Positions 1 through 64,000 of a stretch of DNA of 64,000 nt are shown here, piece by piece. Under the pieces are notes generated by a model that ran no database searches, was not told the DNA's origin, and saw only the letters and a program-made list of their open reading frames with translations. The DNA comes from Tardiphaga sp. Lineage in GTDB: Bacteria > Pseudomonadota > Alphaproteobacteria > Rhizobiales > Xanthobacteraceae. The translations under genes were made by a program, and so were the position numbers. Every line of letters begins with the position of its first letter. Within the stretch, counting starts at the first letter, position 1. The stretch is taken from positions 1-64,000 of the forward strand of contig NZ_JAQGJT010000044.1 in the NCBI RefSeq assembly GCF_028290495.1, in the 5' to 3' direction.

Positions 1-1
1 C

Positions 2-2290
2 GTGCTCAACACGATCGCTGCGACCATGCGCACCGAAGAGCTCCTCAAGGAATCGCAGCTGCTTACCCAGGAACTGCAGGCCCGCCAGACGGAACTGACC
101 CGCAAGCAGGAAGAACTTCACGCGACCAACGAGGAACTGCAGGAGAAGGCGCAGCTGCTCGAAAACGAAAAGAAGCAGGTGGAAAACAAGAATCTCGAAA
201 TCGAGATGGCTCGGCGCGCGCTGGAGGAGAAGGCCGAGCAGCTGGCGCTTACGTCCAAGTACAAATCCGAATTCCTGGCTAACATGTCACATGAATTGCG
301 CACGCCGCTCAACTCGATCCTCATCCTAAGCCAGCAGCTTGCGGAAAACGTCCCCGGTAACTTGTCGGATCGGCAAGTCGAGTTCTCACGGAATATCAAT
401 TCGTCGGGCTCCGATCTGCTAAACCTCATCAATGACATTCTGGATCTTTCCAAGATCGAGTCCGGCACGGTCACGGTCGAAGTGGAGGAGATCACCTTCG
501 ACCGGCTACGGGAAAACATCGAACGCAATTTCCGGCATGTGGCCGAAGCCAAAAACCTCCCATTTGCCGTCCGCTTCGCGCCAGACCTGCCGCGGTTTAT
601 GGAGAGCGACGACAAGCGCCTTCAGCAGATACTGAAGAACCTGCTTTCGAACGCGGTTAAGTTCACGGCTCGAGGGCATGTCCACGTGAGAGTCGGAATG
701 GCCACCCAAGGCTGGAGCGCCAATCATCCAGTGCTCGGCAAAGCCGGGCAGGTGGTCGCGTTCGCCGTCGAAGATACCGGCATTGGTATTGCGCCTGAAA
801 AACAGCGCCTGATCTTCGAAGCGTTCCAGCAGGCCGACGCTGGCACATCACGGCGATACGGCGGAACCGGTCTCGGTCTGGCCATCAGTCGGGAACTCGC
901 GGCGCTGCTGGGGGGGGAGATAAAGCTTGCCAGCGAGGCGGGCAAAGGAAGTACGTTTACGCTTTTTCTTCCGGCGCAATTCCCCGGGCGCGAGAGCGCG
1001 CACATCGCGGGTTCGGAAGGGTCCGCCGCACGGCCGCCCGTGGCCCGTGAACTCATGGTGCTGCCGCTCGTGCGCGAAGAGCCCATTGAGGACGATCGTG
1101 ACCTCATCGTCGAGGACGATCCAGTCCTTTTGATCATTGAGGATGATGTGCACTACGCCCGGATATTGCTCGGACTGGCGCAAGACAAGGGCTTCAAGGG
1201 CATCATCACGACCCGCGGAGCGGCGGCTCTTCCGCTCGCCCGCCAATACAAGCCAACCGCCATCTCGCTCGATATCTTCCTCCCTGACATGCTCGGTTGG
1301 ACTGTGCTAAATCAGCTCAAGCTCGAACCCTTGACGCGCCACATCCCGGTCCAGATTGTTACTCTTGAGGAGGAGCGGCATCACGGCCTGTCGCATGGCG
1401 CGTTCTCATACCTCGTGAAAGAGCCGACCACCGACGGCTTGGAGGCGGCATTCGACCGTCTGAGGGAGTTTACCTTGCCGCGCACGAAGCGGCTGTTGAT
1501 TGTAGAGGACAACGACATCGAGCGCGGATCGATCGTAGAATTGCTGGACCATGATGATATCGAACTGGTGCCGGTCGGAAGCGGAGCTGAAGCACTGGCA
1601 GCTCTTAGGAAAAGCCTGTTCGACTGCATCGTGCTCGATTTACGCCTGCCGGATATGACTGGCTTCGAACTCCTTGAACGACTTCATTCGGAGCCGACCG
1701 TGGCCAGCATCCCCGTGGTCGTTTTCACAGGCAAGGATCTGAGCCTGCAGGAGCAGTTGAAACTTAAGTCAATGGCCAAAAGCATCGTGCTCAAGGATGT
1801 TCAGTCGCCGGAGCGGCTCTTGGATGAAACGGCGTTGTTCCTGCACCGCGTCGTTACTGATTTGCCATCCCACAAGCAGGCCATGATCGAACGGCTTCAC
1901 GGCTCGAAGGAAATTCTGCGGAACCGCAAGGTGCTGGTGGTCGACGACGACGCCCGCAACATCTTCGCGCTCACCTCGCTGCTAGAGAACCACGAGGTCG
2001 ACGTCGTCAGTACGACGAAGGGCAAAGATGCGATCGAGTTGATCGAAAATACGCCCGATATCAGCCTCGTGCTGATGGATATCATGATGCCCGAAATGGA
2101 CGGATACGAGACCATACGCAGGATACGGGCCGTCCCGAAATTTAAGACCCTTCCGATTCTGGCGCTTACGGCTAAGGCAATGAAGGGAGACCGAGAGAAA
2201 TGCCTTGAGGCCGGGGCGAGCGATTATATCTCGAAACCTGTCAATACCGACCAGCTTCTTTCGCTCATGAAAGTATGGCTCTACCGATGA
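2..2290 (+). CDS. Hybrid sensor histidine kinase with three receiver domains (5' partial)
   Basis: The frame is open at the window edge, so the true start and the sensory part lie upstream. Residues 10-85 are a Glu/Lys-rich coiled coil. A HisKA dimerisation domain follows, with the phosphorylated His in SHELRTPLNS (His97), then a HATPase_c domain with the N box (NLLSNAVKFT) and G boxes (DTGIG, GGTGLGL). Three receiver domains follow, with candidate phospho-Asp at about 424 (SLDIFLPDM), 546 (VLDLRLPDM) and 693 (LMDIMMPEMDG). Only the third looks fully canonical, ending in ISKP. Such proteins relay phosphate from His to Asp. It sits 19 bp before a second kinase and a lone receiver on the same strand, so the three probably form one signalling operon. 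The signal is unknown because the input domain is missing. Confidence 0.93.
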   Translation: MLNTIAATMRTEELLKESQLLTQELQARQTELTRKQEELHATNEELQEKAQLLENEKKQVENKNLEIEMARRALEEKAEQLALTSKYKSEFLANMSHELRTPLNSILILSQQLAENVPGNLSDRQVEFSRNINSSGSDLLNLINDILDLSKIESGTVTVEVEEITFDRLRENIERNFRHVAEAKNLPFAVRFAPDLPRFMESDDKRLQQILKNLLSNAVKFTARGHVHVRVGMATQGWSANHPVLGKAGQVVAFAVEDTGIGIAPEKQRLIFEAFQQADAGTSRRYGGTGLGLAISRELAALLGGEIKLASEAGKGSTFTLFLPAQFPGRESAHIAGSEGSAARPPVARELMVLPLVREEPIEDDRDLIVEDDPVLLIIEDDVHYARILLGLAQDKGFKGIITTRGAAALPLARQYKPTAISLDIFLPDMLGWTVLNQLKLEPLTRHIPVQIVTLEEERHHGLSHGAFSYLVKEPTTDGLEAAFDRLREFTLPRTKRLLIVEDNDIERGSIVELLDHDDIELVPVGSGAEALAALRKSLFDCIVLDLRLPDMTGFELLERLHSEPTVASIPVVVFTGKDLSLQEQLKLKSMAKSIVLKDVQSPERLLDETALFLHRVVTDLPSHKQAMIERLHGSKEILRNRKVLVVDDDARNIFALTSLLENHEVDVVSTTKGKDAIELIENTPDISLVLMDIMMPEMDGYETIRRIRAVPKFKTLPILALTAKAMKGDREKCLEAGASDYISKPVNTDQLLSLMKVWLYR

Positions 2291-2309
2291 AAAGCAGCGG
2301 CTTCGCAAG

Positions 2310-3518
2310 ATGAGTGTTCTCAGTGTTCAGCCCAATAGCAATCAGGCGTCACAAACAGGCGCGGATGTTGCGTCGGCAGACGGCATGAGCGGCGTAGCTA
2401 ACATCCTCATCGTCGATGATGAGCCGAAGAATCTAACCGTGCTTGAAACCGTGCTCGAATCGCCTCGATATCGGCTGATTCGCGCTGAATCGGCCGATAC
2501 GGCGCTTTTAGCGCTGCTCAGGTACGATTTCGCCGTGCTCATTCTGGATGTCCAGATGCCCGGCATTACCGGGTTCGAGCTTGCCCAGATGATCAAAGAG
2601 CGCAAGAAGACGTCCGAGGTGCCAATCATCTTTTTAACGGCCTATTACAACGAGGATCAGCACGTCATCGAAGGTTACCACAGCGGTGCGGTCGACTACC
2701 TCTTGAAGCCCATAAATCCCTCCATTCTCCGATCCAAAGTGTCTGTTCTTGTCGAGCTGTTCGTGAAGCAGCGCCAACTGGAGGAGGCCAACCGGGCGCT
2801 ATCTACCGAAGTGGCGGAACGCCGTCTGGTACAAATGAGACTGAGCGAACTCAATGATACGCTGGAGCAGCGGGTTCTCGACCGAACCGAAGCCCATAAG
2901 CGGGCCGAGGAACAAGTCCGTCTGTTGATGGCCGAGGTCAATCACCGCTCCAAAAATCTACTTAGCGTCGTCACGGCGATCGCTCAGCAGACCGCGGCCA
3001 CCAGCCCGCAGGAGTTTGTTATAAAATTTTCGAGCCGTGTGCAGGCGCTGGCCGTAAGTCATGACCTTCTAGTCAAGAGCCAGTGGAGAAGCATTGATGT
3101 TTCCGATCTCATTTGTGGACAGCTTGCTCATTTCGACGACCTTGTCGGGAAACGAATTTTGTTCGACGGTCCCCGCCTTCACTTGTCCTCTGCCGCGGCG
3201 CAGTCCATGGGAATGGTCGTCCACGAGTTGGCCACCAACACGGTCAAGTACGGAGCATTATCGTGTGAAAAGGGCCGGATCGAAATCGTCTGGGAGACCG
3301 ACGACACCCGCGCCGAGCCAATTTTTTCAATTAGCTGGACTGAGGTCGATGGACCTCCCATCTGCGCTCCCTCCCATCGAGGGTTTGGAACGACGGTTGT
3401 CACAAAAATGGTAGAGATGGGTCTCGATGGCGAGACCGTTCTGGACTATCGTTCAACTGGCCTGATTTGGAGGTTTTCTTGCCCCTTGAACAATGTTCTA
3501 GAGGCCTTGTCGGTATGA
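2310..3518 (+). CDS. Response regulator receiver fused to HWE/HisKA_2-type histidine kinase
   Basis: The protein has 402 residues. A receiver domain (about 28-150) carries the acidic pocket IVDDEP, phospho-Asp at about 80 (LILDVQMPG) and the conserved Lys in LLKPINPS. A coiled-coil linker (about 155-205) leads to an HWE-type kinase core: the phospho-acceptor lies in NHRSKNLLS (His212) and the ATPase part has the N box HELATNTVKYGALS and the later IVWE motif that names the family. HWE kinases are abundant in Rhizobiales. A receiver at the N-terminus means this kinase is itself controlled by phosphorylation, plausibly by the hybrid kinase 19 bp upstream, and it may pass phosphate to the single-domain receiver downstream. 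No membrane segment is visible, so it is probably cytosolic. Confidence 0.92.
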   Translation: MSVLSVQPNSNQASQTGADVASADGMSGVANILIVDDEPKNLTVLETVLESPRYRLIRAESADTALLALLRYDFAVLILDVQMPGITGFELAQMIKERKKTSEVPIIFLTAYYNEDQHVIEGYHSGAVDYLLKPINPSILRSKVSVLVELFVKQRQLEEANRALSTEVAERRLVQMRLSELNDTLEQRVLDRTEAHKRAEEQVRLLMAEVNHRSKNLLSVVTAIAQQTAATSPQEFVIKFSSRVQALAVSHDLLVKSQWRSIDVSDLICGQLAHFDDLVGKRILFDGPRLHLSSAAAQSMGMVVHELATNTVKYGALSCEKGRIEIVWETDDTRAEPIFSISWTEVDGPPICAPSHRGFGTTVVTKMVEMGLDGETVLDYRSTGLIWRFSCPLNNVLEALSV

Positions 3519-3546
3519 CCGCTTTTGTTGAATACGGGGTGTGGGG

Positions 3547-3897
3547 ATGACCGTACGTGTTTTGGTTGTGGAGGACGAGGCGATCATTGCGATTGATATC
3601 GCGGATCAGCTGACTGTAGCCGGTTTCCAGGTCGTCGGGCCCGTGCCGTCGGTCGCAAAGGCACTCAGGTTGATAAGCGAGGAGGGGTGCGACGCCGCTG
3701 TGCTTGACGTTAACCTGCGTGATGAAACAACCGAAGCCGTCGCGCTTGTATTGCGTTCGCGAGGCACGCCTTTCCTGTTCCTGTCGGCGGTCCCCAGGGA
3801 TCGCCTTCCGTCTGGATTTCACGACGAGGTGCTTTTACCGAAGCCGGTCAAGCCCGCGATACTGGTTGCAGCTTTGCTAAGTTCGATTGCCGAATAG
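3547..3897 (+). CDS. Single-domain response regulator (CheY-like receiver)
   Basis: This 116-residue protein is one receiver domain with no output domain. The acidic pair is in VVEDEAII, the phospho-Asp is about residue 54 (AVLDVNLRDE), and the conserved Lys is in LPKPVKP. The ATG at 3547 is chosen because it follows a G-rich stretch; a GTG six bases earlier is possible. Stand-alone receivers next to HWE kinases commonly act as phosphate sinks or protein-interaction switches. It lies 28 bp after the HWE kinase and probably shares its transcript. Confidence 0.88.
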   Translation: MTVRVLVVEDEAIIAIDIADQLTVAGFQVVGPVPSVAKALRLISEEGCDAAVLDVNLRDETTEAVALVLRSRGTPFLFLSAVPRDRLPSGFHDEVLLPKPVKPAILVAALLSSIAE

Positions 3898-5149
3898 GAC
3901 GCAACAAGTCTGAACTTGCTCTGCTGACAATGTGGAACGATCACCAGACGATATTAGGTCGCAGTGGCGATAGAAAGCGCTGAATGCCCGGCCATTGCAA
4001 CATTGCCATCGTTTGGCACGGAAACTCATCGTTTAGTGAGCATCGGCGACGACGGCGGTCGGCCCGATCCTAAAAGGCTTAGTGAGTGCTCGGCGGCGAC
4101 GCCGGTCCGGACTCGGTAGAGGTCAGAGTGGTTGGGCTTATGCGGCAGATCACTCTGCCAATATTCCATAAGCGCTCATTGGCGCCTCGCTACACTGCTT
4201 CACTTGGCAACGTCGTAGTTAGGTCAGCGATCTTGCGAAACTGACCCAACAACTCCGGCTGGCGTTACGCGAGATAGCACGCAACGCGCTCGCTACCGAT
4301 CGGTTGCCAACATACCCCTCCGCGATCGTTACATGCAGGTGCTTCTACCATAGCTTCTCTGGATCGAGGTGATCGGCTCCTACAGACGCGAAAGCTCGCG
4401 CTCCATCGGTGCAATCGCTACGCGGTCATGCCTTTATAGTATCGGCGTTTGCGCATCCACCAGTTCGAAGTGCGACTTTGGCGTAAGGCGGAGGCATAGC
4501 TGACGGCATTATTGTCGGCGTTGATCTTCATCCCTTCGCCTCGAACCGCCTAACGGTTCCGCCTTGCGTCAAATGACGGACACCGCCTGCGGGCAAACTT
4601 GTTCTTGAACAGTCCGGTCAACTCTCTTCACCGATGCCGTCGAGTACTTGCAATTTCCGCGCAATACCGCGGATATCGGTGCCCAACGCCGAGCGAACTT
4701 GGTCCTTGGTACCCTGCGCTCGATCGCTTAGGCGGTCATGCGCTGCTCGTAGATTAGCGGCAGCCGGTTGATCCGCCTATTGCAGGTGAAGGCTTTGTCG
4801 ACCGGGAGCTCGGCAAAGATCGCCGCGTCGATCTGGCCCGTTGTGAAAAATCGAACTCTGGTGCTGACGCTCATCTTTGGTCTTGGGTACCCTCAAGGCT
4901 AGCCGTTCGGCCGCCTTTCGGTATCTGTCAATCTGACAGATACCGTCCTTCAGCCATGGTCTGGCTTGCGACGGTTACGTGTTCAAAGTCATACCAGGCT
5001 TACGCGTCTTCGACTATCGAGCGCGAGTCAGCGATCGCGTCACTGGGCAACGCGTCCGCGGATGGCACTTGGTGACGAACCAGGCTGCGGACCTGTTCTC
5101 GCCGCGGCTATTTGCGTGTAAAGATGAGGTGTACAAGGAAGTGGCCGGA
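3898..5149. other. Gene-free, apparently decayed stretch between the kinase operon and the LysR gene
   Basis: I see no convincing gene on either strand over about 1.25 kb: every frame is broken by stops. Two imperfect direct copies beginning TTAGTGAG (about 4033-4060 and 4079-4109) and a 12-bp inverted repeat at 4919-4945 are the only structures I found. A frame can be opened upstream of the LysR start (from a GTG at 4979), but it adds 57 residues that do not resemble the family. The stretch looks like degraded former coding DNA or an insertion remnant, but I cannot name its source. Confidence 0.5.
4919..4945. promoter_or_regulatory. Perfect 12-bp inverted repeat upstream of the LysR gene
   Basis: The arms CGGTATCTGTCA and TGACAGATACCG pair perfectly around a 3-base spacer (ATC). 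The centre contains a T-N11-A pattern, as LysR-type sites do, and the site lies about 205 bp before the LysR start at 5150. No T-tract follows, so an operator is more likely than a terminator. The link to the LysR protein is inference. Confidence 0.45.
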
Positions 5150-6088
5150 ATGGATCTGAAACAAATCAGTTATTTTATGTGGGTATACGAGGAGCGCAGT
5201 TTCAGCAAGGCGGCAGCGAAAGCCAACGTGGTGCAAAGCGCGCTCAGTATGCAGATCCGCCGCATCGAAGATGAGTTCGGCGTGCTTCTCTTCAACCGGT
5301 TACCGCGCGGCGTTGAGCCGACCGAAGCCGGTCGCAAGTTCTACGATCGCTGCGTGCTTATCGCACGTAATCTGGCGGAAGCGCGCGAAGAATTGTCGGG
5401 CGCGAGCGATCTGGCGGCGGTCTCCGGCGTGATCCGGGTGGGACTGCCGGGGTCGTTCAACCGCGGCGTGCTGCGAGACGTCCTGCTGCCGTTCATGGAG
5501 AGATATCCCGGGGTTCAGTTGACGATCTCCGAAGCATATACTGGAACATTGATTGACTGGGTGCGCGAGGGAAGCGTCGATTTTGCTCTCGGGGTACGCC
5601 CGTCGGAAGAAGGCGGCTTAATCCAGAAGCTGATTTACAGCGACCGCGTCGTGCTGATGTCCGGCGCGCCTGTTAATGGCGCATCATTCCGGCCTTGCGA
5701 TCTAAGCCAGGCCGAGAACCTGAAATTAATCTTGCCTGCTCAAAATCAAAGCTTCGGTTCTCTCGTCCAAAAATACATCGATCAGGGATTCATCCGGACT
5801 GCCAAGACCATCGAAATCAATGGCACCGTCGGCGCTTTCCAGCTGGCGCGGTATTCGGACTGGGGCGTGCTGACGCCATTCGTGTCACTATGCCGCGAGT
5901 CTGGCCGATCCGGGATGTACATCTATCCGATTGTCAATCCCGACATTCCGTTCGATCTCTACCTCGTCTACGACAAGAGGCGCCCGCCAAATATTGCAGC
6001 GCGGCAATTCATTGCGGCCATTGAGGCCGAGTTGCGTCACGTCGATGCCATCTGGAAGGAGCTCACGGCCTCCCCATCGCAAATTTAG
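5150..6088 (+). CDS. LysR-family transcriptional regulator
   Basis: A 312-residue LysR-type regulator. The N-terminal winged helix-turn-helix (about residues 1-60) begins MDLKQISYF and contains the recognition-helix region QSALSMQIRRIE. A substrate-binding-like effector domain follows (about 90-300; IRVGLPGSFNRG and VDFALGVRP are typical first-strand and hinge sequences). The ATG at 5150 is chosen because it matches the family N-terminus and is preceded by AAGGAAG; the frame is open further upstream but unlike LysR proteins there. It lies about 200 bp before an MFS transporter and the catabolic genes that follow on the same strand, so it is the likely activator of that cluster, with the pathway substrate or an intermediate as co-inducer (inference). 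Confidence 0.9.
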   Translation: MDLKQISYFMWVYEERSFSKAAAKANVVQSALSMQIRRIEDEFGVLLFNRLPRGVEPTEAGRKFYDRCVLIARNLAEAREELSGASDLAAVSGVIRVGLPGSFNRGVLRDVLLPFMERYPGVQLTISEAYTGTLIDWVREGSVDFALGVRPSEEGGLIQKLIYSDRVVLMSGAPVNGASFRPCDLSQAENLKLILPAQNQSFGSLVQKYIDQGFIRTAKTIEINGTVGAFQLARYSDWGVLTPFVSLCRESGRSGMYIYPIVNPDIPFDLYLVYDKRRPPNIAARQFIAAIEAELRHVDAIWKELTASPSQI

Positions 6089-6284
6089 TCGCTATCAGCT
6101 TTCGAGATAGCAGATATCAGCCAAGCATCGCTATCGACGCCGGCCGGTTTCCTTACTGTCGCTCGCAAGCAAGAAGCGCTGCGTCCTCTCTTCGGTCAAA
6201 TATTCTCGGCCGACCCGATGATCGTCTTCACTTCGTGCGTCCGCCAAAAAGGCGCGCGCTAAAAACGTCAAAGGGGAAACGGGA

Positions 6285-7586
6285 ATGCAACCTCCGCTCA
6301 CTTACACCCGCAAAGAGAAGAGTAGCGTACTGATTTCCACGCTGTTCGGCTACGGTCTCGACTTTTACAATATTCTCATCATCGCGTTCATCATGGGGGC
6401 TATCCAGAAGTCCCTCAATATCTCGCTCACAGAAGCCGGCGTCATCACAACGGTAACGCTTGCCGGCTCGGTAATAGGTGGCGTGCTTTTCGGGTGGCTG
6501 GGTGACCGCATCGGTCGCAAGAATTCGCTGATGTGGACGCTCGGGCTGTTTTCGGTCGGCGCCATTCTGTCGGCCTTCGCTTGGGATTTCAATTCGTTGC
6601 TGGTGACGCGGGCCATCACCGGCGTAGGTCTCGGCGGCGAATGGGGCGCCGGAATCGTTCTGTTCAACGAAGTTTGGGACAAAAACAGACGTGGCTTCGG
6701 TAGTTCCGTGGTGCAGGCGGCATCAACGGGCGGCATCGCGGCGGCGTCAATAGTCGCGGTGTGGTCACTGAGCACGTTCAGCCCGGACTGGGGCTGGCGC
6801 GTCGCGCTACTAACCGGCGGTGCCCCCATTTTGCTAATGGTCTATGTCCGCTTCTGGATGCCGGAATCGAAGCTATGGCTCGAATATGAGCGCATGCGCG
6901 CAGCTGGCGAACTGCCACCGGAAAAGGCGGCCGCCGCCAATCCACTGATCGAGATCTTCAAAGGGGCGTCGCTGCGCTACACGATCCTCGGTTTCTTAAT
7001 CGTATCGGGCTACATGTTCGCGTTCTACGCCGTCACCATCTTCATGCCGGGCTACATGCGCGCATTGGGAGCCGAATCGGAAGCTATCCGTACTGTAACG
7101 ATCGTATTCTCGACCGGGCTCGCTCTGGCCTTTCTGGTATTTGGCTGGTTTACCGACAGTCTTGGCCGTAAAATCGGTGTGGTCGGCCCGACGCTGATCA
7201 GCATCATTGGCCTCATCGGCATCTATTCAACGGCGGGTGCGAGCTTTCCCGGATCGCTGCTCGTTTGGCCACTGTTTGGCTGGTACGTGTTCTGGGGACT
7301 CGGCCAAACGGCCGCTGGCATGTTCGGCTGCTGGTTCTCCGAGCTCTATCCTGTCGAATTGCGCGCGACCGCCGTCTCGACGATCTACATGGTCGGCCGT
7401 GGCGTCGGCAGCATTGCACCGTTCGTCGTGCCGGTCGTTGCCGCTCATTCGAGCAACGGGATGGCGGGCGGCATGATGGTGGGCTTTGCCGCCGCAGTGA
7501 TTTGCGCAGTGGCCGCTTTGCTATTGCCGGAAACGGCGGGCCGCTCCTTCGCGGTGATCGAGACGAAGGCGCGGTCGGCGGCCTAA
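6285..7586 (+). CDS. MFS transporter (aromatic-acid/sugar symporter type)
   Basis: A 433-residue integral membrane protein with about 12 hydrophobic segments, the usual size for the major facilitator superfamily. The loop 2-3 signature is visible as GWLGDRIGRKNS and its repeat in the second half as GWFTDSLGRKIG. The arrangement resembles the aromatic acid:H+ symporter and metabolite:H+ symporter families. A purine-rich ribosome site (AAAGGGGAAA) precedes the ATG. It is the first gene of a run that continues with two dehydrogenases, a hydrolase and a Baeyer-Villiger monooxygenase, so it probably imports the growth substrate. The substrate itself cannot be read from the sequence. Confidence 0.9.
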   Translation: MQPPLTYTRKEKSSVLISTLFGYGLDFYNILIIAFIMGAIQKSLNISLTEAGVITTVTLAGSVIGGVLFGWLGDRIGRKNSLMWTLGLFSVGAILSAFAWDFNSLLVTRAITGVGLGGEWGAGIVLFNEVWDKNRRGFGSSVVQAASTGGIAAASIVAVWSLSTFSPDWGWRVALLTGGAPILLMVYVRFWMPESKLWLEYERMRAAGELPPEKAAAANPLIEIFKGASLRYTILGFLIVSGYMFAFYAVTIFMPGYMRALGAESEAIRTVTIVFSTGLALAFLVFGWFTDSLGRKIGVVGPTLISIIGLIGIYSTAGASFPGSLLVWPLFGWYVFWGLGQTAAGMFGCWFSELYPVELRATAVSTIYMVGRGVGSIAPFVVPVVAAHSSNGMAGGMMVGFAAAVICAVAALLLPETAGRSFAVIETKARSAA

Positions 7587-7668
7587 GCAAGCGTTGCGGG
7601 AATAGCGCGGCGTGACACCGCCTTGCATTCTGGTGGCAGACTCCTGCATCGACACCACGAAGGGTATA

Positions 7669-8460
7669 ATGGACCGTCATTCAATGTTCAATCTCGATGG
7701 CCAAGTGGCGTTTGTCACCGGTGCCGCAAAAGGTCTCGGCCTCGCAATGGCCGAAATCACGGCCCAATCGGGCGCGCACGTCGTCATGACCGACATCAAT
7801 TCGGAAGCGCTCGATGTTTCGGTGAAGCGTCTGCGCGCGCAGGGGCTCGATGTGCACGGAGAGGTCGTGGACGTCGCCGACATAGAACTGCTGGCGCGAA
7901 CGATCGATGATGCAGCAGCAAGGTTCGGTAGGCTCGACATCGTGTTCGCCAATGCCGGCCTTTCGGCGGGATCGGGGCCGCTCGCCGAAAACGGCGGGAT
8001 GGCGCAGGTCGATCTTGATCGCTGGAACAGGCTGTTACAGATCAACCTCACCAGCGTTTTCGTAACGATCCGCACGGCGGCGGCGCATATGATGAAGCAG
8101 CGCTCTGGTCGCCTGATCGTGACGGCGTCGGTGGCTGGCGTTCGCGGCGAGCGGATGTGCGGCTATGCCTATGCCGCCACCAAGGCGGCAATTAGTAATC
8201 TCGTCCGCCAGAGTTCGATCGAGTTGTCGCCACACAATGTCACGATCAATGCGATCGCACCCGGACCGTTCCTCACCGATATTGGCCAGGGCCGCCTGCA
8301 CGACGCCAACGTCGCTGCGGGATTTATTGCCGACGTGCCGATGGGCCGGCTCGGCCAGCCCGACGAGATCAAGGGATTGGCATTACTGCTGGCGTCTCCG
8401 GCCTCGAGCTACATCACTGGCACCGTTATCCCGATCGACGGCGGCGCTACCGCATCCTGA
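7669..8460 (+). CDS. SDR-family NAD(P)-dependent oxidoreductase
   Basis: A 263-residue classical short-chain dehydrogenase. The cofactor motif is TGAAKGLGLA, the NAG motif is in FANAGLS, and the catalytic Ser and YxxxK are in TASVAG and YAYAATKAA. The end (TGTVIPIDGGA) is typical of the family. The start at 7669 follows ACGAAGG; an ATG at 7684 is also possible. Asp in the second strand (MTDINSE) favours NAD(H). It is followed 27 bp later by a second SDR, and together they could oxidise an alcohol to the ketone used by the monooxygenase downstream. The substrate is inferred only from context. Confidence 0.9.
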   Translation: MDRHSMFNLDGQVAFVTGAAKGLGLAMAEITAQSGAHVVMTDINSEALDVSVKRLRAQGLDVHGEVVDVADIELLARTIDDAAARFGRLDIVFANAGLSAGSGPLAENGGMAQVDLDRWNRLLQINLTSVFVTIRTAAAHMMKQRSGRLIVTASVAGVRGERMCGYAYAATKAAISNLVRQSSIELSPHNVTINAIAPGPFLTDIGQGRLHDANVAAGFIADVPMGRLGQPDEIKGLALLLASPASSYITGTVIPIDGGATAS

Positions 8461-8487
8461 ATTGATGCCGAGACTCTGGAGAATTAC

Positions 8488-9249
8488 ATGTCGAAGCTAC
8501 TCGCAGGCAGGGTCGCCGCCGTCACCGGCGCCGCACAGGGATTAGGCGCCGCCTTCGCGCTGGCGCTCGCGGAACAGGGTGCGAATGTACTCGTCGGCGA
8601 TGTTACCTCGACGGAGACGACATGCGCGAGCGTGCGCGCTCGTGGCGGCGAGGTACACGGCATGACGCTCGACGTCACCAGTTCCGAGTCGGTCAAGGAG
8701 TTTGCCCGTGAAGCGGTTGACCGGTTCGGGCGTCTCGACATTCTCGTCAACAACGCCGCGATCTCCGGCGGCATCCAGCTCACGACGCTAGTCGGTGTCA
8801 GCTCCGAAGAGTGGGACCGGGTGATGGCCGTCAACGTCCGCGGCACTTTCGAATGCATTAAAGCGGGAGCGCCCCTAATGAAGGCTAATGGATACGGCAA
8901 GATTATCAATCTCACCTCCGGTACCGCCATCAAGGGTTCGCCTGGCCTGCCGCATTACGTGGCGTCGAAAGGCGCTATCATCTCGTTGACCCGCGCCGCC
9001 GCACGCGAACTCGGCGCCGACGGCATTCGCGTCAACGCGCTGGCGCCCGGATTGACGATGAGCGAGGCGATGAAAAACAATCCTAGCTGGTCCGACACCG
9101 TAATCGCCAACAACATCGCGTCACGCGCGCTGAAGCGCGAAGCGAAGCCGGACGATTTGCTAGGCGCCCTGATTTTCCTGGCGTCTGCCGCCAGCGATTT
9201 CGTCACCGGGCAAACGCTGTCGGTCGATGGCGGTTCGGTGATGAACTGA
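8488..9249 (+). CDS. SDR-family NAD(P)-dependent oxidoreductase
   Basis: A 253-residue classical SDR with cofactor motif TGAAQGLGAAF, NNAAISGG, catalytic Ser in NLTSGTAIKG and YVASKGA for the Tyr-Lys pair, and the terminal TGQTLSVDGG. GVSSEEWDRVMAVNVRG is the usual fourth-helix sequence. It is a distant paralogue of the preceding gene rather than a recent duplicate. The two probably act on successive or stereochemically different alcohols in the same pathway. A 6-bp hairpin (AGCCGT-ATC-ACGGCT) lies at its stop codon and may moderate read-through. Confidence 0.9.
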   Translation: MSKLLAGRVAAVTGAAQGLGAAFALALAEQGANVLVGDVTSTETTCASVRARGGEVHGMTLDVTSSESVKEFAREAVDRFGRLDILVNNAAISGGIQLTTLVGVSSEEWDRVMAVNVRGTFECIKAGAPLMKANGYGKIINLTSGTAIKGSPGLPHYVASKGAIISLTRAAARELGADGIRVNALAPGLTMSEAMKNNPSWSDTVIANNIASRALKREAKPDDLLGALIFLASAASDFVTGQTLSVDGGSVMN

Positions 9250-9352
9250 GCCGTATCACGGCTGACGATGGCAGCTATCAGCACATCAAACTGCCGGCTC
9301 GCTGTCCACAAGGCTAGTAAGGCCCGGCAGTGCATGATTGGAAGGAAATATA

Positions 9353-10201
9353 ATGGTTGCAGCGCAGTTCGAGGCGAAGTCAGTGGTTGCCGGCGGTTTT
9401 ATGACCCGGTACCTGGAAGCCGGCGATCGCAGCAAGCCGACGCTAATTCTAATTCACGATGGCGCTTTCGGAACGACAGCGGAATTGTGCTGGAACGACG
9501 TCATCGCTGAGCTGTCGCCGCATTATCACATTTACGCGCCGGAGCTGCTCGGGTGGGGCGGCACCGACAAGGTCGTCTACTTCGACCGGTCGCCCTATGC
9601 TGCGCGCATTCCGCACATCGCGGGCCTAGTCCGCGAACTTGGGATCGACCAGGCTGACTATCTCGGTTCGTCGTTTGGCGGCTCGCTAATCATGCGGGCG
9701 ACGGTGGAGCCAGGCAACCCTTGGCATATCCGCCGCGCGATTTCGATCTCGGGATCCGGCGGACCCTATCGCCTGCAGTCCGGCATCGAGGCGTTGGCCG
9801 ACTACACGCCGAGCTTAGCATCGGCGGCGAAGCTTACGGCACTGATCGCGGGATCGGCGACAGGGATGGAGGCGCACGTCCAGCAGCGCCACGATAACAG
9901 CCTGATCCCCGGGCATTGGGAAACGCTAATGGCCCCGCGGCTGAAGAATCCGTCCGTGACCCGTGCCGTTCCGCCCGATGACTATCTGGCGCGGCTGGCC
10001 TTGACCAGCATTCCGTCTCTTTTGCTGGCCGGCGCGCGCGACCCCCTGCTCGAAGGCGGCTGGGCCGAGCGGCTCGCGGTATTGTCACCAAAACTCGCCG
10101 CGGTCACGATCGATGCGGGCCACGAACCAAACATTGAATGTCCCGCCGAAGTGTGTCGCGTAGCGAAGAACTATTTCGGACGCGCGGAGGATTCAAAATG
10201 A
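9353..10201 (+). CDS. Alpha/beta hydrolase (ester or C-C bond hydrolase)
   Basis: A 282-residue alpha/beta hydrolase. The nucleophile elbow is GSSFGGS, the acid is in GARDPLLEGG and the catalytic His in DAGHEPNIECP. An oxyanion-loop-like HDGAFGTTAE follows strand 3. The ATG at 9353 is preceded by a strong ribosome site GGAAGGAAA. Its last codons overlap the start of the Baeyer-Villiger monooxygenase gene (ATGA), so the two are translationally coupled. That makes it a good candidate for the esterase that opens the ester or lactone made by the monooxygenase, as in known ketone-degradation pathways (inference). A meta-cleavage-type C-C hydrolase is the alternative. Confidence 0.88.
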   Translation: MVAAQFEAKSVVAGGFMTRYLEAGDRSKPTLILIHDGAFGTTAELCWNDVIAELSPHYHIYAPELLGWGGTDKVVYFDRSPYAARIPHIAGLVRELGIDQADYLGSSFGGSLIMRATVEPGNPWHIRRAISISGSGGPYRLQSGIEALADYTPSLASAAKLTALIAGSATGMEAHVQQRHDNSLIPGHWETLMAPRLKNPSVTRAVPPDDYLARLALTSIPSLLLAGARDPLLEGGWAERLAVLSPKLAAVTIDAGHEPNIECPAEVCRVAKNYFGRAEDSK

Positions 10202-12171
10202 ACATTGCGGTTTCTCAGACGCCTCACGCATTGAACGGTCTGCGCAGGTTCGATCAGGTCGACCCGATCGTGGCGGACGACGCCGGGATCGCGGCTGCAG
10301 TAGAGGATGCCGATCTTCCTTCCCTGCTGGCCGCGCTCGCCGCGTTGACGGGCGATGACCGGTTGCTGGCAGAGGAATTGCGGCCGCCGCCGCCCAGAAT
10401 GGGCGCGTCGATCAAGCCGCAAGGCGGCATGAGCGAGGAGGCTCAGGCCGAGGCGCGGCGGCTCGCGGTCGAGACGATCATTGCCTACCGGGATAGCGGC
10501 TCGCCCGCGCCGGATCCGGCGACGCCACTGCTGGAGCGCGCGATGGGCTTTATCGCGCGCGGCGCGGGGGCCGAGTACATTCCGCTGCTGAAGCACGAAC
10601 TGGCGCTGCCCCGCGATCTCGGCGCGCCCGACTGGATCAAGGCAGACTTGGCGCCGGATCGCGACTTCAAGGTCGCCGTGATCGGTGCCGGTCTGTCCGG
10701 TGTTGCTGCTGCGCACCGGCTAGAGCAGGCCGGCATTGGCTATACCGTGTTCGAGAAGAATCCGGATGTCGGCGGCGTGTGGTGGGAAAACATCTATCCC
10801 GGCTGCCGGCTGGATACTCCGAATTTTGCGTACAGCTACTCCTTCGCGCAGAAGCAGGACTGGCCGGAACAATTTTCCAGGCAGACCGAGATCCAGAAAT
10901 ATATTTCGCGCGTTGCCTCCGAGACGTCTGTGCGGCAGCACGTTGTATTTGAGACCGAAGTGCTCTCAATGCAATACGATGCCGCCGCGGCGCTCTGGAC
11001 CATCGAAACGCGCAATGCCGCGAGCAAGATCCGCACCGAGACGTTCAACGCGATTATCACCGCGACCGGGCAACTCAATAAGCCGGCCTATCCGGATATC
11101 CCCGGTCTGCGAAGCTTCCAAGGCGACCTGTTCCATTCCGCGCGCTGGCCAGCGGGCTTTGACGTTGAGGGCAAGCGCATTGCCGTGATCGGCACCGGCG
11201 CCAGCGCCTACCAGATCGTACCGTCAATCGTCGACGCGGTTTCTGCGCTCGAAGTGTTCCAGCGCAACCCCCCCTGGATGCTGCCGACACCAAATTATCA
11301 CGAGGAGATCAAGCCCGGAATGGCCTGGCTGCTTCACCATGTGCCGTATTACGGGCGCTGGTTCCGATTTTGGCAATTCTGGATCGCGGCGGAGGGGCGG
11401 CTGCCGCTGGTCGAAGTCGAAGCTGGCTGGGACCATCCAATATCGGTCGGAAGCGCCAACGAGGGACTTCGTCTCGAATGCATCGAGCATCTGAAGAAGC
11501 AGCTATCCGATCGCCCCGACCTGCTGGAGAAGTTGACGCCGAATTATCCGCCCGGCGCCAAGCGTATGTTGCGGGACAACGGCGTGTGGGCCGCCGCGCT
11601 GAAGCAGCCGCATGCGAGACTGGTCACTGACAAGATACAGCGTATCGACAAACGCGGGATCGTCACGGACGACGGACAGTTGCATGAGGTCGATGTGATC
11701 GTGCTTGCGACCGGTTTTGAGGCGTCGGATTATCTGATGCCGATCAAGGTCACTGGACGGGCCGGCAAGGATTTGCACGACTGGTGGGCAGGAGATTGCC
11801 GCGCCTATTTAGGCATCACCATGCCGGGCTTCCCGAACCTGTTCATGACGGGCGGGCCTACGACCGGCGTTGTCGTCAACGGCAGCGCCATTTTCTCGGC
11901 GGAATGCGCCGTGGAATATGCATTGTCGGCGATCTACGGATTGTTGGCCGGCAACTACGCCGAGATGGACGTGCGGCAGGTGCCGTTCGACGACTACAAC
12001 CAGCGCGTCGACGCCGGCAATTTGACGAAAGCTTGGGGCGTTGCCAAAGTATCGAGCTGGTACCGAAATCGCTTCGGGAGGGCATCGCAGACTTGGCCGT
12101 TCTCCCTGCTCGAATACTGGCGGCTTACCAAAAACGCTGATCTTGGCGACTATGATCTGGTGAAAGCCTGA
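10198..12171 (+). CDS. Type I Baeyer-Villiger monooxygenase, 4-hydroxyacetophenone monooxygenase-like
   Basis: A 657-residue flavoprotein. The FAD Rossmann motif GAGLSG starts near residue 163, the Baeyer-Villiger fingerprint FxGxxxHxxxWP reads FQGDLFHSARWP at about 307-319, and a second Rossmann motif GTGASA near 332 binds NADPH. About 160 residues precede the first Rossmann fold, including DLPSLLAALAALTGD. A long N-terminal extension of this kind is a feature of 4-hydroxyacetophenone monooxygenase-type enzymes, absent from the shorter cyclohexanone monooxygenases. The reaction would convert a ketone to an ester using NADPH and O2. The gene overlaps the hydrolase by 4 bases. The substrate is likely an aryl or alicyclic ketone, but that is inferred from family resemblance. 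Confidence 0.9.
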   Translation: MNIAVSQTPHALNGLRRFDQVDPIVADDAGIAAAVEDADLPSLLAALAALTGDDRLLAEELRPPPPRMGASIKPQGGMSEEAQAEARRLAVETIIAYRDSGSPAPDPATPLLERAMGFIARGAGAEYIPLLKHELALPRDLGAPDWIKADLAPDRDFKVAVIGAGLSGVAAAHRLEQAGIGYTVFEKNPDVGGVWWENIYPGCRLDTPNFAYSYSFAQKQDWPEQFSRQTEIQKYISRVASETSVRQHVVFETEVLSMQYDAAAALWTIETRNAASKIRTETFNAIITATGQLNKPAYPDIPGLRSFQGDLFHSARWPAGFDVEGKRIAVIGTGASAYQIVPSIVDAVSALEVFQRNPPWMLPTPNYHEEIKPGMAWLLHHVPYYGRWFRFWQFWIAAEGRLPLVEVEAGWDHPISVGSANEGLRLECIEHLKKQLSDRPDLLEKLTPNYPPGAKRMLRDNGVWAAALKQPHARLVTDKIQRIDKRGIVTDDGQLHEVDVIVLATGFEASDYLMPIKVTGRAGKDLHDWWAGDCRAYLGITMPGFPNLFMTGGPTTGVVVNGSAIFSAECAVEYALSAIYGLLAGNYAEMDVRQVPFDDYNQRVDAGNLTKAWGVAKVSSWYRNRFGRASQTWPFSLLEYWRLTKNADLGDYDLVKA

Positions 12172-12208
12172 GCGAAGCGCTCCTGCAACTATAACCCGAA
12201 AGACGCAA

Positions 12209-12430
12209 ATGCCCCACTTGATTGTAAAGCTCTATCCAGGCCGCACTGAAGAGACAAAGAAAACTCTGGCTGAGGAAATTACCAAGACCATAGTAAGAGT
12301 TCTAAATTCAAAAGAGAGCGCGATCTCTGTTGGAATCGAAGATGTTGCTCCAGAAGATTGGGACAATAAAGTTTATCAACCAGATGTTATCTCGAAGATG
12401 GACACCATTTACAAGCAGACCTCAAAATAG
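12209..12430 (+). CDS. 4-oxalocrotonate tautomerase family protein, PptA-like
   Basis: A 73-residue protein starting Met-Pro-His, so Pro1 of the mature chain can act as the general base typical of this superfamily. The sequence resembles E. coli PptA (YdcE): MPHLIVKLYPG at the start, then VLNSKESAIS and EDVAPEDWDNKVY. These are small dimeric or trimeric enzymes that move protons between enol and keto forms. It lies 37 bp after the monooxygenase gene and could complete the pathway, but its GC content is about 41% by direct count, far below its neighbours, which suggests separate acquisition. It may therefore be unrelated to the catabolic genes. Confidence 0.88.
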   Translation: MPHLIVKLYPGRTEETKKTLAEEITKTIVRVLNSKESAISVGIEDVAPEDWDNKVYQPDVISKMDTIYKQTSK

Positions 12431-13018
12431 AAATAATGGTTCGATTCTACTGTAGTCGAAAAATCGAATGACGTCTGTTGGCGGATAGTAGCGGCGCATC
12501 TGAGAGCTTGGAAGAAGCGCTCGGGCATCCGAAACCGGAATAGTCGCTCGGACGCAAAACTGGCAGCCCAGATGGTCTCAGATACGCTTGCGGAGTCGGA
12601 CGCGGGTGTAGGTCGGAAACCGGCGTTCCTGGCTCACGGAGACTGTATGGGCCGCCCCCGGACCTTCGCAGGCTCTCAGCGTCAGGCCGCGCGGCGGAAG
12701 CTCTTGCGCGGGGTGTGGGCTGTCGTGGCATCGACCGACACGGAGCGTGTCCTGATCGTGGCCGTCGGATGAGAACCGTACCTCCGAAAGGGTCCAAACG
12801 GGCGCCACCCGCCTGGTCGAATAGCGATGGTCCTTGGTGAGCGCTGATTCACCGGCAGGCGCGCTGATTTACGCGGAGAAGGTTCGACCCCAGATGCTCT
12901 CCCTCCGCCAGATTTCTCCGTAAGTCATTGTTGGTGAAGCCATTTTCGCGTGGGCCACGCAGTTGCCCATGTTTGTACCCATGCTTATTGGGGTGATGGG
13001 CAGGACATGCCACTCGGT
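12431..13018. other. Gene-free island-edge region
   Basis: No convincing gene in about 590 bp. It holds a weak stem (TTCGATT at 12440 with AATCGAA at 12462) after the tautomerase that may act as a terminator, two near-identical GCGCTGATT direct copies 20 bp apart (12841 and 12861), a tRNA-Ser-like 3' fragment (12881-12910) and a downstream stretch with two TTTGTACCCATG/TTGCCCATG-like words (about 12962-12985). Short open frames here are arginine- and serine-rich and look like chance frames. Confidence 0.5.
12881..12910 (+). other. tRNA-Ser-like 3' end fragment, possible attachment-site remnant
   Basis: The bases run from a TTCGA T-loop-like word (GGTTCGACCCC) to an acceptor end CTCCCTCCGCCA, which is how many serine tRNA genes end. 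No anticodon arm, variable arm or 5' acceptor strand is visible upstream, so it cannot be a working tRNA. Integrative elements often recombine into the 3' end of tRNA-Ser and leave such copies. The neighbouring methyltransferase pair would fit as cargo. No integrase gene is seen in the window. Confidence 0.4.
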
Positions 13019-14164
13019 TTACCTAGCCGTCAGCGTCAAAATCATCTCTTCGGATGGCTGACGAGCATCTCTGTTGCGCGAATTGCCACCGAGCGTGGAA
13101 AAGCGGCTTGTCACCTTTGAAGACTTGATGCGGAAAAACTGATTGGCGAGCTCCGTAACTCTTTCCCCGCTAAGGCCATTAGATGCCTCTCCCGCCGGAA
13201 AGGTGATGATGGCATCAGTTCCAACGCTCGCCAAACTTTTCAGAAGCGCTTCGAACGCATCCTCCGAAGATTTGACGAGACTGTACTTCGACTGGGGCCG
13301 CTTTCCGATTTCGGGGTATCGGCCCTCTCCCGAGACAGCAACGAGTTTGCCGCCAACGAGCGTTTCGAGAACATGATAAAACCGACTGTAGTGAACACCC
13401 GAATATGGTGGATCAAGAAACGCGATATCGCCTTCCTTCAAAGTTGAAGCCATGTCATTGGCGTCCGTCTTTGTGGCTGCGCCTTTCCGCTTCGAAAACA
13501 TTGGAGCTATTGCGTCGTACGACTGGTGTAGGCATGCACCGACATCTCTCTGCCATGCAGCCTTCAGAAATTCGCCGGCGGTTAGGTTCGGCTTGAACGA
13601 CTGTGCGGTGTGGCCGGGTGCCGCAGCACAGCGGCTTGCTACCCAAATAAGAGAAGCTAGTGCGGCGCACCGCGCGTCTTTATTGAGGGGCAGCGTCGCG
13701 CGAAGTGCATCGATAGTTAGAGATTGTTGCGGACTGAAGTAATAGCCACCGTATGCCTTCGAAATCGGATAGGGCATCTCGGCGCATAAATCACGTGCGC
13801 GGTCGCAAGTAGACTTAATGTCCTCCGTCGCTATTCGCTTCTGCAATCGCTTGGTTCGACCGACGAAGTCCGAAGCTGCTTCCCATGTTGTTGCTCTGTC
13901 AGCCCAGTCTTCTAGCCATTTTCTTTTCAGTGGCTTAGTGCGCCCAATAACGCTCGAAGCGAGCACGACAGAGTATTTTTGAAGATCACCGGCCAGAACT
14001 TCCACATCGTACTTCTGAGCTACATGCCAAGCTACAGCAGCAGAGCCGGTAAACATGTCGACGAAGCGTTTATGGCCCGGCACGGCAGACTGAATGGCCT
14101 CGCCTAAGCCATTGAGCAACATTGAGCGCTTTGAACCCATATACTTCACGAGCCTAAGCTCCAT
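13019..14164 (-). CDS. D12-class (Dam-like) N6-adenine DNA methyltransferase
   Basis: A 381-residue protein with the D12 class order of motifs: KYMGSKRSML near the N-terminus, the SAM-binding motif FVDMFTGSAAVAWH, and the catalytic DPPY motif in FLDPPYSGVHYSRFYH in the second half. It would transfer a methyl group from S-adenosylmethionine to adenine N6 in a specific DNA sequence. The ATG at 14164 is chosen because the family N-terminus begins there; it overlaps the upstream gene by 19 bases, so the two are co-translated. No recognisable endonuclease is adjacent, but the unknown upstream gene could be its partner. The spacing to a tRNA-like fragment suggests a mobile origin. Confidence 0.88.
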   Translation of the reverse strand: MELRLVKYMGSKRSMLLNGLGEAIQSAVPGHKRFVDMFTGSAAVAWHVAQKYDVEVLAGDLQKYSVVLASSVIGRTKPLKRKWLEDWADRATTWEAASDFVGRTKRLQKRIATEDIKSTCDRARDLCAEMPYPISKAYGGYYFSPQQSLTIDALRATLPLNKDARCAALASLIWVASRCAAAPGHTAQSFKPNLTAGEFLKAAWQRDVGACLHQSYDAIAPMFSKRKGAATKTDANDMASTLKEGDIAFLDPPYSGVHYSRFYHVLETLVGGKLVAVSGEGRYPEIGKRPQSKYSLVKSSEDAFEALLKSLASVGTDAIITFPAGEASNGLSGERVTELANQFFRIKSSKVTSRFSTLGGNSRNRDARQPSEEMILTLTAR

Positions 14165-15141
14165 ACGCCAATTCGTTCCGCTTCTGATACGGTGGGCAAA
14201 CCAAGCGGCACACGCTTCATCCACGCGTTCATTGAAATCGGAACGGGGGATCTTGATGATGTCAGATCTGCGAGAGCCAATTTGACGTCCTCCCACAAGT
14301 CAGCGGGTTGTTGCAAAGGAGCGGCGGGATCCCAAAACCCTCTTGCTTCCGCGTATGGGTCTATCCAGGGGCGCCAATTGCCATTGCCAACTTGAACTCC
14401 AGCATCATTGAAGTTTGATATCGTAAAAGCAGTAGCGGCGCGCAGCAGCAGGTAGGCCCTCGCAAGCATCTCGGCGGCCATAGCAGGAGAAGCGGTCGAA
14501 CGAGCATACGTTAGTAATGTCGGTTCATTCGGCTCACTAATGCCGGTCAGGAAATGCTCAGATGCGATCCTGCGAATGACGTCAGGAAGTTCCGCGTAGC
14601 GGCGTGCAATGGCGCCGCTTTCTTTGCTAGTGCCGTTTGCCAGCAGGTCATGCTGTTGCCAGAGCATTGAACGAAGTAGAAATCGGTCAAGTTGGTCAAA
14701 GCTAGAAGAAGATGTGGGTTCAAAGAGTGCCCATAGCCCTTCAATAAAATCGAGGCGCTCGCCTGGAACGTCAGGCATGGGCTCAAACGCCTGAGCGTTG
14801 TAGCTAGACATATTTCGACTGCGATGCTCATCCCTGCCGCGTCTCAGGTCAATTCCCCAGGCCTCGATAAGGGTTCCGGCTACGGCAGACGCAGCTGCAC
14901 CGGGCCAAATTGCATCCAGGCAGTTTGCGAGCGAAGAGCCGCCTATTCGCACAAGCTTCAGGAAATCTCGCGCCGATTGCGGGTCACTAACCCATCCGCT
15001 CAGTGCCCCCCAAACGGCGTCATGGGTGCCTTTGCCCCGCATAGGCTCTCCCGGGGCCGGCGGGTCGAACCTCACCGCGGCGCCGTTAGAGTTAATTACG
15101 AAGTTTATGCCATTGAAAATCCCAATGCCTAGAGATCCCAA
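14146..15141 (-). CDS. Protein of unknown function coupled to a DNA methyltransferase
   Basis: A 331-residue soluble protein that I do not recognise. It starts MGSLGIGIFNGINFVIN and is rich in alpha-helical, Ala- and Leu-containing segments (for example PAMAAEMLARAYLLLRAATAF, split by polar turns) with conserved-looking Trp and Asp residues near the C-terminus (NWRPWIDPYAEARGFWDP). No PD-(D/E)XK, HNH, GIY-YIG or P-loop motif is evident. Its 3' end overlaps the methyltransferase start by 19 bases, which implies a shared role. A restriction or other defence effector, or a specificity or regulatory partner, is possible but unproven. Confidence 0.7.
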   Translation of the reverse strand: MGSLGIGIFNGINFVINSNGAAVRFDPPAPGEPMRGKGTHDAVWGALSGWVSDPQSARDFLKLVRIGGSSLANCLDAIWPGAAASAVAGTLIEAWGIDLRRGRDEHRSRNMSSYNAQAFEPMPDVPGERLDFIEGLWALFEPTSSSSFDQLDRFLLRSMLWQQHDLLANGTSKESGAIARRYAELPDVIRRIASEHFLTGISEPNEPTLLTYARSTASPAMAAEMLARAYLLLRAATAFTISNFNDAGVQVGNGNWRPWIDPYAEARGFWDPAAPLQQPADLWEDVKLALADLTSSRSPVPISMNAWMKRVPLGLPTVSEAERIGVWSLGS

Positions 15142-15747
15142 TATAGAAAGAGCGGCCCGGAGCTGCGCGTAGTATGCGAGATGTCTCGTTGCGTGAAGAT
15201 CGCCCGCAAGAAATGCGGAGGGCCGCCCGTTCCCCTACTCGAACCACAACCCGGACTTCTTCGTCGATCTCGCAGCCATACCAATCGGCGCAAAGGTCGA
15301 TGCGGTAGCTGTCCTCGGCGTGCTCGCGAAGCAGTAGCCCGGATCGGTGCAGCCAAGGTGTCTAAACGCATCACCGCCTCCGACCAAACTGGCGGGTGAG
15401 TGGCTTCCGTCCTCGAAGCAAAAGCATTGATCGGGCCACACGGATCATCTTGCCGCTGCGTCACCCGGCCCAGCTTGCCAGCCCCGCTGGGCTCCCTCGG
15501 TCGCTTCGGCGTTGGCTTGTGCCATTGCGGCCAAGACGCCTTGGCGCGTCACGTACGGCCTGCTGCTTGGAGTTCATGATTGCGCCGTCGAGCGTCGGTC
15601 CTTTGATGGAGAGCTCCACTTCCGCGAGGGCAAATAGTAAGTACAGGCCAAGACGTGGCGACGGTGCATTCGAGACCTAATGTCCGTCACCGAGCCGACA
15701 TTCTGACGATGAAGGACTACGCTTCGGGGAGGTTGAGGTGGCTGCCG
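15142..15747. other. Gene-free region with a possible gene remnant
   Basis: No convincing gene in about 600 bp. One short plus-strand frame near 15230-15340 reads like a protein tail (NHNPDFFVDLAAIPIG and on to a stop) without a start or upstream match, so it may be the 3' scrap of a lost gene. Other frames are Arg/Ser-rich chance frames. The region separates the methyltransferase pair from the next conserved small genes. Confidence 0.4.
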
Positions 15748-15981
15748 ATGCCATTATACTTTTTCGATGTCACCGATGACGGCGCGGTGAACCATTCCGA
15801 TCCACTCGGAACGGACATGTCGAAGGCCGATCTCGCTGAGGAAGCCGTAGCGATGATCGTGAGCATCGCCTCTGACCGCCTGCCAGACGGCATGACGCGG
15901 GTCTTTGCAGTGAGTGTGCGAGACGATCAGAACACTGTAGTTTTCAGGGCAAGTCTGTCGCTTGCCGCTTCATGGCAATGA
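15748..15981 (+). CDS. DUF6894 family protein
   Basis: A 77-residue protein starting MPLYFFDVTDDG, with the family's later pattern of an acidic helix (ADLAEEAVAMIVSIASD) and a C-terminal strand with VRDDQNTVVFRASLS. Small proteins of this type are numerous in Bradyrhizobium and Methylobacterium and have no known function. The ATG at 15748 is chosen because family members begin with a Met-Pro-aromatic sequence; the frame extends upstream without resemblance. It ends 55 bp before another small gene. Confidence 0.78.
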   Translation: MPLYFFDVTDDGAVNHSDPLGTDMSKADLAEEAVAMIVSIASDRLPDGMTRVFAVSVRDDQNTVVFRASLSLAASWQ

Positions 15982-16036
15982 AGCGGTGCATCACGACCAG
16001 TTCCTGCTGCCCGCCGCCTGCCGTGCTCGTGAACTC

Positions 16037-16285
16037 ATGATCGACTATCCGATCTGTCCCAGGTGCAACGCAAAGATGACCATGGCTCTGCCGAAAGTGG
16101 GATCGGCGGAGCAACGGTATGCGTGCTGGCACTGCGACGGGCCTGACCCGGTCAAGGTAACTGAAATGGCTGGCTGGGTGGCGGAAATACCGGGTTTGTG
16201 GGCTCGTCGGGCGGAGCGGGACGCTGTCGCTACCACCATTGCGCCTCTAACTCCCAGCACGGCTTCTGCCGCTCCCTCGTCCTGA
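16037..16285 (+). CDS. Small zinc-ribbon-like protein
   Basis: An 82-residue protein with two Cys pairs, CPRC near residue 6 and CWHC near residue 33, the layout of a treble-clef or zinc-ribbon metal site. The rest is a Trp-containing linker and an Ala/Ser/Pro-rich tail. I do not know its function. The ATG at 16037 gives MIDYPICPRC; a start 75 bases upstream is open but overlaps the preceding gene. It may be a soil-bacterium-specific small regulatory or structural protein. Confidence 0.55.
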   Translation: MIDYPICPRCNAKMTMALPKVGSAEQRYACWHCDGPDPVKVTEMAGWVAEIPGLWARRAERDAVATTIAPLTPSTASAAPSS

Positions 16286-16372
16286 TCGACATACCGCACG
16301 CGATCCGGTTGATATGGCGGGTCCCGCTCTCCCATGTACAGGCCACTGAAAGAATTAGCTGGCGCTGCCCGG

Positions 16373-18862
16373 TCAGTATTTGACGTTACCTCTCAGAGTG
16401 AGCGCAGAGACCCGCCCCGATGGGCGCAAATTATCGGACGTATGCTGGGGCGGTGCCAGGCGCACGATCTTGCGATGCCCAAACGCCATATGAAAATAAT
16501 TGTCGTCGGGCAGGAATTCGTTGTCCGCGATTTCAATGAAACGCGTCGTCGTGGCGGCTTGCAAGTCGAGAAAGAAACCTGCGTCGTCTTTGCCAAGCAC
16601 AATGCCAATCGTTTGGTCAACCGCTGACGTCGGGGGACAAAGAAAATGAAAGGCCTCTTGAGGTTGATCAGAGTCCTCGGCTGCGAACGTTGCATGCACG
16701 GTGTCATGCGCTGCTGGCCCAAAGCGATAGCAGTGACCGGCGTCGAAGAACCGGTCGAGTATCTCGAACGCCCCAATTGAAAGCCCGGCATGCGGCGCGA
16801 TGGTCACATTGCGCACCGCTTCGATCACCGGCGTCTTGCCGTCTCTCAGGCAGCGCAACGTAAGTTTGCCTGTGACGGCCCGCGGCGTGTCGTTGACGAG
16901 ATGCAGATAGAGCCCGTTGGTGCCTTCGTCGGTGATTGACAGACGCAGCGGTAGCGAGGCGCGGCGCAATGCGTAGAAGGCAGATTTCGGACGGCCGCAG
17001 GAATCCAGCAGGCCCCAGCCTGCGCCGGGCTGCAGGTCGCGCCACAGCCATATCAGCGCGCCAGCGGTGGTGGAGGCTGGGCGGCGCCATTCGTCGATCG
17101 TCCGTTCGATGACTTCGGCTGTGATCGCGCGCGAAAGGCGGCGCCAGCGCCCGGGGTCGCTGAGGCGCAGGCTGCGGCCGTCTTCGTTCCACAGCGCCTG
17201 AAGATAATGCTCGCGCACATCGTCGAAATCCCACGACGCGCCGCCGTCACGCGGCACGCCGGCGAGCCAGCGTTCCGGATCTCTGGCAGGATCGAGCCGA
17301 TGGTCAGCGAAGTGGCGATCGTCCGGCAGGTTGGCGAAAGCGAGGCACTCGGAGGCAAAGCGGACATTGGCGCGGCGCGCATCGTCGAGGGGCCGCAAAT
17401 ATGCGCCCACGCCGTAATAATGCGACGGGCCGGCTTCGGCCACGAAGGGCAGCGCGCCGCCGGACGGCGAACCCGGCACATAGGCGACGTCACACAAGCT
17501 GGCCAGAACTTCAGGAATGACAGTTTCCGCCAATGGCACGTCGCGCATCTGGCGTGGCAGGCCCATCATCGCAGCCTGCTGACCGACCTCGCTGCCGCCG
17601 CATATTACGACTAGTGACGGCGACGCGCTCAACCGGCGAACGACCGTAGTGGTTTCGCTGCGGATGACTTCAGCAAAGGCGTCATCCGACGGATAGTCAA
17701 AATTGGCCATCATGATGTCCTGCCAGACCATGATGCCGAGCCTGTCGCAGAGGCGGTGGAACGCCGGGGCCTCATAGACCATGGTGCCGCTGAGACGGAC
17801 CATGTTGAGGCCGGCATTTTGCATCAGGCCAAGGTCCTGCGCGTAATCCGCATCAGATGCCTGCAGGCTGACCACGTCGATCGGCGTCCAACATGCGCCG
17901 CGGCAGAAAATGCGGACGCCGTTTACATGCAGGGTGAAGCCATTTCCGTCCGGTCCGCGGTCGACCTGGATCCGGCGAAATCCTACCTCTCCGAGGTCGA
18001 TTCGGACGGCACCGATGTCGATAGTCACAGCATGGAGCGTCGGGCTGCCATGGGTGTGAGGCCACCACAGGTCCACATCGGGGATACGCAGCGTGCCCTG
18101 CCAACGCGTCGGCTCTGACAGCGGTGCTTCCGTGTCGAGTGGTATCAGCAGCGCCTCCGCCCCGGCGCAGCGCAGGACCGGCATCACGCCTTTGGCCACC
18201 CCCGACAGATCGAGCGCGAGCGTCAGAACGCCTTCGGCTTCTTCGAGCCGGCTGCGCAGATCGACATGGCCAGCGCGAACAAGTCCCTCTTCCATCAGTT
18301 GCACAGACCGGTATGGGCCGACCACATCAACGGGCGGACACCACCCGGGCATATGCCCGATCAGCGTGGTGCGCAGGAACCGCAGCCGCGGCTCCTCGAT
18401 CATCATCGTCTTCCAGCGTGCCCGGGGACCTTTCGTTCCTGCCAGCACCCGGCTGAGGCTCCTGAAGGCGATATGGACCCAATGCTCGCCGCCGAGGATG
18501 ATATCGGCCTCATACGGCTCGAACATCGAGCTGCCAGTCAGGATGAGCCTGTCGTCGAGGAAAACCTCAGCGAATGTCGCGAGTCCCTCGAACCGTAGCT
18601 TACGCTTGCCGCGTCCACTGATAGGGAGCCGGTACCAGACGTCCTTGTCGTGCAGAGGCTGAGGGTCATCGAAACTCCATTGTCCGAGGGCCCGCAGCGC
18701 GCCAGCGGCCGTTCCAGGGACGATAGCGGGCAACCAGACTGCCTCACTCAACCCGCTGGGCTCTTGCCATGCCTGAGGGGGCGACAGCGCCAGTTCCCAG
18801 CCGCTGTCGAGCGGCTTCACCTTGCGTCCCGTCATGGCGCGGATGTCGGTCATGGCAATCAA
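16373..18862 (-). CDS. Glycoside hydrolase family 2 protein, beta-mannosidase-like
   Basis: An 829-residue protein with the GH2 order: an N-terminal jelly-roll sugar-binding domain (FEGLATFAEVFLDDRLI), an immunoglobulin-like domain (TLHAVTIDIGAVRIDLGEVG) leading into the barrel (NGVRIFCRGACWTPID), and C-terminal beta domains. Candidate catalytic glutamates are E425 in CGGSEVGQQ (acid/base) and E505 in FASECLAF (nucleophile); the surroundings differ from standard beta-mannosidases. No signal peptide is seen, so it is probably cytosolic. It is the last gene of the operon containing a carrier protein and amino acid:carrier-protein ligase, 16 bp after the DUF1839 gene, so it may act on a glycoside intermediate or product rather than on polysaccharide. 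Confidence 0.85.
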   Translation of the reverse strand: MIAMTDIRAMTGRKVKPLDSGWELALSPPQAWQEPSGLSEAVWLPAIVPGTAAGALRALGQWSFDDPQPLHDKDVWYRLPISGRGKRKLRFEGLATFAEVFLDDRLILTGSSMFEPYEADIILGGEHWVHIAFRSLSRVLAGTKGPRARWKTMMIEEPRLRFLRTTLIGHMPGWCPPVDVVGPYRSVQLMEEGLVRAGHVDLRSRLEEAEGVLTLALDLSGVAKGVMPVLRCAGAEALLIPLDTEAPLSEPTRWQGTLRIPDVDLWWPHTHGSPTLHAVTIDIGAVRIDLGEVGFRRIQVDRGPDGNGFTLHVNGVRIFCRGACWTPIDVVSLQASDADYAQDLGLMQNAGLNMVRLSGTMVYEAPAFHRLCDRLGIMVWQDIMMANFDYPSDDAFAEVIRSETTTVVRRLSASPSLVVICGGSEVGQQAAMMGLPRQMRDVPLAETVIPEVLASLCDVAYVPGSPSGGALPFVAEAGPSHYYGVGAYLRPLDDARRANVRFASECLAFANLPDDRHFADHRLDPARDPERWLAGVPRDGGASWDFDDVREHYLQALWNEDGRSLRLSDPGRWRRLSRAITAEVIERTIDEWRRPASTTAGALIWLWRDLQPGAGWGLLDSCGRPKSAFYALRRASLPLRLSITDEGTNGLYLHLVNDTPRAVTGKLTLRCLRDGKTPVIEAVRNVTIAPHAGLSIGAFEILDRFFDAGHCYRFGPAAHDTVHATFAAEDSDQPQEAFHFLCPPTSAVDQTIGIVLGKDDAGFFLDLQAATTTRFIEIADNEFLPDDNYFHMAFGHRKIVRLAPPQHTSDNLRPSGRVSALTLRGNVKY

Positions 18863-18878
18863 TGGGCCGATGTGGCGA

Positions 18879-19871
18879 TCAAGCTACGGCACCGCGAGCG
18901 ACGAACTTGTTCATGAGGCTGTCGAGGGCGATGTCGTAATCGGTCGCGAGCTGGCGGATGGCACCCGTCATATCAGGAACTTTGCCGCGGGCCGAGGCGC
19001 GGGCAAACTGAAACTGCATAATCTTGGTGCCGCCAGCGATCGCCTCCGCGGCCAGCCTGGCGCGCTCCAGCGCGGGATCACCGTGCTCTTGCAACCACGC
19101 CAAATAGGACGCGAGCAGTTCGAAGTTCGCACCGGCCTGACGCAATGTGCTGAAAGCGTAAGTGTGAAACCACTCGGGAGGCCGTTCCATCAGCCGGGCG
19201 ATGTCGGCGCCGATCACTTCGCCCCATGCCGTAAATGGATTCTGCGACGGACGACGACGTAGATGTTGCGCAAGCAGCATGCGAGATATTTTGACCTGCT
19301 CGTGTGCAGACGGCGCCGGACCGAACTTGATGAATTCGACATAGGGGAATAGTGGCAGACCGTTTTCACGTGCGGGCCGCAACAGCGCGTCGAAATCTTC
19401 GCCTTCGAGGCGGAAGTATCCGCCATTGTGAAAGTAATCGAGCCGGCGGTTGACCGAATCCAGAACGTTGACGCCGATTGTCGTTTTGCTGTGGCTGCGG
19501 CGGTAGGTGATGCCGCGGGTATCCGGCAGATAGTAAGAATCGACCTCGATCAGTGGCAGACGGCCACGCGCCAACTGCACGCGCGCGTGATCTTCCAGCT
19601 GGTCGAAGATAGCGAGCTCCAGAATCTCGACACCGTACAGCAGCGCGAGATCGGCGGCCGGAATCTTGAAAAACGTGAACTGGTCGCCCTCGTAATCCTG
19701 CGCAACCGTAAAAGCCAGCGCGGCTCGGGGATTATGCCCGCGTTGGCCCAGCACTTCGATCAGCAGATCGACGTAGCAGTTGGTCTCGGGCCAGTTGCGC
19801 GCGGGATCATGCAGCCCATGACGCGCATAGGTTGCGGGATCCAGTCCATCGATGGCGCAAGCGGTTTGCAA
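18879..19871 (-). CDS. DUF1839 family protein, candidate BtrH-like aminoacyltransferase
   Basis: A 330-residue protein. The N-terminal part shows ETNCYVDLLIEVL with Cys32, then EVDSYYLPDT, a His in YRRSHSKT (His127), and Asp138 or Asp145 beyond it. This order of Cys, VDSYYLP and His is what I recall for BtrH-type papain-like acyltransferases, which move an aminoacyl group from a carrier protein to an amine. That resemblance is from memory and needs structural confirmation. The gene lies 3 bp after the amino acid:carrier-protein ligase and 16 bp before a GH2 gene, which suits a transferase that unloads the carrier protein. Confidence 0.75.
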   Translation of the reverse strand: MQTACAIDGLDPATYARHGLHDPARNWPETNCYVDLLIEVLGQRGHNPRAALAFTVAQDYEGDQFTFFKIPAADLALLYGVEILELAIFDQLEDHARVQLARGRLPLIEVDSYYLPDTRGITYRRSHSKTTIGVNVLDSVNRRLDYFHNGGYFRLEGEDFDALLRPARENGLPLFPYVEFIKFGPAPSAHEQVKISRMLLAQHLRRRPSQNPFTAWGEVIGADIARLMERPPEWFHTYAFSTLRQAGANFELLASYLAWLQEHGDPALERARLAAEAIAGGTKIMQFQFARASARGKVPDMTGAIRQLATDYDIALDSLMNKFVARGAVA

Positions 19872-19874
19872 GGC

Positions 19875-20804
19875 CTAGCCCCACAAGACGCGGCGGACAT
19901 CCGCAGGCCACGCGTCGACCTTGGTGCCATGGTGACGGAACAGCGCCAGCGCCGTCCGCTCCAGGCCGAAGCCGACGCAGGCCGAATGCGCGACTTCGCC
20001 GTTCGCGAAATGCATGCCCCACAGGCTGCCAAAATGGTTCTGATGATAGTTGAACGACAGACACGCCGTTGGATTTTCATCGCTCGCGACCGGGATCAGC
20101 AACTCGAACTTCAGCCCCTGGTCGCGCTGGCTCGACGCCAGGACACGGCCGGTGCGCCCGAAAAATGGATCGTTGGCGACATCGATGACGCAAGGCAGGC
20201 CCAACGAGGCGATCAGCTTTTCACCGCGCTCGAGCCAGGTGGCCCGGAAAGACGTCACTTCATCGGCAGTGCCGATACGGACGAATTCGCGCATCCGGAA
20301 CAGCTGCATCCGCGCCGGATCCTTCGAGGGCTCATGACGGAAGCAGTATGACTTGAGATCGAACAGCCGGCCGCCTTCCGGCACCGGACCTTCCGCCGCG
20401 ACAGTGGGATACAGCGGATAGCATGCAGCCGGCGTCAGAGCGACTTCGGTCGCTTCCTGCATTTCGGTCCAGTCTTCGCCCCGCTCGATCATGCCGACAA
20501 GCTTGGCATGGTCGGTGTTGTCGCCCATGAAAGAGTGGACGCAGCCGGCCAGTTGCGGAAAGCTCTTCAGGTAACCGGCTTTCTCGAGATTCTTGCGCGG
20601 CATGCCCGGCGGAAAATGAATCCGCGTGGCCCGATCGCCGACGGCCATTTTCGTTACCGCATTTTCGAATCCGTCGATGACCTCTTCGAACACACCGGCG
20701 CGGCCATAGAGGCCGTCGACGCCGGTCTTGATCAGGATCGATTCGTCGAACAGGGCAGTGAGAAACGCTTCAGGACTTTGCACGACTTTAGCAGGCGCGT
20801 TCAT
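19875..20804 (-). CDS. Amino acid:[carrier protein] ligase (truncated seryl-tRNA synthetase homologue)
   Basis: A 309-residue class II synthetase-like core without a tRNA-binding arm. Motif 2 is visible as [20 protein letters not shown] and motif 3 as [13 protein letters not shown]. Cys128, Glu173 and Cys276 match the Cys/Glu/Cys zinc site of atypical SerRS and of the Bradyrhizobium homologues, which are known to activate glycine or alanine with ATP and attach it to the phosphopantetheine of a small carrier protein instead of tRNA. The ATG at 20804 follows GGAG located in the end of the upstream gene; an ATG 18 bases earlier would overlap that gene. The adjacent carrier protein gene is the obvious acceptor. 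Which amino acid is used cannot be read here. Confidence 0.88.
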
Positions 20805-20809
20805 CACTA

Positions 20810-22018
20810 TCACTCCAGACATGAGTCAAACCGGCCCGCGACCACCAGGCCGGCGGTGTTGGCGAGAATACGATCGTTTGCCACCATCAGCGGCGCCGAC
20901 AACACATCTCTGAGATGGCGCCCGACCGAGAATGGACCGTCGTTGCGGTAGCCGGCGATGCCGGTCACCATCAACGCTTCACGTACGATGTCGACGGCCA
21001 TGTTCGAAGCCATGACCTTGAGATTGTTCATTTCGATCGCGAAATTGATCGAGCTGAGATCGTCTTCGTCATGCTTCGCCGTCTCGAACCGTTCGATATG
21101 GGCGACGAGCGTCGACTTGAACGTCTGCAACTTTGCGGTGGCCTCAGCCAGTCGAGCTGCGCCTGGGAGCGGTCCCGCGAAATCGGACGGCATGCGCCGC
21201 GCCGTTGCCCGAACCGAGGCATGCGCGCGCGACAGGGCGTCGGTCGCGATTCCGAACCAGACGCTGGACCACAGTACATGTGCGGTGGCCAGCATGGATT
21301 GCACTGCGATCTCGTGGAACGGCTTCGGAAAGATCTGATCGGCTCCGGCCGTTGCCGTCAGCAGAAAACCCTCGGAGCAGGTGGCGCGCATGCCTAGCGT
21401 ATTCCACTCGGCGGTGCGCTGAAGTTGATAGTCGCTACGCCGCAGCGCGATCAGGACCTGGTCGGACCCGGCCGACGCCGGACCACGGCGTGCGGTCGCC
21501 ATGATGATATCGGCTTCCGTGGCATATGACAGGACACTTGCCTGTTTGATCAGCGAAACCCGGTCACCCGTCATCTCGATTGCGCAATTCGAGATACGCA
21601 TATCGCCGCCGATGCCGGCTTCCGTGGTCGACGACGCAATCAATAGCTGCTTTGCGACAACGTCCCGCATGAGCGCGCGATGATATTCGGTTTGCATGCC
21701 ATGCGCGACCAGGCTCGACAGCTTGATCTGATGCATCGCGTAAACCATGCCGCTGGCGCCGCAGGCGCCTGCGAGTACAGCGCAAAGATCGGCGATCTTG
21801 CGCAATCCCAATTCTTGGCCGCCAAGGCTCTTGGGCACCATCAAGCCGAGCATACCGCTACAACGAAGAGCTTCGAATGTCTGCGCCGGAAACGTTGCGG
21901 TTCGGTCCGCGAGATCGGAATTTGGCGAAGCAACGTCGGTAGCAATCCGCTGCATCACGTCACGCCAGGACGCGGCTTCGGGCAGGTCAACGCCTTGCTT
22001 CACCGCGTTCGGGATCAT
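20810..22018 (-). CDS. Acyl-CoA dehydrogenase-like flavoprotein
   Basis: A 402-residue member of the acyl-CoA dehydrogenase fold: an N-terminal helical domain, a middle beta domain ([17 protein letters not shown], the FAD- and substrate-contact region) and a C-terminal helical bundle ending [21 protein letters not shown]. The ATG at 22018 is chosen since it lies just after the carrier-protein stop. Relatives in such operons are thought to oxidise an acyl group held on a carrier protein, as in proline or beta-alanine oxidation on peptidyl carrier proteins. Here the substrate could be the aminoacyl-carrier protein made by the ligase (inference). Confidence 0.85.
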
Positions 22019-22022
22019 GACC

Positions 22023-22268
22023 CTAGACTTTCTGAGCGGCGAGTTGCTCAACAGCAGAAATCAATCCACCAAGCGTCGCAAATGTCTTGCGAGTCAGCAG
22101 GCTATTGGGAAATTCGATATCGAATTCCTCCTCGATCGCCAGCATCAGCTGAACCGAACCGAACGAGGTCATGCCCGCATCGAACAGATTATCCTGGTCG
22201 GACAAGCCATCGGCCGGAACGGGGAGAAGGTTCATCGATCCGACAATGGTGCGCACGCGGTCACGCAT
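22023..22268 (-). CDS. Acyl (aminoacyl) carrier protein
   Basis: An 81-residue acidic protein of carrier-protein size. The phosphopantetheine attachment site is the Ser in DAGMTSFGSVQLM (about Ser35), replacing the common DSL with TSF, followed by the recognition helix AIEEEFDIEFPNSLL. It is the first gene of the five-gene minus-strand operon and is followed 4 bp later by the dehydrogenase-like gene. It is the expected amino-acid acceptor for the ligase two genes downstream. Confidence 0.9.
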   Translation of the reverse strand: MRDRVRTIVGSMNLLPVPADGLSDQDNLFDAGMTSFGSVQLMLAIEEEFDIEFPNSLLTRKTFATLGGLISAVEQLAAQKV

Positions 22269-22756
22269 GAAGGTTCTCCAAGGTTGTGAAAGATCCTGCC
22301 GCGGGTTGCGGACAGCGTCAGATTTTTATGCCGGCGACGTGATATCAGTTAAATGTCGAGTGAATCGTAAACAGCCTCAAATGCAACGGATCGTTCCGAT
22401 ATCAAGCTTAACAAAATGAAGATGTGATCAGTCGAGATTGACGCATGCGTCAACAGAGTTGCCGCCCGAAGTCGCTTCGGGATGGCGCTCTCGAGCAGCG
22501 GCGTCGATGTCGGGAGCGGCGCTTTCGACGCCGATCGCAAATCCTCAACATGATTAGCGAACGGCTAAATACCGGAAAAACACACAGAGCTTGAGCACGT
22601 GTTAATGATGGAACACGATATCGAATGACACCTTCGTCGCCCTCAAGTTAAGAAATCGATATCCCGCAAGGGCGATTACTCGACAGTAAAAATATCGAAA
22701 TGCCGGCCGGTTCGATGGGCGAACGGGATCAGGCAAACTGTGATAGTTTTAAAATC
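22269..22756. other. Divergent promoter region
   Basis: This AT-richer gap separates the carrier-protein operon (minus) from the tandem hydrolase gene (plus). It contains a perfect 16-bp palindrome (22438-22453) and a short GC hairpin (22465-22481, CCCGAAG-TCG-CTTCGGG). No gene is seen. It presumably holds promoters for both directions, but I cannot assign -35/-10 boxes with confidence. Confidence 0.6.
22438..22453. promoter_or_regulatory. Perfect 16-bp palindrome, candidate operator
   Basis: TTGACGCATGCGTCAA reads the same on both strands. It lies 170 bp upstream of the carrier-protein start and about 300 bp upstream of the hydrolase start, in the shared divergent region. The size and symmetry fit a homodimeric repressor or activator, but no regulator gene sits in the cluster. 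Confidence 0.45.
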
Positions 22757-24520
22757 ATGACTTCCCGATATGGCATACCGGTAACGTTTGATACTTTCGG
22801 CGGCTTCTATCACGCAGGCTGCATCGACCGGCAAGGACGTAAGGCGGTGCTGCTGCTGGCGCCTATCGGATACGAGGAATTGTGTACCCGCGCCACATGG
22901 CGCGTTTTGGCCGAGAATATTGCCGCGGCAGGCCATGCCTGCCTCAGGTTCGATTATCCCGGCACCGCAGATGCCATCGATCCTGTTGACGATCCCGAAG
23001 GCATCTCGGACTGGTTCGTTGCTGCCCGTCAGTGCATGGCATTCTTGCGAGAATACAATCCCGGCATCGAACTCGTTCTGGTCGGACAAGGCTTTGGCGC
23101 CAGTCTGGCCGCTCAGCTCGGAACCGAATCGCCCGACGTCGCAGCGGCGGTCTTGATGGCGCCGGTGGTCAAAGGCCGCGCATATCTTCGTGAACTTCAA
23201 GCCTGGTCGCGCATGCTGACCGAGCGGATGGGTATCGGGCCCGACCCTTTGGACGACAACGGCTACAGCGTCGCCGGTATTTCACTGGCAAGCAGCCGCG
23301 CCGCAGCCATCCAGGCGATCGATCTCACCCGGGCAACCCAGTCTCCTGCCGCACGGATCCTTTTGGTCGAGCGCAGTCAAATTTCTCGCGACGGCGCGAT
23401 CGGAAGCCACCTGAAGACGCTCGGAGCCGATGTTTCGTCCATCGACTACGCGGGCTATGAAATGATCCTGCAGGATCCAACGCCGGCCGAACCGCAACTC
23501 GGCACGCTGACGCGCATCGTGTCATGGATCGATGATCTCGCGCATCTTCCGACGGCGGGCGCCAGGGTCCCCGCCAGGGCGCCAGGGCCGGCGCGGCCGC
23601 TCGCCGGCCCCCACTATGAGGAACTGCCGGTTCGGTTCGGGCCAGACGAGCAGCTCTTCGGCGTCCTGTGTCAACCGCTCGGCCGAAGGCCTTCAGCTAT
23701 CGCGGTCCTCGCCAATTCGGGGCGCGACTATCACATCGGCTGGGGGCGCGCGGCCGTACAACAGGCTCGTGCCCTCGCAGAGCGCGGGATAGCCTCGTTC
23801 AGATTCGACGCCGGGGGCATCGGCGACAGTCCGGCTTCGGCAAGCGCGCCAGCCGAAGTGCTTTATTCGGATGAGCAAATTGCTGACCTGCGTCACGCGA
23901 TCGACTATGTCGAAAAACTCGATGCTGGCCCGATCGCTTTGGTCGGACGCTGCAGTGGGGCTTACGCCGCATTCCAGGTAGCTGTGCAAGATGTGCGCGT
24001 TCGCAATGTCGTCGTCATCAACATCATGCGTTTTGTCTGGGACCCCGCGGAGACTGTCGCAGAAGCGCTGCAATCGGCCCATCGAACCATCGGTAGTTCC
24101 GTTGGGCTGCTGTTCAGCAAACGAAGCCTTAGACGGCTGCTGTCAGGAAATTTGCGCATCAAGGTTCCGCTTATCTTTGTCTCGAAACGCCTTATTCAAA
24201 TCGCCTCATCGATAGTCAGACAAATTGCCGCAGTCCGGCCCGGCCAGACGCTCTACAGCGAAGGTCACCGCCGATTCCAAACCCTCGAAAGTCGTGGCGT
24301 TCGCCTGGCGATGTTGTTTTCGCAAGGAGATCACGCGCTGGGCGAATTCCGTACGTATATGGGAAGAAAGGGCGCGCAGCTGCGCCGCTATCCGAAGGCG
24401 TTGGTTTCGATCATCCCTGATGCCGACCACAATTTCACGCATTTGGGGGCGCGCGCGCGACTAACGAGAGTCTTGTGCGACGTGCTCGCGGCGCCCTCGT
24501 CATCGACATCCCGCGGGTAG
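22757..24520 (+). CDS. Tandem alpha/beta hydrolase (exosortase-associated hydrolase-like)
   Basis: A 587-residue protein made of two alpha/beta hydrolase halves. The first (about 1-265) has LLLAPIGYEELCTRATWRV and LRFDYPGTADA; the second (about 290-580) repeats RARALAERGIASFRFDAGG. In the first half the nucleophile elbow reads GQGFG, with Gly112 where Ser should be. In the second it reads GRCSG, with Cys399 in the nucleophile position, and a His in DADHNFTH. So only the second half looks catalytic. Such sequences resemble hydrolases linked to exosortase and exopolysaccharide loci, none of which is seen here. The ATG at 22757 is chosen by family resemblance; earlier in-frame starts at 22700 and 22715 exist. 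It is divergent from the carrier-protein operon. Confidence 0.78.
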   Translation: MTSRYGIPVTFDTFGGFYHAGCIDRQGRKAVLLLAPIGYEELCTRATWRVLAENIAAAGHACLRFDYPGTADAIDPVDDPEGISDWFVAARQCMAFLREYNPGIELVLVGQGFGASLAAQLGTESPDVAAAVLMAPVVKGRAYLRELQAWSRMLTERMGIGPDPLDDNGYSVAGISLASSRAAAIQAIDLTRATQSPAARILLVERSQISRDGAIGSHLKTLGADVSSIDYAGYEMILQDPTPAEPQLGTLTRIVSWIDDLAHLPTAGARVPARAPGPARPLAGPHYEELPVRFGPDEQLFGVLCQPLGRRPSAIAVLANSGRDYHIGWGRAAVQQARALAERGIASFRFDAGGIGDSPASASAPAEVLYSDEQIADLRHAIDYVEKLDAGPIALVGRCSGAYAAFQVAVQDVRVRNVVVINIMRFVWDPAETVAEALQSAHRTIGSSVGLLFSKRSLRRLLSGNLRIKVPLIFVSKRLIQIASSIVRQIAAVRPGQTLYSEGHRRFQTLESRGVRLAMLFSQGDHALGEFRTYMGRKGAQLRRYPKALVSIIPDADHNFTHLGARARLTRVLCDVLAAPSSSTSRG

Positions 24521-24651
24521 CATCGCGGGAGTCGCCATTGTTCGATCGCCCTCGCGATCATTCCCGGAGCGATCCCAGCCTGAACCTTTTGCCAAAAGGC
24601 AACACAGAAGGACGGGGCCAACGTTCGGGCAGAATTCAGGAGATATCGAAC

Positions 24652-25054
24652 ATGTCGCACCGCAATCCCCAACAGAAGCTTTGGATCGCACTCGGCGTAC
24701 AGGTAGCGAAAATCATGAAAGGCTCCGCGAGCATCGCGGTCGCTGCGTTTGTTTTGGGCGCCAGCCAGGCCAGGCCAAGGCGGAGTCCGTAGACGTTACC
24801 TTTGCCAACGCCACCAACGCGACCATTTCCGTGACGGCGAAGGACCTCAATGACGGCGGCAAGATCATCGCCAAGGACGAGGTGCTGAAACACAATGAAC
24901 AGGTTACCGAAAAATGGTCCTGAAAGGCAGCGACGGAAACGTCAGCTACCAAGCGAAAGGCGCGGATATACCGCGCAGCGACAAATCCTACGAAGGCAAG
25001 CAATTGTCGCGAGGTTTCACATTCAATATCAGCGTGAGCTGCACCAAGAAATAG
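24652..25054 (+). pseudogene. Frameshifted small secreted protein
   Basis: A ribosome site (CAGGAGATAT) and ATG at 24652 begin MSHRNPQQKLW, and a signal-peptide-like stretch (GSASIAVAAFVLGASQA) follows. The frame then ends at 24792, while the continuation KAESVDVTFANATNATISV is in another frame up to a stop near 24923. The remainder (VLKGSDGNVSYQAKGADIP to NISVSCTKK) is in a third frame, ending at 25054. Read across two shifts it gives one plausible protein of about 130 residues. Two frameshifts in 250 bp imply a dead gene, or errors in the assembly. I do not recognise the family. Confidence 0.6.
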
Positions 25055-25283
25055 ATGGTTGAAGTTGTCTCACCGATGGGCGTCCTTGCGTGCCTTCAAC
25101 GGTGCAGGAACTGACATGCGTTCGACGAACGATTGATGAATGCGCTGGGCCGATCTCCAGCTAGCCTGCTGTTGAACCCAACTGATTTCAATCATCAGGT
25201 GCGCGCGATCTTGGCACCGGGGGGCGAAAGACGCCCCGGTCGGAGAGCCGGCCTGCTTCGGATGCCTGTTCAGCGCAGTCCGT

Positions 25284-25523
25284 TCATTTGCGGAAGGCGA
25301 TTTCGCAGCAACGTATCACATGGACGTTGGTGTAGTTGGCGATGATATCGCTTTCGGTCTTCTTGAGGCAGGCATCGGCTGCGCCGGATTGGATCTGGGT
25401 CGCGGTGCAGCCATAAATTTTCTGCGGGGTCTCGGCACGCGTCGGTGTCAAGGCCATCATAAATAAAAGTCCCATCACCAGCAGAGCGACAGAGTGATGA
25501 CGGGTTGCCATGAACAACATCAT
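25284..25523 (-). CDS. Small secreted protein of unknown function
   Basis: A 79-residue protein with an N-terminal hydrophobic stretch (SVALLVMGLLFMMALTPTRA) that looks like a cleavable signal peptide ending at Ala. The mature part is about 50 residues and holds four Cys (YGCTATQ, DACLKK, RCCEIAF), which may form disulfides in the periplasm. The start at 25523 is chosen because the signal peptide begins there. I cannot assign a function. Confidence 0.55.
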   Translation of the reverse strand: MMLFMATRHHSVALLVMGLLFMMALTPTRAETPQKIYGCTATQIQSGAADACLKKTESDIIANYTNVHVIRCCEIAFRK

Positions 25524-26006
25524 CGCGGGCCTCCCGTTTGTTTTCGGCGGACAAGGGGCAGGTGTAGATTTCCAAAGATGCTCAGTGTTTTTACTTCGCT
25601 GAGATGCCCTCCGAGACGCTGCGGAGAACCCGGGCAGCAAGCTGATTTCGATGCACGACGAAGCATTCGCTAATGTCAGCCTCGGCCGGGCACGCCGGAG
25701 GCGGACTGGTCTGGCGCTTCTGCTCGTCTTCCAGCTGTCGCGGCAACAGCCAGGAATTGTTGGGCGGCGGCCCTAACGGGGGCGCTTCCTGCCTGACGTT
25801 CGTCTCTGAATTCCGGAAGTAAAGATCAAATTGTAGCTGATGCGCCGCAGGCATAGGCAGCCGACCTAACCATTAGCTTGCCTTATGGTTCGCATTTCTA
25901 CTTCCGATTTTACAATCCGATCACTCCGTCGTTACCTCGCCGTAATTCGATACGGTCAGGAACGAACTGCCGCCCGCTTACACAGCAACGCGCAACGGAG
26001 AGAGTT

Positions 26007-27347
26007 ATGTTGGACGACGACAATACTCACACTAACGCTTCTTCGACCGAGCCGCTGAAGCCGAAAGGGCTGTCGCGGCGCGCGGTTCTCAAGGCCGGTG
26101 CGGCAGTTGCGGGGGCTGCGCTCGGCTCCGAGGTGATCGGCGCGCCGACGATCTGGGCGCAGGAAATCAAGGACATCGAGCTGCGCCATGTCGGCGTGTC
26201 TTATTCGGTGGTGAAGGCGATCGGCGACCAGGCGGCCAAGGATCTCGGCTTCAAGGTCACGATGCAGAACCTCGATACGTCCGCGGCCATCAACCGCTTC
26301 ATCAGTCAGCCGGACTCGGTCGACATCGCCGACCTCGAAGGCTGGCAAGCCAAGCTCGCCGCCAAGCGCTCGGTGATCCAGGGCATCGAAGTCAAGAAGA
26401 TCAAGGAATTCGATAATATCCTGCCGATCTTCACCAAGGGCGAGATCGATGGCCACAAAATTCCGCGTCAGGGCATCTCGCCCTACGAGGCTATGTATAT
26501 CGCCAAGGCGAATTCCACCGATCTGCACGACGGCGTCACCGAATGGGCGACGTTCCTGCCGCAGGTCTACAATGCCGACTCGATCGGCTACCGTCCGGAC
26601 CTCGTTGGCCACGAAGTGACTCAGTGGAAGGATCTGATCGATCCCAAATTCAAGGGCAAGGCCGCGATCCTCGATGTGCCTGCCATCGGCATCATGGACG
26701 CCGCTCTGTGTTTCGAGAGCGCCGGCCTGATCAAGTATGGCAACAAGGGCAACATGACCAGGGAGGAGATCGACTTCACCTGCAACAAGTTGATCGAGCT
26801 GAAGAAGGCCGGCCAGTTCCGTGCGACCTGGACCACCTTCGATCAGTCGGTGCAGCTGATGGCTGCCGGTGAAGTGGTGATCCAGTCGATGTGGTCGCCT
26901 GCGGTGGCTGCGGTGCGCGTCAAGGAAATTCCCTGCGTCTATGCCGCGGTGAACATCAAGGACGGCAAGGAAGGCTATCGCGGCTGGTGCAACGGCATGG
27001 GCCTGATGAAGCATCTGTCCGGCAAGAAGCTGGACGCAGCCTATGAGTATCTGAACTGGTACCTGTCGGGCTGGCAGGGCGGCTTCGTCGGTCGCTACGG
27101 TTATTACAGCCCGGTTCCCTCGACCGCCAAGAAGTTCCTGACCGCTGCAGAATGGGACTTCTGGTATGACGGCAAGCCGGCGCCCAGCGTGATCAATGAT
27201 CCTTACGGCGTGCCGATGGAGAAGGCCGGCACCAAGCGCGACGGCGGCTCGTTCCTCGATCGCGTCAAGAACATCTCGTGCTGGAACACGCTGATGGACG
27301 AAGCCGCCTACATGAACAAGCGCTGGAACGACTTCAAGATCGCATGA
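26007..27347 (+). CDS. ABC transporter substrate-binding protein, spermidine/putrescine type
   Basis: A 446-residue periplasmic binding protein. The N-terminus has a twin-arginine signal (LSRRAVLKAGAAVAGAALG) with a likely cleavage after IWAQ. The body has the family-1 extracellular solute-binding pattern, including GISPYEAMYIAK and LVGHEVTQWKDLIDPKFKGK, as in PotD-like proteins. A strong ribosome site (GGAGAGAG) precedes the ATG. It starts an operon of two permeases, an ATPase and a three-subunit molybdenum hydroxylase, so the captured solute is probably the hydroxylase substrate. The solute itself is unknown. Confidence 0.92.
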   Translation: MLDDDNTHTNASSTEPLKPKGLSRRAVLKAGAAVAGAALGSEVIGAPTIWAQEIKDIELRHVGVSYSVVKAIGDQAAKDLGFKVTMQNLDTSAAINRFISQPDSVDIADLEGWQAKLAAKRSVIQGIEVKKIKEFDNILPIFTKGEIDGHKIPRQGISPYEAMYIAKANSTDLHDGVTEWATFLPQVYNADSIGYRPDLVGHEVTQWKDLIDPKFKGKAAILDVPAIGIMDAALCFESAGLIKYGNKGNMTREEIDFTCNKLIELKKAGQFRATWTTFDQSVQLMAAGEVVIQSMWSPAVAAVRVKEIPCVYAAVNIKDGKEGYRGWCNGMGLMKHLSGKKLDAAYEYLNWYLSGWQGGFVGRYGYYSPVPSTAKKFLTAAEWDFWYDGKPAPSVINDPYGVPMEKAGTKRDGGSFLDRVKNISCWNTLMDEAAYMNKRWNDFKIA

Positions 27348-27428
27348 TTTCGACGTCTGCCGTGGCGATATGCACCGCGGCAGACGGGCTCTCGTCTCCT
27401 ACCCAGGCCAACGGTCAGGCTTCACGCA

Positions 27429-28289
27429 ATGTGGCGAAAAAATCTAACGGCATGGCTTTATGTGACGCCGCTGATGCTGGTGCTGATTCCGTTCTTTCTG
27501 CTGCCGATCCTGGTGGTGCTGATCGCCAGCGTCTTCGAGACCGACGGCTTCGGCGGCCTGATTCCGACCTTCACGCTGGCCAATTACATCGATGTGCTGA
27601 CCTCGGCGCAGACCTTCCATCTCTACGTCGCCACGCTGAAGTTCACCGTGCTGACCTGGTTCTTCACGTTGATCATCGGCTTTCTGGTGGCGTATTTCCT
27701 GGTCTTTCACGTCAGGAACCAGTTGCTGGCGATCGGGCTGTTTCTGGTCTGCACCGTGCCGTTCTGGACTTCCAATATCATTCGGATGATTTCTTGGATC
27801 CCGCTGCTCGGCAAGGAAGGCTTGGTCAATTCGACGCTGCAGGGTGTCGGAGTGATCAACGCGCCGCTGGAAGTACTGCTCTATTCGAGCCTCGCGGTGG
27901 TGATCGCCTATGTGCACCAGCTCACCATCTTCATGGTGGTGCCGATCTTCAATTCGATGGCGCGGATCGACAAGCGGGTGATCGAGGCCGCGCTCGACGC
28001 CGGCGCCAGCCGCCTCGACATCATGCGCTTCATCGTCATTCCGATGTCCAGGAGCGGAATTGGGCTCGGCTCGATCTTCGTGGTCTCGATCGTGATGGGC
28101 GACTTCTTTGTCGTCAAGGTGATGTCGGGCGGCAGCTCCGCCTCCGTGGTCAGCGCCTTCTACGAGAATGTCGGCGTGCTGCAATATCCGATCGCGGCGG
28201 CCAGCGCCGTGTTGCTGACCGTTGTCCTTGTTGTGGTGATCTCGCTGATCCTTCGCGCCGTCGATATCCGACGGGAGATCACGCAATGA
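27429..28289 (+). CDS. ABC transporter permease (PotB-like)
   Basis: A 286-residue inner-membrane protein with about six hydrophobic segments. The EAA motif that contacts the ATPase is visible as EAALDAGASRLDIMRFIVIPMS. It begins with WRKNLTAWLYVTPLMLVLIP. It belongs to the spermidine/putrescine-type permeases and pairs with the next gene, whose ATG overlaps its stop (ATGA), which indicates translational coupling. Confidence 0.92.
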   Translation: MWRKNLTAWLYVTPLMLVLIPFFLLPILVVLIASVFETDGFGGLIPTFTLANYIDVLTSAQTFHLYVATLKFTVLTWFFTLIIGFLVAYFLVFHVRNQLLAIGLFLVCTVPFWTSNIIRMISWIPLLGKEGLVNSTLQGVGVINAPLEVLLYSSLAVVIAYVHQLTIFMVVPIFNSMARIDKRVIEAALDAGASRLDIMRFIVIPMSRSGIGLGSIFVVSIVMGDFFVVKVMSGGSSASVVSAFYENVGVLQYPIAAASAVLLTVVLVVVISLILRAVDIRREITQ

Positions 28290-29182
28290 CGCTGGCGATG
28301 GAAAGGCTGGATCGATCGATGACCAAATCTCGACGCCGCGTCGTGGCGCCCCGCGGCGACCGGCGACCGTGGACGTTTTATGCGCTGGCTACTGTATTCA
28401 CGCTCTATGTCGTCGCGCTCTACGGGCCGATGATCTGCATTTACATCCTGTCGTTTCAGGATATCCGCGGCGGCCTCGTATTTCCGATGAAGGGCACCTC
28501 GCTGCACTGGTTCGTCGATCTGGTCACCCAGGCGCGCACCGGCGACGTCAAGGGATCGTTCGATCGCTCGATCAAGCTGGCGGGGATGGTGACGGTGATC
28601 ACGCTGGTGTTCTCCTTCATGGCCGGCCTCGCATTCCGCCGGCGCTTTTTCGGTGACACTTTCGTGTTCTATTTGATGATAGGCAGCCTGGTGGCGCCCG
28701 GGCTGGTGTTGGGTATCGGCATCGGCTTGCTGTTCCAGTGGGTCGGCATCAATGCCAGCTGGTACACCTCGGCGATGGGCGCGCAATTGTCGTGGACGCT
28801 GCCGTTCGGCGTGCTGGTGATGTTCGCCGTGATGTCGCGCTTCAACGGCGCATGGGAGGAGGCTGCGCGCGATCTCGGCGCCAGCCGCTGGCAAACAATT
28901 CGGCTGGTCGTGATCCCGATCCTCGCGCCCGGACTGGTCGCCGTCGCGCTGTTTGGCTTCACGCTGTCCTATGACGAATTCGCTCGCTCGCTGCAGACGG
29001 CCGGCTCGCTCAACACCCTGCCGCTGGAAATCTGGAGCATGACGCTGAACGTGACATCGCCGTCGCTTTACGCGCTGGGCACGGTGACAACGATTGTCTC
29101 CTTTATCGCGATCGGCGCCAGCATCGGCGCCATTGTCCTGATCAACAGGCGCCGCGGTGTCCGCGCCAAGACCACCCACTGA
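28286..29182 (+). CDS. ABC transporter permease (PotC-like)
   Basis: A 298-residue membrane protein with six predicted segments and the EAA loop EEAARDLGASRWQTIRLVVIP. The N-terminus carries a basic stretch (RRRVVAPRGDRRP) before the first segment. The start at 28286 is set by the 4-base overlap with the previous permease. It is the second half of the membrane channel. Confidence 0.92.
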   Translation: MTLAMERLDRSMTKSRRRVVAPRGDRRPWTFYALATVFTLYVVALYGPMICIYILSFQDIRGGLVFPMKGTSLHWFVDLVTQARTGDVKGSFDRSIKLAGMVTVITLVFSFMAGLAFRRRFFGDTFVFYLMIGSLVAPGLVLGIGIGLLFQWVGINASWYTSAMGAQLSWTLPFGVLVMFAVMSRFNGAWEEAARDLGASRWQTIRLVVIPILAPGLVAVALFGFTLSYDEFARSLQTAGSLNTLPLEIWSMTLNVTSPSLYALGTVTTIVSFIAIGASIGAIVLINRRRGVRAKTTH

Positions 29183-29193
29183 GGAAATTGATA

Positions 29194-30297
29194 ATGCGAT
29201 CTGGTGGTGACATTGAATTGGCAGGCCTCTGCAAGAGTTACGACGGCATCACCAATGTAGTGGACGGCGTCAATCTGAAGATCCCCGACGGCGCTTATTG
29301 CTGTTTCCTCGGCCCCTCAGGCTGCGGCAAGACCACGATCCTGCGGATGATTGCCGGGCACGAGGATCCCTCGGCCGGCGAGATCGTGATCGGCGGCGGT
29401 AACGTCGTAGGCCTGGCGCCGATCGAGCGCCGCACGGCGATGATGTTTCAATCCTATGCGCTGTTTCCGCACCTCTCCGTGCGCGACAACATCGCGTTTT
29501 CGCTGCGCGTGCGCGGCCAGTCCAAGGCGGAGCGCTATCGCGCCGTCGACAGGATGATGGAAAAGGTCCGGCTGACCGAACTGGCGGACCGGTTGCCGGC
29601 CAACCTCTCCGGCGGTCAGCAGCAGCGTGTCGCGCTGGCGCGCGCCGCGATCACCGAGCCGCGCGTGCTGCTGCTCGACGAACCGTTGTCGGCGCTGGAC
29701 GAGCAGTTGCGCGTGCAGATGCGGCAGGAATTGCGCCGGATGCAGCGCGAACTCGGCATCACCTTCGTCCACGTCACCCACACCCAGCTCGAGGCGATCG
29801 CGCTGGCCGATATCGTCGTGGTGATGGAGAACGGCAAGATCAAGCAGTCCGGTCCGGCCCGCGACGTCTACGCCAATCCGCGCGACCGTTATGTAGCGGA
29901 GTTTCTCGGCGGCCAGAACGTGCTGTCCGGCAAGGTCGATGCGGTCGGCACGGATCACCTCGTGCTGTCGCAGCCGAGCCGCAGCGGCATCCATATCGGG
30001 CTGCAGCCAGGCCGCAACATCGTCGTCGGCGACCGTATCGATCTGGCGGTGCGCCGCGACGACATCGAACTGATCCGCGCCAGTTCTGGCGGACCGGGCG
30101 AGGGCGCAACCGCGTTGCCGAGCCGCGTTCTCGCGATCGAATATCAGGGGTCCTTCGTCAAGGTCATGCTCGACACCATCCCCGACGAAGAATTCATTGC
30201 CTACATCCCGGAGCGTACCTTCTTTCGCGATCCGTTCGATATCGGCGACATGCTGCTGGCCACCTGGCCGGCAGGCCGTGCCCGCATTCTTGCCTGA
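29194..30297 (+). CDS. ABC transporter ATP-binding protein (PotA-like)
   Basis: A 367-residue ATPase. Walker A is GPSGCGKTT, the signature is LSGGQQQR, Walker B is VLLLDEPLSALD and the switch His lies in VTHTQLEA. About 120 residues beyond the ATPase core form a TOBE-like regulatory domain (LPSRVLAIEYQGSFVKVML), as in PotA/UgpC-type importers. The ATG at 29194 follows GAGGAA. It powers import through the two permeases just upstream. Confidence 0.93.
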   Translation: MRSGGDIELAGLCKSYDGITNVVDGVNLKIPDGAYCCFLGPSGCGKTTILRMIAGHEDPSAGEIVIGGGNVVGLAPIERRTAMMFQSYALFPHLSVRDNIAFSLRVRGQSKAERYRAVDRMMEKVRLTELADRLPANLSGGQQQRVALARAAITEPRVLLLDEPLSALDEQLRVQMRQELRRMQRELGITFVHVTHTQLEAIALADIVVVMENGKIKQSGPARDVYANPRDRYVAEFLGGQNVLSGKVDAVGTDHLVLSQPSRSGIHIGLQPGRNIVVGDRIDLAVRRDDIELIRASSGGPGEGATALPSRVLAIEYQGSFVKVMLDTIPDEEFIAYIPERTFFRDPFDIGDMLLATWPAGRARILA

Positions 30298-30334
30298 TGC
30301 CAGCCTTTATGACGCCAGCCCACCGGAGGTTCCC

Positions 30335-30823
30335 ATGATCGTCAACTTCACCCTCAACGGCCGAGCCCGAACGGTGGATGTCGAACCCGCTTTGCTGGTT
30401 TCGGACATGCTGCGCGAGAACCTCAATCTCACCGGCACCCATGTCGGCTGCGATACCAGCCAGTGCGGCGCCTGCGTGGTGCTGTTCAATGGCGACGCCG
30501 TGAAAAGCTGCACGCTGCTGGCGCCGATGCTGGACGGCGGCACGCTGCTGACGGTCGAGGGGCTGGCCGGCAAGGGCGGGTCCAACCAGTTGCATCCCAT
30601 GCAGCAGGCGTTTCACCAGAACCACGGCCTGCAATGCGGCTTCTGCACGCCCGGCATGCTGATGACCGCGATGGCGATGGTCGGCAAGAACCCCGCGCCC
30701 ACCGAGGCCGAAGTGCGCCACGGGCTTGAGGGCAACATCTGTCGTTGCACCGGCTATCAGAACATCGTCACCTCGATCATCGCCGGCGCCGCCGCGATGA
30801 ACGCCCCCGCGATCGGAGACTGA
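30335..30823 (+). CDS. Molybdenum hydroxylase small subunit, 2x[2Fe-2S] protein
   Basis: A 162-residue protein with the two iron-sulfur domains of the xanthine dehydrogenase family. The N-terminal ferredoxin-like site is CDTSQCGACVV plus a Cys in VKSC, and the C-terminal site is CGFCTPGML and NICRCTGYQNI. It carries electrons from the molybdenum centre to the FAD subunit. A good ribosome site (CGGAGG) precedes the ATG at 30335, 37 bp after the ABC ATPase. The large subunit gene starts 3 bp later. Confidence 0.93.
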   Translation: MIVNFTLNGRARTVDVEPALLVSDMLRENLNLTGTHVGCDTSQCGACVVLFNGDAVKSCTLLAPMLDGGTLLTVEGLAGKGGSNQLHPMQQAFHQNHGLQCGFCTPGMLMTAMAMVGKNPAPTEAEVRHGLEGNICRCTGYQNIVTSIIAGAAAMNAPAIGD

Positions 30824-30826
30824 GCC

Positions 30827-33214
30827 ATGCCGAACATCATCGGAATTGGCGAATCGCCGCGCCGCAAGGAAGACTTCCGCTTTCTCACCGGGCGGGGCAA
30901 CTATGTCGCCGACATGAAGCTGCCCGACGCCACCGTCGGCGTGTTCATCCGCTCGCAGCATGCCCACGCCGTGATCCGCAGCATCGATATGAAAGCGGCG
31001 CTGGCGCTGCCGGGCGTCGAGGCGATCCTGACCGGTGATGACGTTGCTGCCGACGGCTTGGGCGGATTGCCGTGCGGCTGGGGCATCAGTAACGCCGAAG
31101 GCGTGCCGATGAAGGAGCCGGCGTTTCCGATGCTGGCGCAGGGCAAGGTCCGCTTCGTCGGCGACATGGTGGCCTTCGTTGTGGCCGATACGCTGGCGCA
31201 GGCCCGCGCGGCGGCGGAACTGGTCGTGATTGATTACGATGTCCTGCCGGCGGTGGTTGGCGTGCTCGAGGCCGTGCGCCCGGGGGCGCCGCAGTTGTTC
31301 GACGACGTGCCGAACAATCTGTGCTGCGACTGGGAGATGGGCGACAAGGCCGCGGTTGCGGTCGCGTTTCGCAAGGCGGCGCATGTCGCAAGGCTCAGCC
31401 TGGTCAACAACCGGCTGATCGGCAACCCGATGGAGCCGCGCTCGGCGATCGCGGCCTACAATGCCGGCACCGGGCACTACACGCTGTGGACCACTAGCCA
31501 GTTTCCGCACGTGGTGCGCTTTCTGATGGCGGCTCTGGTGCTCAACATTCCCGAGCAGAAGATGCGCGTCGTGGCGCCGGATGTCGGCGGCGGCTTCGGG
31601 GTCAAGCAGTTCCACTATGGCGAAGAGGCCGTGATCACCTGGGCGGCGAAGCGCGTCGGCCGACCGATCAAGTGGGTCGCCGATCGCTCCGAAGGTTTTG
31701 TGTCGGATCGCCACGGCCGGGACCATGTCACCGAAGCCGAACTGGCGCTCGACGAGAACGGCAAATTCCTGGCGCTGAAGGTCCACACGCTGGCCAATAT
31801 GGGCGCGTATCTCTCGACCTTCGGGCCAAACATCCCGACCAACCTCTACGCGCCGCTGCTCGGCGGCGTGTATACGACGCCGGTGATCTACTGCAACGTC
31901 AAGGTCGTGTTCACCAACACCGTTCCGGTCGATGCCTATCGCGGCGCGGGTCGTCCCGAAGCCACCTTCGTGGTCGAGCGCATCGTCGATGTCGCCGCGG
32001 CCGAAATGGGCATCGACCGCGTCGAGCTGCGCCGCCGCAACATCATTCCGAAGGAAGCCTATCCGTACCAGACGCCGATGCTGGTGGAATATGATTCCGG
32101 CGATCCGATGGGGTGCCTCGAAGGCGCACTGGTGGCGGCCGACGTCGCCGGCTTTGCCGAACGCAAGGCGGCTTCCGAAAGCGACGGAAAATTCCGCGGG
32201 CTCGGCTATTCGACCTATGTTGAAGCCTGTGGCCTGGCGCCGTCGCGCTTTGCCGGCCGGCTCGGCGCGCGCGGCGGTCTCTATGAGAGCGCCACCGTGC
32301 GGGTGCATCCGACCGGGCAGGTAACGGTGCTGATCGGCACCCACAACCACGGCCAGGGCCATGAGACGACCTTCGCTCAGATCATCTCGGACAAGCTCGG
32401 CGTTAACTTCGAGAATATCGACATCGTGTTTGGCGATACCGACCGGGTGCAGTTCGGCATGGGCACCTATGGCTCGCGCTCCCTCGTGGTCGGCGGCGCG
32501 GCACTGTCGAAGGCCGGTGACAAGGTCGTCGAGAAGGGCAAGAAGATCGCCGCGCATCTGCTGGAGGCCGGAGAACACGACATCGAGTTCAAGGAAGGCG
32601 TGTTCTCGGTCGCCGGCACCGATCGCAGCAAGACGTTCCAGGAGATCGCCGGCGCGGCCTATGTGCCGCACAATTATCCGCTGGAAGTGCTGGAGCCCGG
32701 TCTGGAAGAGCAGGCCTATTACGATCCGATCAACTTCACCTATCCTGGTGGTTGCCACATCGCTGAAGTAGAGATCGATCCCGAGACCGGCATCGTCACG
32801 CTGGTGCGCTACACCGCCGTCGATGATGTCGGCACGGTGATCAATCCCATGATCGTCGAGGGCCAGTTGCATGGCGGCATCGTGCAGGGCGTCGGGCAGG
32901 CGCTGTTCGAGACCGCGGTCTATGACGAGGTGTCCGGCCAGCTGCTGTCCGGCTCGTTCATGGACTACACCATGCCGCGTGCCGATCACGTCCCGAACAT
33001 GCAGGTGCAGACCCATTCGACGCTGTGCACGCATACGCCGATGGGCGTGAAAGGCTGTGGCGAGGTCGGCACCATCGGTTCACCCGCCGCGGTGATCAAT
33101 TCGGTGGTCGATGCTTTGTCCCATCTCGGTGTGCAGCACGTCGACATGCCGGCGACGCCGAACCGGATCTGGCGGATCATCCAGAATGCGACCATGCCGC
33201 AAGCGGCGGAATAG
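30827..33214 (+). CDS. Molybdenum hydroxylase large subunit (xanthine dehydrogenase / form II CoxL type)
   Basis: A 795-residue molybdopterin-binding subunit. The family domains appear in order: an N-terminal a/b hammerhead ([19 protein letters not shown]) and the molybdopterin-binding regions ([20 protein letters not shown]). The active-site loop reads AYRGAGR at about 370, the form II signature, rather than the AYxCSFR of true CO dehydrogenases. A Glu in the C-terminal GCGEVGTIG is the likely catalytic base. It hydroxylates a heterocycle or aldehyde with water as oxygen source, but the substrate is not evident. Confidence 0.93.
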
Positions 33215-33223
33215 GGGAACGAG

Positions 33224-34018
33224 ATGAGCTTCGCATTCCACCAGCCCGAGACGTCGCCGGAAGCCGTCGCTTTGCTCGGCAGCATCCAGGACAGCCTGCC
33301 GCTGGCCGGCGGCATGACGCTGTTGCCGACAATCAAGCAGCGTCTCGCAACTCCAACCGCGCTGATCGACCTGTCGAAGATCGCGCAACTGTCGTCGATA
33401 TCTCTCGAAGGCGACACGCTGGTAATCGGCGCGATGACCCGGCACGTCGATGTCGCGGAATCGGAGGCCGTGCGCGGCGCGATCCCGCTGCTGGCTGTGC
33501 TTGCGGCGGGGATCGGCGACCCGGCCGTGCGCAACCGCGGTACGATCGGCGGCTCGGTCGCCAACAATGATCCCTCAGCCGACTATCCTGCGGCGGTGCT
33601 GGGGCTCGGCGCCACCATCGTGACCGACCGCCGCGAGATCGCGGCGGCCGATTTTTTCACCGGCCTGTTTGAGACCGCGCTGCAACCGAATGAGGTCATT
33701 CTCGCGCTGCGCTTCCCGGTCCCTGTGGCCGGCGGCTATGCGAAATTCAAGTCTCCGGCCTCGCGCTATGCGGTGGTCGGCGTCTGCGTCGTCCAATCGG
33801 CCGGCGGCGTCTGCCTCGCAGTGACCGGCGCCGGCCCCGGCGTCTTCCGTGTGCCGGAGATGGAGAAGGCACTGGCTGCCTCCTTCACGCCCGCCGCGGT
33901 GGCGTCGATCAAGGTGTCCGCGGAGAACATGAGTTCGGATATCCATGCCGATTCCGAATACCGCGCGCATCTGATCACGGTGATGGCGAAGAAGGCGGTG
34001 GCCGCGGCGATCGGCTAG
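33224..34018 (+). CDS. Molybdenum hydroxylase FAD-binding subunit
   Basis: A 264-residue FAD subunit of the xanthine dehydrogenase/CoxM family. The flavin-binding signatures are [13 protein letters not shown] and the region [20 protein letters not shown], followed by a C-terminal CO_deh_flav-like domain. It passes electrons to an acceptor. It starts 9 bp after the large subunit and completes the S-L-M gene order, less common than M-S-L. Its end runs into a repeat and a convergent LysR gene. Confidence 0.92.
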
Positions 34019-34019
34019 A

Positions 34020-34083
34020 GCCTTTTATTTTGACGCGTTATCTTCACGCGAACCGGTATCCACTTCGCTCGAAAACGCTTTAG
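34020..34083. repeat. Short interspersed repeat, copy 1
   Basis: A stretch beginning CCTTTTATTTTGACGCG and ending in a 21-base core (34061-34081) that occurs identically at 61638-61658 in this window. It lies between two convergent genes and includes the stop codon of the LysR gene. I recall similar elements scattered in Bradyrhizobium intergenic regions. Confidence 0.6.
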
Positions 34084-35150
34084 ACCGGCCGCCGTGCGCG
34101 CGGGCGATAGATCTGGTCGGGCTGGCGAATCCGCCGCGAGCCCACGGCCTCGCTGCCGCCGGGCTCCGGCGCCTCTCCGCGCGGGAAGGCGCAGGCGCCG
34201 GGCGACACTTTCGGCGCCGGGGCGGACAGGCAGACGGAGCCGGGATGATGATCGACGGTCATCGGCAATTCGGTGCCGAGCAGTAGTTCGTCGTCGAGGT
34301 TGAGGTAATGTGCGAGATAATCGTGCAGGGCGCTCGCGGCTTTGGATGTTGCGGTCGGTGATTTGTAGAGCAGAAGATCGACCTTCGGCAGCGGCGGCAG
34401 GCCCTCCTTGGCGCCGATCTCGCGCATGTTGCGAACCAGCGCGCTGCGCCCGAGCACCGTCACCGCAATGCCGGCAAAGGCCGCTGCCTGCAGCCCACCC
34501 ACGCTGTCGCTGACGCAGGCCAGACGCCATCGCAGCCGCGCTACTTCCAGTCGTTCGATCGCGTAATCACGATAGATGTTGCCCGGCGGCAGCAGCGCCA
34601 GCGGGATCGGGCTTTCATTGTAGGCCGTCGATTGCTCGCCGGTCATCCAGATCAGTTGCTCCTGCCGCACGACTTGTCCGCCAGTGAAATCATTCATCCG
34701 CGTCACCAGTGCGATATCGACCTCGCCGCGCCGCACGCAGCCCACCAGCGGCGTCGATAGCGAGCAGTTCAGATCGACCTGAACGCGCGGAAATGTCTTG
34801 CGGAACAGCTTGAGGATCGACGGCAGCAGGAACGCTGCATATAGATCCGGGGTGCCGAGGACGACGTGGCCCTCGATATCCGGCGACGCAAGCTGCGATA
34901 GCAGTTCGTCGTGAAAGCCGAGGATCGACTTGGCGTAGGACAGTACGATCTCGCCGTCCGCGGTGAGAAACAGCTTACGACCTTCGTGGATGAAGATCGG
35001 CTTTCCCGTCAGTTCCTCGAGCCGCTGTAGTTGCAGCGTGATCGCCGGCTGGGTGCGGCCAAGCCGCCGCGCGGTTTCGGTAATACTTCCTGTCTCCACG
35101 ACCGAAGTCAGCGAGCGCAGCATCCGGATATCAAGGTTGATGAGATTCAT
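34080..35150 (-). CDS. LysR-family transcriptional regulator
   Basis: A 356-residue LysR regulator. The helix-turn-helix (about 1-60; MNLINLDIRMLRSL, then ITETARRLGRTQPAITLQLQR) is followed by an effector domain starting GHVVLGTPDLYAA. The C-terminus has an extra Pro/Arg-rich tail of about 60 residues, unusual for the family. The ATG at 35150 is chosen because it matches the family start and follows GGGGAG. It is convergent to the molybdenum hydroxylase genes and may regulate them in trans, but no binding site is defined. Confidence 0.88.
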   Translation of the reverse strand: MNLINLDIRMLRSLTSVVETGSITETARRLGRTQPAITLQLQRLEELTGKPIFIHEGRKLFLTADGEIVLSYAKSILGFHDELLSQLASPDIEGHVVLGTPDLYAAFLLPSILKLFRKTFPRVQVDLNCSLSTPLVGCVRRGEVDIALVTRMNDFTGGQVVRQEQLIWMTGEQSTAYNESPIPLALLPPGNIYRDYAIERLEVARLRWRLACVSDSVGGLQAAAFAGIAVTVLGRSALVRNMREIGAKEGLPPLPKVDLLLYKSPTATSKAASALHDYLAHYLNLDDELLLGTELPMTVDHHPGSVCLSAPAPKVSPGACAFPRGEAPEPGGSEAVGSRRIRQPDQIYRPRARRPV

Positions 35151-35627
35151 TGAATCGCTCCCCGTCCGGCATTCCCCATGCAATTCCCGTGCTGCGAAGT
35201 CGAGGAAAAATACCTCTACCGGGAAAGCTGCCCGTTCTGTGCTCTGGGACATCTTGTAGCAGGCGGATGTTGCGCGGGGGGAATCCGGCTCGGCGCAAGG
35301 GCTTTAGCGGGATATTCATTGCCGGGCGGCCGACCGCCGCGGAAACATTATCTTATTATTTTCAACATGTTGACTTCGCGCTTCGTTAGCTCGAAATCGA
35401 TACTTTCTGATTGCGGCCAGGCGTTGGCCCCGAGATGTCCGCAGTCGCGGATGATGGACTGGAGAGTGCGATGACGTGCGCGCCGCATGGGCTGTTTCAG
35501 CATCATGTCCTCCGCAAGATGCGGCGGAGCGCAGCGGTGTCGTGTCGACGCTCCACCCGCTAACGCGCCATCAATCCTGAAATTTTCAAGTCAGATAACG
35601 CCAACACGTGTTGGTGATGGAAGCACC
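35151..35627. other. Intergenic region with a short palindrome
   Basis: No gene is seen. A 12-bp perfect palindrome TCAACATGTTGA lies at 35362-35373, about 210 bp upstream of the LysR start, in an AT-rich patch (TTATCTTATTATTTTC). It could be a regulatory site for the LysR gene. The rest gives only short chance frames. Confidence 0.4.
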
Positions 35628-35831
35628 ATGTCCAGAGCATTTGTCATCGAAGCCCGCTCCATCGATGCGGGAATTGTCGTCCTGGACGGGCGATACTATC
35701 GCTTCTTCGCGGCGAGCCACGAATTTAACGGCCTTGAGGCGCGCGATTTTCGCTCGCCGCTTGAGGCGCAGCGCGCCGTGGAAGCCCGCATTGCCGATCT
35801 CGGCCACAGGAGACCAGTCACTGCGTCATGA
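35628..35831 (+). CDS. Small conserved protein of unknown function
   Basis: A 67-residue protein starting MSRAFVIEARSIDAGIVV, with aromatic and basic residues (DGRYYRFFAASHEF) and a helical C-terminus. It looks like a folded small domain rather than a chance frame, and resembles small proteins common in Bradyrhizobium. The ATG at 35628 follows GATGGAAG. It ends 37 bp before a strong hairpin. Confidence 0.55.
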   Translation: MSRAFVIEARSIDAGIVVLDGRYYRFFAASHEFNGLEARDFRSPLEAQRAVEARIADLGHRRPVTAS

Positions 35832-35868
35832 GCGCAACGGCTGCGCGGTTGTCACCAGAACCAAGCAG

Positions 35869-35905
35869 TTCGGCCACCTCTTCCTGGCGGAGAGAGGTGG
35901 CCGAA
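35869..35905. terminator. Perfect 13-bp stem-loop between convergent genes
   Basis: The arms TTCGGCCACCTCT and AGAGGTGGCCGAA pair without mismatch around an 11-base loop. It lies between the small plus-strand gene and the 3' end of the IlvD/Edd gene on the minus strand, so it can stop transcripts from both sides. There is no long T-tract, so it may act partly as an RNA-stabilising hairpin. Confidence 0.7.
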
Positions 35906-35941
35906 CATTGCTGTCGCGATTGCAGTCTCCGGAATCAAACT

Positions 35942-37810
35942 TCAGAACGCCTTGTTGGCGTCTGGCCGATGCTTGTTGCTGGGCACGAAACCCGAGCGGG
36001 TGGCTTCGCGCGGCTGGCGGACCCAGACTTCGCGGTTAGGGTGCAGACCGGCGCCGCGGGTCGCGGGCACAGCGGAGAGCCGAGCGCGGTGCAGCAAGCG
36101 GGTGTCGGCGTCGCCGCAGTTAGGATGGATGCCGCCATTGGCCGCGACCACCTTGTCCCAGGCCGCCTTGCGCTGCGCGAGAATGGCGGGATCTGCCAGC
36201 GGCGTGCAGTTCAGTTCGTTGCTGTTCAGATCGGCGACAATCTCGTCACCGTCCTCCACCAACGCGATTGCGCCGCCCAGGGCCGCTTCGGGGCCGACAT
36301 GGCCGATGACAAGACCGACCGAGCCGCCGGAGAATCGCGCGTCGGTCATCAGCGCCACCACGATGCCGCGCTCGCGGCACAGCGTGGTGATGCGCGAGGT
36401 GGGATCGAGCATTTCCGGCATGCCCGGCGCGCCGGTGGGTCCTTCGTAGCGCACGATGACCATGTCGTGGTTCTGGAAGCGTTCGGGCGTCTTGTCGAGT
36501 GCGTCCAGCAGGTGCTGCTCGCCTTCGAATACGCTGGCCTTGCCGCGGAACAGATTGTTCTCCAGCCCGCCTTCGACGCCGGCCAGCTTGAGGATGGCCG
36601 AGAACTCCGGCGACAGATTGCCGCCGAGCACGCGCAGACCACCGGTCGGCTTGTAGGGGTTGGCGACCGGATAGATCACCTTGCCGTCGGCGCTCTTGGT
36701 GCCCAGGCGCTTGACCTGCTCGGCGAGCGTTTCGCCGGTGCACGTCATCACGTCGCCATTGAGCAGACCGGCTTCCAGCAGTTCACGGACGATCACCTGC
36801 ACGCCGCCCACGGCGTCGATGTCGACCATCGAATACTTGCCGTAGGGCCGCGCGTCGGTGAGCACCGGCACGACATACTGCGACAGATAGTTGAACTCCG
36901 CGGGCGTCATGACCTCTTTCCAGAAGTCGGTGAATCCTGCCGCACGCGCGATCTCCGGTGCATGCAGCGTGACGTTGGTCGAGCCGCCGATGGCGAGCGA
37001 GACGATGACGGCGTTGCGGATCGAATCGCGCACGACGATGTCGCGCGGCTTCAGGCCCTTCGCCATCATGTTTGCGAGGTATTCGACCAATTGGTCGGGG
37101 AATTCCTTGAGGCGGCGCGGATCGTCGGACGGCGGCGCCACCATGTGCAGCGGCTGCATGCCGACGACGCCGATGAAGGTCTGCATGGTGTTGTAGGTGA
37201 ACACGCCACCGCAGCTGCCGATACCGGGGCAGGCATGGCAGGCGACACGGTCGCGGAGTTCGGCATCGGGACTGCCGGCGACCTGATAGGCGCTGACGAT
37301 ATCGAGCTTCTCGCCGGTCTCCGGGTCCGTGCCGGGATGGATCGATCCGTCCGACATGATGATCGCCGGTTCATTGTGTTCCAGCAGGGCGGCCAGCGTG
37401 CCGACCGGCGGCTTGTCGCAGGCCACCACGGCGATCGTGCCGGCGAGGCCGGTGGCGCTGAGATGTTCGCACATGGAATCGTGGGTGACTTCGCGGCCGA
37501 TCAGCGAGTAGCGCATCTCGCGCGTGCCGTTGCGGATTCCGTCCGATGTCGCGATGGTATATTCCGGCTGCACGAGGCGCAGCTTCAACTGGCCGGCGCC
37601 ATGGCCGATGCGGCGCTTCAGGCTGGCGTGGATCGCTTCCACCTTGGACATCACGCCCATGTAGCACTGGCTGTCGCCCTTGGTGCCGACCACGCCGACC
37701 GACGGCTGGTGAATGAGATCCGTATCGGTACCAAGCACACGTGCGATGCCGATGGTCTGGGCCGAACGGCCCGGATGATGGTCTATGAGGACGACTGGCG
37801 ATTTTGTCAC
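35942..37810 (-). CDS. IlvD/Edd-family dehydratase
   Basis: A 622-residue dehydratase. Iron-sulfur Cys positions are visible in AVVACDKPP and RVACHACPGIGSCGG, and the C-terminal part has DARFSGGSVGLVIGHVGPEA, the substrate-contact region of the family. Members remove water from dihydroxy acids (branched-chain intermediates) or sugar acids. The sequence fits either class, and the gene is not next to branched-chain or sugar-acid genes, so the substrate stays open. A GreA-like gene lies 75 bp upstream on the same strand. Confidence 0.88.
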   Translation of the reverse strand: MTKSPVVLIDHHPGRSAQTIGIARVLGTDTDLIHQPSVGVVGTKGDSQCYMGVMSKVEAIHASLKRRIGHGAGQLKLRLVQPEYTIATSDGIRNGTREMRYSLIGREVTHDSMCEHLSATGLAGTIAVVACDKPPVGTLAALLEHNEPAIIMSDGSIHPGTDPETGEKLDIVSAYQVAGSPDAELRDRVACHACPGIGSCGGVFTYNTMQTFIGVVGMQPLHMVAPPSDDPRRLKEFPDQLVEYLANMMAKGLKPRDIVVRDSIRNAVIVSLAIGGSTNVTLHAPEIARAAGFTDFWKEVMTPAEFNYLSQYVVPVLTDARPYGKYSMVDIDAVGGVQVIVRELLEAGLLNGDVMTCTGETLAEQVKRLGTKSADGKVIYPVANPYKPTGGLRVLGGNLSPEFSAILKLAGVEGGLENNLFRGKASVFEGEQHLLDALDKTPERFQNHDMVIVRYEGPTGAPGMPEMLDPTSRITTLCRERGIVVALMTDARFSGGSVGLVIGHVGPEAALGGAIALVEDGDEIVADLNSNELNCTPLADPAILAQRKAAWDKVVAANGGIHPNCGDADTRLLHRARLSAVPATRGAGLHPNREVWVRQPREATRSGFVPSNKHRPDANKAF

Positions 37811-37885
37811 GGCGAGTTCCCTTTTTAGCGGCGGCTTTTTATTGGTCGACTGCTTGGGTTTGACGATGTTCCGGGTGCGGGCGCG

Positions 37886-38368
37886 CTACGAGATCGTAAT
37901 GATCTCAAGCTCTTGACCGGATGAGCCGGCGACATCCCCGACAGCCTTGCCCATCAGGAGCCTTGCTACCGGAGATATGAAGGAAATGGAACCGGCCTTT
38001 GGGTCTGCCTCGTCCTCGCCGACGATACGGTAAGTCTGGACGCGTCCGTCGTCACGTCGGAAAGTCACGGTGCCGCCGAAGGCAACGGTATCGGCTGAGG
38101 TTGGATCCGGCATGACCTGCGCCGTCCGAACCCGTGCCGCAAAATACCGCGCATCCCGCAGCGGGATGGCCCCTTGCCGCCGACGCTCGTTCACTTCCTC
38201 GATCTTCTGTGCCGTCTCATAGGCTTCTCGCGCCTGCTGGAGCTGAAGTTCCAGTGCGTTCAGCCCGGCTTGCGTCACAAGGTTCTGATGCGGCGAAACG
38301 GGGCGATCCGGCAACATCGTTTCCGATGCCGTGTCGGCACTGTCTTCCTTGGTGAAAGCGACGCTCAA
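37886..38368 (-). CDS. GreA/GreB-family transcription elongation factor
   Basis: A 160-residue protein. The C-terminal FKBP-like domain is clear (VAFGGTVTFRRDDGRVQTYR, then VARLLMGKAVGDVAG), and an N-terminal helical pair (LELQLQQAREAYETAQ) can form the coiled coil that enters the RNA polymerase secondary channel. The TTG at 38368 is chosen because SVAFTKEDSA matches related proteins as I recall them, with AGAGGATT ahead; an ATG further into the gene (MLPDRP) is the alternative. Confidence 0.82.
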   Translation of the reverse strand: MSVAFTKEDSADTASETMLPDRPVSPHQNLVTQAGLNALELQLQQAREAYETAQKIEEVNERRRQGAIPLRDARYFAARVRTAQVMPDPTSADTVAFGGTVTFRRDDGRVQTYRIVGEDEADPKAGSISFISPVARLLMGKAVGDVAGSSGQELEIITIS

Positions 38369-38417
38369 ACTCTGAATCCTCTGGCTCGCGACAGGCAGGC
38401 ATCGCAGGTCGCGAGCT

Positions 38418-39935
38418 TTAGCCCCCGACCGCAGACGCAGGAGTGCAATCTTGCTCCGCTGCTTCTCCGGCATTGGGGTCGCCCGGCGCCGTCGCCCAAG
38501 CCAGTTCGACCAGCGTCACGGTCCGCCGGCCGATGCCGTCCAGCTGGCAGACGATGAGGCCCTGCTCCTCGATATAGCTAAGCAAACGACGGGCGCGACG
38601 CAACGAGTGCGAGCCATAGGCGCGGGCGATCGTGGCGTCGCTCGGGCAGGGCCAACCCTCCTTCGCCGCACGGGCAATCATCATGAAGACGCCCTGCATA
38701 TCCTCGGGCAGGATCGAGGCGCGGACCGAAACGTCCTGCCAGCTGTCGTCTTCGGCGATATCCGAGCCGAGCCCAGCGCGGGCGCGCGTCAGCATGTGGC
38801 GGAATTCATTCAGGTCCGGCACGGCCGAGCCAAGGCCGCCGATGCGGCAGCGCACCACAAATTCCTGGTAGAGCACGCCGACGACGCGGAATCCGGCTTC
38901 GGGCTCCGCCATCACGGCACGCAGAATGAGATCGACGCGCTCGCGCTGCTTGGCCAGTTCCTCGGCGGTGAGCGGCTGCTCCTCGGGTTCGGGACGAATC
39001 TCCAGCGCGGCGGATTTCGCCGCCATCAGCTGGCCGAGCAGGTCCGGCGAAGAAGCCCGGCGTTGCGGCCGGCTCGGTTCCGGCGGCGGGGCCGCCAGGA
39101 TCATGGCGTGCGTGTCTGCTGTCGATTCCGGCAGCGGCATCAGCCGCGGCGTCGCATTGCGCGGCTGGGTATCCGTCGGCCCGATACGCAGCCCAAGCGG
39201 GCGGCGGGACAGCGCCGGGCCAAGCGCCATGAACTGGCCGCGCTCGAGGTCGCGGAATGCTTCGGCCTGGCGGCGCTCCATGCCGAGCAGGTCGGCGGCG
39301 CGTGCCATGTCGATATCGAGGAAGGTTCGGCCCATCAGGAAGTTGGAAGCCTCCGCGGCGACATTTTTGGCGAGCTTGGCCAGCCGCTGGGTGGCGATGA
39401 TGCCGGCAAGCCCGCGCTTGCGGCCCCGGCACATCAGGTTGGTCATGGCACTCAGGGAAAGCTTCCTTGCCTCGTCCGAGACCTCGCCAGCGACGGCCGG
39501 CGCGAACAGCTGCGCCTCGTCGACCACTACGAGCATCGGGTACCAGTGGTCGCGCGGCGCATCGAACAGCCCGCCGAGAAAAGCCGCGGCGCGGCGCATC
39601 TGGTTTTCGGCATCGAGCCCTTCGAGATTGAGCACGGTGGATACCCGGTGGATGCGGGCGCGTTCGCCGGCAACCTGCAGGCCTCGCTCAGTGTGTTCCT
39701 CGGCATCGATAACAAGGTGACCGAACCGGTCGGCCAGCGACACGAAGTCCCCTTCGGGGTCGATAATGGTCTGCTGCACCCAGGGGGCGCTCTGCTCCAG
39801 CAGCCGGCGCAGCAAATGGGATTTTCCGGAACCTGAATTGCCCTGCACCAGCAGGCGGGTCGCCAGCAGTTCTTCAAGGTCCATGGTCACCGGGGCGCCA
39901 GCCGTGGTGCTTCCCATCTCGATCGCAACGGTCAT
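38418..39935 (-). CDS. HerA-like ATPase (DUF87-type DNA translocase)
   Basis: A 505-residue ATPase. Walker A is GNSGSGKSH (about 32-40) and Walker B is MLVVVDEAQLF, followed by GRKRGLAGIIATQRLAKLAK, the sensor region of HerA/FtsK-like hexameric motors. A Pro-rich linker near 280-310 leads to a C-terminal winged-helix-like region (SDATIARAYGSHSLRRARRL). In bacteria this family acts in DNA processing or as a motor for defence systems. No NurA-like nuclease is adjacent, so its role is open. It is 50-some bases upstream of the GreA-like gene. Confidence 0.85.
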   Translation of the reverse strand: MTVAIEMGSTTAGAPVTMDLEELLATRLLVQGNSGSGKSHLLRRLLEQSAPWVQQTIIDPEGDFVSLADRFGHLVIDAEEHTERGLQVAGERARIHRVSTVLNLEGLDAENQMRRAAAFLGGLFDAPRDHWYPMLVVVDEAQLFAPAVAGEVSDEARKLSLSAMTNLMCRGRKRGLAGIIATQRLAKLAKNVAAEASNFLMGRTFLDIDMARAADLLGMERRQAEAFRDLERGQFMALGPALSRRPLGLRIGPTDTQPRNATPRLMPLPESTADTHAMILAAPPPEPSRPQRRASSPDLLGQLMAAKSAALEIRPEPEEQPLTAEELAKQRERVDLILRAVMAEPEAGFRVVGVLYQEFVVRCRIGGLGSAVPDLNEFRHMLTRARAGLGSDIAEDDSWQDVSVRASILPEDMQGVFMMIARAAKEGWPCPSDATIARAYGSHSLRRARRLLSYIEEQGLIVCQLDGIGRRTVTLVELAWATAPGDPNAGEAAEQDCTPASAVGG

Positions 39936-40624
39936 ATCGACTCAAAGGCTCCCCTGAGTGAGCGGCTTATCAATCCGATCGCAGCCCGTCGAGCATCCCA
40001 TGCCGGCCGTCCCGTGTTCCGGCGCGCGCAGCACGGATGCGCCGGGAAGTCATGGTTATTAACCAAATATTTACCATGGCATTGAGCCCTCAAGGGTTGC
40101 GTATGCTGCCGTCACCCGCTCAGGGTGTGCAGGCAGGGTTGGCTTGCCGGTCGTTGCGACGCGCGAGTTCGACGGGGCGCCACCTTTGTGGGGCCGGCGC
40201 CCGGGCAGCGTCATTATCGCGCTGCTGTTGATGCTCTCATTATTTGCGATGCGCGTAGATGCGTCCGGTGGCCGGTCGGGTTCGCGCGGTGACTGAAGTA
40301 TCAAATCGTTGTGCCGGGATTGCATCTCGAACATTCCGATTTTCAGCGGTTCCGGCACGCGTCGATCTCCGTCAGCAGCGATTGGCTCTGCCGGATTGAA
40401 ATCGGGGGCGCATTCTCTCGACTTCAATCAACATTCAAAATTCCATTTCATTGACGAAAACCTTCCGGCCTCGCATTTTGGACGCACTGGTTTCGCGTCG
40501 GGCGATGGTTTGTTAGTCCTTCAAGCAACGCGGGAAATCATAGTCATCACCTCCGGAAAAGCCCGGCTGCAACGCCTTGTGTTGCGGCGACGGCGAAGCC
40601 GTGCCCATTCAAGCAGGAGAAGAT
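39936..40624. other. Gene-free region
   Basis: About 690 bp without a convincing gene, between the divergently placed HerA-like gene and the ABC transporter operon. A TTAACC-(4)-ATTTACC-like patch at about 40053-40075 (ATTAACCAAATATTTACCAT) resembles a CtrA half-site pair with a mismatch, but is weak. The downstream part should hold the promoter of the ABC operon. I see nothing else I can name. Confidence 0.4.
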
Positions 40625-41722
40625 ATGTCGAACGATGGTGAAAGCCGACCCGCACGTTTGGACCGCCGCAGTCTGCTGCGTGGCGGCGTTGCTGCGGCCC
40701 TCGCGGCCCCCCTTGGCGTCTGGGGCGCGCAAGCCTTTCCATTCCGTGCGGCGTCGCCGATCGACTTTTCGGAATTTCCCATCTGCAAGGCGTCGTCCGA
40801 TGCGTCCGCTCTCACCGGCGCGCCGCGCAAGCTGAAGCTATCGTGGAACGCGGGCGCGGTCTGCCTCGCGCCACTGCCGGTGGCGATCGATCACGGCTTC
40901 TTCCAGAAGCAGAATCTCGATGTCGAACTCATCAACTATAGCGGCTCGACCGACCAACTGCTGGAAGCCATCGCGACCGGCAAAACCGACGCTGGCCTCG
41001 GCATGGCGCTGCGCTGGCTGAAACCGCTTGAGCAAGGTTTTGACGTCAAGATCGTTGCCGGCACGCATGGCGGCTGCCTGCGCGCGCTGGCGCCAGCGAA
41101 GTCCGATGTCAAAAGCGTCGCGGATTTTAAGGGCAAGACGATCGCGGTTGGCGACATGGCTGGCCCCGACAAGAACTTCTTTTCGATCCAGCTCGCCAAG
41201 GCCGGCATCAATCCGGAGAAGGATGTGGAGTGGCGGCAATATCCCGGCAATCTGGTGCGGCTCGCGGTGGAGAAGGGCGAGGCGCAGATCGGACTGGCGT
41301 CCGATCCGCTGGCCTATCTCTGGCTGAAGGACGGCGAACTCAAGGAGGTCGGCTCCAATCTTGATGGCCCCTACAAGGATATCAGCTGCTGCATCGTCGG
41401 CGTGCGAGGCAGTCTGATCCGCGATGAGCCGCTGGTCGCGCGCGCATTGACGCAAGCGCTGCTCGATGCCGCGATGTTCGCTTCGCAGAATCCGGACAAG
41501 GCGGCGAAGTCATTCCAGCCTTACGCCCCGAAGGGCACGTCCGAAGAGGATCTGCAGGCGATGGTGCGCTACCATACGCATCATCACCATCCCGTAGGCG
41601 ACGCGTTGAAGAAGGAACTGAAGGCCTACGCGGACGATCTCAAGCAGGTCTCCGTGTTCAAGCCCGGTACCGACACGTCGAAATTTGCGGAGAAGATCTA
41701 TGCCGACGTATTCCGCGTCTAA
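40625..41722 (+). CDS. ABC transporter substrate-binding protein (NitT/TauT family)
   Basis: A 365-residue binding protein. A twin-arginine-like signal (LDRRSLLRGGVAAALAAPLG) is followed by a mature region starting near Ala35. KLKLSWNAGAVCLAPLPVAIDHGFFQ is the NMT1/SsuA-like first strand (split by the signal region in position about 75-100), and GKTIAVGDMAGPDKNFFS is the domain hinge. It would deliver a sulfonate, nitrate-like or similar anion to the permease downstream. A His-rich tail segment (YHTHHHHPVG) might bind a metal. The ATG follows AGGAGA. Confidence 0.88.
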   Translation: MSNDGESRPARLDRRSLLRGGVAAALAAPLGVWGAQAFPFRAASPIDFSEFPICKASSDASALTGAPRKLKLSWNAGAVCLAPLPVAIDHGFFQKQNLDVELINYSGSTDQLLEAIATGKTDAGLGMALRWLKPLEQGFDVKIVAGTHGGCLRALAPAKSDVKSVADFKGKTIAVGDMAGPDKNFFSIQLAKAGINPEKDVEWRQYPGNLVRLAVEKGEAQIGLASDPLAYLWLKDGELKEVGSNLDGPYKDISCCIVGVRGSLIRDEPLVARALTQALLDAAMFASQNPDKAAKSFQPYAPKGTSEEDLQAMVRYHTHHHHPVGDALKKELKAYADDLKQVSVFKPGTDTSKFAEKIYADVFRV

Positions 41723-42740
41723 CGCAGCCCCCTTCACGGGGGATCACGAGACGGCGCTGGTCGCCGGCGATAGTGGCTTGCACTTTGCGGGCAAGCTTCG
41801 TTTCAGTTTTTCCGGCATTGCTGCAGGGCTCGCCTGGCTGACGTTCGGCCTGTCCTGCCTGTCCTGGCCCGATATCGGCGACTGGCCGCGCACGGAGGCG
41901 GTGGCTTACGTCGCCTTTGTCATTGCCGCCGGTGTCGTCATCGCGACAACCGCGCGGGAGATTCTTGGCAAGTTTGGTTCCGGGGTGCAGCAACGCGCGC
42001 CGTGGCTGTTGGCGCTCGGTGGATTCCTGACGCTGTGGGAACTAGCCACGGCCAAATTCGGCTGGCTGCCGCTGCCGTTCTTTCCGCCGCCGCAGTCGAT
42101 CGTCGAGGTCTACACCGACGATCTGCCGAAGCTGTTCGACAGCGCGTTTGCCTCGGTGAAGCTGCAGCTCGGCGGCTACTTCATCGGCGCCGCGGTCGGC
42201 TTCCTCACCGGCGTGTCGATCGGCTGGTCGCGGCTCGCGGGTTACTGGGTGCATCCGATCCTGCGATTCATCGGTCCCTTGCCGGCGACGGCGTGGCTGC
42301 CGATCGCCTTCTTCACCTTTCCGTCGAGCTGGAGCGCCTCGACCTTCCTGATCGCGCTGGCGACCGGCTTTCCGGTCACCGTGCTGACCTGGTCCGGCGT
42401 AGCCTCCGTCAGCAGCGCATATTACGACGTGGCGCGGACGCTTGGCGCCAAGCCGTCGTTTCTGGTTCTGAAGGTCGCGATCCCTGCGGCGTTGCCGCAC
42501 GTCTTCGTCGGCCTGTTCATGGGGCTCGGCTCGTCCTTCGCCGTGCTGGTGGTGGCCGAGATGATCGGCGTCAAGGCCGGGCTCGGCTGGTACCTGCAAT
42601 GGGCGCAGGGCTGGGCGGCCTACGCCAACATGTATGCCGCGCTGATCGTGATGTCGCTGCTGTGCTCCGGCGCGATCACGCTGTTGTTCAAGGTGCGGGA
42701 CCATCTGCTGGTCTGGCAGAAAGGTGTCGTCAAATGGTAG
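41700..42740 (+). CDS. ABC transporter permease (NitT/TauT family)
   Basis: A 346-residue membrane protein. The C-terminal part is the usual permease with EAA-like loop VARTLGAKPSFLVLKVAIPAALP. About 90 extra N-terminal residues hold two additional hydrophobic segments (GIAAGLAWLTFGLSCLSW; VAYVAFVIAAGVVIATT), which is longer than typical SsuC-like proteins. The ATG at 41700 has GGAGAAG ahead and overlaps the previous gene by 23 bases. Confidence 0.87.
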   Translation: MPTYSASNAAPFTGDHETALVAGDSGLHFAGKLRFSFSGIAAGLAWLTFGLSCLSWPDIGDWPRTEAVAYVAFVIAAGVVIATTAREILGKFGSGVQQRAPWLLALGGFLTLWELATAKFGWLPLPFFPPPQSIVEVYTDDLPKLFDSAFASVKLQLGGYFIGAAVGFLTGVSIGWSRLAGYWVHPILRFIGPLPATAWLPIAFFTFPSSWSASTFLIALATGFPVTVLTWSGVASVSSAYYDVARTLGAKPSFLVLKVAIPAALPHVFVGLFMGLGSSFAVLVVAEMIGVKAGLGWYLQWAQGWAAYANMYAALIVMSLLCSGAITLLFKVRDHLLVWQKGVVKW

Positions 42741-43531
42741 CCGCAGCACGGGCCGAACAGGCCACTCTCGCCTCAGCGGGCGCATCGCTGGAGATCGATG
42801 GTGTCAGCCACGCCTTCGACATCGACGGAAAGGTGCTGCCGGTGCTCGACGACGTCAGCATCACGGTCGCGCCCGGCGAATTCGTCGCATTGCTCGGGCC
42901 ATCCGGCTGCGGGAAGTCGACCTTGCTGCGGCTGGTCGCGGGGTTGGAGCCGCCGCGTGCGGGGGCATTGCGCGAGGACGGCGTGGATATCACCGGGCCG
43001 TACCCGTCGCGCGTCGTGGTGTTCCAGGACCCGACGCTGTTTCCGTGGCGCAAGGTCTGGGACAATGTTGCGCTCGGTCTGGAAGCGCAGGGCATCCTGA
43101 AGAGCCAGCGTCATCGCGTGGATGCGGCGATCGAACTCGTTGGCCTCACGGCGTTCCGCAATGCCTATCCGCATCAATTGTCCGGCGGCATGGCGCAGCG
43201 CGTTGCGTTGGCCCGCGCGCTGGTCAACGATCCCAAGATCCTGGTGCTCGATGAACCGCTCGGAAAATTGGACTCGCTGACGCGCATCACCATGCAGGCC
43301 GAGCTGGTGTCGCTGTGGCAGCGCAGTGGCTTCACCGCGCTATTGGTGACGCACGATGTCGAAGAGGCGCTATTCCTCGCCAACCGCGTCATTGTCTTCA
43401 GCGATCGCCCGGCGAAGATCACGGCCGACATCGCCGTCGATCGCCCCTATCCGCGGCACCGCGGCGACGCGCGTCTGGCCGAACTTCGCCGCGATATTCT
43501 GGGCCTGCTGGGGTTGGATGCGACGTGGTGA
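42734..43531 (+). CDS. ABC transporter ATP-binding protein (NitT/TauT family)
   Basis: A 265-residue ATPase with Walker A GPSGCGKST, Q-loop in VVFQDPTLFPW, signature LSGGMAQR, Walker B ILVLDEPLGKLD and switch His in VTHDVEEA. The ATG overlaps the permease stop by 7 bases, so the three genes are tightly coupled. It energises uptake of the same anion class as the binding protein. Confidence 0.92.
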   Translation: MVAAARAEQATLASAGASLEIDGVSHAFDIDGKVLPVLDDVSITVAPGEFVALLGPSGCGKSTLLRLVAGLEPPRAGALREDGVDITGPYPSRVVVFQDPTLFPWRKVWDNVALGLEAQGILKSQRHRVDAAIELVGLTAFRNAYPHQLSGGMAQRVALARALVNDPKILVLDEPLGKLDSLTRITMQAELVSLWQRSGFTALLVTHDVEEALFLANRVIVFSDRPAKITADIAVDRPYPRHRGDARLAELRRDILGLLGLDATW

Positions 43532-43725
43532 GTCCGCAAACAGGCCTCTGCACGACGAACAGCCAGCGTCGCGCGGCCTTGACGTGCCTGCACGCGGTCA
43601 AGCGTGTGCACCACCTTGCTGCACGCGTTCTGTGCACAACTGCGTAACATGTGGACAGCTTCATAGCGACGCAGATACCGTCACAATAGCGTCCGGATTG
43701 AAGCCGGCGGCGTGGGGCGTATGCG

Positions 43726-44112
43726 TTGTCATTACAGGTTGCGATTCTGAAAGTTCTGGCGAGTTATCCCGATGGTCGAGCAACCGTCGCCGCCATGAAC
43801 AGGGACCTCGCAATTCTCAGCGGCGCGGGCGTTGCCTGGAGTCAGCGCCTCAAGAAGCTCGCCGCACGCGCGCCGAGCCTCGACATTTTCACCGAAGGTT
43901 TTGTGTTGCGCGATGACGCCGGCTGGCAACTGACGACGCTGGGCCGCGCGGCGCTGCGCAGAATAGAACTGCCTGCGCCGCAAAAACCAACGGCACCGAA
44001 ACTCGCGCTGATTGCGCAGTCAACCCCCGCGAGTCCGAAACGTGCAAGCTTCACTTTACGGGTGGTCGGGGGCAATGAGCGGCGGCGCGTGGCGACGGAA
44101 CGCTCGGCCTGA
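43726..44112 (+). CDS. Small winged-helix-like protein of unknown function
   Basis: A 128-residue protein beginning SLQVAILKVLASYPDGRA, with a helical core and GWQLTTLGRAALRRIE, the LTxxGR pattern of winged-helix proteins. The tail is Lys/Arg-rich. A TTG at 43726 is the in-frame start matching conserved sequence; no strong ribosome site is seen. It is convergent with another small gene with the same pattern (44170-44391). It may bind DNA, but no target is known. Confidence 0.6.
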   Translation: MSLQVAILKVLASYPDGRATVAAMNRDLAILSGAGVAWSQRLKKLAARAPSLDIFTEGFVLRDDAGWQLTTLGRAALRRIELPAPQKPTAPKLALIAQSTPASPKRASFTLRVVGGNERRRVATERSA

Positions 44113-44169
44113 TCCGTCTTTGCGTCCGCTGCACCCTGCATTTGGCCCGGGTGTTTTCGACGTCTCGGT

Positions 44170-44391
44170 TCAGGCAGCAAGGTCCCACAACCGCGGCGAG
44201 CCGCGCAGCATCACCGCGCGACCTTTCGAGGTGAGACGCGGCGCATGGTCCGACAGCACGACAAGTTCGAGTGCGCTGAGTTGTTGCAGGACATAGTTGT
44301 TCAGCCTGGCAGCAGGAGACGCCATGGGGCGCAGCGCCCGCAGCGCGTCCCACTGGTCGTTGGTCAGATCCTGGTCGATATCGATATTCAT
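44170..44391 (-). CDS. Small winged-helix-like protein of unknown function
   Basis: A 73-residue protein: an acidic N-terminus (MNIDIDQDLTND), a helix (YVLQQLSALELVVLSD) and RLTSKGRAVML, again the LTxxGR pattern. The start at 44391 is chosen since it begins the conserved part. It is convergent to the 43726 gene. Function unknown. Confidence 0.55.
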   Translation of the reverse strand: MNIDIDQDLTNDQWDALRALRPMASPAARLNNYVLQQLSALELVVLSDHAPRLTSKGRAVMLRGSPRLWDLAA

Positions 44392-44490
44392 GGCGTCCTG
44401 CGTTGTGTGCCTCGCGCAGGCTTTACCGGGCAACCATGAAGCTGTTGCGACGGCATTGCGGCCAAATGCTGTTTGTCCGCTGTTGCGTCG

Positions 44491-45792
44491 TTACGCGCCG
44501 GTGACGCGCCAAATTACGTCACCGACATCGTCCGCGATAAGCAGCGCGCCATCGGCACTGAGTGTGACGCCGACCGGCCGTCCGTAGGACACCTTCTCGT
44601 CGTCCGCGAGGAATCCCGACAGGATATCGCGTGGCGGCCCGGATGGGTGACCATCGACGAACGGCACGAACACGACCTTGTAGCCGCTGAGCGTGCTCCG
44701 GTTCCAGGAGCCGTGCTGGCCGATCACCATGCCGTCCGGGAAACCCGGCAGCGTGTCTGCCGGCAGCCAGCACAGGCCGAGCGACGCGGTGTGGCCGCCG
44801 AGCGCATAATCCGGCGTGATGGCCGTGGCGACCAGGGCCGCATCCTGCGGCACGCGGTCGTCGATGGTCTGTCCCCAGTAGCAATACGGCCAGCCATAGA
44901 AACCGCCGTCGCGTACCGAGGTCAGATAATCCGGCGGGGTCTCGTCGCCGAGGCCATCGCGCTCGTTGACCACGGTCCACAGTGCGCCGGTCTGCGGCTC
45001 CCAGGCGAGGCCGACCGGGTTGCGCAGGCCGGATGCGAAAATACGGCAGGCGCCGCTGGCGACATCAAGCTCGTAGACTGCCGCGCGGCCTTGCTCGGCT
45101 TCCATGCCCATGTCCGCGATGTTGCTGAGTGAGCCGACGCCAATAAAGAGCCTCGTACCATCGGGACTGGGCAGCAGGCTCCGCGTCCAGTGCCCGCCGG
45201 ATTTGAAGTCGGTGAGCTTGCGGCCGGGCGCAATGATGCGGTCCGCGCCTGCGGAATAGGGGAAAGCCAACACGCCATCGACGTTGCCGACATAGAAGGT
45301 GTCCTGCAGCTGCGCCATGCCGAACGGCTGGTTCAGTCCCTCCATGAAGATCTTGCTGACTTCGGCGACGCCATCGCGGTTCTCGTCGCGCAGCAAAGTG
45401 ATGCGATTGGCGCTTTCGCCGAGCGCTGCGGCGCGCCGCATCGTCGCCTGCATCGCGTAGCCGAAAATGTTGCGTACAGGCCCCGCGACCTGCGACGCCT
45501 CGGCCACCAGAACGTCGCCATTGGGCAGCGCATGAATCCAGCGTGGATGTTTCAGCCCGGTCGCGAACGCATTGACCTTCAGCCCCGGCGCGACGGTCGG
45601 CACGTGGCCGTCGCTCCAGCCCTGGGCGGTCGGCATTTTCAGTGTCATGATGGTGCCCTGCGGCTTTGCCGCCGGCACGATCGGCGCGCTGCCCCAGGCG
45701 GTCTGGCTCGGGACGCCCTGCAACCGGCGCCATTGCAGCGCAGCGCCGCCGACGAGTGCGACGACGCGCGCGAAAATTGCGGACAAGCCCAT
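44491..45792 (-). CDS. PQQ-dependent sugar dehydrogenase (glucose/sorbosone dehydrogenase type)
   Basis: A 433-residue protein with a short hydrophobic N-terminus (LSAIFARVVALVGGAALQW) that anchors or exports it, then a six-bladed beta-propeller of the GSDH family: GLKHPRWIHALPNGDVLVAEA, GLNQPFGMAQL and GLRNPVGLAWEPQTG are typical blade motifs. GSDH enzymes oxidise sugars or sorbosone in the periplasm using PQQ. Function in sugar oxidation is inferred. It is on the minus strand, opposite to the TenA gene. Confidence 0.87.
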   Translation of the reverse strand: MGLSAIFARVVALVGGAALQWRRLQGVPSQTAWGSAPIVPAAKPQGTIMTLKMPTAQGWSDGHVPTVAPGLKVNAFATGLKHPRWIHALPNGDVLVAEASQVAGPVRNIFGYAMQATMRRAAALGESANRITLLRDENRDGVAEVSKIFMEGLNQPFGMAQLQDTFYVGNVDGVLAFPYSAGADRIIAPGRKLTDFKSGGHWTRSLLPSPDGTRLFIGVGSLSNIADMGMEAEQGRAAVYELDVASGACRIFASGLRNPVGLAWEPQTGALWTVVNERDGLGDETPPDYLTSVRDGGFYGWPYCYWGQTIDDRVPQDAALVATAITPDYALGGHTASLGLCWLPADTLPGFPDGMVIGQHGSWNRSTLSGYKVVFVPFVDGHPSGPPRDILSGFLADDEKVSYGRPVGVTLSADGALLIADDVGDVIWRVTGA

Positions 45793-45913
45793 GTCATTCC
45801 CCTGTGAATCGCGCGCACCCTATCCGCAAACCGGGACCGGCGTCCAACCGCGATGCAACGTGCTATGGGTGAACGGCTACGACATTCACGGTGAAACAAC
45901 CGGGCGAAACATC

Positions 45914-46576
45914 ATGAGTTTATTCGAGCGCCTCAAGGCCGCGGCGTCCTCCGAGTGGCGGGTCTATACCGAGCACCCCTTCACCAACGGACTGGCGGAC
46001 GGTTCGCTCGCCGAGGCTGCTTTTCGCCATTACCTCGCGCAGGATTACCTGTTCCTGATCGAGTTTGCCCGCGCTTATGCGCTGGCCATCTACAAGGCGC
46101 CGCGGCTTGCAGAAATGCGCGCGGCTGCGGCCGGCGTATCGGCCATTCTCGACGTCGAGATGGATCTTCATGTGAAGCTCTGCGCCGGCTGGGGTCTTTC
46201 GCCGGACGACCTTGAGCGCACCGAGCCCGCGGCCGAGACGCTGGCCTATACGCGCTACGTGCTCGACACCGGAATGCGCGGCGATTTGCTGGGGCTCAAG
46301 GTGGCGCTGGCACCCTGTGTGATCGGCTATGCCGAAATAGCGAAGCGGCTTGCCGGGCATCCAAAGGCCGCCGTCGCGACCAATGCCTATCGCGTCTGGA
46401 TTGAGGAATATGCGGGCACGGCCTATCAGGAGGTCGCTGCGCAGGCGCGGACCCAGCTCGACCATCTCGCCGATCGCTACGCCACGCCGGCGCGCGAGAC
46501 CGAACTGATCACGATCTTCAAGGAAGCCACCCGGCTTGAAGCCGACTTCTGGGAAATGGGCTGGCGTCGCGGCTGA
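45914..46576 (+). CDS. tenA: TenA family aminopyrimidine aminohydrolase (thiaminase II)
   Basis: A 220-residue TenA protein. The active-site residues fall at the same positions as in the Bacillus protein: Asp44 (QDYLFLI), Cys135 (ALAPCVIGY) and Tyr139. It is thus the Cys-containing TenA class, which hydrolyses 4-amino-5-aminomethyl-2-methylpyrimidine to the hydroxymethyl form for salvage of thiamine breakdown products. No thiamine synthesis gene is near it, but a THI5/NMT1-like binding protein lies 5 kb downstream (51687-52691). Confidence 0.9.
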   Translation: MSLFERLKAAASSEWRVYTEHPFTNGLADGSLAEAAFRHYLAQDYLFLIEFARAYALAIYKAPRLAEMRAAAAGVSAILDVEMDLHVKLCAGWGLSPDDLERTEPAAETLAYTRYVLDTGMRGDLLGLKVALAPCVIGYAEIAKRLAGHPKAAVATNAYRVWIEEYAGTAYQEVAAQARTQLDHLADRYATPARETELITIFKEATRLEADFWEMGWRRG

Positions 46577-46700
46577 TCCAGGCGCGCGCAGTTGCGAAAT
46601 GCCGCAGCCGGGTCGGGTATCACTCCGCAAGTCGAATTGCATTTCGGGCGGCTACGGCATGTAGATTGCTTAGCTGGACCTGAAACGGATTGCTGATCTC

Positions 46701-47495
46701 ATGCCGATTGCGACGTCACGTGGTGCTTCTCTCTATTGGGAAAAGCAGGGGCAGGGCCCTGCGCTGGTGCTAGGGGCGGGCCTCGGTGGCGTCGGTAGCT
46801 ACTGGACGCCGAATATGGCTGGTCTGGCGCAACACTTCACCGTCTATCGCTTCGACCAGCGCGGCACCGGCCGGTCGAGCCGCGAGGCCGTGGAATCTAT
46901 CGAGCAGATGTCCACGGATCTGGTAGCGGTGATGGACGACGCAGGGCTTCCGCAGGCGATGTATCTGGGCCACTCCACCGGCGGCGCGATCGGCGTGGCG
47001 ACGGCGCTGGATTATCCCGACCGGATCTCCGCGATGATGATCTATGCCAGCACGACCCACGGCGACGCCTATCGGCGGAAGATCCTTGGACTACGCTCGG
47101 TGTTGTTCAGCCAGCTCGGGGTCGAGGCTTACGCGCAATACAGCACGCTGCTGCTGTACCCGCCGTACTGGATCAACAGCCATGAAATCGAGATCGCAGA
47201 GGCCGAAGGCGTCACGCCTGATCAACTAGGCAGCGCCGCCATCCAGTCCAGCCGGTTTGACGCCATTCTCAATTTCGACCGCCGCGCCGGACTGTCGCGG
47301 ATAGCGATTCCCACCCTTGTCGTCTGCGCAGACGACGATATCCTGACGCCGAAGTATTTCTCGGAAGAGTTTGTCCGGTTGATACCTGGCGCGCGAGGAC
47401 ATTGGCTGCCGCGCGGCGGCCACGCGCTGTCGCGCACCGAGCCTGAGGTTTTTGAATCGATCGCCATAGATTTCTTCCAGGGAGTTTCGTCTTGA
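46701..47495 (+). CDS. Alpha/beta hydrolase, RutD-like
   Basis: A 264-residue alpha/beta hydrolase. GLGGVGSYWTPNMAGL and YRFDQRGTGRSS at the N-terminus resemble RutD (the putative aminoacrylate hydrolase of pyrimidine breakdown). The nucleophile is Ser92 in GHSTGGA, the acid lies in CADDDILTP and the His in RGGHALSRTEPE. No other rut gene is adjacent, so a different small substrate is possible. It overlaps the next gene (a tripartite-transporter receptor) by 1 base, which suggests coupled uptake and hydrolysis. Confidence 0.85.
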   Translation: MPIATSRGASLYWEKQGQGPALVLGAGLGGVGSYWTPNMAGLAQHFTVYRFDQRGTGRSSREAVESIEQMSTDLVAVMDDAGLPQAMYLGHSTGGAIGVATALDYPDRISAMMIYASTTHGDAYRRKILGLRSVLFSQLGVEAYAQYSTLLLYPPYWINSHEIEIAEAEGVTPDQLGSAAIQSSRFDAILNFDRRAGLSRIAIPTLVVCADDDILTPKYFSEEFVRLIPGARGHWLPRGGHALSRTEPEVFESIAIDFFQGVSS

Positions 47496-48478
47496 TGATC
47501 GCCCGTTCCGTCAAAGCACTGCAGTTCGCCGCAGCCTTACTGCTGGCCGCGTCGTTTTCCCCGGCCGCATCGGCGCAGGAATGGCCGCCGCACAATCTGC
47601 GCATCCTGGTGCCGTTTCCGGCCGGCGGCAGCGCCGACACCCAGGCCCGCGTGATTGCCGATGAACTGTCGAAGCGGCTCGGCAAGCCGGTGGTGATCGA
47701 GAACAAGCCCGGTGCTGGCGGAAACCTCGCCGCCACCGAGGCCGCGCGTTCCGCGCCCGACGGCACCACGCTGTACATGGCGACCACAGGCACGCACGCC
47801 GCCAACATCAATCTCTATGACAAGCTGTCCTACGATCCGGTCAAGGATTTCCAGCCGCTCAGTCTCGTGACGATCTACCCGCAGGTCATTACTGCCAGCG
47901 GGTCGTACAAGGATCTCGATCTTGTCGGTCTGATCGCGGCCATCAAGCAGCAGGGCGAGAAACTCAATTTCGGATCGTCCGGCGTGGGATCGCCGACTCA
48001 TCTCGGTGGCGAATTGTTCAACCGCGAGGTCGGCACGCGGCTGATGCATGTACCCTATCGCGGACAGGGGCCGGCGATCACCGATCTGCTCGGTGGCCGC
48101 CTCGACGTCATGTTCCCGTCGATTCCCGACGCGCTGCCGATGCTGCAGGCCGGCCAGATGCGCGCGATCGCCTTGATGGCCGAGAAGCGCTCGCCGGCGA
48201 TTCCGGACGTGCCGACCACCGCCGAGCTTGGCTATCCCAAATTGCTCAGCGCGATCTGGGCCGGGCTATATACGACGGCCGGAACGCCGAAGCCGGTGGT
48301 GGACCGGCTGGCCGCAGAACTCGCGGTCATCATCGACGCGCCGCAGTTCAAGAACAAATTCGAGGCAATGGGGTTCGAGGTGCGCTCCTCGACGCCGGAA
48401 CAACTCGGCGCTTACGCTGCATCCGAAACCAAGCGCTGGGGCGACATCATCAAGGCGCTCGATATCAAGCTGAACTGA
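47495..48478 (+). CDS. Bug/TctC family tripartite tricarboxylate transporter receptor
   Basis: A 327-residue periplasmic receptor with a signal peptide (FAAALLLAASFSPAASA) and the Bug family sequences LVPFPAGGSADTQAR, VIENKPGAGGN and YDPVKDFQPLSLV. These receptors present carboxylates and other small compounds to TctAB membrane proteins, which are not seen nearby. The ATG at 47495 overlaps the preceding hydrolase stop (TGATG). It may use permeases encoded elsewhere. Confidence 0.9.
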   Translation: MIARSVKALQFAAALLLAASFSPAASAQEWPPHNLRILVPFPAGGSADTQARVIADELSKRLGKPVVIENKPGAGGNLAATEAARSAPDGTTLYMATTGTHAANINLYDKLSYDPVKDFQPLSLVTIYPQVITASGSYKDLDLVGLIAAIKQQGEKLNFGSSGVGSPTHLGGELFNREVGTRLMHVPYRGQGPAITDLLGGRLDVMFPSIPDALPMLQAGQMRAIALMAEKRSPAIPDVPTTAELGYPKLLSAIWAGLYTTAGTPKPVVDRLAAELAVIIDAPQFKNKFEAMGFEVRSSTPEQLGAYAASETKRWGDIIKALDIKLN

Positions 48479-48501
48479 GCGCGATCGCGAAGATGACCTG
48501 A

Positions 48502-49284
48502 TCAGAGCAGTTCGCTGATGCCCTTGGCGGCGCTGACCAGCGCGATGATGCCGAGGCTGATGATCGAGACGTGGCGGTGCATCGCGTCGTTGCTGCGGAC
48601 AAAGGCCATATGGCCGACCCTTGTGCCGATCCACATCGCCGGCAGGCCGAGCAGCGACAGACACAGCGTCTGCACCGTGATCAGGCCGATCGCGATACCC
48701 GACGCCATCGCCGCCACCGACGTCAGCAGGAAGAACACCACCAGCGAGGCCCGCACGGTGGTACGCGGCAGCGGCGCCGACATGTAATAGGCCACCGCGG
48801 GTGGGCCGGGCATCGCGGCGAGGCCGTTGAACAGGCCGGCCAGAAGTCCGGTGATCGTGGTCACCACCCGGCCGGGCATGGCGGCGAGTGCGAAGCCGCG
48901 GCCGAGCGCGAACACCGCCATCATCGTGATGGCGCTGATCACCAATCGCGCGACGGGCGCGGGAACGTGGTTCAGCACCAGAGCGCCGAGCGGCGAGCCG
49001 ATGGCCGCGCCCAGCATCATCCAGCGCAGCGACGGCCAGTGGCAGGATTTCGTCGCGTGGCGGAAGTCGATCAGGCTGCCGAGCAGTTGCAGCCCGATCG
49101 ACACCGGCACGGCCTGGGTCGGCGACATGAACAGGCCAAGCAGTGGCACCGCGGCCAGTGCGAAGCCGAAGCCGGTAAAGCCGCGCAGGATCGCGGCGGC
49201 GAACACCGCAGCAATGGACAGGCAGATCAGGCGCGGGGTCAGCAACGGGCCCAGCGAATCGAGAGACAGAAACAAATCAGGCAT
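48502..49284 (-). CDS. TauE/SafE family sulfite exporter-type membrane protein
   Basis: A 260-residue membrane protein with about 7-8 hydrophobic segments. GFTGFGFALAAVPLLGLFM and VAYYMSAPLP match TauE/SafE family signatures. Members export or import sulfoacetate, sulfite or small organic anions. It is convergent with the Bug receptor gene and the SDR lies just upstream on the same strand. Confidence 0.87.
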   Translation of the reverse strand: MPDLFLSLDSLGPLLTPRLICLSIAAVFAAAILRGFTGFGFALAAVPLLGLFMSPTQAVPVSIGLQLLGSLIDFRHATKSCHWPSLRWMMLGAAIGSPLGALVLNHVPAPVARLVISAITMMAVFALGRGFALAAMPGRVVTTITGLLAGLFNGLAAMPGPPAVAYYMSAPLPRTTVRASLVVFFLLTSVAAMASGIAIGLITVQTLCLSLLGLPAMWIGTRVGHMAFVRSNDAMHRHVSIISLGIIALVSAAKGISELL

Positions 49285-49378
49285 TCCCGACCATGCCGTT
49301 TTTCGAGCGCCGCGCGAAGAGGCAATGTCGCATTGTGGTCGACGCCGTGATCTTGTTCAGACCGGCGTGAGCCGGGCG

Positions 49379-50155
49379 CTATCCCAGCATCTGCGTGTCG
49401 CCGCAGATCGAGATCGCCTGGCCTGAAATGGTGCGTCCGCGCGGGCTGCACAGGAACAGGATCTGGTCGGCGATCTGCTCCGGCGTGACGTAGTCCTTGA
49501 TCGAGGTGTAGGAGAACGCCGTCTTCTCCATCTCGGCGAAGGAAATGCCGCGCTGCTGTGCCTTGGCTTCGAGCACGCGGCGCTGCCGGTCGCCAGCGAC
49601 GAGGCCGGGCAGGATCGCGTTGACGCGGATATTGTCGGGGCCGAGTTCGATCGAGAGCGATTTGGTGAAGCCGATGACGCCCCATTTCGCCGCGGCATAG
49701 GGCGCCCGCAGCGCGAAGCCGACCTTCCCCGCCATCGAGGAGATGTTGACGATCGAGGCATTGGCGCTGCCGCGCAGCAGCGGCACCGCCAGGCGCGTGC
49801 AGTTGAACTGGCCGGTCAGGCAGATGTCGAGGCAGCGATCCCAGTCTTCGGGGTGCAAGTCCTCGACCTTGGCGGTGGGGCCGGCGATCCCCGCATTGTT
49901 GACCAGCACATCGAGCCCGCCGAGTTGTGCGGTGGCTTCCGCGAACAGATTCGCGACCGCCTGACGGTCGGCGACGTCGCAACGGGTTTGCGTGATGGCG
50001 GGGTGGCTCTTGGCCAGCGCGGCGAGCGCCGTGTCATCGACATCGCAGGTGTGAACCTGCGCGCCTTCGCCGGCGAAGGCCTTTGCGATGGCAAGGCCGA
50101 TGCCGTTGGCGCCGGCGGTGACAAGAACGCGCAAACCCTTGATATCGAGATCCAT
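49379..50155 (-). CDS. SDR-family NAD(P)-dependent oxidoreductase
   Basis: A 258-residue classical SDR with TAGANGIGLAIA, NNAGIAGP, the catalytic Ser in NISSMAGKVG and YAAAKWG for the Tyr-Lys pair, ending AISICGDTQMLG. The end differs from the usual VDGG. A dinucleotide-binding Asp (TCDVDDTA) favours NAD. It lies 94 bp upstream of the TauE gene and may share its transcript. The substrate is unknown. Confidence 0.88.
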   Translation of the reverse strand: MDLDIKGLRVLVTAGANGIGLAIAKAFAGEGAQVHTCDVDDTALAALAKSHPAITQTRCDVADRQAVANLFAEATAQLGGLDVLVNNAGIAGPTAKVEDLHPEDWDRCLDICLTGQFNCTRLAVPLLRGSANASIVNISSMAGKVGFALRAPYAAAKWGVIGFTKSLSIELGPDNIRVNAILPGLVAGDRQRRVLEAKAQQRGISFAEMEKTAFSYTSIKDYVTPEQIADQILFLCSPRGRTISGQAISICGDTQMLG

Positions 50156-50519
50156 GGCGACTTTCCGCTTCGTGAAATGATGGGACCATGTTGCCGCGCG
50201 CCGGCCGTCCCGAGATCTGTAGATGGGCTGGTTGTAGCTGCTTGAGGCTAGCGGCGATCACGGATCACGACAAGCGATCTCGCCGGAAAACGCAGCTGTG
50301 TCGCCGGCTCCCGGCATCAGCGCGTGACGGCCGAGGTTACGTGGTGTTCCCGTTATAATCTCCAGGTTGTGCGAACAGCCTGAGCCGCCGCAACAGCCGT
50401 GCCATCGCCGCGACGGCGGCCCGAATCCGGGGGCGTCGCCGATTGTTGATCTTCATCAAGACGGTTGACTTTACGCAGGACATTGCCGTGATGCGCAACA
50501 TCCTTGCGGAGACGGTCTG
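50156..50519. other. Divergent intergenic region before pyrC
   Basis: No convincing gene in about 360 bp between the SDR (minus) and pyrC (plus). It should contain promoters for both. Short frames here are Arg-rich and look like chance. No clear palindrome was seen. Confidence 0.4.
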
Positions 50520-51614
50520 ATGACACTCGACACCCTGTTTGACGCCGCGGCGAAGCCGCGCAGCAATGCCACTGACAGCCTGACGATTCGCCGGCCGGAC
50601 GACTGGCACATCCATCTGCGCGATGGCGCGATGCTGCGCGCGGTGCTGCCGTTCACGACGGCGCAGTTCGCGCGTGGCATCGTGATGCCCAATCTGGTGC
50701 CGCCGGTGACGACCGTGGCGATGGCCGCGGATTACCGCACGCGGATTCTCGCCGCGCGCCCGGAAGGCTGCGACTTCCAGCCGATGATGACGTGCTATTT
50801 GACCGACCAGACCTTGCCTGACGAGATCGAGAAGGGGCATGCCGAGGGCGTCTGGCTCGCCGCCAAGCTCTATCCGGCCGGCGCCACCACGAATTCCGCG
50901 CATGGCGTGCGCGATCTCAAGGCGATCCAGAAAGTGTTGGAGCGGATGGAGCGGATCGGCATGCCGGTCTTGATCCACGGCGAGGCCACCGACCCTGCCG
51001 TCGATATTTTCGATCGTGAGTCGGTGTTCATGGAGCAGGTGCTGCTGCCGTTCCTTGGGGATTATCAGGGTCTCAAGGTGGTGATTGAGCACGTCACCAC
51101 GCAGGAGACGGTGGAGATCGTCCGGGCGCACGCGCCGCGCGTCGCCGGCACCATCACGCCGCATCATCTGATGATCAACCGCACCACGTTGTTTCAGGGC
51201 GGGCTGCGGCCGCATCTGTATTGCCTGCCGGTGGCCAAGCGCGAGCACCATCGTCTGGCGCTGCGCCGCGCGGTGACGTCGGGCGATAGCTGCTTCTTCA
51301 TCGGCACCGACACCGCGCCGCATACAGCGAGTAACAAGGAGGCAAGTTGCTGTTCAGCCGGCGTGTTCGCCGGCGCCACGGCGCTACAGACCTATGCGCA
51401 GGTGTTCGACGAGGAGAACGCGCTCCAGCATCTGGAGGCTTTCGCCTCGCTAAACGGCGCGCGCTTCCACGGTCTCGCGCCGAACGAAGGCACGATCGAA
51501 CTGCTGCGCAAGCCCGGCGCGCTGCCCGCGGCGGTCGCTGTGGAAGACGACGAGATCGTCGTGTTCCGCGGCAACGAGATGCTGCCGTGGTCGCTTGGTG
51601 AAACCGTCAGGTAG
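50520..51614 (+). CDS. pyrC: Dihydroorotase, class II
   Basis: A 364-residue homodimeric-type dihydroorotase. The metal motif HxH is in DDWHIHLRDG (His30, His32), the lysine that becomes carbamylated is Lys116 in KLYPAGATTNSAHG, and later histidines appear in LIHGE and VVIEHVTT, with the catalytic Asp in FIGTDTAPHT. It catalyses carbamoyl aspartate to dihydroorotate in pyrimidine synthesis and is slightly longer than the E. coli enzyme. It is followed by a strong hairpin and is convergent with an NMT1/THI5-like binding protein. Confidence 0.95.
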   Translation: MTLDTLFDAAAKPRSNATDSLTIRRPDDWHIHLRDGAMLRAVLPFTTAQFARGIVMPNLVPPVTTVAMAADYRTRILAARPEGCDFQPMMTCYLTDQTLPDEIEKGHAEGVWLAAKLYPAGATTNSAHGVRDLKAIQKVLERMERIGMPVLIHGEATDPAVDIFDRESVFMEQVLLPFLGDYQGLKVVIEHVTTQETVEIVRAHAPRVAGTITPHHLMINRTTLFQGGLRPHLYCLPVAKREHHRLALRRAVTSGDSCFFIGTDTAPHTASNKEASCCSAGVFAGATALQTYAQVFDEENALQHLEAFASLNGARFHGLAPNEGTIELLRKPGALPAAVAVEDDEIVVFRGNEMLPWSLGETVR

Positions 51615-51630
51615 AAGTTGATCCACTCTT

Positions 51631-51673
51631 GCTCTCCCGCCCAGCGAAGCAAGGCTCCGCCAGGCGGGAGAGC
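51631..51673. terminator. Stem-loop between convergent pyrC and the binding protein gene
   Basis: The arms GCTCTCCCGCC and GGCGGGAGAGC form a perfect 11-bp stem around a 21-base loop, 17 bp after the pyrC stop and 14 bp from the 3' end of the gene on the other strand. It is positioned to terminate both transcripts. A poly-T tract is absent. Confidence 0.7.
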
Positions 51674-51686
51674 TTGGCTCAAGCCG

Positions 51687-52691
51687 CTACTTCTTCACCT
51701 TGCTGGCGTCCATCTTGATCGCGGGGTCGAGCAGTTTGGTGTTGAAGGCGGTGTCCACGGCGAAGGGCTTTTCCATGCCGAGATAGGTCTGCACGAGCTC
51801 GTAGTCCTTCTGCATGCGGCCGCCGTCGATCCAGCCGAGGCCCTTGGTGGTGGTGAATTCGTCGGTCATCAGGAACTTGATGCGCTCCCACTGCTTCTGC
51901 TGGTTTTCCTTGTCGAGGCCGGAGGCGGCGTCGAGCAGTGACTTCAGGCAGGGATCAAAATCAGCGACGCAGGCGGCGAAGGCCTTCTGGCTGATGCGGA
52001 TGAAATCTTCCGACAGTTTCGGGTTCTTGGCGAGGTATGCGCCGTTGACGATCACCGAATTGCCGTAGGGGTTGAGGCCGATGTCCTTCCAGTTGATGTA
52101 GCCGAGGTCGTCGCCGAACTCCTTCACCTTCTGGTCGTGCTCATTGTAGAAATCGCTGATGATGTCGACGGCGTGGCTCTTCAGCGAGGCGATCTTGGCT
52201 GTCGGGCCGATATTGACGAAGCTCACGGAGTCCGGCGCGATGCCCGCGGCCTTGGCAAAGGCCGGCCACATCACGCGCGAGGCGTCGCCGGGCGGGTTGC
52301 CGATCTTGTGGTTCGGGAATGTCTTCGGGCTGTCGACGCCGTAGCTCTTCAGCCAGTAGAAGGTCTGTCCGGTGTTGGCGTAGACGCTCATCAGCGCCAC
52401 GACATCGGCGCCCTTGCTCTTCGCCACCAGCATGGTCGCAAGATCGGCGATGCCGAAAGCCGAACCGCCGGAGCCGACCTTCACCGAAGAAACCCCCGAG
52501 CCCTTGCCGACTTCGATGGTGAGGTCGATGCCGGCCTTCTCGTACCAGCCCTGCGACTTGGCATAGTAGTACGGCGCGTGGTCGGCAGTTGGCGTCCAGT
52601 TCAGGATCAGGTTGACAGACTCGGCGGCGGTGGCGGGCAGGGCCGGCGCAAGCAGCGCCAATGCCAGAGCGGTGGTCCTGAGGCGCTTCAT
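51687..52691 (-). CDS. ABC transporter substrate-binding protein, NMT1/THI5-like
   Basis: A 334-residue periplasmic protein with a signal peptide (ALALALLAPALPATAAES) and NMT1-like LNWTPTADHAPYYYAKSQGWYEKAG, here quoted in part, at the first strand. IGNPPGDASRVMWPAFAK is the hinge region. Family members bind hydroxymethylpyrimidine precursors, sulfonates or related small rings. It is divergent from the TetR gene and its start lies about 85 bp from a palindrome (52777-52792). It is the binding partner of the permease and ATPase in the cluster downstream. Confidence 0.88.
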   Translation of the reverse strand: MKRLRTTALALALLAPALPATAAESVNLILNWTPTADHAPYYYAKSQGWYEKAGIDLTIEVGKGSGVSSVKVGSGGSAFGIADLATMLVAKSKGADVVALMSVYANTGQTFYWLKSYGVDSPKTFPNHKIGNPPGDASRVMWPAFAKAAGIAPDSVSFVNIGPTAKIASLKSHAVDIISDFYNEHDQKVKEFGDDLGYINWKDIGLNPYGNSVIVNGAYLAKNPKLSEDFIRISQKAFAACVADFDPCLKSLLDAASGLDKENQQKQWERIKFLMTDEFTTTKGLGWIDGGRMQKDYELVQTYLGMEKPFAVDTAFNTKLLDPAIKMDASKVKK

Positions 52692-52776
52692 GGTAACTCT
52701 CCTGAGATGATATGGGGCCGTGCTTGCCGCCGCACGTGCCGGCGTCTACCAATGCAACAAGGGACGCCGCCAATTG

Positions 52777-52792
52777 TCAACTGTCTGGTTGG
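52777..52792. promoter_or_regulatory. Palindromic operator-like site in front of the TetR gene
   Basis: TCAACTG-TC-TGGTTGG is an imperfect 7-2-7 palindrome lying 2 bp before the TetR start and about 85 bp from the divergent binding protein. The right half TGGTTG is shared with the perfect site at 53600-53615. It fits an autoregulatory operator for the TetR protein. The layout resembles the RutR box TTGACCA-(2)-TGGTCAA in form. Confidence 0.5.
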
Positions 52793-52794
52793 AT

Positions 52795-53442
52795 ATGCCG
52801 AAACAACGATTATCTGCCGCAGAACCGCGCAAGCGCGATCCCGTCGCCACCCGGCAGAAGCTGCTGGTAGCGGCCCGGCGTGAATTCGCGCAAAGCGGCC
52901 TCGCCGGCGCCCGGGTCGACGACATCGCCGCGCGCGCCGGCGTCAACAAGCAACTGGTCTATCATTACTTCGGCGACAAGGACGCGCTGTACCTGGCGGT
53001 GCTGGAATGGGTCTATGAGGAAATCCGCGCCCAGGAGCGCGAGCTCAATCTGGAAGGTCTTGCGCCCGAAAAGGCGATCCGAAAGCTGATCGAGGCCTCA
53101 TTTGACCATCTGGCGGCGCATCCGGATTTCATCGTACTGCTCAACGACGAGAACCGCGGCGGAGCGTCGCATGTCAGCGGCTCCCGCAAGCTCACGGCGA
53201 TGCATTCGCCGCTGGTGGATATGGTGTCGAAGATCCTTGGCGAGGGCGTCAAGGCCGGCATTTTCCGCAAGGGCGTCAATCCGGTGCACCTCTACATTTC
53301 GATCGCCGGGCTGAGCTATTTCTTCTTTTCCAATACGCCCACGTTGTCCGCGATCTTCGGCAAGGATCTCGGCAGTCCGGCCTCGATACGCGCCCGGCGC
53401 AAGCACGTCGTCGATCTGGTCATGCATTCGCTGCGGCCGTGA
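52795..53442 (+). CDS. TetR-family transcriptional regulator, RutR-like
   Basis: A 215-residue TetR regulator. The N-terminal helix-turn-helix is about 20-65 (KLLVAARREFAQSG; DDIAARAGVNKQLVYHYFGDK). The C-terminal part (AIRKLIEASFDHLAAHP and SIAGLSYFFFSNTPTLSAIF) is the ligand-binding bundle and resembles the RutR/CadR type. The ATG at 52795 lies directly after an operator-like palindrome. It probably represses the divergent binding protein and the following transport and enzyme genes, and is released by the transported compound (inference). Confidence 0.88.
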   Translation: MPKQRLSAAEPRKRDPVATRQKLLVAARREFAQSGLAGARVDDIAARAGVNKQLVYHYFGDKDALYLAVLEWVYEEIRAQERELNLEGLAPEKAIRKLIEASFDHLAAHPDFIVLLNDENRGGASHVSGSRKLTAMHSPLVDMVSKILGEGVKAGIFRKGVNPVHLYISIAGLSYFFFSNTPTLSAIFGKDLGSPASIRARRKHVVDLVMHSLRP

Positions 53443-53470
53443 TGGGTAGTGGAAGCCTGCGCCCTCTCTG

Positions 53471-53560
53471 CGTCATTGCGAGGAGCCCTTGCGACGAAGC
53501 AATCCAGCCTGCGTTTGCGGCCTTCTGGATTGCCGTGTCGCTTCGCTCCTCGCAATGACG
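53471..53560. repeat. Intergenic palindromic repeat (REP-like)
   Basis: An element starting CGTCATTGCGAGGAGC and ending with its approximate reverse complement GCTCCTCGCAATGACG, with TGGATTGC-like words paired inside, so the whole can fold into a long hairpin. I recall such elements in many copies in Bradyrhizobium and Rhodopseudomonas genomes between genes. It lies between the TetR gene and the next operator. Confidence 0.75.
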
Positions 53561-53599
53561 GGGGGAGAGGCCGGCGCGCCGCCGCAGCCTTCAAAATAA

Positions 53600-53615
53600 T
53601 CAACCAGATGGTTGA
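53600..53615. promoter_or_regulatory. Perfect 7-2-7 palindrome upstream of the permease gene
   Basis: TCAACCA-GA-TGGTTGA pairs perfectly, 94 bp ahead of the permease start at 53694. It shares TCAAC and TGGTTG with the site before the TetR gene, so both are likely bound by the same TetR protein. The form is close to the RutR box TTGACCA-(2)-TGGTCAA, differing in the third to fourth bases. Confidence 0.6.
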
Positions 53616-53693
53616 AACCTGTTTCTGATGCCGCTAGGCTACCCCCGGTTCCGCGGCGGTATCCATCGCGCGGTACGGGATAAGGAGCACGCA

Positions 53694-54467
53694 GTGTCCA
53701 GCGACGGAATGCGGACGGCCCGGTCATTGGCGATCATCGTGATCGTGCATCTTGCCGTGATCGTGCTGTGGCAGGTGCTGGTCGATGCGTTCCAGGTGCC
53801 GAAGTTTGTGCTGCCGTCGCCGCTGGCGGTGGTGAAGACGCTGGCGCAATCGAACTATGCCTGGCTGTCCAACACCGCGGTCACGGCGGTCGAAATTCTC
53901 GGCGGCTTCGCGCTCGGCGCGCTGGTCGGCGTCGGCATGGCGGTGCTGTTCTGCTGGTCGCCACTGCTCAGTCTGGCGCTGTTGCCGCTGTTCGTCACGC
54001 TCAACATGATCCCGAAGGTCGCTCTGGGGCCGCTGTTCATCGTCTGGTTCAGCTACGGCATCTTCCCCAATATCCTGATCGCCTTCTCCATTTGCTTCTT
54101 CCCGATCCTGCTGACCACGGCGCGCGGTCTCAATGAGGTCGAGCCGGACCTGCTCGATCTCGTCAAGTCGTTGCGCGGCTCGCGGTGGACGCTGTTTCGC
54201 AAGATCCAGCTACCGGGCGCGCTGCCTTATGTGTTTTCCGGCATGAAGGTCGGTGCGGTGCTGGCCGTGGCCGGCGCCGTGGTCGGCGAATTCATCGCCT
54301 CCGAGCGCGGCCTTGGCTACCTGATGATCCAGGTGCAGTCGTCGCTCGATACGCCGGCGATGCTGATGGCGGTGGTGCTGCTGACGCTGCTCGGCGTCGC
54401 CCTCTATGGTCTGGTGCTCGCCCTCGAACGGATGTTCGTGGTGCGCGATGTCCGGCTGCAACAATAA
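53694..54467 (+). CDS. ABC transporter permease (NitT/TauT family)
   Basis: A 257-residue membrane protein with about six segments and an EAA-like loop (LVKSLRGSRWTLFRKIQLPGALP). The GTG at 53694 is preceded by AAGGAG. It pairs with the ATPase at the end of the operon (57388-58167) and the divergent NMT1-like binding protein, so the importer genes are split around three enzymes. An operator-like palindrome lies 80 bp upstream. Confidence 0.88.
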   Translation: MSSDGMRTARSLAIIVIVHLAVIVLWQVLVDAFQVPKFVLPSPLAVVKTLAQSNYAWLSNTAVTAVEILGGFALGALVGVGMAVLFCWSPLLSLALLPLFVTLNMIPKVALGPLFIVWFSYGIFPNILIAFSICFFPILLTTARGLNEVEPDLLDLVKSLRGSRWTLFRKIQLPGALPYVFSGMKVGAVLAVAGAVVGEFIASERGLGYLMIQVQSSLDTPAMLMAVVLLTLLGVALYGLVLALERMFVVRDVRLQQ

Positions 54468-54482
54468 TTTCAGGGACAAGAC

Positions 54483-55520
54483 ATGCTGCTCACCCGAGAC
54501 ACTCTGCCGGACACCATTCCCGATATCGCCGCGCTCGATGACCTGTTGTGCCGGCCGAGCCAGGCGCTGATCGACGATCTCGCCGGTCTCGATGGCGACA
54601 TCATGATCCTCGGCGTCGCCGGCAAGATGGGCCCAACGCTGGCCGGTCTCGCCAAGGCGGCGCAGCCGGATCGCCGTGTCATCGGCGTCGCGCGCTTCAG
54701 CGATCCCGAGGCGAAAGCCTGGCTCGAGGCGCGCGGCATCGAGACGATCAGCTGCGACCTGCTCGACGAGGAGGCCATCAAGGCGTTGCCGAAATCGCCG
54801 AACATCATTTTCATGGCCGGCCGCAAGTTCGGCGCCGAAGGCGACCTGTCCCTGACCTGGGCGATGAACGCGCACGTGCCGGCCCTGATCGCGCAGGCGT
54901 TTCCGGAGAGCCGGATCGTCGCCTTCTCGACGGGGTGCGTCTATCCCTTCGTGCCAGTGACGGGCAAAGGCGCGGATGAGAGCGTGCAGCCCGATCCGCC
55001 CGGCGAATACGCCCAGTCCTGCGTCGGCCGTGAGCGGATGTTCGAGTATTTTTCGCGCAAGTTCGATACGCCCGGCCGTTTGTTCCGGCTGAACTACGCC
55101 ATCGATATGCGCTACGGCGTGCTGCACGATATCGCGATGAAGATCATGCAGGACAAGCCGATCGACGTCAGTCTCGGCCATGTCAATTTCATCTGGCAGG
55201 GCGATGCCGCGGCGCAGGCGTTGCGCTGCCTCGCGCATTGCGACACACCGACCACGCCGATCAATGTCAGCGGCCACGAGATACTTGCGGTGCGCGATCT
55301 CGCCGCGAAAATCGGTGCGCGACTGGGCCGCTCGCCCATCATCACCGGTACCGAGCAGCCAACCGCCTGGCTCACCGACGTGTCGCTGGCGACCAGCCTG
55401 TTTGGCCTGCCGATCGTCGATGTCGACCAGATGATCGCATGGACCACGGACTGGGTGGCGCGCTCGATGCCGAGCCTGGGCAAGCCGACCAAATACGAGG
55501 TCCGCGATGGACGATACTGA
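54483..55520 (+). CDS. Epimerase/dehydratase-like protein with altered catalytic Lys
   Basis: A 345-residue extended-SDR-like protein. The nucleotide motif is GVAGKMG (about 44-50) and the catalytic Ser lies in FSTGCVYP. The Tyr motif reads YAQSC, so Tyr176 is kept but Cys180 stands where Lys is expected. Catalysis by the usual route may be impaired, or the protein may have another role. It is in the TetR-controlled cluster with a DapA-family lyase and a GNAT protein and overlaps the GNAT gene by 14 bases. Confidence 0.82.
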   Translation: MLLTRDTLPDTIPDIAALDDLLCRPSQALIDDLAGLDGDIMILGVAGKMGPTLAGLAKAAQPDRRVIGVARFSDPEAKAWLEARGIETISCDLLDEEAIKALPKSPNIIFMAGRKFGAEGDLSLTWAMNAHVPALIAQAFPESRIVAFSTGCVYPFVPVTGKGADESVQPDPPGEYAQSCVGRERMFEYFSRKFDTPGRLFRLNYAIDMRYGVLHDIAMKIMQDKPIDVSLGHVNFIWQGDAAAQALRCLAHCDTPTTPINVSGHEILAVRDLAAKIGARLGRSPIITGTEQPTAWLTDVSLATSLFGLPIVDVDQMIAWTTDWVARSMPSLGKPTKYEVRDGRY

Positions 55521-56328
55521 CGGGCCTGCGATCATCCGGCTGTCGATCGGCGATGCGCCGGCCGGCCTTGCGCTGTCGACCGAGGCGCACTGGAATCAGA
55601 ACGAAGCCGATTGGCGGTTCTTCCTCACGCGCGGCATCGTGTTTGGCATTGTCGAACGCGATATCGGCCTGATCGCTACGGCGGCGCTGCTGCCTTTTGC
55701 GGAGGGCAATGCATGGATCAGCATGGTGCTCGTCACGGCCAGTCGGCAGCGCCGCGGTCTCGCGACCCGGTTGGTTGACGCCTGTATAAACGAAGCAACG
55801 CGGCAGAAACGCACCGCCTGGCTCGATGCGACGCCTGCGGGGGCAACGGTCTACGGCGCGCTCGGCTTTACGCCGGCGGGCTGCTCTCAGCGGATGCGGT
55901 TTGCAGGCGGCGGCGCAATGCAGGCGGCGTTGCCGGCGGGCGACATAAGTGAGCTTCTGCGGCGAGACTTTCGAGCGATGGGTTTTGACCGCAGCGCCTT
56001 GCTGCTGGAATTATCTGGCCGTCCGGGCTCATGCATCGTTGCGCAAGACGGCGCAATCGCGCTGATCCGTGACGGTCGTACAGCCCGCCATATCGGACCG
56101 CTGATGGCGGACGATGCGTCATCGGCGGCGCGGCTGCTGGCGGCGATCGTGCAATCCGAAACCGGCCCGTTTCTGCTCGATCTGAACAACGCTCGCAGCG
56201 AGTTGATCGACGAACTCGCCGCGGCCGGATGGTCCAATGAACGTCCGTTCCAGCGCATGCGGTTCGGCCTGATCAATGCCACAGGACCGGAGTTGGCTTT
56301 CGCCGGCGCCGGCCCGGAATATGGATAG
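55507..56328 (+). CDS. GNAT-family N-acetyltransferase
   Basis: A 273-residue protein. The first half has the GNAT core: AWISMVLVTASRQRRGLATRLVD, where RQRRGLA is the acetyl-CoA pyrophosphate loop, followed by WLDATPAGATVYGALGF. The second half (about 140-273) looks like a second, degenerate GNAT domain. The acceptor is unknown. The start overlaps the preceding epimerase-like gene by 14 bases and its end overlaps the lyase gene by 8. Confidence 0.82.
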   Translation: MDDTDGPAIIRLSIGDAPAGLALSTEAHWNQNEADWRFFLTRGIVFGIVERDIGLIATAALLPFAEGNAWISMVLVTASRQRRGLATRLVDACINEATRQKRTAWLDATPAGATVYGALGFTPAGCSQRMRFAGGGAMQAALPAGDISELLRRDFRAMGFDRSALLLELSGRPGSCIVAQDGAIALIRDGRTARHIGPLMADDASSAARLLAAIVQSETGPFLLDLNNARSELIDELAAAGWSNERPFQRMRFGLINATGPELAFAGAGPEYG

Positions 56329-57388
56329 CGCCATGCATCACAGTGAGATGAATTCGGACGTCCGGCGCCTGATCGCCGAGGGCACGGTGATCCCGGCGCA
56401 TCCGCTGGCGATCGATGCGGCCGGACAACTCGACACTACGCATCAGCGCGCGCTGACGCGCTATTACGTCGACTCTGGTGTCGGCGGGCTGGCGGTCGGC
56501 GTCCACACCACGCAATTCGCGATCCGCGAGGTCGGGCTGTACCGTCCGGTGCTCGAACTCGCCGCCGAAACCGCGGCCGCCTGGACCTCGCAGCCCATGG
56601 CTCTGGTGGCGGGTCTGGCAGGACCGACGGCGCAGGCCGTCGCCGAAGCGCAAACCGCGCGCGGGATCGGGTATCACGCCGGCCTGCTCAGCCTCGCCGC
56701 GATGAAATCCGCCTCCGAAGATGACATCATCGCGCATTGCGAGGCGGTTGCCCGTGAGATCCCGCTGATCGGCTTCTATCTGCAGCCCGCGGTCGGCGGA
56801 CTGCTGCTGAGCTCGAATTTCTGGCGTCGTTTCGCCGCGATCGACAATGTCATCGCCATCAAGATGGCACCGTTCAACCGCTACCGCACGCTCGATGTGC
56901 TGCGCGGTGTACTTGCCGCCGGCGCGCTGGACCGCGTCACGCTCTATACCGGCAACGATGATCACATCCTGCTCGACCTCACGCTGCCCTTCGACCTGCG
57001 CGACGGCGGCGTCACCACGCGCGTCAATATTCGCGGCGGCCTGCTCGGCCACTGGTCGGTATGGACGTCGAGTGCCGTCAAACAGTTCGAGATGTGCAAG
57101 GCCGCGCGCGGCAAGGGCGTTCTCCCCGCCGACCTCCTGGCGCTCGATGCCCGCGTTACCGATTGCAACAGCGCGTTCTTCGACGTCGCCAACGATTTCC
57201 ACGGCTGCATCGCCGGCTGCCACGAGATCCTGCGGCGGCAGGGGCTGCTGAAAGGCATCTGGTGCCTCGATCCAGCTGAGAGCCTCGGCCCCGGCCAGAT
57301 GCAGGAGATCGACCGCGTCTGCCGCGAACATGCTGATCTCAGCGACGACGATTTTGTCGCCGCGAACCTGCAGAAGTGGCTGTCCTGA
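56321..57388 (+). CDS. DapA-family (dihydrodipicolinate synthase-like) lyase
   Basis: A 355-residue class I aldolase of the DHDPS/N-acetylneuraminate lyase family. The Schiff-base Lys is probably Lys181 in IAIKMAPFNRY, and GVGGLAVGVHTTQ is the early glycine-rich loop. It is longer than the usual 290 residues. It would cleave or form a C-C bond to a pyruvate-like ketoacid. It ends overlapping the ATPase gene by 1 base (TGATG). The ATG at 56321 is chosen by overlap with the GNAT gene; an in-frame ATG at 56333 is possible. Confidence 0.83.
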   Translation: MDSAMHHSEMNSDVRRLIAEGTVIPAHPLAIDAAGQLDTTHQRALTRYYVDSGVGGLAVGVHTTQFAIREVGLYRPVLELAAETAAAWTSQPMALVAGLAGPTAQAVAEAQTARGIGYHAGLLSLAAMKSASEDDIIAHCEAVAREIPLIGFYLQPAVGGLLLSSNFWRRFAAIDNVIAIKMAPFNRYRTLDVLRGVLAAGALDRVTLYTGNDDHILLDLTLPFDLRDGGVTTRVNIRGGLLGHWSVWTSSAVKQFEMCKAARGKGVLPADLLALDARVTDCNSAFFDVANDFHGCIAGCHEILRRQGLLKGIWCLDPAESLGPGQMQEIDRVCREHADLSDDDFVAANLQKWLS

Positions 57389-58167
57389 TGACCGAGCGCG
57401 AGCCCTTCATCCGCCTGCGCAACGTCCGCAAGGTCTACCGCTCGCAGGGCAAGGAATTCCTCGCTGTCTCCGACGTGACGATGGACGTGCAGGAGGGCGA
57501 GTTGGTGTCACTGGTCGGACCAAGCGGCTGCGGCAAGACCACGGTGCTGAAGATTCTCGCCGGCCTGCACAGCGCCGATGGCGGCACCATCCAGATCGGC
57601 AATGCGACCACACCGTTCGATCCCGCCCGCGACATCGGTATGGTGTTCCAGCAGGCACTGCTGCTGAAGTGGCGCACCATACTCGACAACGTGCTGTTAC
57701 CGGCCGAGATCGTCGGCTTGCCGATGAAGGCGGCGCGTTCGCGCGCCCGCGATCTGCTCAATCTCGTCGGCCTCAAAGGCCATGAAGACAAATACCCGCA
57801 GCAGCTTTCCGGCGGCATGCAGCAACGCACGGCGATCGCGCGCGCGTTCATCCACGATCCCAAGCTGATCCTGATGGACGAGCCCTTTGGCGCGCTCGAC
57901 GCCCTGACGCGCGAGCAAATGAACCTCGAAATGCTGCGGATCTGGCGCGAAAGCGGCAAGACGATCCTGTTCGTCACCCACAGCATCCAGGAGGCGGTGT
58001 TCCTCGCCTCGCATTGCGCGGTGCTGACCTCTGGCCCGGCGCGGATGGCCGAGTATTTCCCGATCGATCTGCCGGCGACGCGTACGCTGGACATAAAGAC
58101 TACCGACGCCTTCGGCGTCTATGCGCGCCGCATCTATGCAGGCTTGGGGCTTAGTTCCGGCCACTGA
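57388..58167 (+). CDS. ABC transporter ATP-binding protein (NitT/TauT family)
   Basis: A 259-residue ATPase with Walker A GPSGCGKTT, signature LSGGMQQR, Walker B ILMDEPFGALD and switch His in VTHSIQEA. It is coupled to the lyase gene by overlap and completes the importer whose permease lies four genes upstream. Interleaving of transporter and enzyme genes points to a shared catabolic role. Confidence 0.92.
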   Translation: MTEREPFIRLRNVRKVYRSQGKEFLAVSDVTMDVQEGELVSLVGPSGCGKTTVLKILAGLHSADGGTIQIGNATTPFDPARDIGMVFQQALLLKWRTILDNVLLPAEIVGLPMKAARSRARDLLNLVGLKGHEDKYPQQLSGGMQQRTAIARAFIHDPKLILMDEPFGALDALTREQMNLEMLRIWRESGKTILFVTHSIQEAVFLASHCAVLTSGPARMAEYFPIDLPATRTLDIKTTDAFGVYARRIYAGLGLSSGH

Positions 58168-58220
58168 GGCGGCCGGGTTCCCCCATGCCGCGCCCTACCG
58201 CGCGCGGCGGGCATTCCTAT

Positions 58221-58559
58221 ATGCCGGCCATGCCGAAACCTTCTGTCGTCACCATCCAGCCGCGCCGCTCCCCGCCGATCTTCGTCTACAAGAAATGCCT
58301 CGGTCGCATTGACGACGGCAAAGCACTGCGGCGCGGCTTGAAATCCGAAGCCAGGCGGCTCGGCGCCGGGCGCGCCATGAAACCGCCGCGCATCGTGCTG
58401 ACGGGCTGCATGGGCATATGCCCGAAACGCGCCGTCGTCGTCGCGAGCCCCGCGACGCTTGAGCGCGGCCAGTACCTTTTGTTGGCGGATGGCGATTCAG
58501 CCGCTAATGCTGCCGCAATCCTGATGCCGGAGAGTTCCGGCATTCGAGGCGGCAAGTAG
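58221..58559 (+). CDS. Thioredoxin-fold [2Fe-2S] ferredoxin-like protein
   Basis: A 112-residue protein of the (2Fe-2S) ferredoxin-like type. The C-terminal Cys pair is in LTGCMGICPKRA (CxxxC); the N-terminal side keeps only one Cys, in VYKKC, where related proteins have CKKC as I recall. With three of four ligands the cluster may be lost or altered. The ATG at 58221 begins the conserved part; an in-frame ATG at 58230 is also usable. It lies just after the ABC ATPase and 12 bp before the DUF2786 gene. Confidence 0.65.
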   Translation: MPAMPKPSVVTIQPRRSPPIFVYKKCLGRIDDGKALRRGLKSEARRLGAGRAMKPPRIVLTGCMGICPKRAVVVASPATLERGQYLLLADGDSAANAAAILMPESSGIRGGK

Positions 58560-58570
58560 AGGCTCTCTCC

Positions 58571-59302
58571 GTGGACGCACATTCCGACCCCACCGCGCTC
58601 GACAAGCTGAAGGCGCGGATTCAGGCGCTGCGCGCCAAGACCATCGACAATGGCTGTACCGAGGATGAGGCGCTGTCGGCCGCCGCCAAGGTCGCCGAAT
58701 TGCTCGACCGCTACGACCTGTCGTTGACCGATGTCGAGATCCGCGAAGCTACCTGCGAGCGGCGCAGCTTCGAGACCTTCCGCAAGAAGCGCATCCCGCT
58801 CGACGACTGCATCGGCGCCATCGCGCATTTCTGCGATCGCCGGGTGTGGCGCGAGAAGAATGAGGTCGGCGAAAGCCGCTATGTGTTCTTCGGCCTGCGC
58901 TCCGACATCGAGGTCGCGCACTACCTGACCGAGTTGGTCGATACCGCGGTGCGCAGCGAGGCCGGCCGCTTCAAGACTTCGCGCGAATACCAGAAATTCC
59001 GCCACAACGAACGGCATCTGGCGAATTCGTCGTTCTCGCTGGGCATGGTGGCGTCGATCGCCGACAAGCTGCTGGCGATGAAAGCAGAGCGTGACCATGT
59101 CGGCCAGACCTCCGGCCGCGCGCTGGTCGCGGTCAAGGCGTCGGTGGTCGAGGCGGAATTCGCAAAGCTGGATATGAACCTGAAGACCGCGCGCGGCGGT
59201 CGCCGCATGGTGTCGATGACCGCTTATGAGGCCGGTGGCCTGGCCGGCGCGTCGCTCGCGATCCATCCGGGGATCGGCGGCGCGGGCAGGTCGAGGAAAT
59301 AG
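58571..59302 (+). CDS. DUF2786 domain-containing protein
   Basis: A 243-residue protein. The N-terminal DUF2786-like part (about 10-55; LDKLKARIQALRAKTIDNGC, TEDEALSAAAKVAELLDRYDL) is followed by a longer helical domain with a basic face (GRFKTSREYQKFRHNERHL). I do not know its function; relatives occur on phages and in chromosomes. The GTG at 58571 is the start that preserves the domain. It ends 3 bp from a convergent small gene. Confidence 0.72.
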   Translation: MDAHSDPTALDKLKARIQALRAKTIDNGCTEDEALSAAAKVAELLDRYDLSLTDVEIREATCERRSFETFRKKRIPLDDCIGAIAHFCDRRVWREKNEVGESRYVFFGLRSDIEVAHYLTELVDTAVRSEAGRFKTSREYQKFRHNERHLANSSFSLGMVASIADKLLAMKAERDHVGQTSGRALVAVKASVVEAEFAKLDMNLKTARGGRRMVSMTAYEAGGLAGASLAIHPGIGGAGRSRK

Positions 59303-59305
59303 CCC

Positions 59306-59506
59306 TTAGCGGAAGGCGGAATCGCCCGAGACGGTGATCATCACCGGCTTGCCGGCCTTGATCACCTTGGCGGTCTGGCTGGCGCCGTCCTGTCCGCCGC
59401 TGCGGGCGGCGACGCCAAAACCGGCGAGGGCGATACCGGCCACCAGGGCCATCGTGACGATCTTGAGATGCGTGGACCTGTCTGCACTGTGAAGCGAATG
59501 GTTCAT
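59306..59506 (-). CDS. Small membrane or secreted protein
   Basis: A 66-residue protein with a basic N-terminus and one hydrophobic segment (IVTMALVAGIALAGFGVAA), which may be a signal anchor, and a short polar tail (KAGKPVMITVSGDSAFR). Function unknown. Its upstream region faces the binding protein at 59704 and contains three copies of TGTTTCGTCG (59578-59622). Confidence 0.55.
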   Translation of the reverse strand: MNHSLHSADRSTHLKIVTMALVAGIALAGFGVAARSGGQDGASQTAKVIKAGKPVMITVSGDSAFR

Positions 59507-59577
59507 GGCGGCCTCCTGCCGTCTGCGCGGCGTCTATGGCCGTACGGATAGAAGTCGCCGGTTTCCGGCCGATGGCG

Positions 59578-59622
59578 CGACGAAACAAACGTGTTTCGTC
59601 GGTCGATCGATTTGTTTCGTCG
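59578..59622. promoter_or_regulatory. Inverted and direct copies of TGTTTCGTCG
   Basis: CGACGAAACA-AACG-TGTTTCGTCG forms a perfect 10-bp inverted repeat (59578-59601), and a third identical copy TGTTTCGTCG lies at 59613-59622, exactly 21 bp after the second. That is two helical turns, so three binding sites for one regulator could lie on the same face. It lies between the divergent small gene (59306) and the binding protein (59704). Confidence 0.55.
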
Positions 59623-59703
59623 GGTTTGCCGGATGGTTGCATCGGCCTAGTAAGGGCCGGCAGACGGTATATAGCTACAAGCCGAAATCGAGGGAGAAAC
59701 GCC

Positions 59704-60498
59704 ATGACCGACCTTTGTCGCCGCTCCCTGGCGTGGGTACTGGCGGCGATGTTGCTGGCGACAGGGGCTGTCGCCGTGGCCGCCGAGCCCGCGCCACGCG
59801 ATATCCTGGCGCCCAGCGGCAAGCTCCGGGTCGGGCTGTATCCGGGAACGCCGACCTCGATCCTGCCCGACGCCAAAGCGGGCCCGCGCGGCGTTGGTTA
59901 TGACCTCGGCCAGGCGCTCGCGGCGCGGCTGGGCGTACCCTACGAGCCGGTGGTTTTCAGCAGAAACGCCGAGGTGCTGGAGGCCGTCAAGACCGGCGCT
60001 GTCGATGCTGCTTTCACCAATGCCTCGGCGGCGCGCGCCAAGGTAATGGACTTCGGCCCGCCCTATCTGGAAAGCGAACTCGGCTATCTGCTGCCGCCGG
60101 GCTCTCCCGTCGCCGCGCTGGCCGATGTCGATGCCGCCGGCCGCCGCGTCGGCGTGACCGAAGGCAGTTCATCGGACGCGGTCCTGTCGCGCGACCTGAA
60201 ACAGGCCACAGTGGTCCGCGTCGCCAATATCAACCTCGTGGCCGGCATGATGGCCGCCGGCCAGCTCGACGTTTTCGCCACCAACAAGGCGACCTTGTTC
60301 GAGATGGCCGAAAAGCTGCCCGGCGCCACCGTGCTCGATGGCCAGTGGGGCGTGGAGCGCCATGCCATCGCCATCCCGAAGGGACGTGAGCAGGGCTTGG
60401 GCTTCATCCGCGAGTTCACCGAACAGGCCAAGGCGCAGGGGCTGGTCGATGCCGCGATTGCGCGCGCGGGATTGCGCGCCGCGAGCACCGCGAAATAG
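59704..60498 (+). CDS. Substrate-binding protein, SBP_bac_3 family
   Basis: A 264-residue periplasmic protein with a signal peptide (WVLAAMLLATGAVAVAAEP) and family-3 motifs: GKLRVGLYPGTPTS, GYDLGQALAARLGVPYEPV and GAVDAAFTNASAARAKVMDF. No transporter genes are adjacent, so it may serve as an orphan sensor or binding protein. The ATG at 59704 has GAGGGAGAA ahead. It is near the triple repeat above. Confidence 0.87.
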   Translation: MTDLCRRSLAWVLAAMLLATGAVAVAAEPAPRDILAPSGKLRVGLYPGTPTSILPDAKAGPRGVGYDLGQALAARLGVPYEPVVFSRNAEVLEAVKTGAVDAAFTNASAARAKVMDFGPPYLESELGYLLPPGSPVAALADVDAAGRRVGVTEGSSSDAVLSRDLKQATVVRVANINLVAGMMAAGQLDVFATNKATLFEMAEKLPGATVLDGQWGVERHAIAIPKGREQGLGFIREFTEQAKAQGLVDAAIARAGLRAASTAK

Positions 60499-60600
60499 TC
60501 TTCGCCATCCCAGGTATTTCCAGCTTTGGCGAGTTTTGTTTACAAGCCACCACACGGTCGCCAGTGCAGCGAGTGACCGGCATTCTGGGAGAACGTATCT

Positions 60601-61584
60601 ATGGCGAGCCTGATCCAACGCATCGGTATTCTGGCGGCGAGCGCCGCGCTGTCCCTCGCGGTCTTGCCGGCGCAGGCGCAGACGGCGGACTGGCCGAAAA
60701 AGCAGGTCACGTTCTTCGTGCCTTACGCGCCCGGCGGCGCCGTCGATGTTCTGGCGCGGACCATCGGTCAGGCGCTGTCGAAGAGCTGGGGGCAGGCACC
60801 GATCGTCGAGAATCGCGCGGGCGCCGGCGGCACCATCGCCTCGAAGGCGCTGACCCAGGCTGCTCCCGACGGCTACACGCTGATCCTGGTTGCGTCAGGC
60901 CATCCGCTGAACCAGTTCTTCTATCCGAGCCTGCCCTACGACACCTTCAAGGATTTCACCGCGATCAGCGAAGTCGCCTATTCGCCGCTCGCCATCGTGG
61001 TGTCGAAGGATAATCCGGCCAAGAACCTGCAGGAGCTGCTGGCGCAGGCCAAGGCGAAGCCCGATTTCCTGTCCTACGGCATGTCCGGCAACGGCACCTC
61101 GGCGCATCTGGCCGGCGAACTGCTCAACCACATGGCCGGCGTCAAGATTGTCTCGATCCCGTTCAAGGGCGGCGCACCGGCGCTGACCGCGGTGATGTCT
61201 GGCGATATCCCGATGAGCATCAACCCGCTGCCCGAGGTCATCGGCCAGATCGATGGCGGCGCGGTGCGCGCAATTGCGGTGACCACGGCGACGCGCGCGA
61301 AGACGATGCCCGACGTGCCGACGGTGGCGGAATCCGGCGTCGCCGGATACGACACCGCGGTGTGGTGGGGATTTCTCGGACCCGCGGGCATGGCGCCTGA
61401 CGTGGTGGCGAAGATCAATGCCGATCTGGTGACGGCGCTGAAGGACCCCGCGGTGGTGACCGCGCTGGACAAGATCGGCGCGGTGCCGGTCGGCAACTCG
61501 CCGCAGGAATTCGACGCCTACATGCGCGCCGAAGCCGCCAAATGGGGGCCGGTGCTCAAAGAGGCCAATATCAAGATCCAGTAG
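60601..61584 (+). CDS. Bug/TctC family tripartite tricarboxylate transporter receptor
   Basis: A 327-residue receptor with a signal peptide (SAALSLAVLPAQAQ) and Bug signatures VPYAPGGAVDVLAR, VENRAGAGGT and LPYDTFKDFTAIS. Like the 47495 protein it lacks nearby TctAB genes. The ribosome site is TGGGAGAACG. It may supply the oxidoreductase that follows at 61672 with a carboxylate. Confidence 0.88.
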   Translation: MASLIQRIGILAASAALSLAVLPAQAQTADWPKKQVTFFVPYAPGGAVDVLARTIGQALSKSWGQAPIVENRAGAGGTIASKALTQAAPDGYTLILVASGHPLNQFFYPSLPYDTFKDFTAISEVAYSPLAIVVSKDNPAKNLQELLAQAKAKPDFLSYGMSGNGTSAHLAGELLNHMAGVKIVSIPFKGGAPALTAVMSGDIPMSINPLPEVIGQIDGGAVRAIAVTTATRAKTMPDVPTVAESGVAGYDTAVWWGFLGPAGMAPDVVAKINADLVTALKDPAVVTALDKIGAVPVGNSPQEFDAYMRAEAAKWGPVLKEANIKIQ

Positions 61585-61608
61585 AGCGAAGGCTCGGGCT
61601 TCTTGTCT

Positions 61609-61658
61609 GACGCTTTTTATTGGCGCGAACTGGAAGACACTTCGCTCGAAAACGCTTT
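61609..61658. repeat. Short interspersed repeat, copy 2
   Basis: Shares a 21-base identical core (61638-61658) with copy 1 at 34061-34081, and the preceding GGCGCGAACTGG resembles ACGCGAACCGG there. It ends 13 bp before the oxidoreductase start. Copy 2 is shorter and less similar at its left end. Confidence 0.55.
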
Positions 61659-61671
61659 GGGAAGAATATCC

Positions 61672-62589
61672 ATGACGCAATCGAACCAATGGCATGTCGG
61701 CATCGTCGGTTATGGCGAGGTCGGCCGTATCCTCGCCGAGGATCTGCGCGCGCAGAACGTGCCCGTCAGCGCCTATGACCTCAAGCTCGACGGGGATCAT
61801 GCCGCAGCATTGCGGGATCATGCCGCGGCTTATGGTGTCGGGCTGGCCGCTTCCCACGCGGACCTCGTGTCGAAAGCCGATTTCGTCATTTCGGCGGTGA
61901 CCGCCAGCCAGGCCGTGCCGGTGGCGCAGGCCTGCGCGCCGGCGATCCGGCCGGGCACGTGGTTTCTCGATTTCAACTCCGCCTCGCCGCGCGCCAAGCA
62001 GCGTGCCGCAGCCTTGATCGACGGCGCGGGTGGTCGCTATGTCGAAGGCGCGGTGATGACCTCGATCCCGCCCTATCGCATCAAGGTGCCCTTGCTGCTC
62101 GGCGGCGCGGGGGCTGCCGAACTGGCGCCGCGGCTCGCGGCGCTCGGCTTCGACGCCAAAGTGGCGAGCGCTGAACTCGGCACCGCTTCGGCCACCAAGA
62201 TGTGCCGCAGCATCATGATCAAGGGCATGGAAGCGATGGTGATCGAGAGCTTCACCACTGCGCGCGCCTACGGCGTCGAGGATGCCTTGCTGGCCTCGTT
62301 GACCGAGACCTTTCCGAGCATCGACTGGGAGAAGCAGGGCGCCTATTTCTTCCAGCGCGTCATCGAACACGGCCGTCGCCGCAGCGAGGAAGTCCGCGAG
62401 GTCGCCGAGACCGTGCGTGACACCGGCCTGACGCCGTGGTCCGCGTCCGGCACCGCCGAACGTCAGGCATGGGTCGCGGATCTCGCCGATGACGGGCTGT
62501 TCGGGGCAAAAGGCACGCCGGGCTTCGCGCGCAGCGCCGACTGGCGCGTGGAAGCGGACCGGATCTTGAAGAGGCTGGAGGCGAAGTAA
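61672..62589 (+). CDS. NAD(P)-dependent beta-hydroxyacid dehydrogenase-like oxidoreductase
   Basis: A 305-residue protein. The N-terminal Rossmann fold has GIVGYGEVGRILAEDL, and FLDFNSASPRAKQRAA matches the 6-phosphogluconate dehydrogenase/hydroxyisobutyrate dehydrogenase superfamily's substrate-domain entry. The C-terminal helical part resembles DUF1932 (TEFGTAS-like: AELGTASATKMCRSIMIKG). The ATG at 61672 is chosen since the fold begins there, with GAAGAATATCC ahead. The substrate is probably a small hydroxy or branched acid. Confidence 0.84.
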   Translation: MTQSNQWHVGIVGYGEVGRILAEDLRAQNVPVSAYDLKLDGDHAAALRDHAAAYGVGLAASHADLVSKADFVISAVTASQAVPVAQACAPAIRPGTWFLDFNSASPRAKQRAAALIDGAGGRYVEGAVMTSIPPYRIKVPLLLGGAGAAELAPRLAALGFDAKVASAELGTASATKMCRSIMIKGMEAMVIESFTTARAYGVEDALLASLTETFPSIDWEKQGAYFFQRVIEHGRRRSEEVREVAETVRDTGLTPWSASGTAERQAWVADLADDGLFGAKGTPGFARSADWRVEADRILKRLEAK

Positions 62590-62768
62590 CTGGGCGTTCG
62601 CGTCATGGTTACCCAGTCGTTAACGCCTGCCGGATCTGCGGCCCTTTCTGCGGACCGGCGAAGCAGTTGGAAAGATTTTTGTGCTGTTGTTGAAGCTGGC
62701 GCTGCTGCGGATTTCCGCGGCGGACGGCGGCATCCTGTTCCCGCCCGCGCCCTTAGAGGCGACGACCC

Positions 62769-63452
62769 ATGAGGGCGCAGGTGAACTGGAAGCTGGTCAG
62801 CCTTGTCGTCGTTGTGGCGTGCGCGTCGGCTGCCGTTTGGATTTCGGCAACGAAGAATCAGACGCCTGACCTGCACCGGGAAGCGCGCCAGTTCACTGTG
62901 TACCAGACCCTGAACAGGTACAGCGATCCCGTCATTGTCCTTGGCGACAGCATCGTTGAGGCCTCTACCTTGTCGCGGTCGATCTGCGGGCGCGCGATCG
63001 TGAATGCCGGCCTGAATGGTGCTTCCACAGCCAGCGACCTTGGCGGATGGCTGGCGGCTGCACTCGACGGCAAACGCGCTGCCATGATCGTGGTGTCGCT
63101 GGGCGTCAACGACGCCATGTCGCCGGCTACGCAAGGCAAGGACGAGTTTGCCACTCGCTACGGCGCGTTGCTGGACCGGCTGTCTTCATCGACGCCGCGG
63201 CTTGCCGTGCTGGAGATCGCGCCGGTCGAAGCGCAGGGGCGCATGACCGTCAAATTGCGCGACGAGCTGACGCAGACCGTCAAGAACTACAACAACATCC
63301 TGCGCGACGTGGCGGCGAAGCATGGCGCGACCTTCGTCGCTTTGCCGGCGATGCCGGCACCTTACACGGTCGATGGCGTGCATTTGAACGCGAACGGCTA
63401 TCAGGCGTGGGATCAGGCCGTCATGCAGGCAGCAGGGGCGGTCTGTGGCTGA
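62769..63452 (+). CDS. SGNH/GDSL hydrolase family protein
   Basis: A 227-residue esterase-like protein with an N-terminal hydrophobic segment (VSLVVVVACASAAVWI). Block I is VLGDSIVEA (Ser61), block II Gly lies in GLNGAS, block III Asn in LGVNDA, and the final Asp-His is in DGVHLNANGY. It resembles periplasmic acyl-modification enzymes. Its stop overlaps the next gene's GTG, which codes for an acyltransferase, so they may together modify a polysaccharide (inference). Confidence 0.87.
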   Translation: MRAQVNWKLVSLVVVVACASAAVWISATKNQTPDLHREARQFTVYQTLNRYSDPVIVLGDSIVEASTLSRSICGRAIVNAGLNGASTASDLGGWLAAALDGKRAAMIVVSLGVNDAMSPATQGKDEFATRYGALLDRLSSSTPRLAVLEIAPVEAQGRMTVKLRDELTQTVKNYNNILRDVAAKHGATFVALPAMPAPYTVDGVHLNANGYQAWDQAVMQAAGAVCG

Positions 63453-64000
63453 AACGATCATCCCGCAGCGGACACAAACGATACCGTCGACCCCGCCCAA
63501 CAAGCTGCTAGGGCTGGAGCTGGTTCGTTTCATCGCGGCGGTTGCCGTGCTGGTCTGGCATTACCAACATTTTTCCTACATCGCCGGCACGCCGGTCGAT
63601 CTCGTGACGGATCAACTGCCGTTGTACGGTTTGCTGCGGCCGTTTTACGAAGCCGGCAAATACGGTGTCTGGGTGTTCTGGTGCGTCAGCGGGTTCATTT
63701 TCTTCTGGCGATATCGCGACGTTGTTTTCGAGCGCGCAATGCCCGGCTGGACATTCTTCGTGTTCCGGCTGTCGCGGCTGTATCCGTTGCATGTCGTGAC
63801 GTTGATCCTCGTCGCGCTGCTGCAGGCGATCTATTTCCGCCAGCACGGATACTTCTTCATCTATCAGAACAACGATATTCAGCACTTCCTGCTGCAATTC
63901 TTCATGGCCAGCAAATGGGGCCTTGAATCCGGCGACAGTTTCAACGGCCCGATCTGGTCGATCTCCGTCGAAGTGCTGGTCTACGTCACGTTCTTTGTGC
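63445..64000 (+). CDS. Acyltransferase family 3 (OafA/YrhL-like), 3' truncated
   Basis: The frame begins with a GTG at 63445, overlaps the SGNH stop by 8 bases, and runs off the window. The visible 185 residues hold a hydrophobic segment with LELVRFIAAVAVLVWHYQHF, in which RFIAAVAVLVWH is the conserved start of family-3 acyltransferases, then GVWVFWCVSGFIFFWRYR and FNGPIWSISVEVLVYV. Such proteins O-acylate sugars across the membrane. The window edge cuts the gene, so the end is not seen. Confidence 0.88.
   Translation, partial: MAETIIPQRTQTIPSTPPNKLLGLELVRFIAAVAVLVWHYQHFSYIAGTPVDLVTDQLPLYGLLRPFYEAGKYGVWVFWCVSGFIFFWRYRDVVFERAMPGWTFFVFRLSRLYPLHVVTLILVALLQAIYFRQHGYFFIYQNNDIQHFLLQFFMASKWGLESGDSFNGPIWSISVEVLVYVTFFV

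Follow-up and report, generated by a model that had tools for sequence, protein, structure and literature searches.

What becomes of an amino acid once an aminoacyl-tRNA synthetase (aaRS)-like ligase has placed it on a carrier protein? To our knowledge, the fate of this aminoacyl group has been open since the carrier-protein ligases were described in 2010. The window analyzed here, a 64,000-nucleotide stretch of a Tardiphaga contig, raises the question through a minus-strand operon (16373-22268), all five reading frames of which were present when the ORFs were checked. In order, these encode an 81-aa carrier protein (22023..22268; PF00550, 1.6e-10; NF005480, 90.9 bits versus a cut-off of 72), a flavoprotein of the acyl-CoA dehydrogenase (ACAD) fold (20810..22018; 402 aa from the likely ATG at 22018, in a frame open to 22051), an amino acid:[carrier protein] ligase with a class II aaRS-like core (19875..20822; 309 to 315 aa, from an ATG at 20804 or 20822), a 330-aa DUF1839 protein with a TTG start (18879..19871; PF08893, 2e-119), and a beta-mannosidase-like glycosidase of family GH2 (16373..18862; 826 to 829 aa, from an ATG at 18853 or a TTG at 18862; PF22666, 5e-9). 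The ORFs and family matches bear out the gene order and coordinates given by the first-pass annotation. Its intergenic gaps of 3-16 bp hold for one set of start codons; with start codon choice the gaps are 4, 5, 3, and 16-25 nt, and a 13-nt overlap replaces one of them if the ligase starts at 20822. Divergent from the operon, on the plus strand, lies a gene for a tandem alpha/beta-hydrolase (22700..24520; 587 to 606 aa; PF12146/PF12697), and the intergenic stretch between the two units (22269..22699) is, by its position, the putative site of both promoters.

Conservation rules out chance ORFs as the source of the operon: among 80 distinct loci that encode DUF1839, all five genes share one orientation and the same order in 76. 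Two Propionibacteriaceae contigs that carry only DUF1839 and GH2 within the stretch examined, one contig end, and one Mycolicibacterium rearrangement make up the other four. Neighboring genes were grouped from gene calls based on codon usage. Within a sample of 397 Rhizobiales genomes, the ligase was present in all 65 that encode DUF1839 (Fisher 2e-55, with kinship ignored), and the co-occurrence of the five families, whose absence the first-pass annotation would have counted as a refutation, is thus confirmed. Across 72 loci the five proteins have correlated pairwise distances (r 0.66-0.89), and a single branch (support 98/84) separates ligases that occur with DUF1839 from those that do not. 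The cassette is an inherited unit of five linked genes. It was also found on plasmids (59 PLSDB records). We ruled out phage cargo as its nature, as none of 50,697 phage records matched DUF1839 at a threshold of E 1e-5. The hosts include many soil and plant-associated bacteria, and in some bean symbionts the cassette lies directly behind nif genes.

The ligase scores above the cut-off of its curated family (NF005479, 482.6 bits versus 357), and its nearest solved relatives are structures of the Bradyrhizobium carrier-protein ligase Bll0957 (PDB 4h2w, E 8e-119; 3mey, E 4e-115). Residues C121, E166, and C269, which we take to be a Zn site, are kept in 83/83 rows and align with the same residues of 4h2w. 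The protein is a catalytic core without a tRNA-binding part, matching SerRS models only at 311-502 and 310-497 of 518, so we rejected tRNA aminoacylation; at the sequence level, the earlier assignment to the carrier-protein type rather than the tRNA type stands. By analogy with the characterized relative, the ligase would load the carrier protein in an ATP-dependent manner, presumably with glycine or alanine, the substrates of its relatives. The carrier protein retains its phosphopantetheine serine (Ser35, in DAGMTS) in 82/82 aligned rows. A phosphopantetheinyl transferase gene follows GH2 in Mycolicibacterium.

Bll0957-type (type B) loci share with the cassette the ligase family, its Cys-Glu-Cys residues, and the grouping of ligase, flavoprotein, and carrier protein. 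They differ in lacking DUF1839 and GH2, in having the carrier protein on the opposite strand, and in the separate clade of their ligases; the ligase of one such locus, L152, matches Bll0957 at E 1.5e-215. Beside some type B ligases lies a protein that by eye resembled a GNAT, an identity that we dropped when 3/3 examples gave no Pfam hit at a threshold of 1e-3. In expression studies, bll0957 appears together with bll0958 in a phaR mutant list only (PMC10888616), and the ligase gene Atu2573 in a co-expression module list only (PMC11941606).

The flavoprotein matches PF02771 (5e-9) and PF00441, and its AlphaFold2 (AF2) model (pLDDT 84) matches ACADs, DnmZ, DszC, and KijD3, placing it in the ACAD fold. 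The nitrososynthase/amino-sugar N-oxygenases DnmZ and KijD3 are among its best solved relatives by both sequence and fold. At columns 358 and 225, which we take to be the two catalytic Glu positions of ACADs (MCAD or IVD), all 82 aligned rows instead have I/V and S/A/T/C, respectively. The R-x-x-F-G motif, presumably part of the ACAD FAD site, is missing from 13/13 aligned flavoproteins that accompany a ligase (8 from type A and 5 from type B loci) and is present in ACADs L205 and L208 of the same genome (comparators L205, L208, L209, L213, L223, L228, and L233). The signature residues of a plain acyl-CoA dehydrogenase are thus absent. Those of a DszC-type monooxygenase are absent as well: the C-terminal His of the RDA...H motif, which we take as the signature of DszC-like flavin monooxygenases, is replaced by Met in 80 and by Gln in 2 of the 82 rows. 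With the ACAD Glu positions and R-x-x-F-G gone, it is the predicted fold alone that points to a redox enzyme. A precedent comes from AzsF/Tri22, described in a section of PMC10445470 as an ACAD-family enzyme performing C-N oxidation of a glycine-like acyl group on a carrier protein.

The first-pass annotation had proposed DUF1839 as an acyltransferase. The AF2 model of the protein (pLDDT 89) has full-length Foldseek matches to chains of the AziU2-U3 complex, CtaG, and CcbD, spanning 322-367 alignment columns at E 1e-7 to 7e-4. These fold matches are moderate (TM-scores of ~0.6, rmsd of 5-7 A), and among the matches listed the full-length ones are to amide-forming enzymes, not proteases. We take the AziU2-U3 complex to belong to the azinomycin pathway and CtaG to the closthioamide pathway. 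Sequence comparison detected no similarity to solved chains, CcbD included (best E 0.57), so we class DUF1839 as working like CcbD and CtaG and not as a member of their family. The transferase proposal thus gains from the predicted fold, which matches carrier-protein-dependent amide synthases, and draws nothing from sequence homology to them. Four residues, C32, T130, T131, and H148, are invariant (82/82 rows). C32, a candidate nucleophile, stands at the start of helix 32-43 in the model; judged without residue-level superposition, H148 ends the strand where an acid would be expected, and T130 lies where His would be expected. The triad is likely Cys-Thr-His, unlike the Cys-His-Glu of CcbD or the Cys-His-Asp implied by CtaG variants. 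A passage of PMC10318531 reports the same Thr/His arrangement for the family.

For GH2, the nearest solved chains are beta-mannosidases (5n6u, 1e-48; 2je8, 4e-33), from which we predict a beta-mannosidase-like activity. The catalytic Glu pair, E416 and E496 in alignment numbering, is conserved in 82/82 rows, with E416 facing CGNNE of 2je8 and E496 facing RFISE of 5n6u. No signal peptide was evident by eye. Three Rhizobium plasmids have a broken GH2 and keep the other four genes; GH2 may therefore be dispensable in the cassette. The tandem alpha/beta-hydrolase falls below the NCBIfam cut-offs (hydr1_PEP, 1.6e-26; hydr2_PEP, 2e-11) and has no solved relatives at 1e-4. Its homologues occur in 53 of 85 loci within the stretches examined, making it a frequent sixth partner, and are fused to a flippase in three loci.

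Glycosyltransferases of PF00534 account for 15 of 110 proteins flanking the relatives, versus no more than 2 of 112 controls. In Shinella, genes for an O-antigen ligase and GumC lie within 10 kb of the cassette, and the Mycolicibacterium cassette has glycosyltransferases nearby. Among the 25 Pfam families listed, of 64 matched by 41 other proteins of this window, there was no glycosyltransferase or flippase, although one may occur as a single match among the remaining families; none is annotated near the cassettes of Caballeronia and Azospirillum in an incomplete gene table. A polysaccharide acceptor is therefore not general.

One close parallel among known systems is the lincosamide synthetase (CcbC/LmbC, CcbZ/LmbN-CP, CcbD/LmbD), which, like the cassette, combines an aminoacyl carrier protein with a stand-alone papain-fold enzyme. 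The loader is an NRPS A-domain in the lincosamide system and an aaRS-like ligase in the cassette, and we know of no flavoprotein or GH2 at the lincosamide condensation step. In butirosin biosynthesis, to which BtrH belongs, the side chain is built by other enzymes, and none of the 50 fold matches listed for DUF1839 is a BtrH structure. Portions of PMC12945683 describe CcbD as passing proline from its carrier protein to an amino sugar via a Cys thioester, and portions of PMC10318531 place BtrH, an acyl carrier protein:aminoglycoside acyltransferase, in the same papain-like superfamily as DUF1839.

The evidence shows which genes are present, how they are ordered and conserved, and which folds are predicted for them; on this basis we favor a scheme in which a small amino-acid-derived acyl group would be made and transferred without NRPS and without tRNA. 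The ligase would activate a small amino acid with ATP and load it onto the carrier protein's phosphopantetheine arm, as expected for its family. The flavoprotein would then oxidize the carrier-bound aminoacyl group, either through C-N dehydrogenation, giving an imino-acyl thioester, or through N-oxygenation. Because of its predicted fold, invariant residues, and linkage, the papain-fold DUF1839 protein may take the acyl group onto Cys32 and pass it to an amine, forming an amide. The acceptor would most likely be an amino sugar within a glycan or glycoside, with GH2 trimming the glycoside, the tandem hydrolase acting late, on an ester or amide intermediate, and a flippase perhaps exporting the product in many relatives; this last step is the weakest. 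Every reaction is one that we infer, and we put the scheme of loading, oxidation, and amide transfer to an amine, most likely of an amino sugar, at a probability of about 0.55. A fuller version is speculative: glycine on the carrier protein would be oxidized at its amine side, by an ACAD-fold enzyme devoid of the ACAD base, to an imino/glyoxylyl or N-hydroxyglycyl group, which the Cys-Thr-His transferase would attach through an amide bond to an amino sugar in a glycan bound for export. In bean symbionts the cassette would have been recruited to the symbiotic plasmid's nif region.

Loading, oxidation, and transfer could conceivably proceed as above but yield a diffusible small molecule, an amino-sugar or amine conjugate (a signal, a siderophore-like compound, or an antibiotic), in place of a surface glycan. 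The closest structural relatives of DUF1839 listed serve small-molecule pathways, the cassette resembles a small portable unit carried by plasmids, and glycan-assembly genes were not seen near it in this window, Caballeronia, or Azospirillum within the families and gene table given above. The enrichment of glycosyltransferases in the flanks of other relatives, the flippase-hydrolase fusion, and the Shinella and Mycolicibacterium neighborhoods speak against a diffusible product, which we consider a tentative alternative. It is unlikely that DUF1839 is instead a thioesterase or peptidase that only sets the oxidized acyl group free, so that the pathway would supply a metabolite (for example glyoxylate, an imino acid, or N-hydroxyglycine): the full-length fold matches listed are to amide-forming enzymes, not proteases, and a free small acid would leave unexplained the GH2 found in 76/80 cassettes. 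In favor of release, type B ligase loci do without DUF1839, and papain-fold enzymes are frequently hydrolases, according to a section of PMC10318531.

A catabolic or salvage operon, in which GH2 and alpha/beta-hydrolases degrade aminoacylated glycosides and the freed amino acid is salvaged through the ligase and carrier protein, would suit the retained catalytic Glu pair of GH2 and the transport and dehydrogenase families common among the window neighbors. Yet the conserved five-gene set includes no transporter, and loading on a carrier protein with ATP is a biosynthetic device, making salvage improbable. Least credible is a protein or tRNA as the recipient of the aminoacyl group, as when EpmA lysylates EF-P; the cassette does lie near efp-epmA-epmB in some Rhizobiaceae, but an epmA-like neighborhood occurs in only 8/85 loci, the ligase has no tRNA-binding domain, and the dedicated carrier protein and CcbD-like transferase point elsewhere.

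The favored scheme of carrier-bound oxidation and amide transfer has a printed precursor. As given in a section of PMC2922099, a 2010 note in proof drew attention to the same gene neighborhood (with a SerRS paralogue), named Atu2574 as an amide ligase, and predicted that the aminoacyl group is oxidized on the carrier and then joined in amide linkage to an amino sugar of the cell surface. Neither the pathway idea nor the neighborhood is therefore a new proposal, and the two readings were reached independently. That section is without the statistics, the CcbD/CtaG fold link, the tandem hydrolase, and the nif context given here; what is new is the predicted fold match of DUF1839 to solved carrier-protein-dependent amide synthases, together with its invariant Cys32, Thr130, and His148, the missing catalytic Glu residues of the flavoprotein, the tandem hydrolase as a sixth partner, and the abundance of glycosyltransferases in the flanks of many relatives. 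The description of the pathway as uncharacterized is apt insofar as we found no functional experiment on the operon among the papers listed in searches of the open-licence PubMed Central literature, where DUF1839 is mentioned in one paper, and needs amending insofar as that section already set out the idea.

DUF1839 has solved mechanistic relatives (CcbD and CtaG) and a set of invariant candidate catalytic residues, and culturable rhizobia and methylobacteria offer clean five-gene units, which brings the fate of the acyl group down to an assay of one enzyme. Should a surface amino sugar be the acceptor, the cassette would be an aaRS-derived route to decorate bacterial glycans, and the amide on an exported glycan, if true, would represent a novel form of non-sugar decoration on glycans. 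Its position directly behind nif genes in some bean symbionts gives it a possible relevance to symbiosis.

The five open reading frames that the first-pass annotation placed on the minus strand of the window were all present at 16373 to 22268. Family assignment was firm for the carrier protein, the amino acid:[carrier protein] ligase, and DUF1839 and confident at the fold level only for GH2 and the acyl-CoA-dehydrogenase (ACAD)-like flavoprotein; the closest named relative of the window DUF1839 is from Tardiphaga (93% identity). A tandem alpha/beta-hydrolase gene lies at 22700 to 24520 on the plus strand, divergent from the carrier-protein gene, and its product is similar to the “hydrolase 1/2, exosortase A system-associated” families, with scores below their cut-offs.

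We examined 85 DUF1839 loci (the window, 24 loci from a relatives search, and 60 genome stretches, the last drawn from 58 of the 64 remaining DUF1839-positive genomes in the order sample, plus 2 from the family sample), which collapsed to 80 distinct DUF1839 sequences. The genes for carrier protein, flavoprotein, ligase, DUF1839, and GH2 occur on one strand in this order in 76/80 distinct loci, where two loci with split frames (L115 and L116) were scored as complete via their best pieces. The expectation that the five families co-occur across genomes was therefore borne out at the sequence level, with all five genes in 76 of the 80 loci and the ligase in 65/65 DUF1839 genomes of the order sample. 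The exceptions are two Propionibacteriaceae loci (L015 and L017) with DUF1839 and GH2 alone within the stretch examined, a locus at a contig end (L024), and a Mycolicibacterium locus (L025) with the ligase and flavoprotein on the opposite strand. By eye, the neighbors of the isolated pairs (L015:9950-13362 and L017:1181-4594) resemble ribosomal protein genes.

The distribution of DUF1839 is sporadic, with frequencies of 5/149 genomes in the family sample, 65/397 in the order sample, and 16/398 in the phylum sample, and it was found in 59 of 72,556 plasmid records, including those of Rhizobium, Azospirillum, Caballeronia, Cupriavidus, and Mycetohabitans. Across 72 loci, the five gene products show correlated pairwise distances (r = 0.66 to 0.89), as expected if the unit was inherited and moved together. 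Cupriavidus metallidurans carries an additional DUF1839 next to a full cassette (L171:13758-14951 and 18732-19712), and the phylum sample contains two genomes from a different family with two copies each.

In the order sample, the ligase was above cut-off in 88 genomes, which include all 65 with DUF1839. Of the 23 order-sample genomes with a ligase but no DUF1839, we compared 19, together with one whose match fell below the cut-off. The ligase and flavoprotein genes adjoin on one strand in all 19 loci, and 17 have an opposite-strand carrier-protein match (33 to 53 bits); no DUF1839 or GH2 match was detected in any of the 19. The ligase of one such locus (L152) matches Bll0957, the Bradyrhizobium carrier-protein ligase, end to end (E = 1.5e-215), and on sequence similarity we assign the DUF1839-negative loci to the Bll0957 type. 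In PMC10888616, bll0958, an acyl-CoA dehydrogenase, is given as adjoining bll0957. A single branch, supported at 98/84, separates the two types in the ligase tree, in which L025 drew a long-branch warning. The core shared by both locus types thus comprises the ligase, carrier protein, and flavoprotein, whereas DUF1839 and GH2 are added in DUF1839-type loci, where they may determine what becomes of the acyl group. Four Bll0957-type loci (L152, L153, L154, and L156) also carry a conserved protein of ∼290 amino acids immediately 3′ of the ligase, with relatives in seven more loci of this type; three examples had no Pfam match at 1e-3.

An AlphaFold2 model of DUF1839 built from 24 sequences (pLDDT, 89) gave full-length Foldseek matches among solved structures to chains of the AziU2-U3 complex (E = 1e-7), CtaG (E = 6e-7), and CcbD (E = 1.7e-4), all with TM scores of about 0.6, beyond which the ranking falls to E values of 0.08 and worse. 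A sequence search against solved structures returned no match. CcbD is described in PMC12945683 as taking carrier-bound proline onto a Cys and then passing it to an amino-sugar amine. In an alignment that included duplicate loci and excluded rows covering <85% of the profile, C32, H127, K129, T130, T131, and H148 of DUF1839 are present in 82/82 rows. In the model, C32 starts a core helix, T130 lies at a strand start, where His is expected in papain-like enzymes, and H148 closes the following strand, at the expected site of the Asn/Asp of the papain triad. This predicted placement agrees with the Cys-Thr/Ser-His arrangement that modeling proposed for DUF1839 in PMC10318531.

The flavoprotein model matches ACADs and ACAD-fold monooxygenases/N-oxygenases (DnmZ, DszC, and KijD3) about equally. 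When aligned with paralogues from their own genomes, the flavoproteins have I/V at the catalytic Glu position of MCAD-type enzymes and S/A/T/C at the catalytic Glu position of IVD-type enzymes, and they lack both the R-x-x-F-G motif and the DszC-type His. Because the signature residues of each are missing, we rule out both a standard ACAD and a standard monooxygenase. Absence of this base would fit either hydride transfer from an amine, the chemistry used by amino acid oxidases, or N-oxygenation. A chemical precedent is AzsF/Tri22, of the acyl-CoA dehydrogenase family, which is reported to oxidize a carrier-bound hydrazinoacetyl group to the hydrazone (PMC10445470).

Both catalytic Glu residues of GH2 are kept in 82/82 rows; its nearest relatives are beta-mannosidases, and no signal peptide was evident by eye. 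In three Rhizobium plasmids, GH2 is broken and the other cassette genes are kept: it is a fragment under an insertion sequence in L172 and in several pieces in L181 and L235. A homologue of the tandem alpha/beta-hydrolase lies within the examined stretch in 53/85 loci. Its frame opens with a flippase domain (Pfam) in L064 (13918-17196), and the same 1,093- to 1,103-amino-acid flippase-hydrolase frame occurs in L063 (1921-5199) and in L178 of Rhizobium sp. NLR16a (16853-20161), 90% identical over the whole length.

We scanned up to seven of the longest flank proteins per locus in the first 16 of 20 loci, with other stretches of the same genomes as controls. PF00534 glycosyltransferases numbered 15/110 in cassette flanks and at most 2/112 in controls (Fisher P = 8e-4, control count taken as 2), and PF01943 flippases numbered 7/110 and at most 2/112 (P = 0.10, alone not significant); both control values are upper bounds set by the 25 top-ranking of 204 control families, the smallest of these with two members, and the P values are optimistic because some loci are closely related. 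Among the top 25 of 64 Pfam families in 41 other window proteins, there was no glycosyltransferase or flippase, with single matches possible below these, and the window itself thus does not show, among those families, the flank pattern of the scanned relatives. An acyltransferase-3 gene starts at 63445. A D12-class DNA methyltransferase gene with phage-family matches lies at 13019 to 14296 on the minus strand and is the only gene by codon usage in the 12.2- to 16.3-kb stretch, possibly a mobile-element remnant.

In Mycolicibacterium, GH2 is followed by a phosphopantetheinyl transferase gene, with a WecG-type transferase and a GT4 enzyme nearby; in Mycolicibacterium hodleri (L025:7468-13750), the carrier protein, DUF1839, GH2, and phosphopantetheinyl transferase genes share one strand, and the ligase and flavoprotein genes lie on the other. 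In a Rhizobiaceae group, efp, epmA, and epmB (EF-P lysylation) occur near the cassette (e.g., L178:6537-9363), and an epmA-like cluster is also found in L008, L012, L063, L064, L067, L068, L069, and L120. In five Rhizobium plasmids (L177, L181, L235, L236, and L237), nif genes immediately precede the cassette, with nifX and a NifX-associated gene on that side. Four of the five were recorded from Phaseolus vulgaris or its nodules, an exopolysaccharide-repressor-like gene intervenes in 4/5, fdxB is listed in 4/5, and an ACC deaminase gene follows the cassette in 3/5.

This neighborhood was already reported for a SerRS paralogue in a 2010 note in proof (PMC2922099), which predicts amide formation with a cell-surface amino sugar by the uncharacterized ORF Atu2574 and modification of the aminoacyl group by the redox enzyme, with monooxygenation as the probable reaction. 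We infer that Atu2574 is DUF1839 from how that note describes and places it. A 2023 paper (PMC10318531) conjectured, on the basis of gene context, an involvement in glycan processing. The cassette hypothesis has therefore been in print; within the open-licence literature, we found no test of it and no functional experiment on DUF1839. To these proposals we add quantified linkage, the split of the ligase into two types, the fold link between DUF1839 and known amide synthases that use carrier proteins, the atypical residues of the flavoprotein, the tandem hydrolase as a sixth partner, and the nif context. We infer the reactions of the cassette, and we conclude that the cassette itself is real, conserved, horizontally spread, and biosynthetic.
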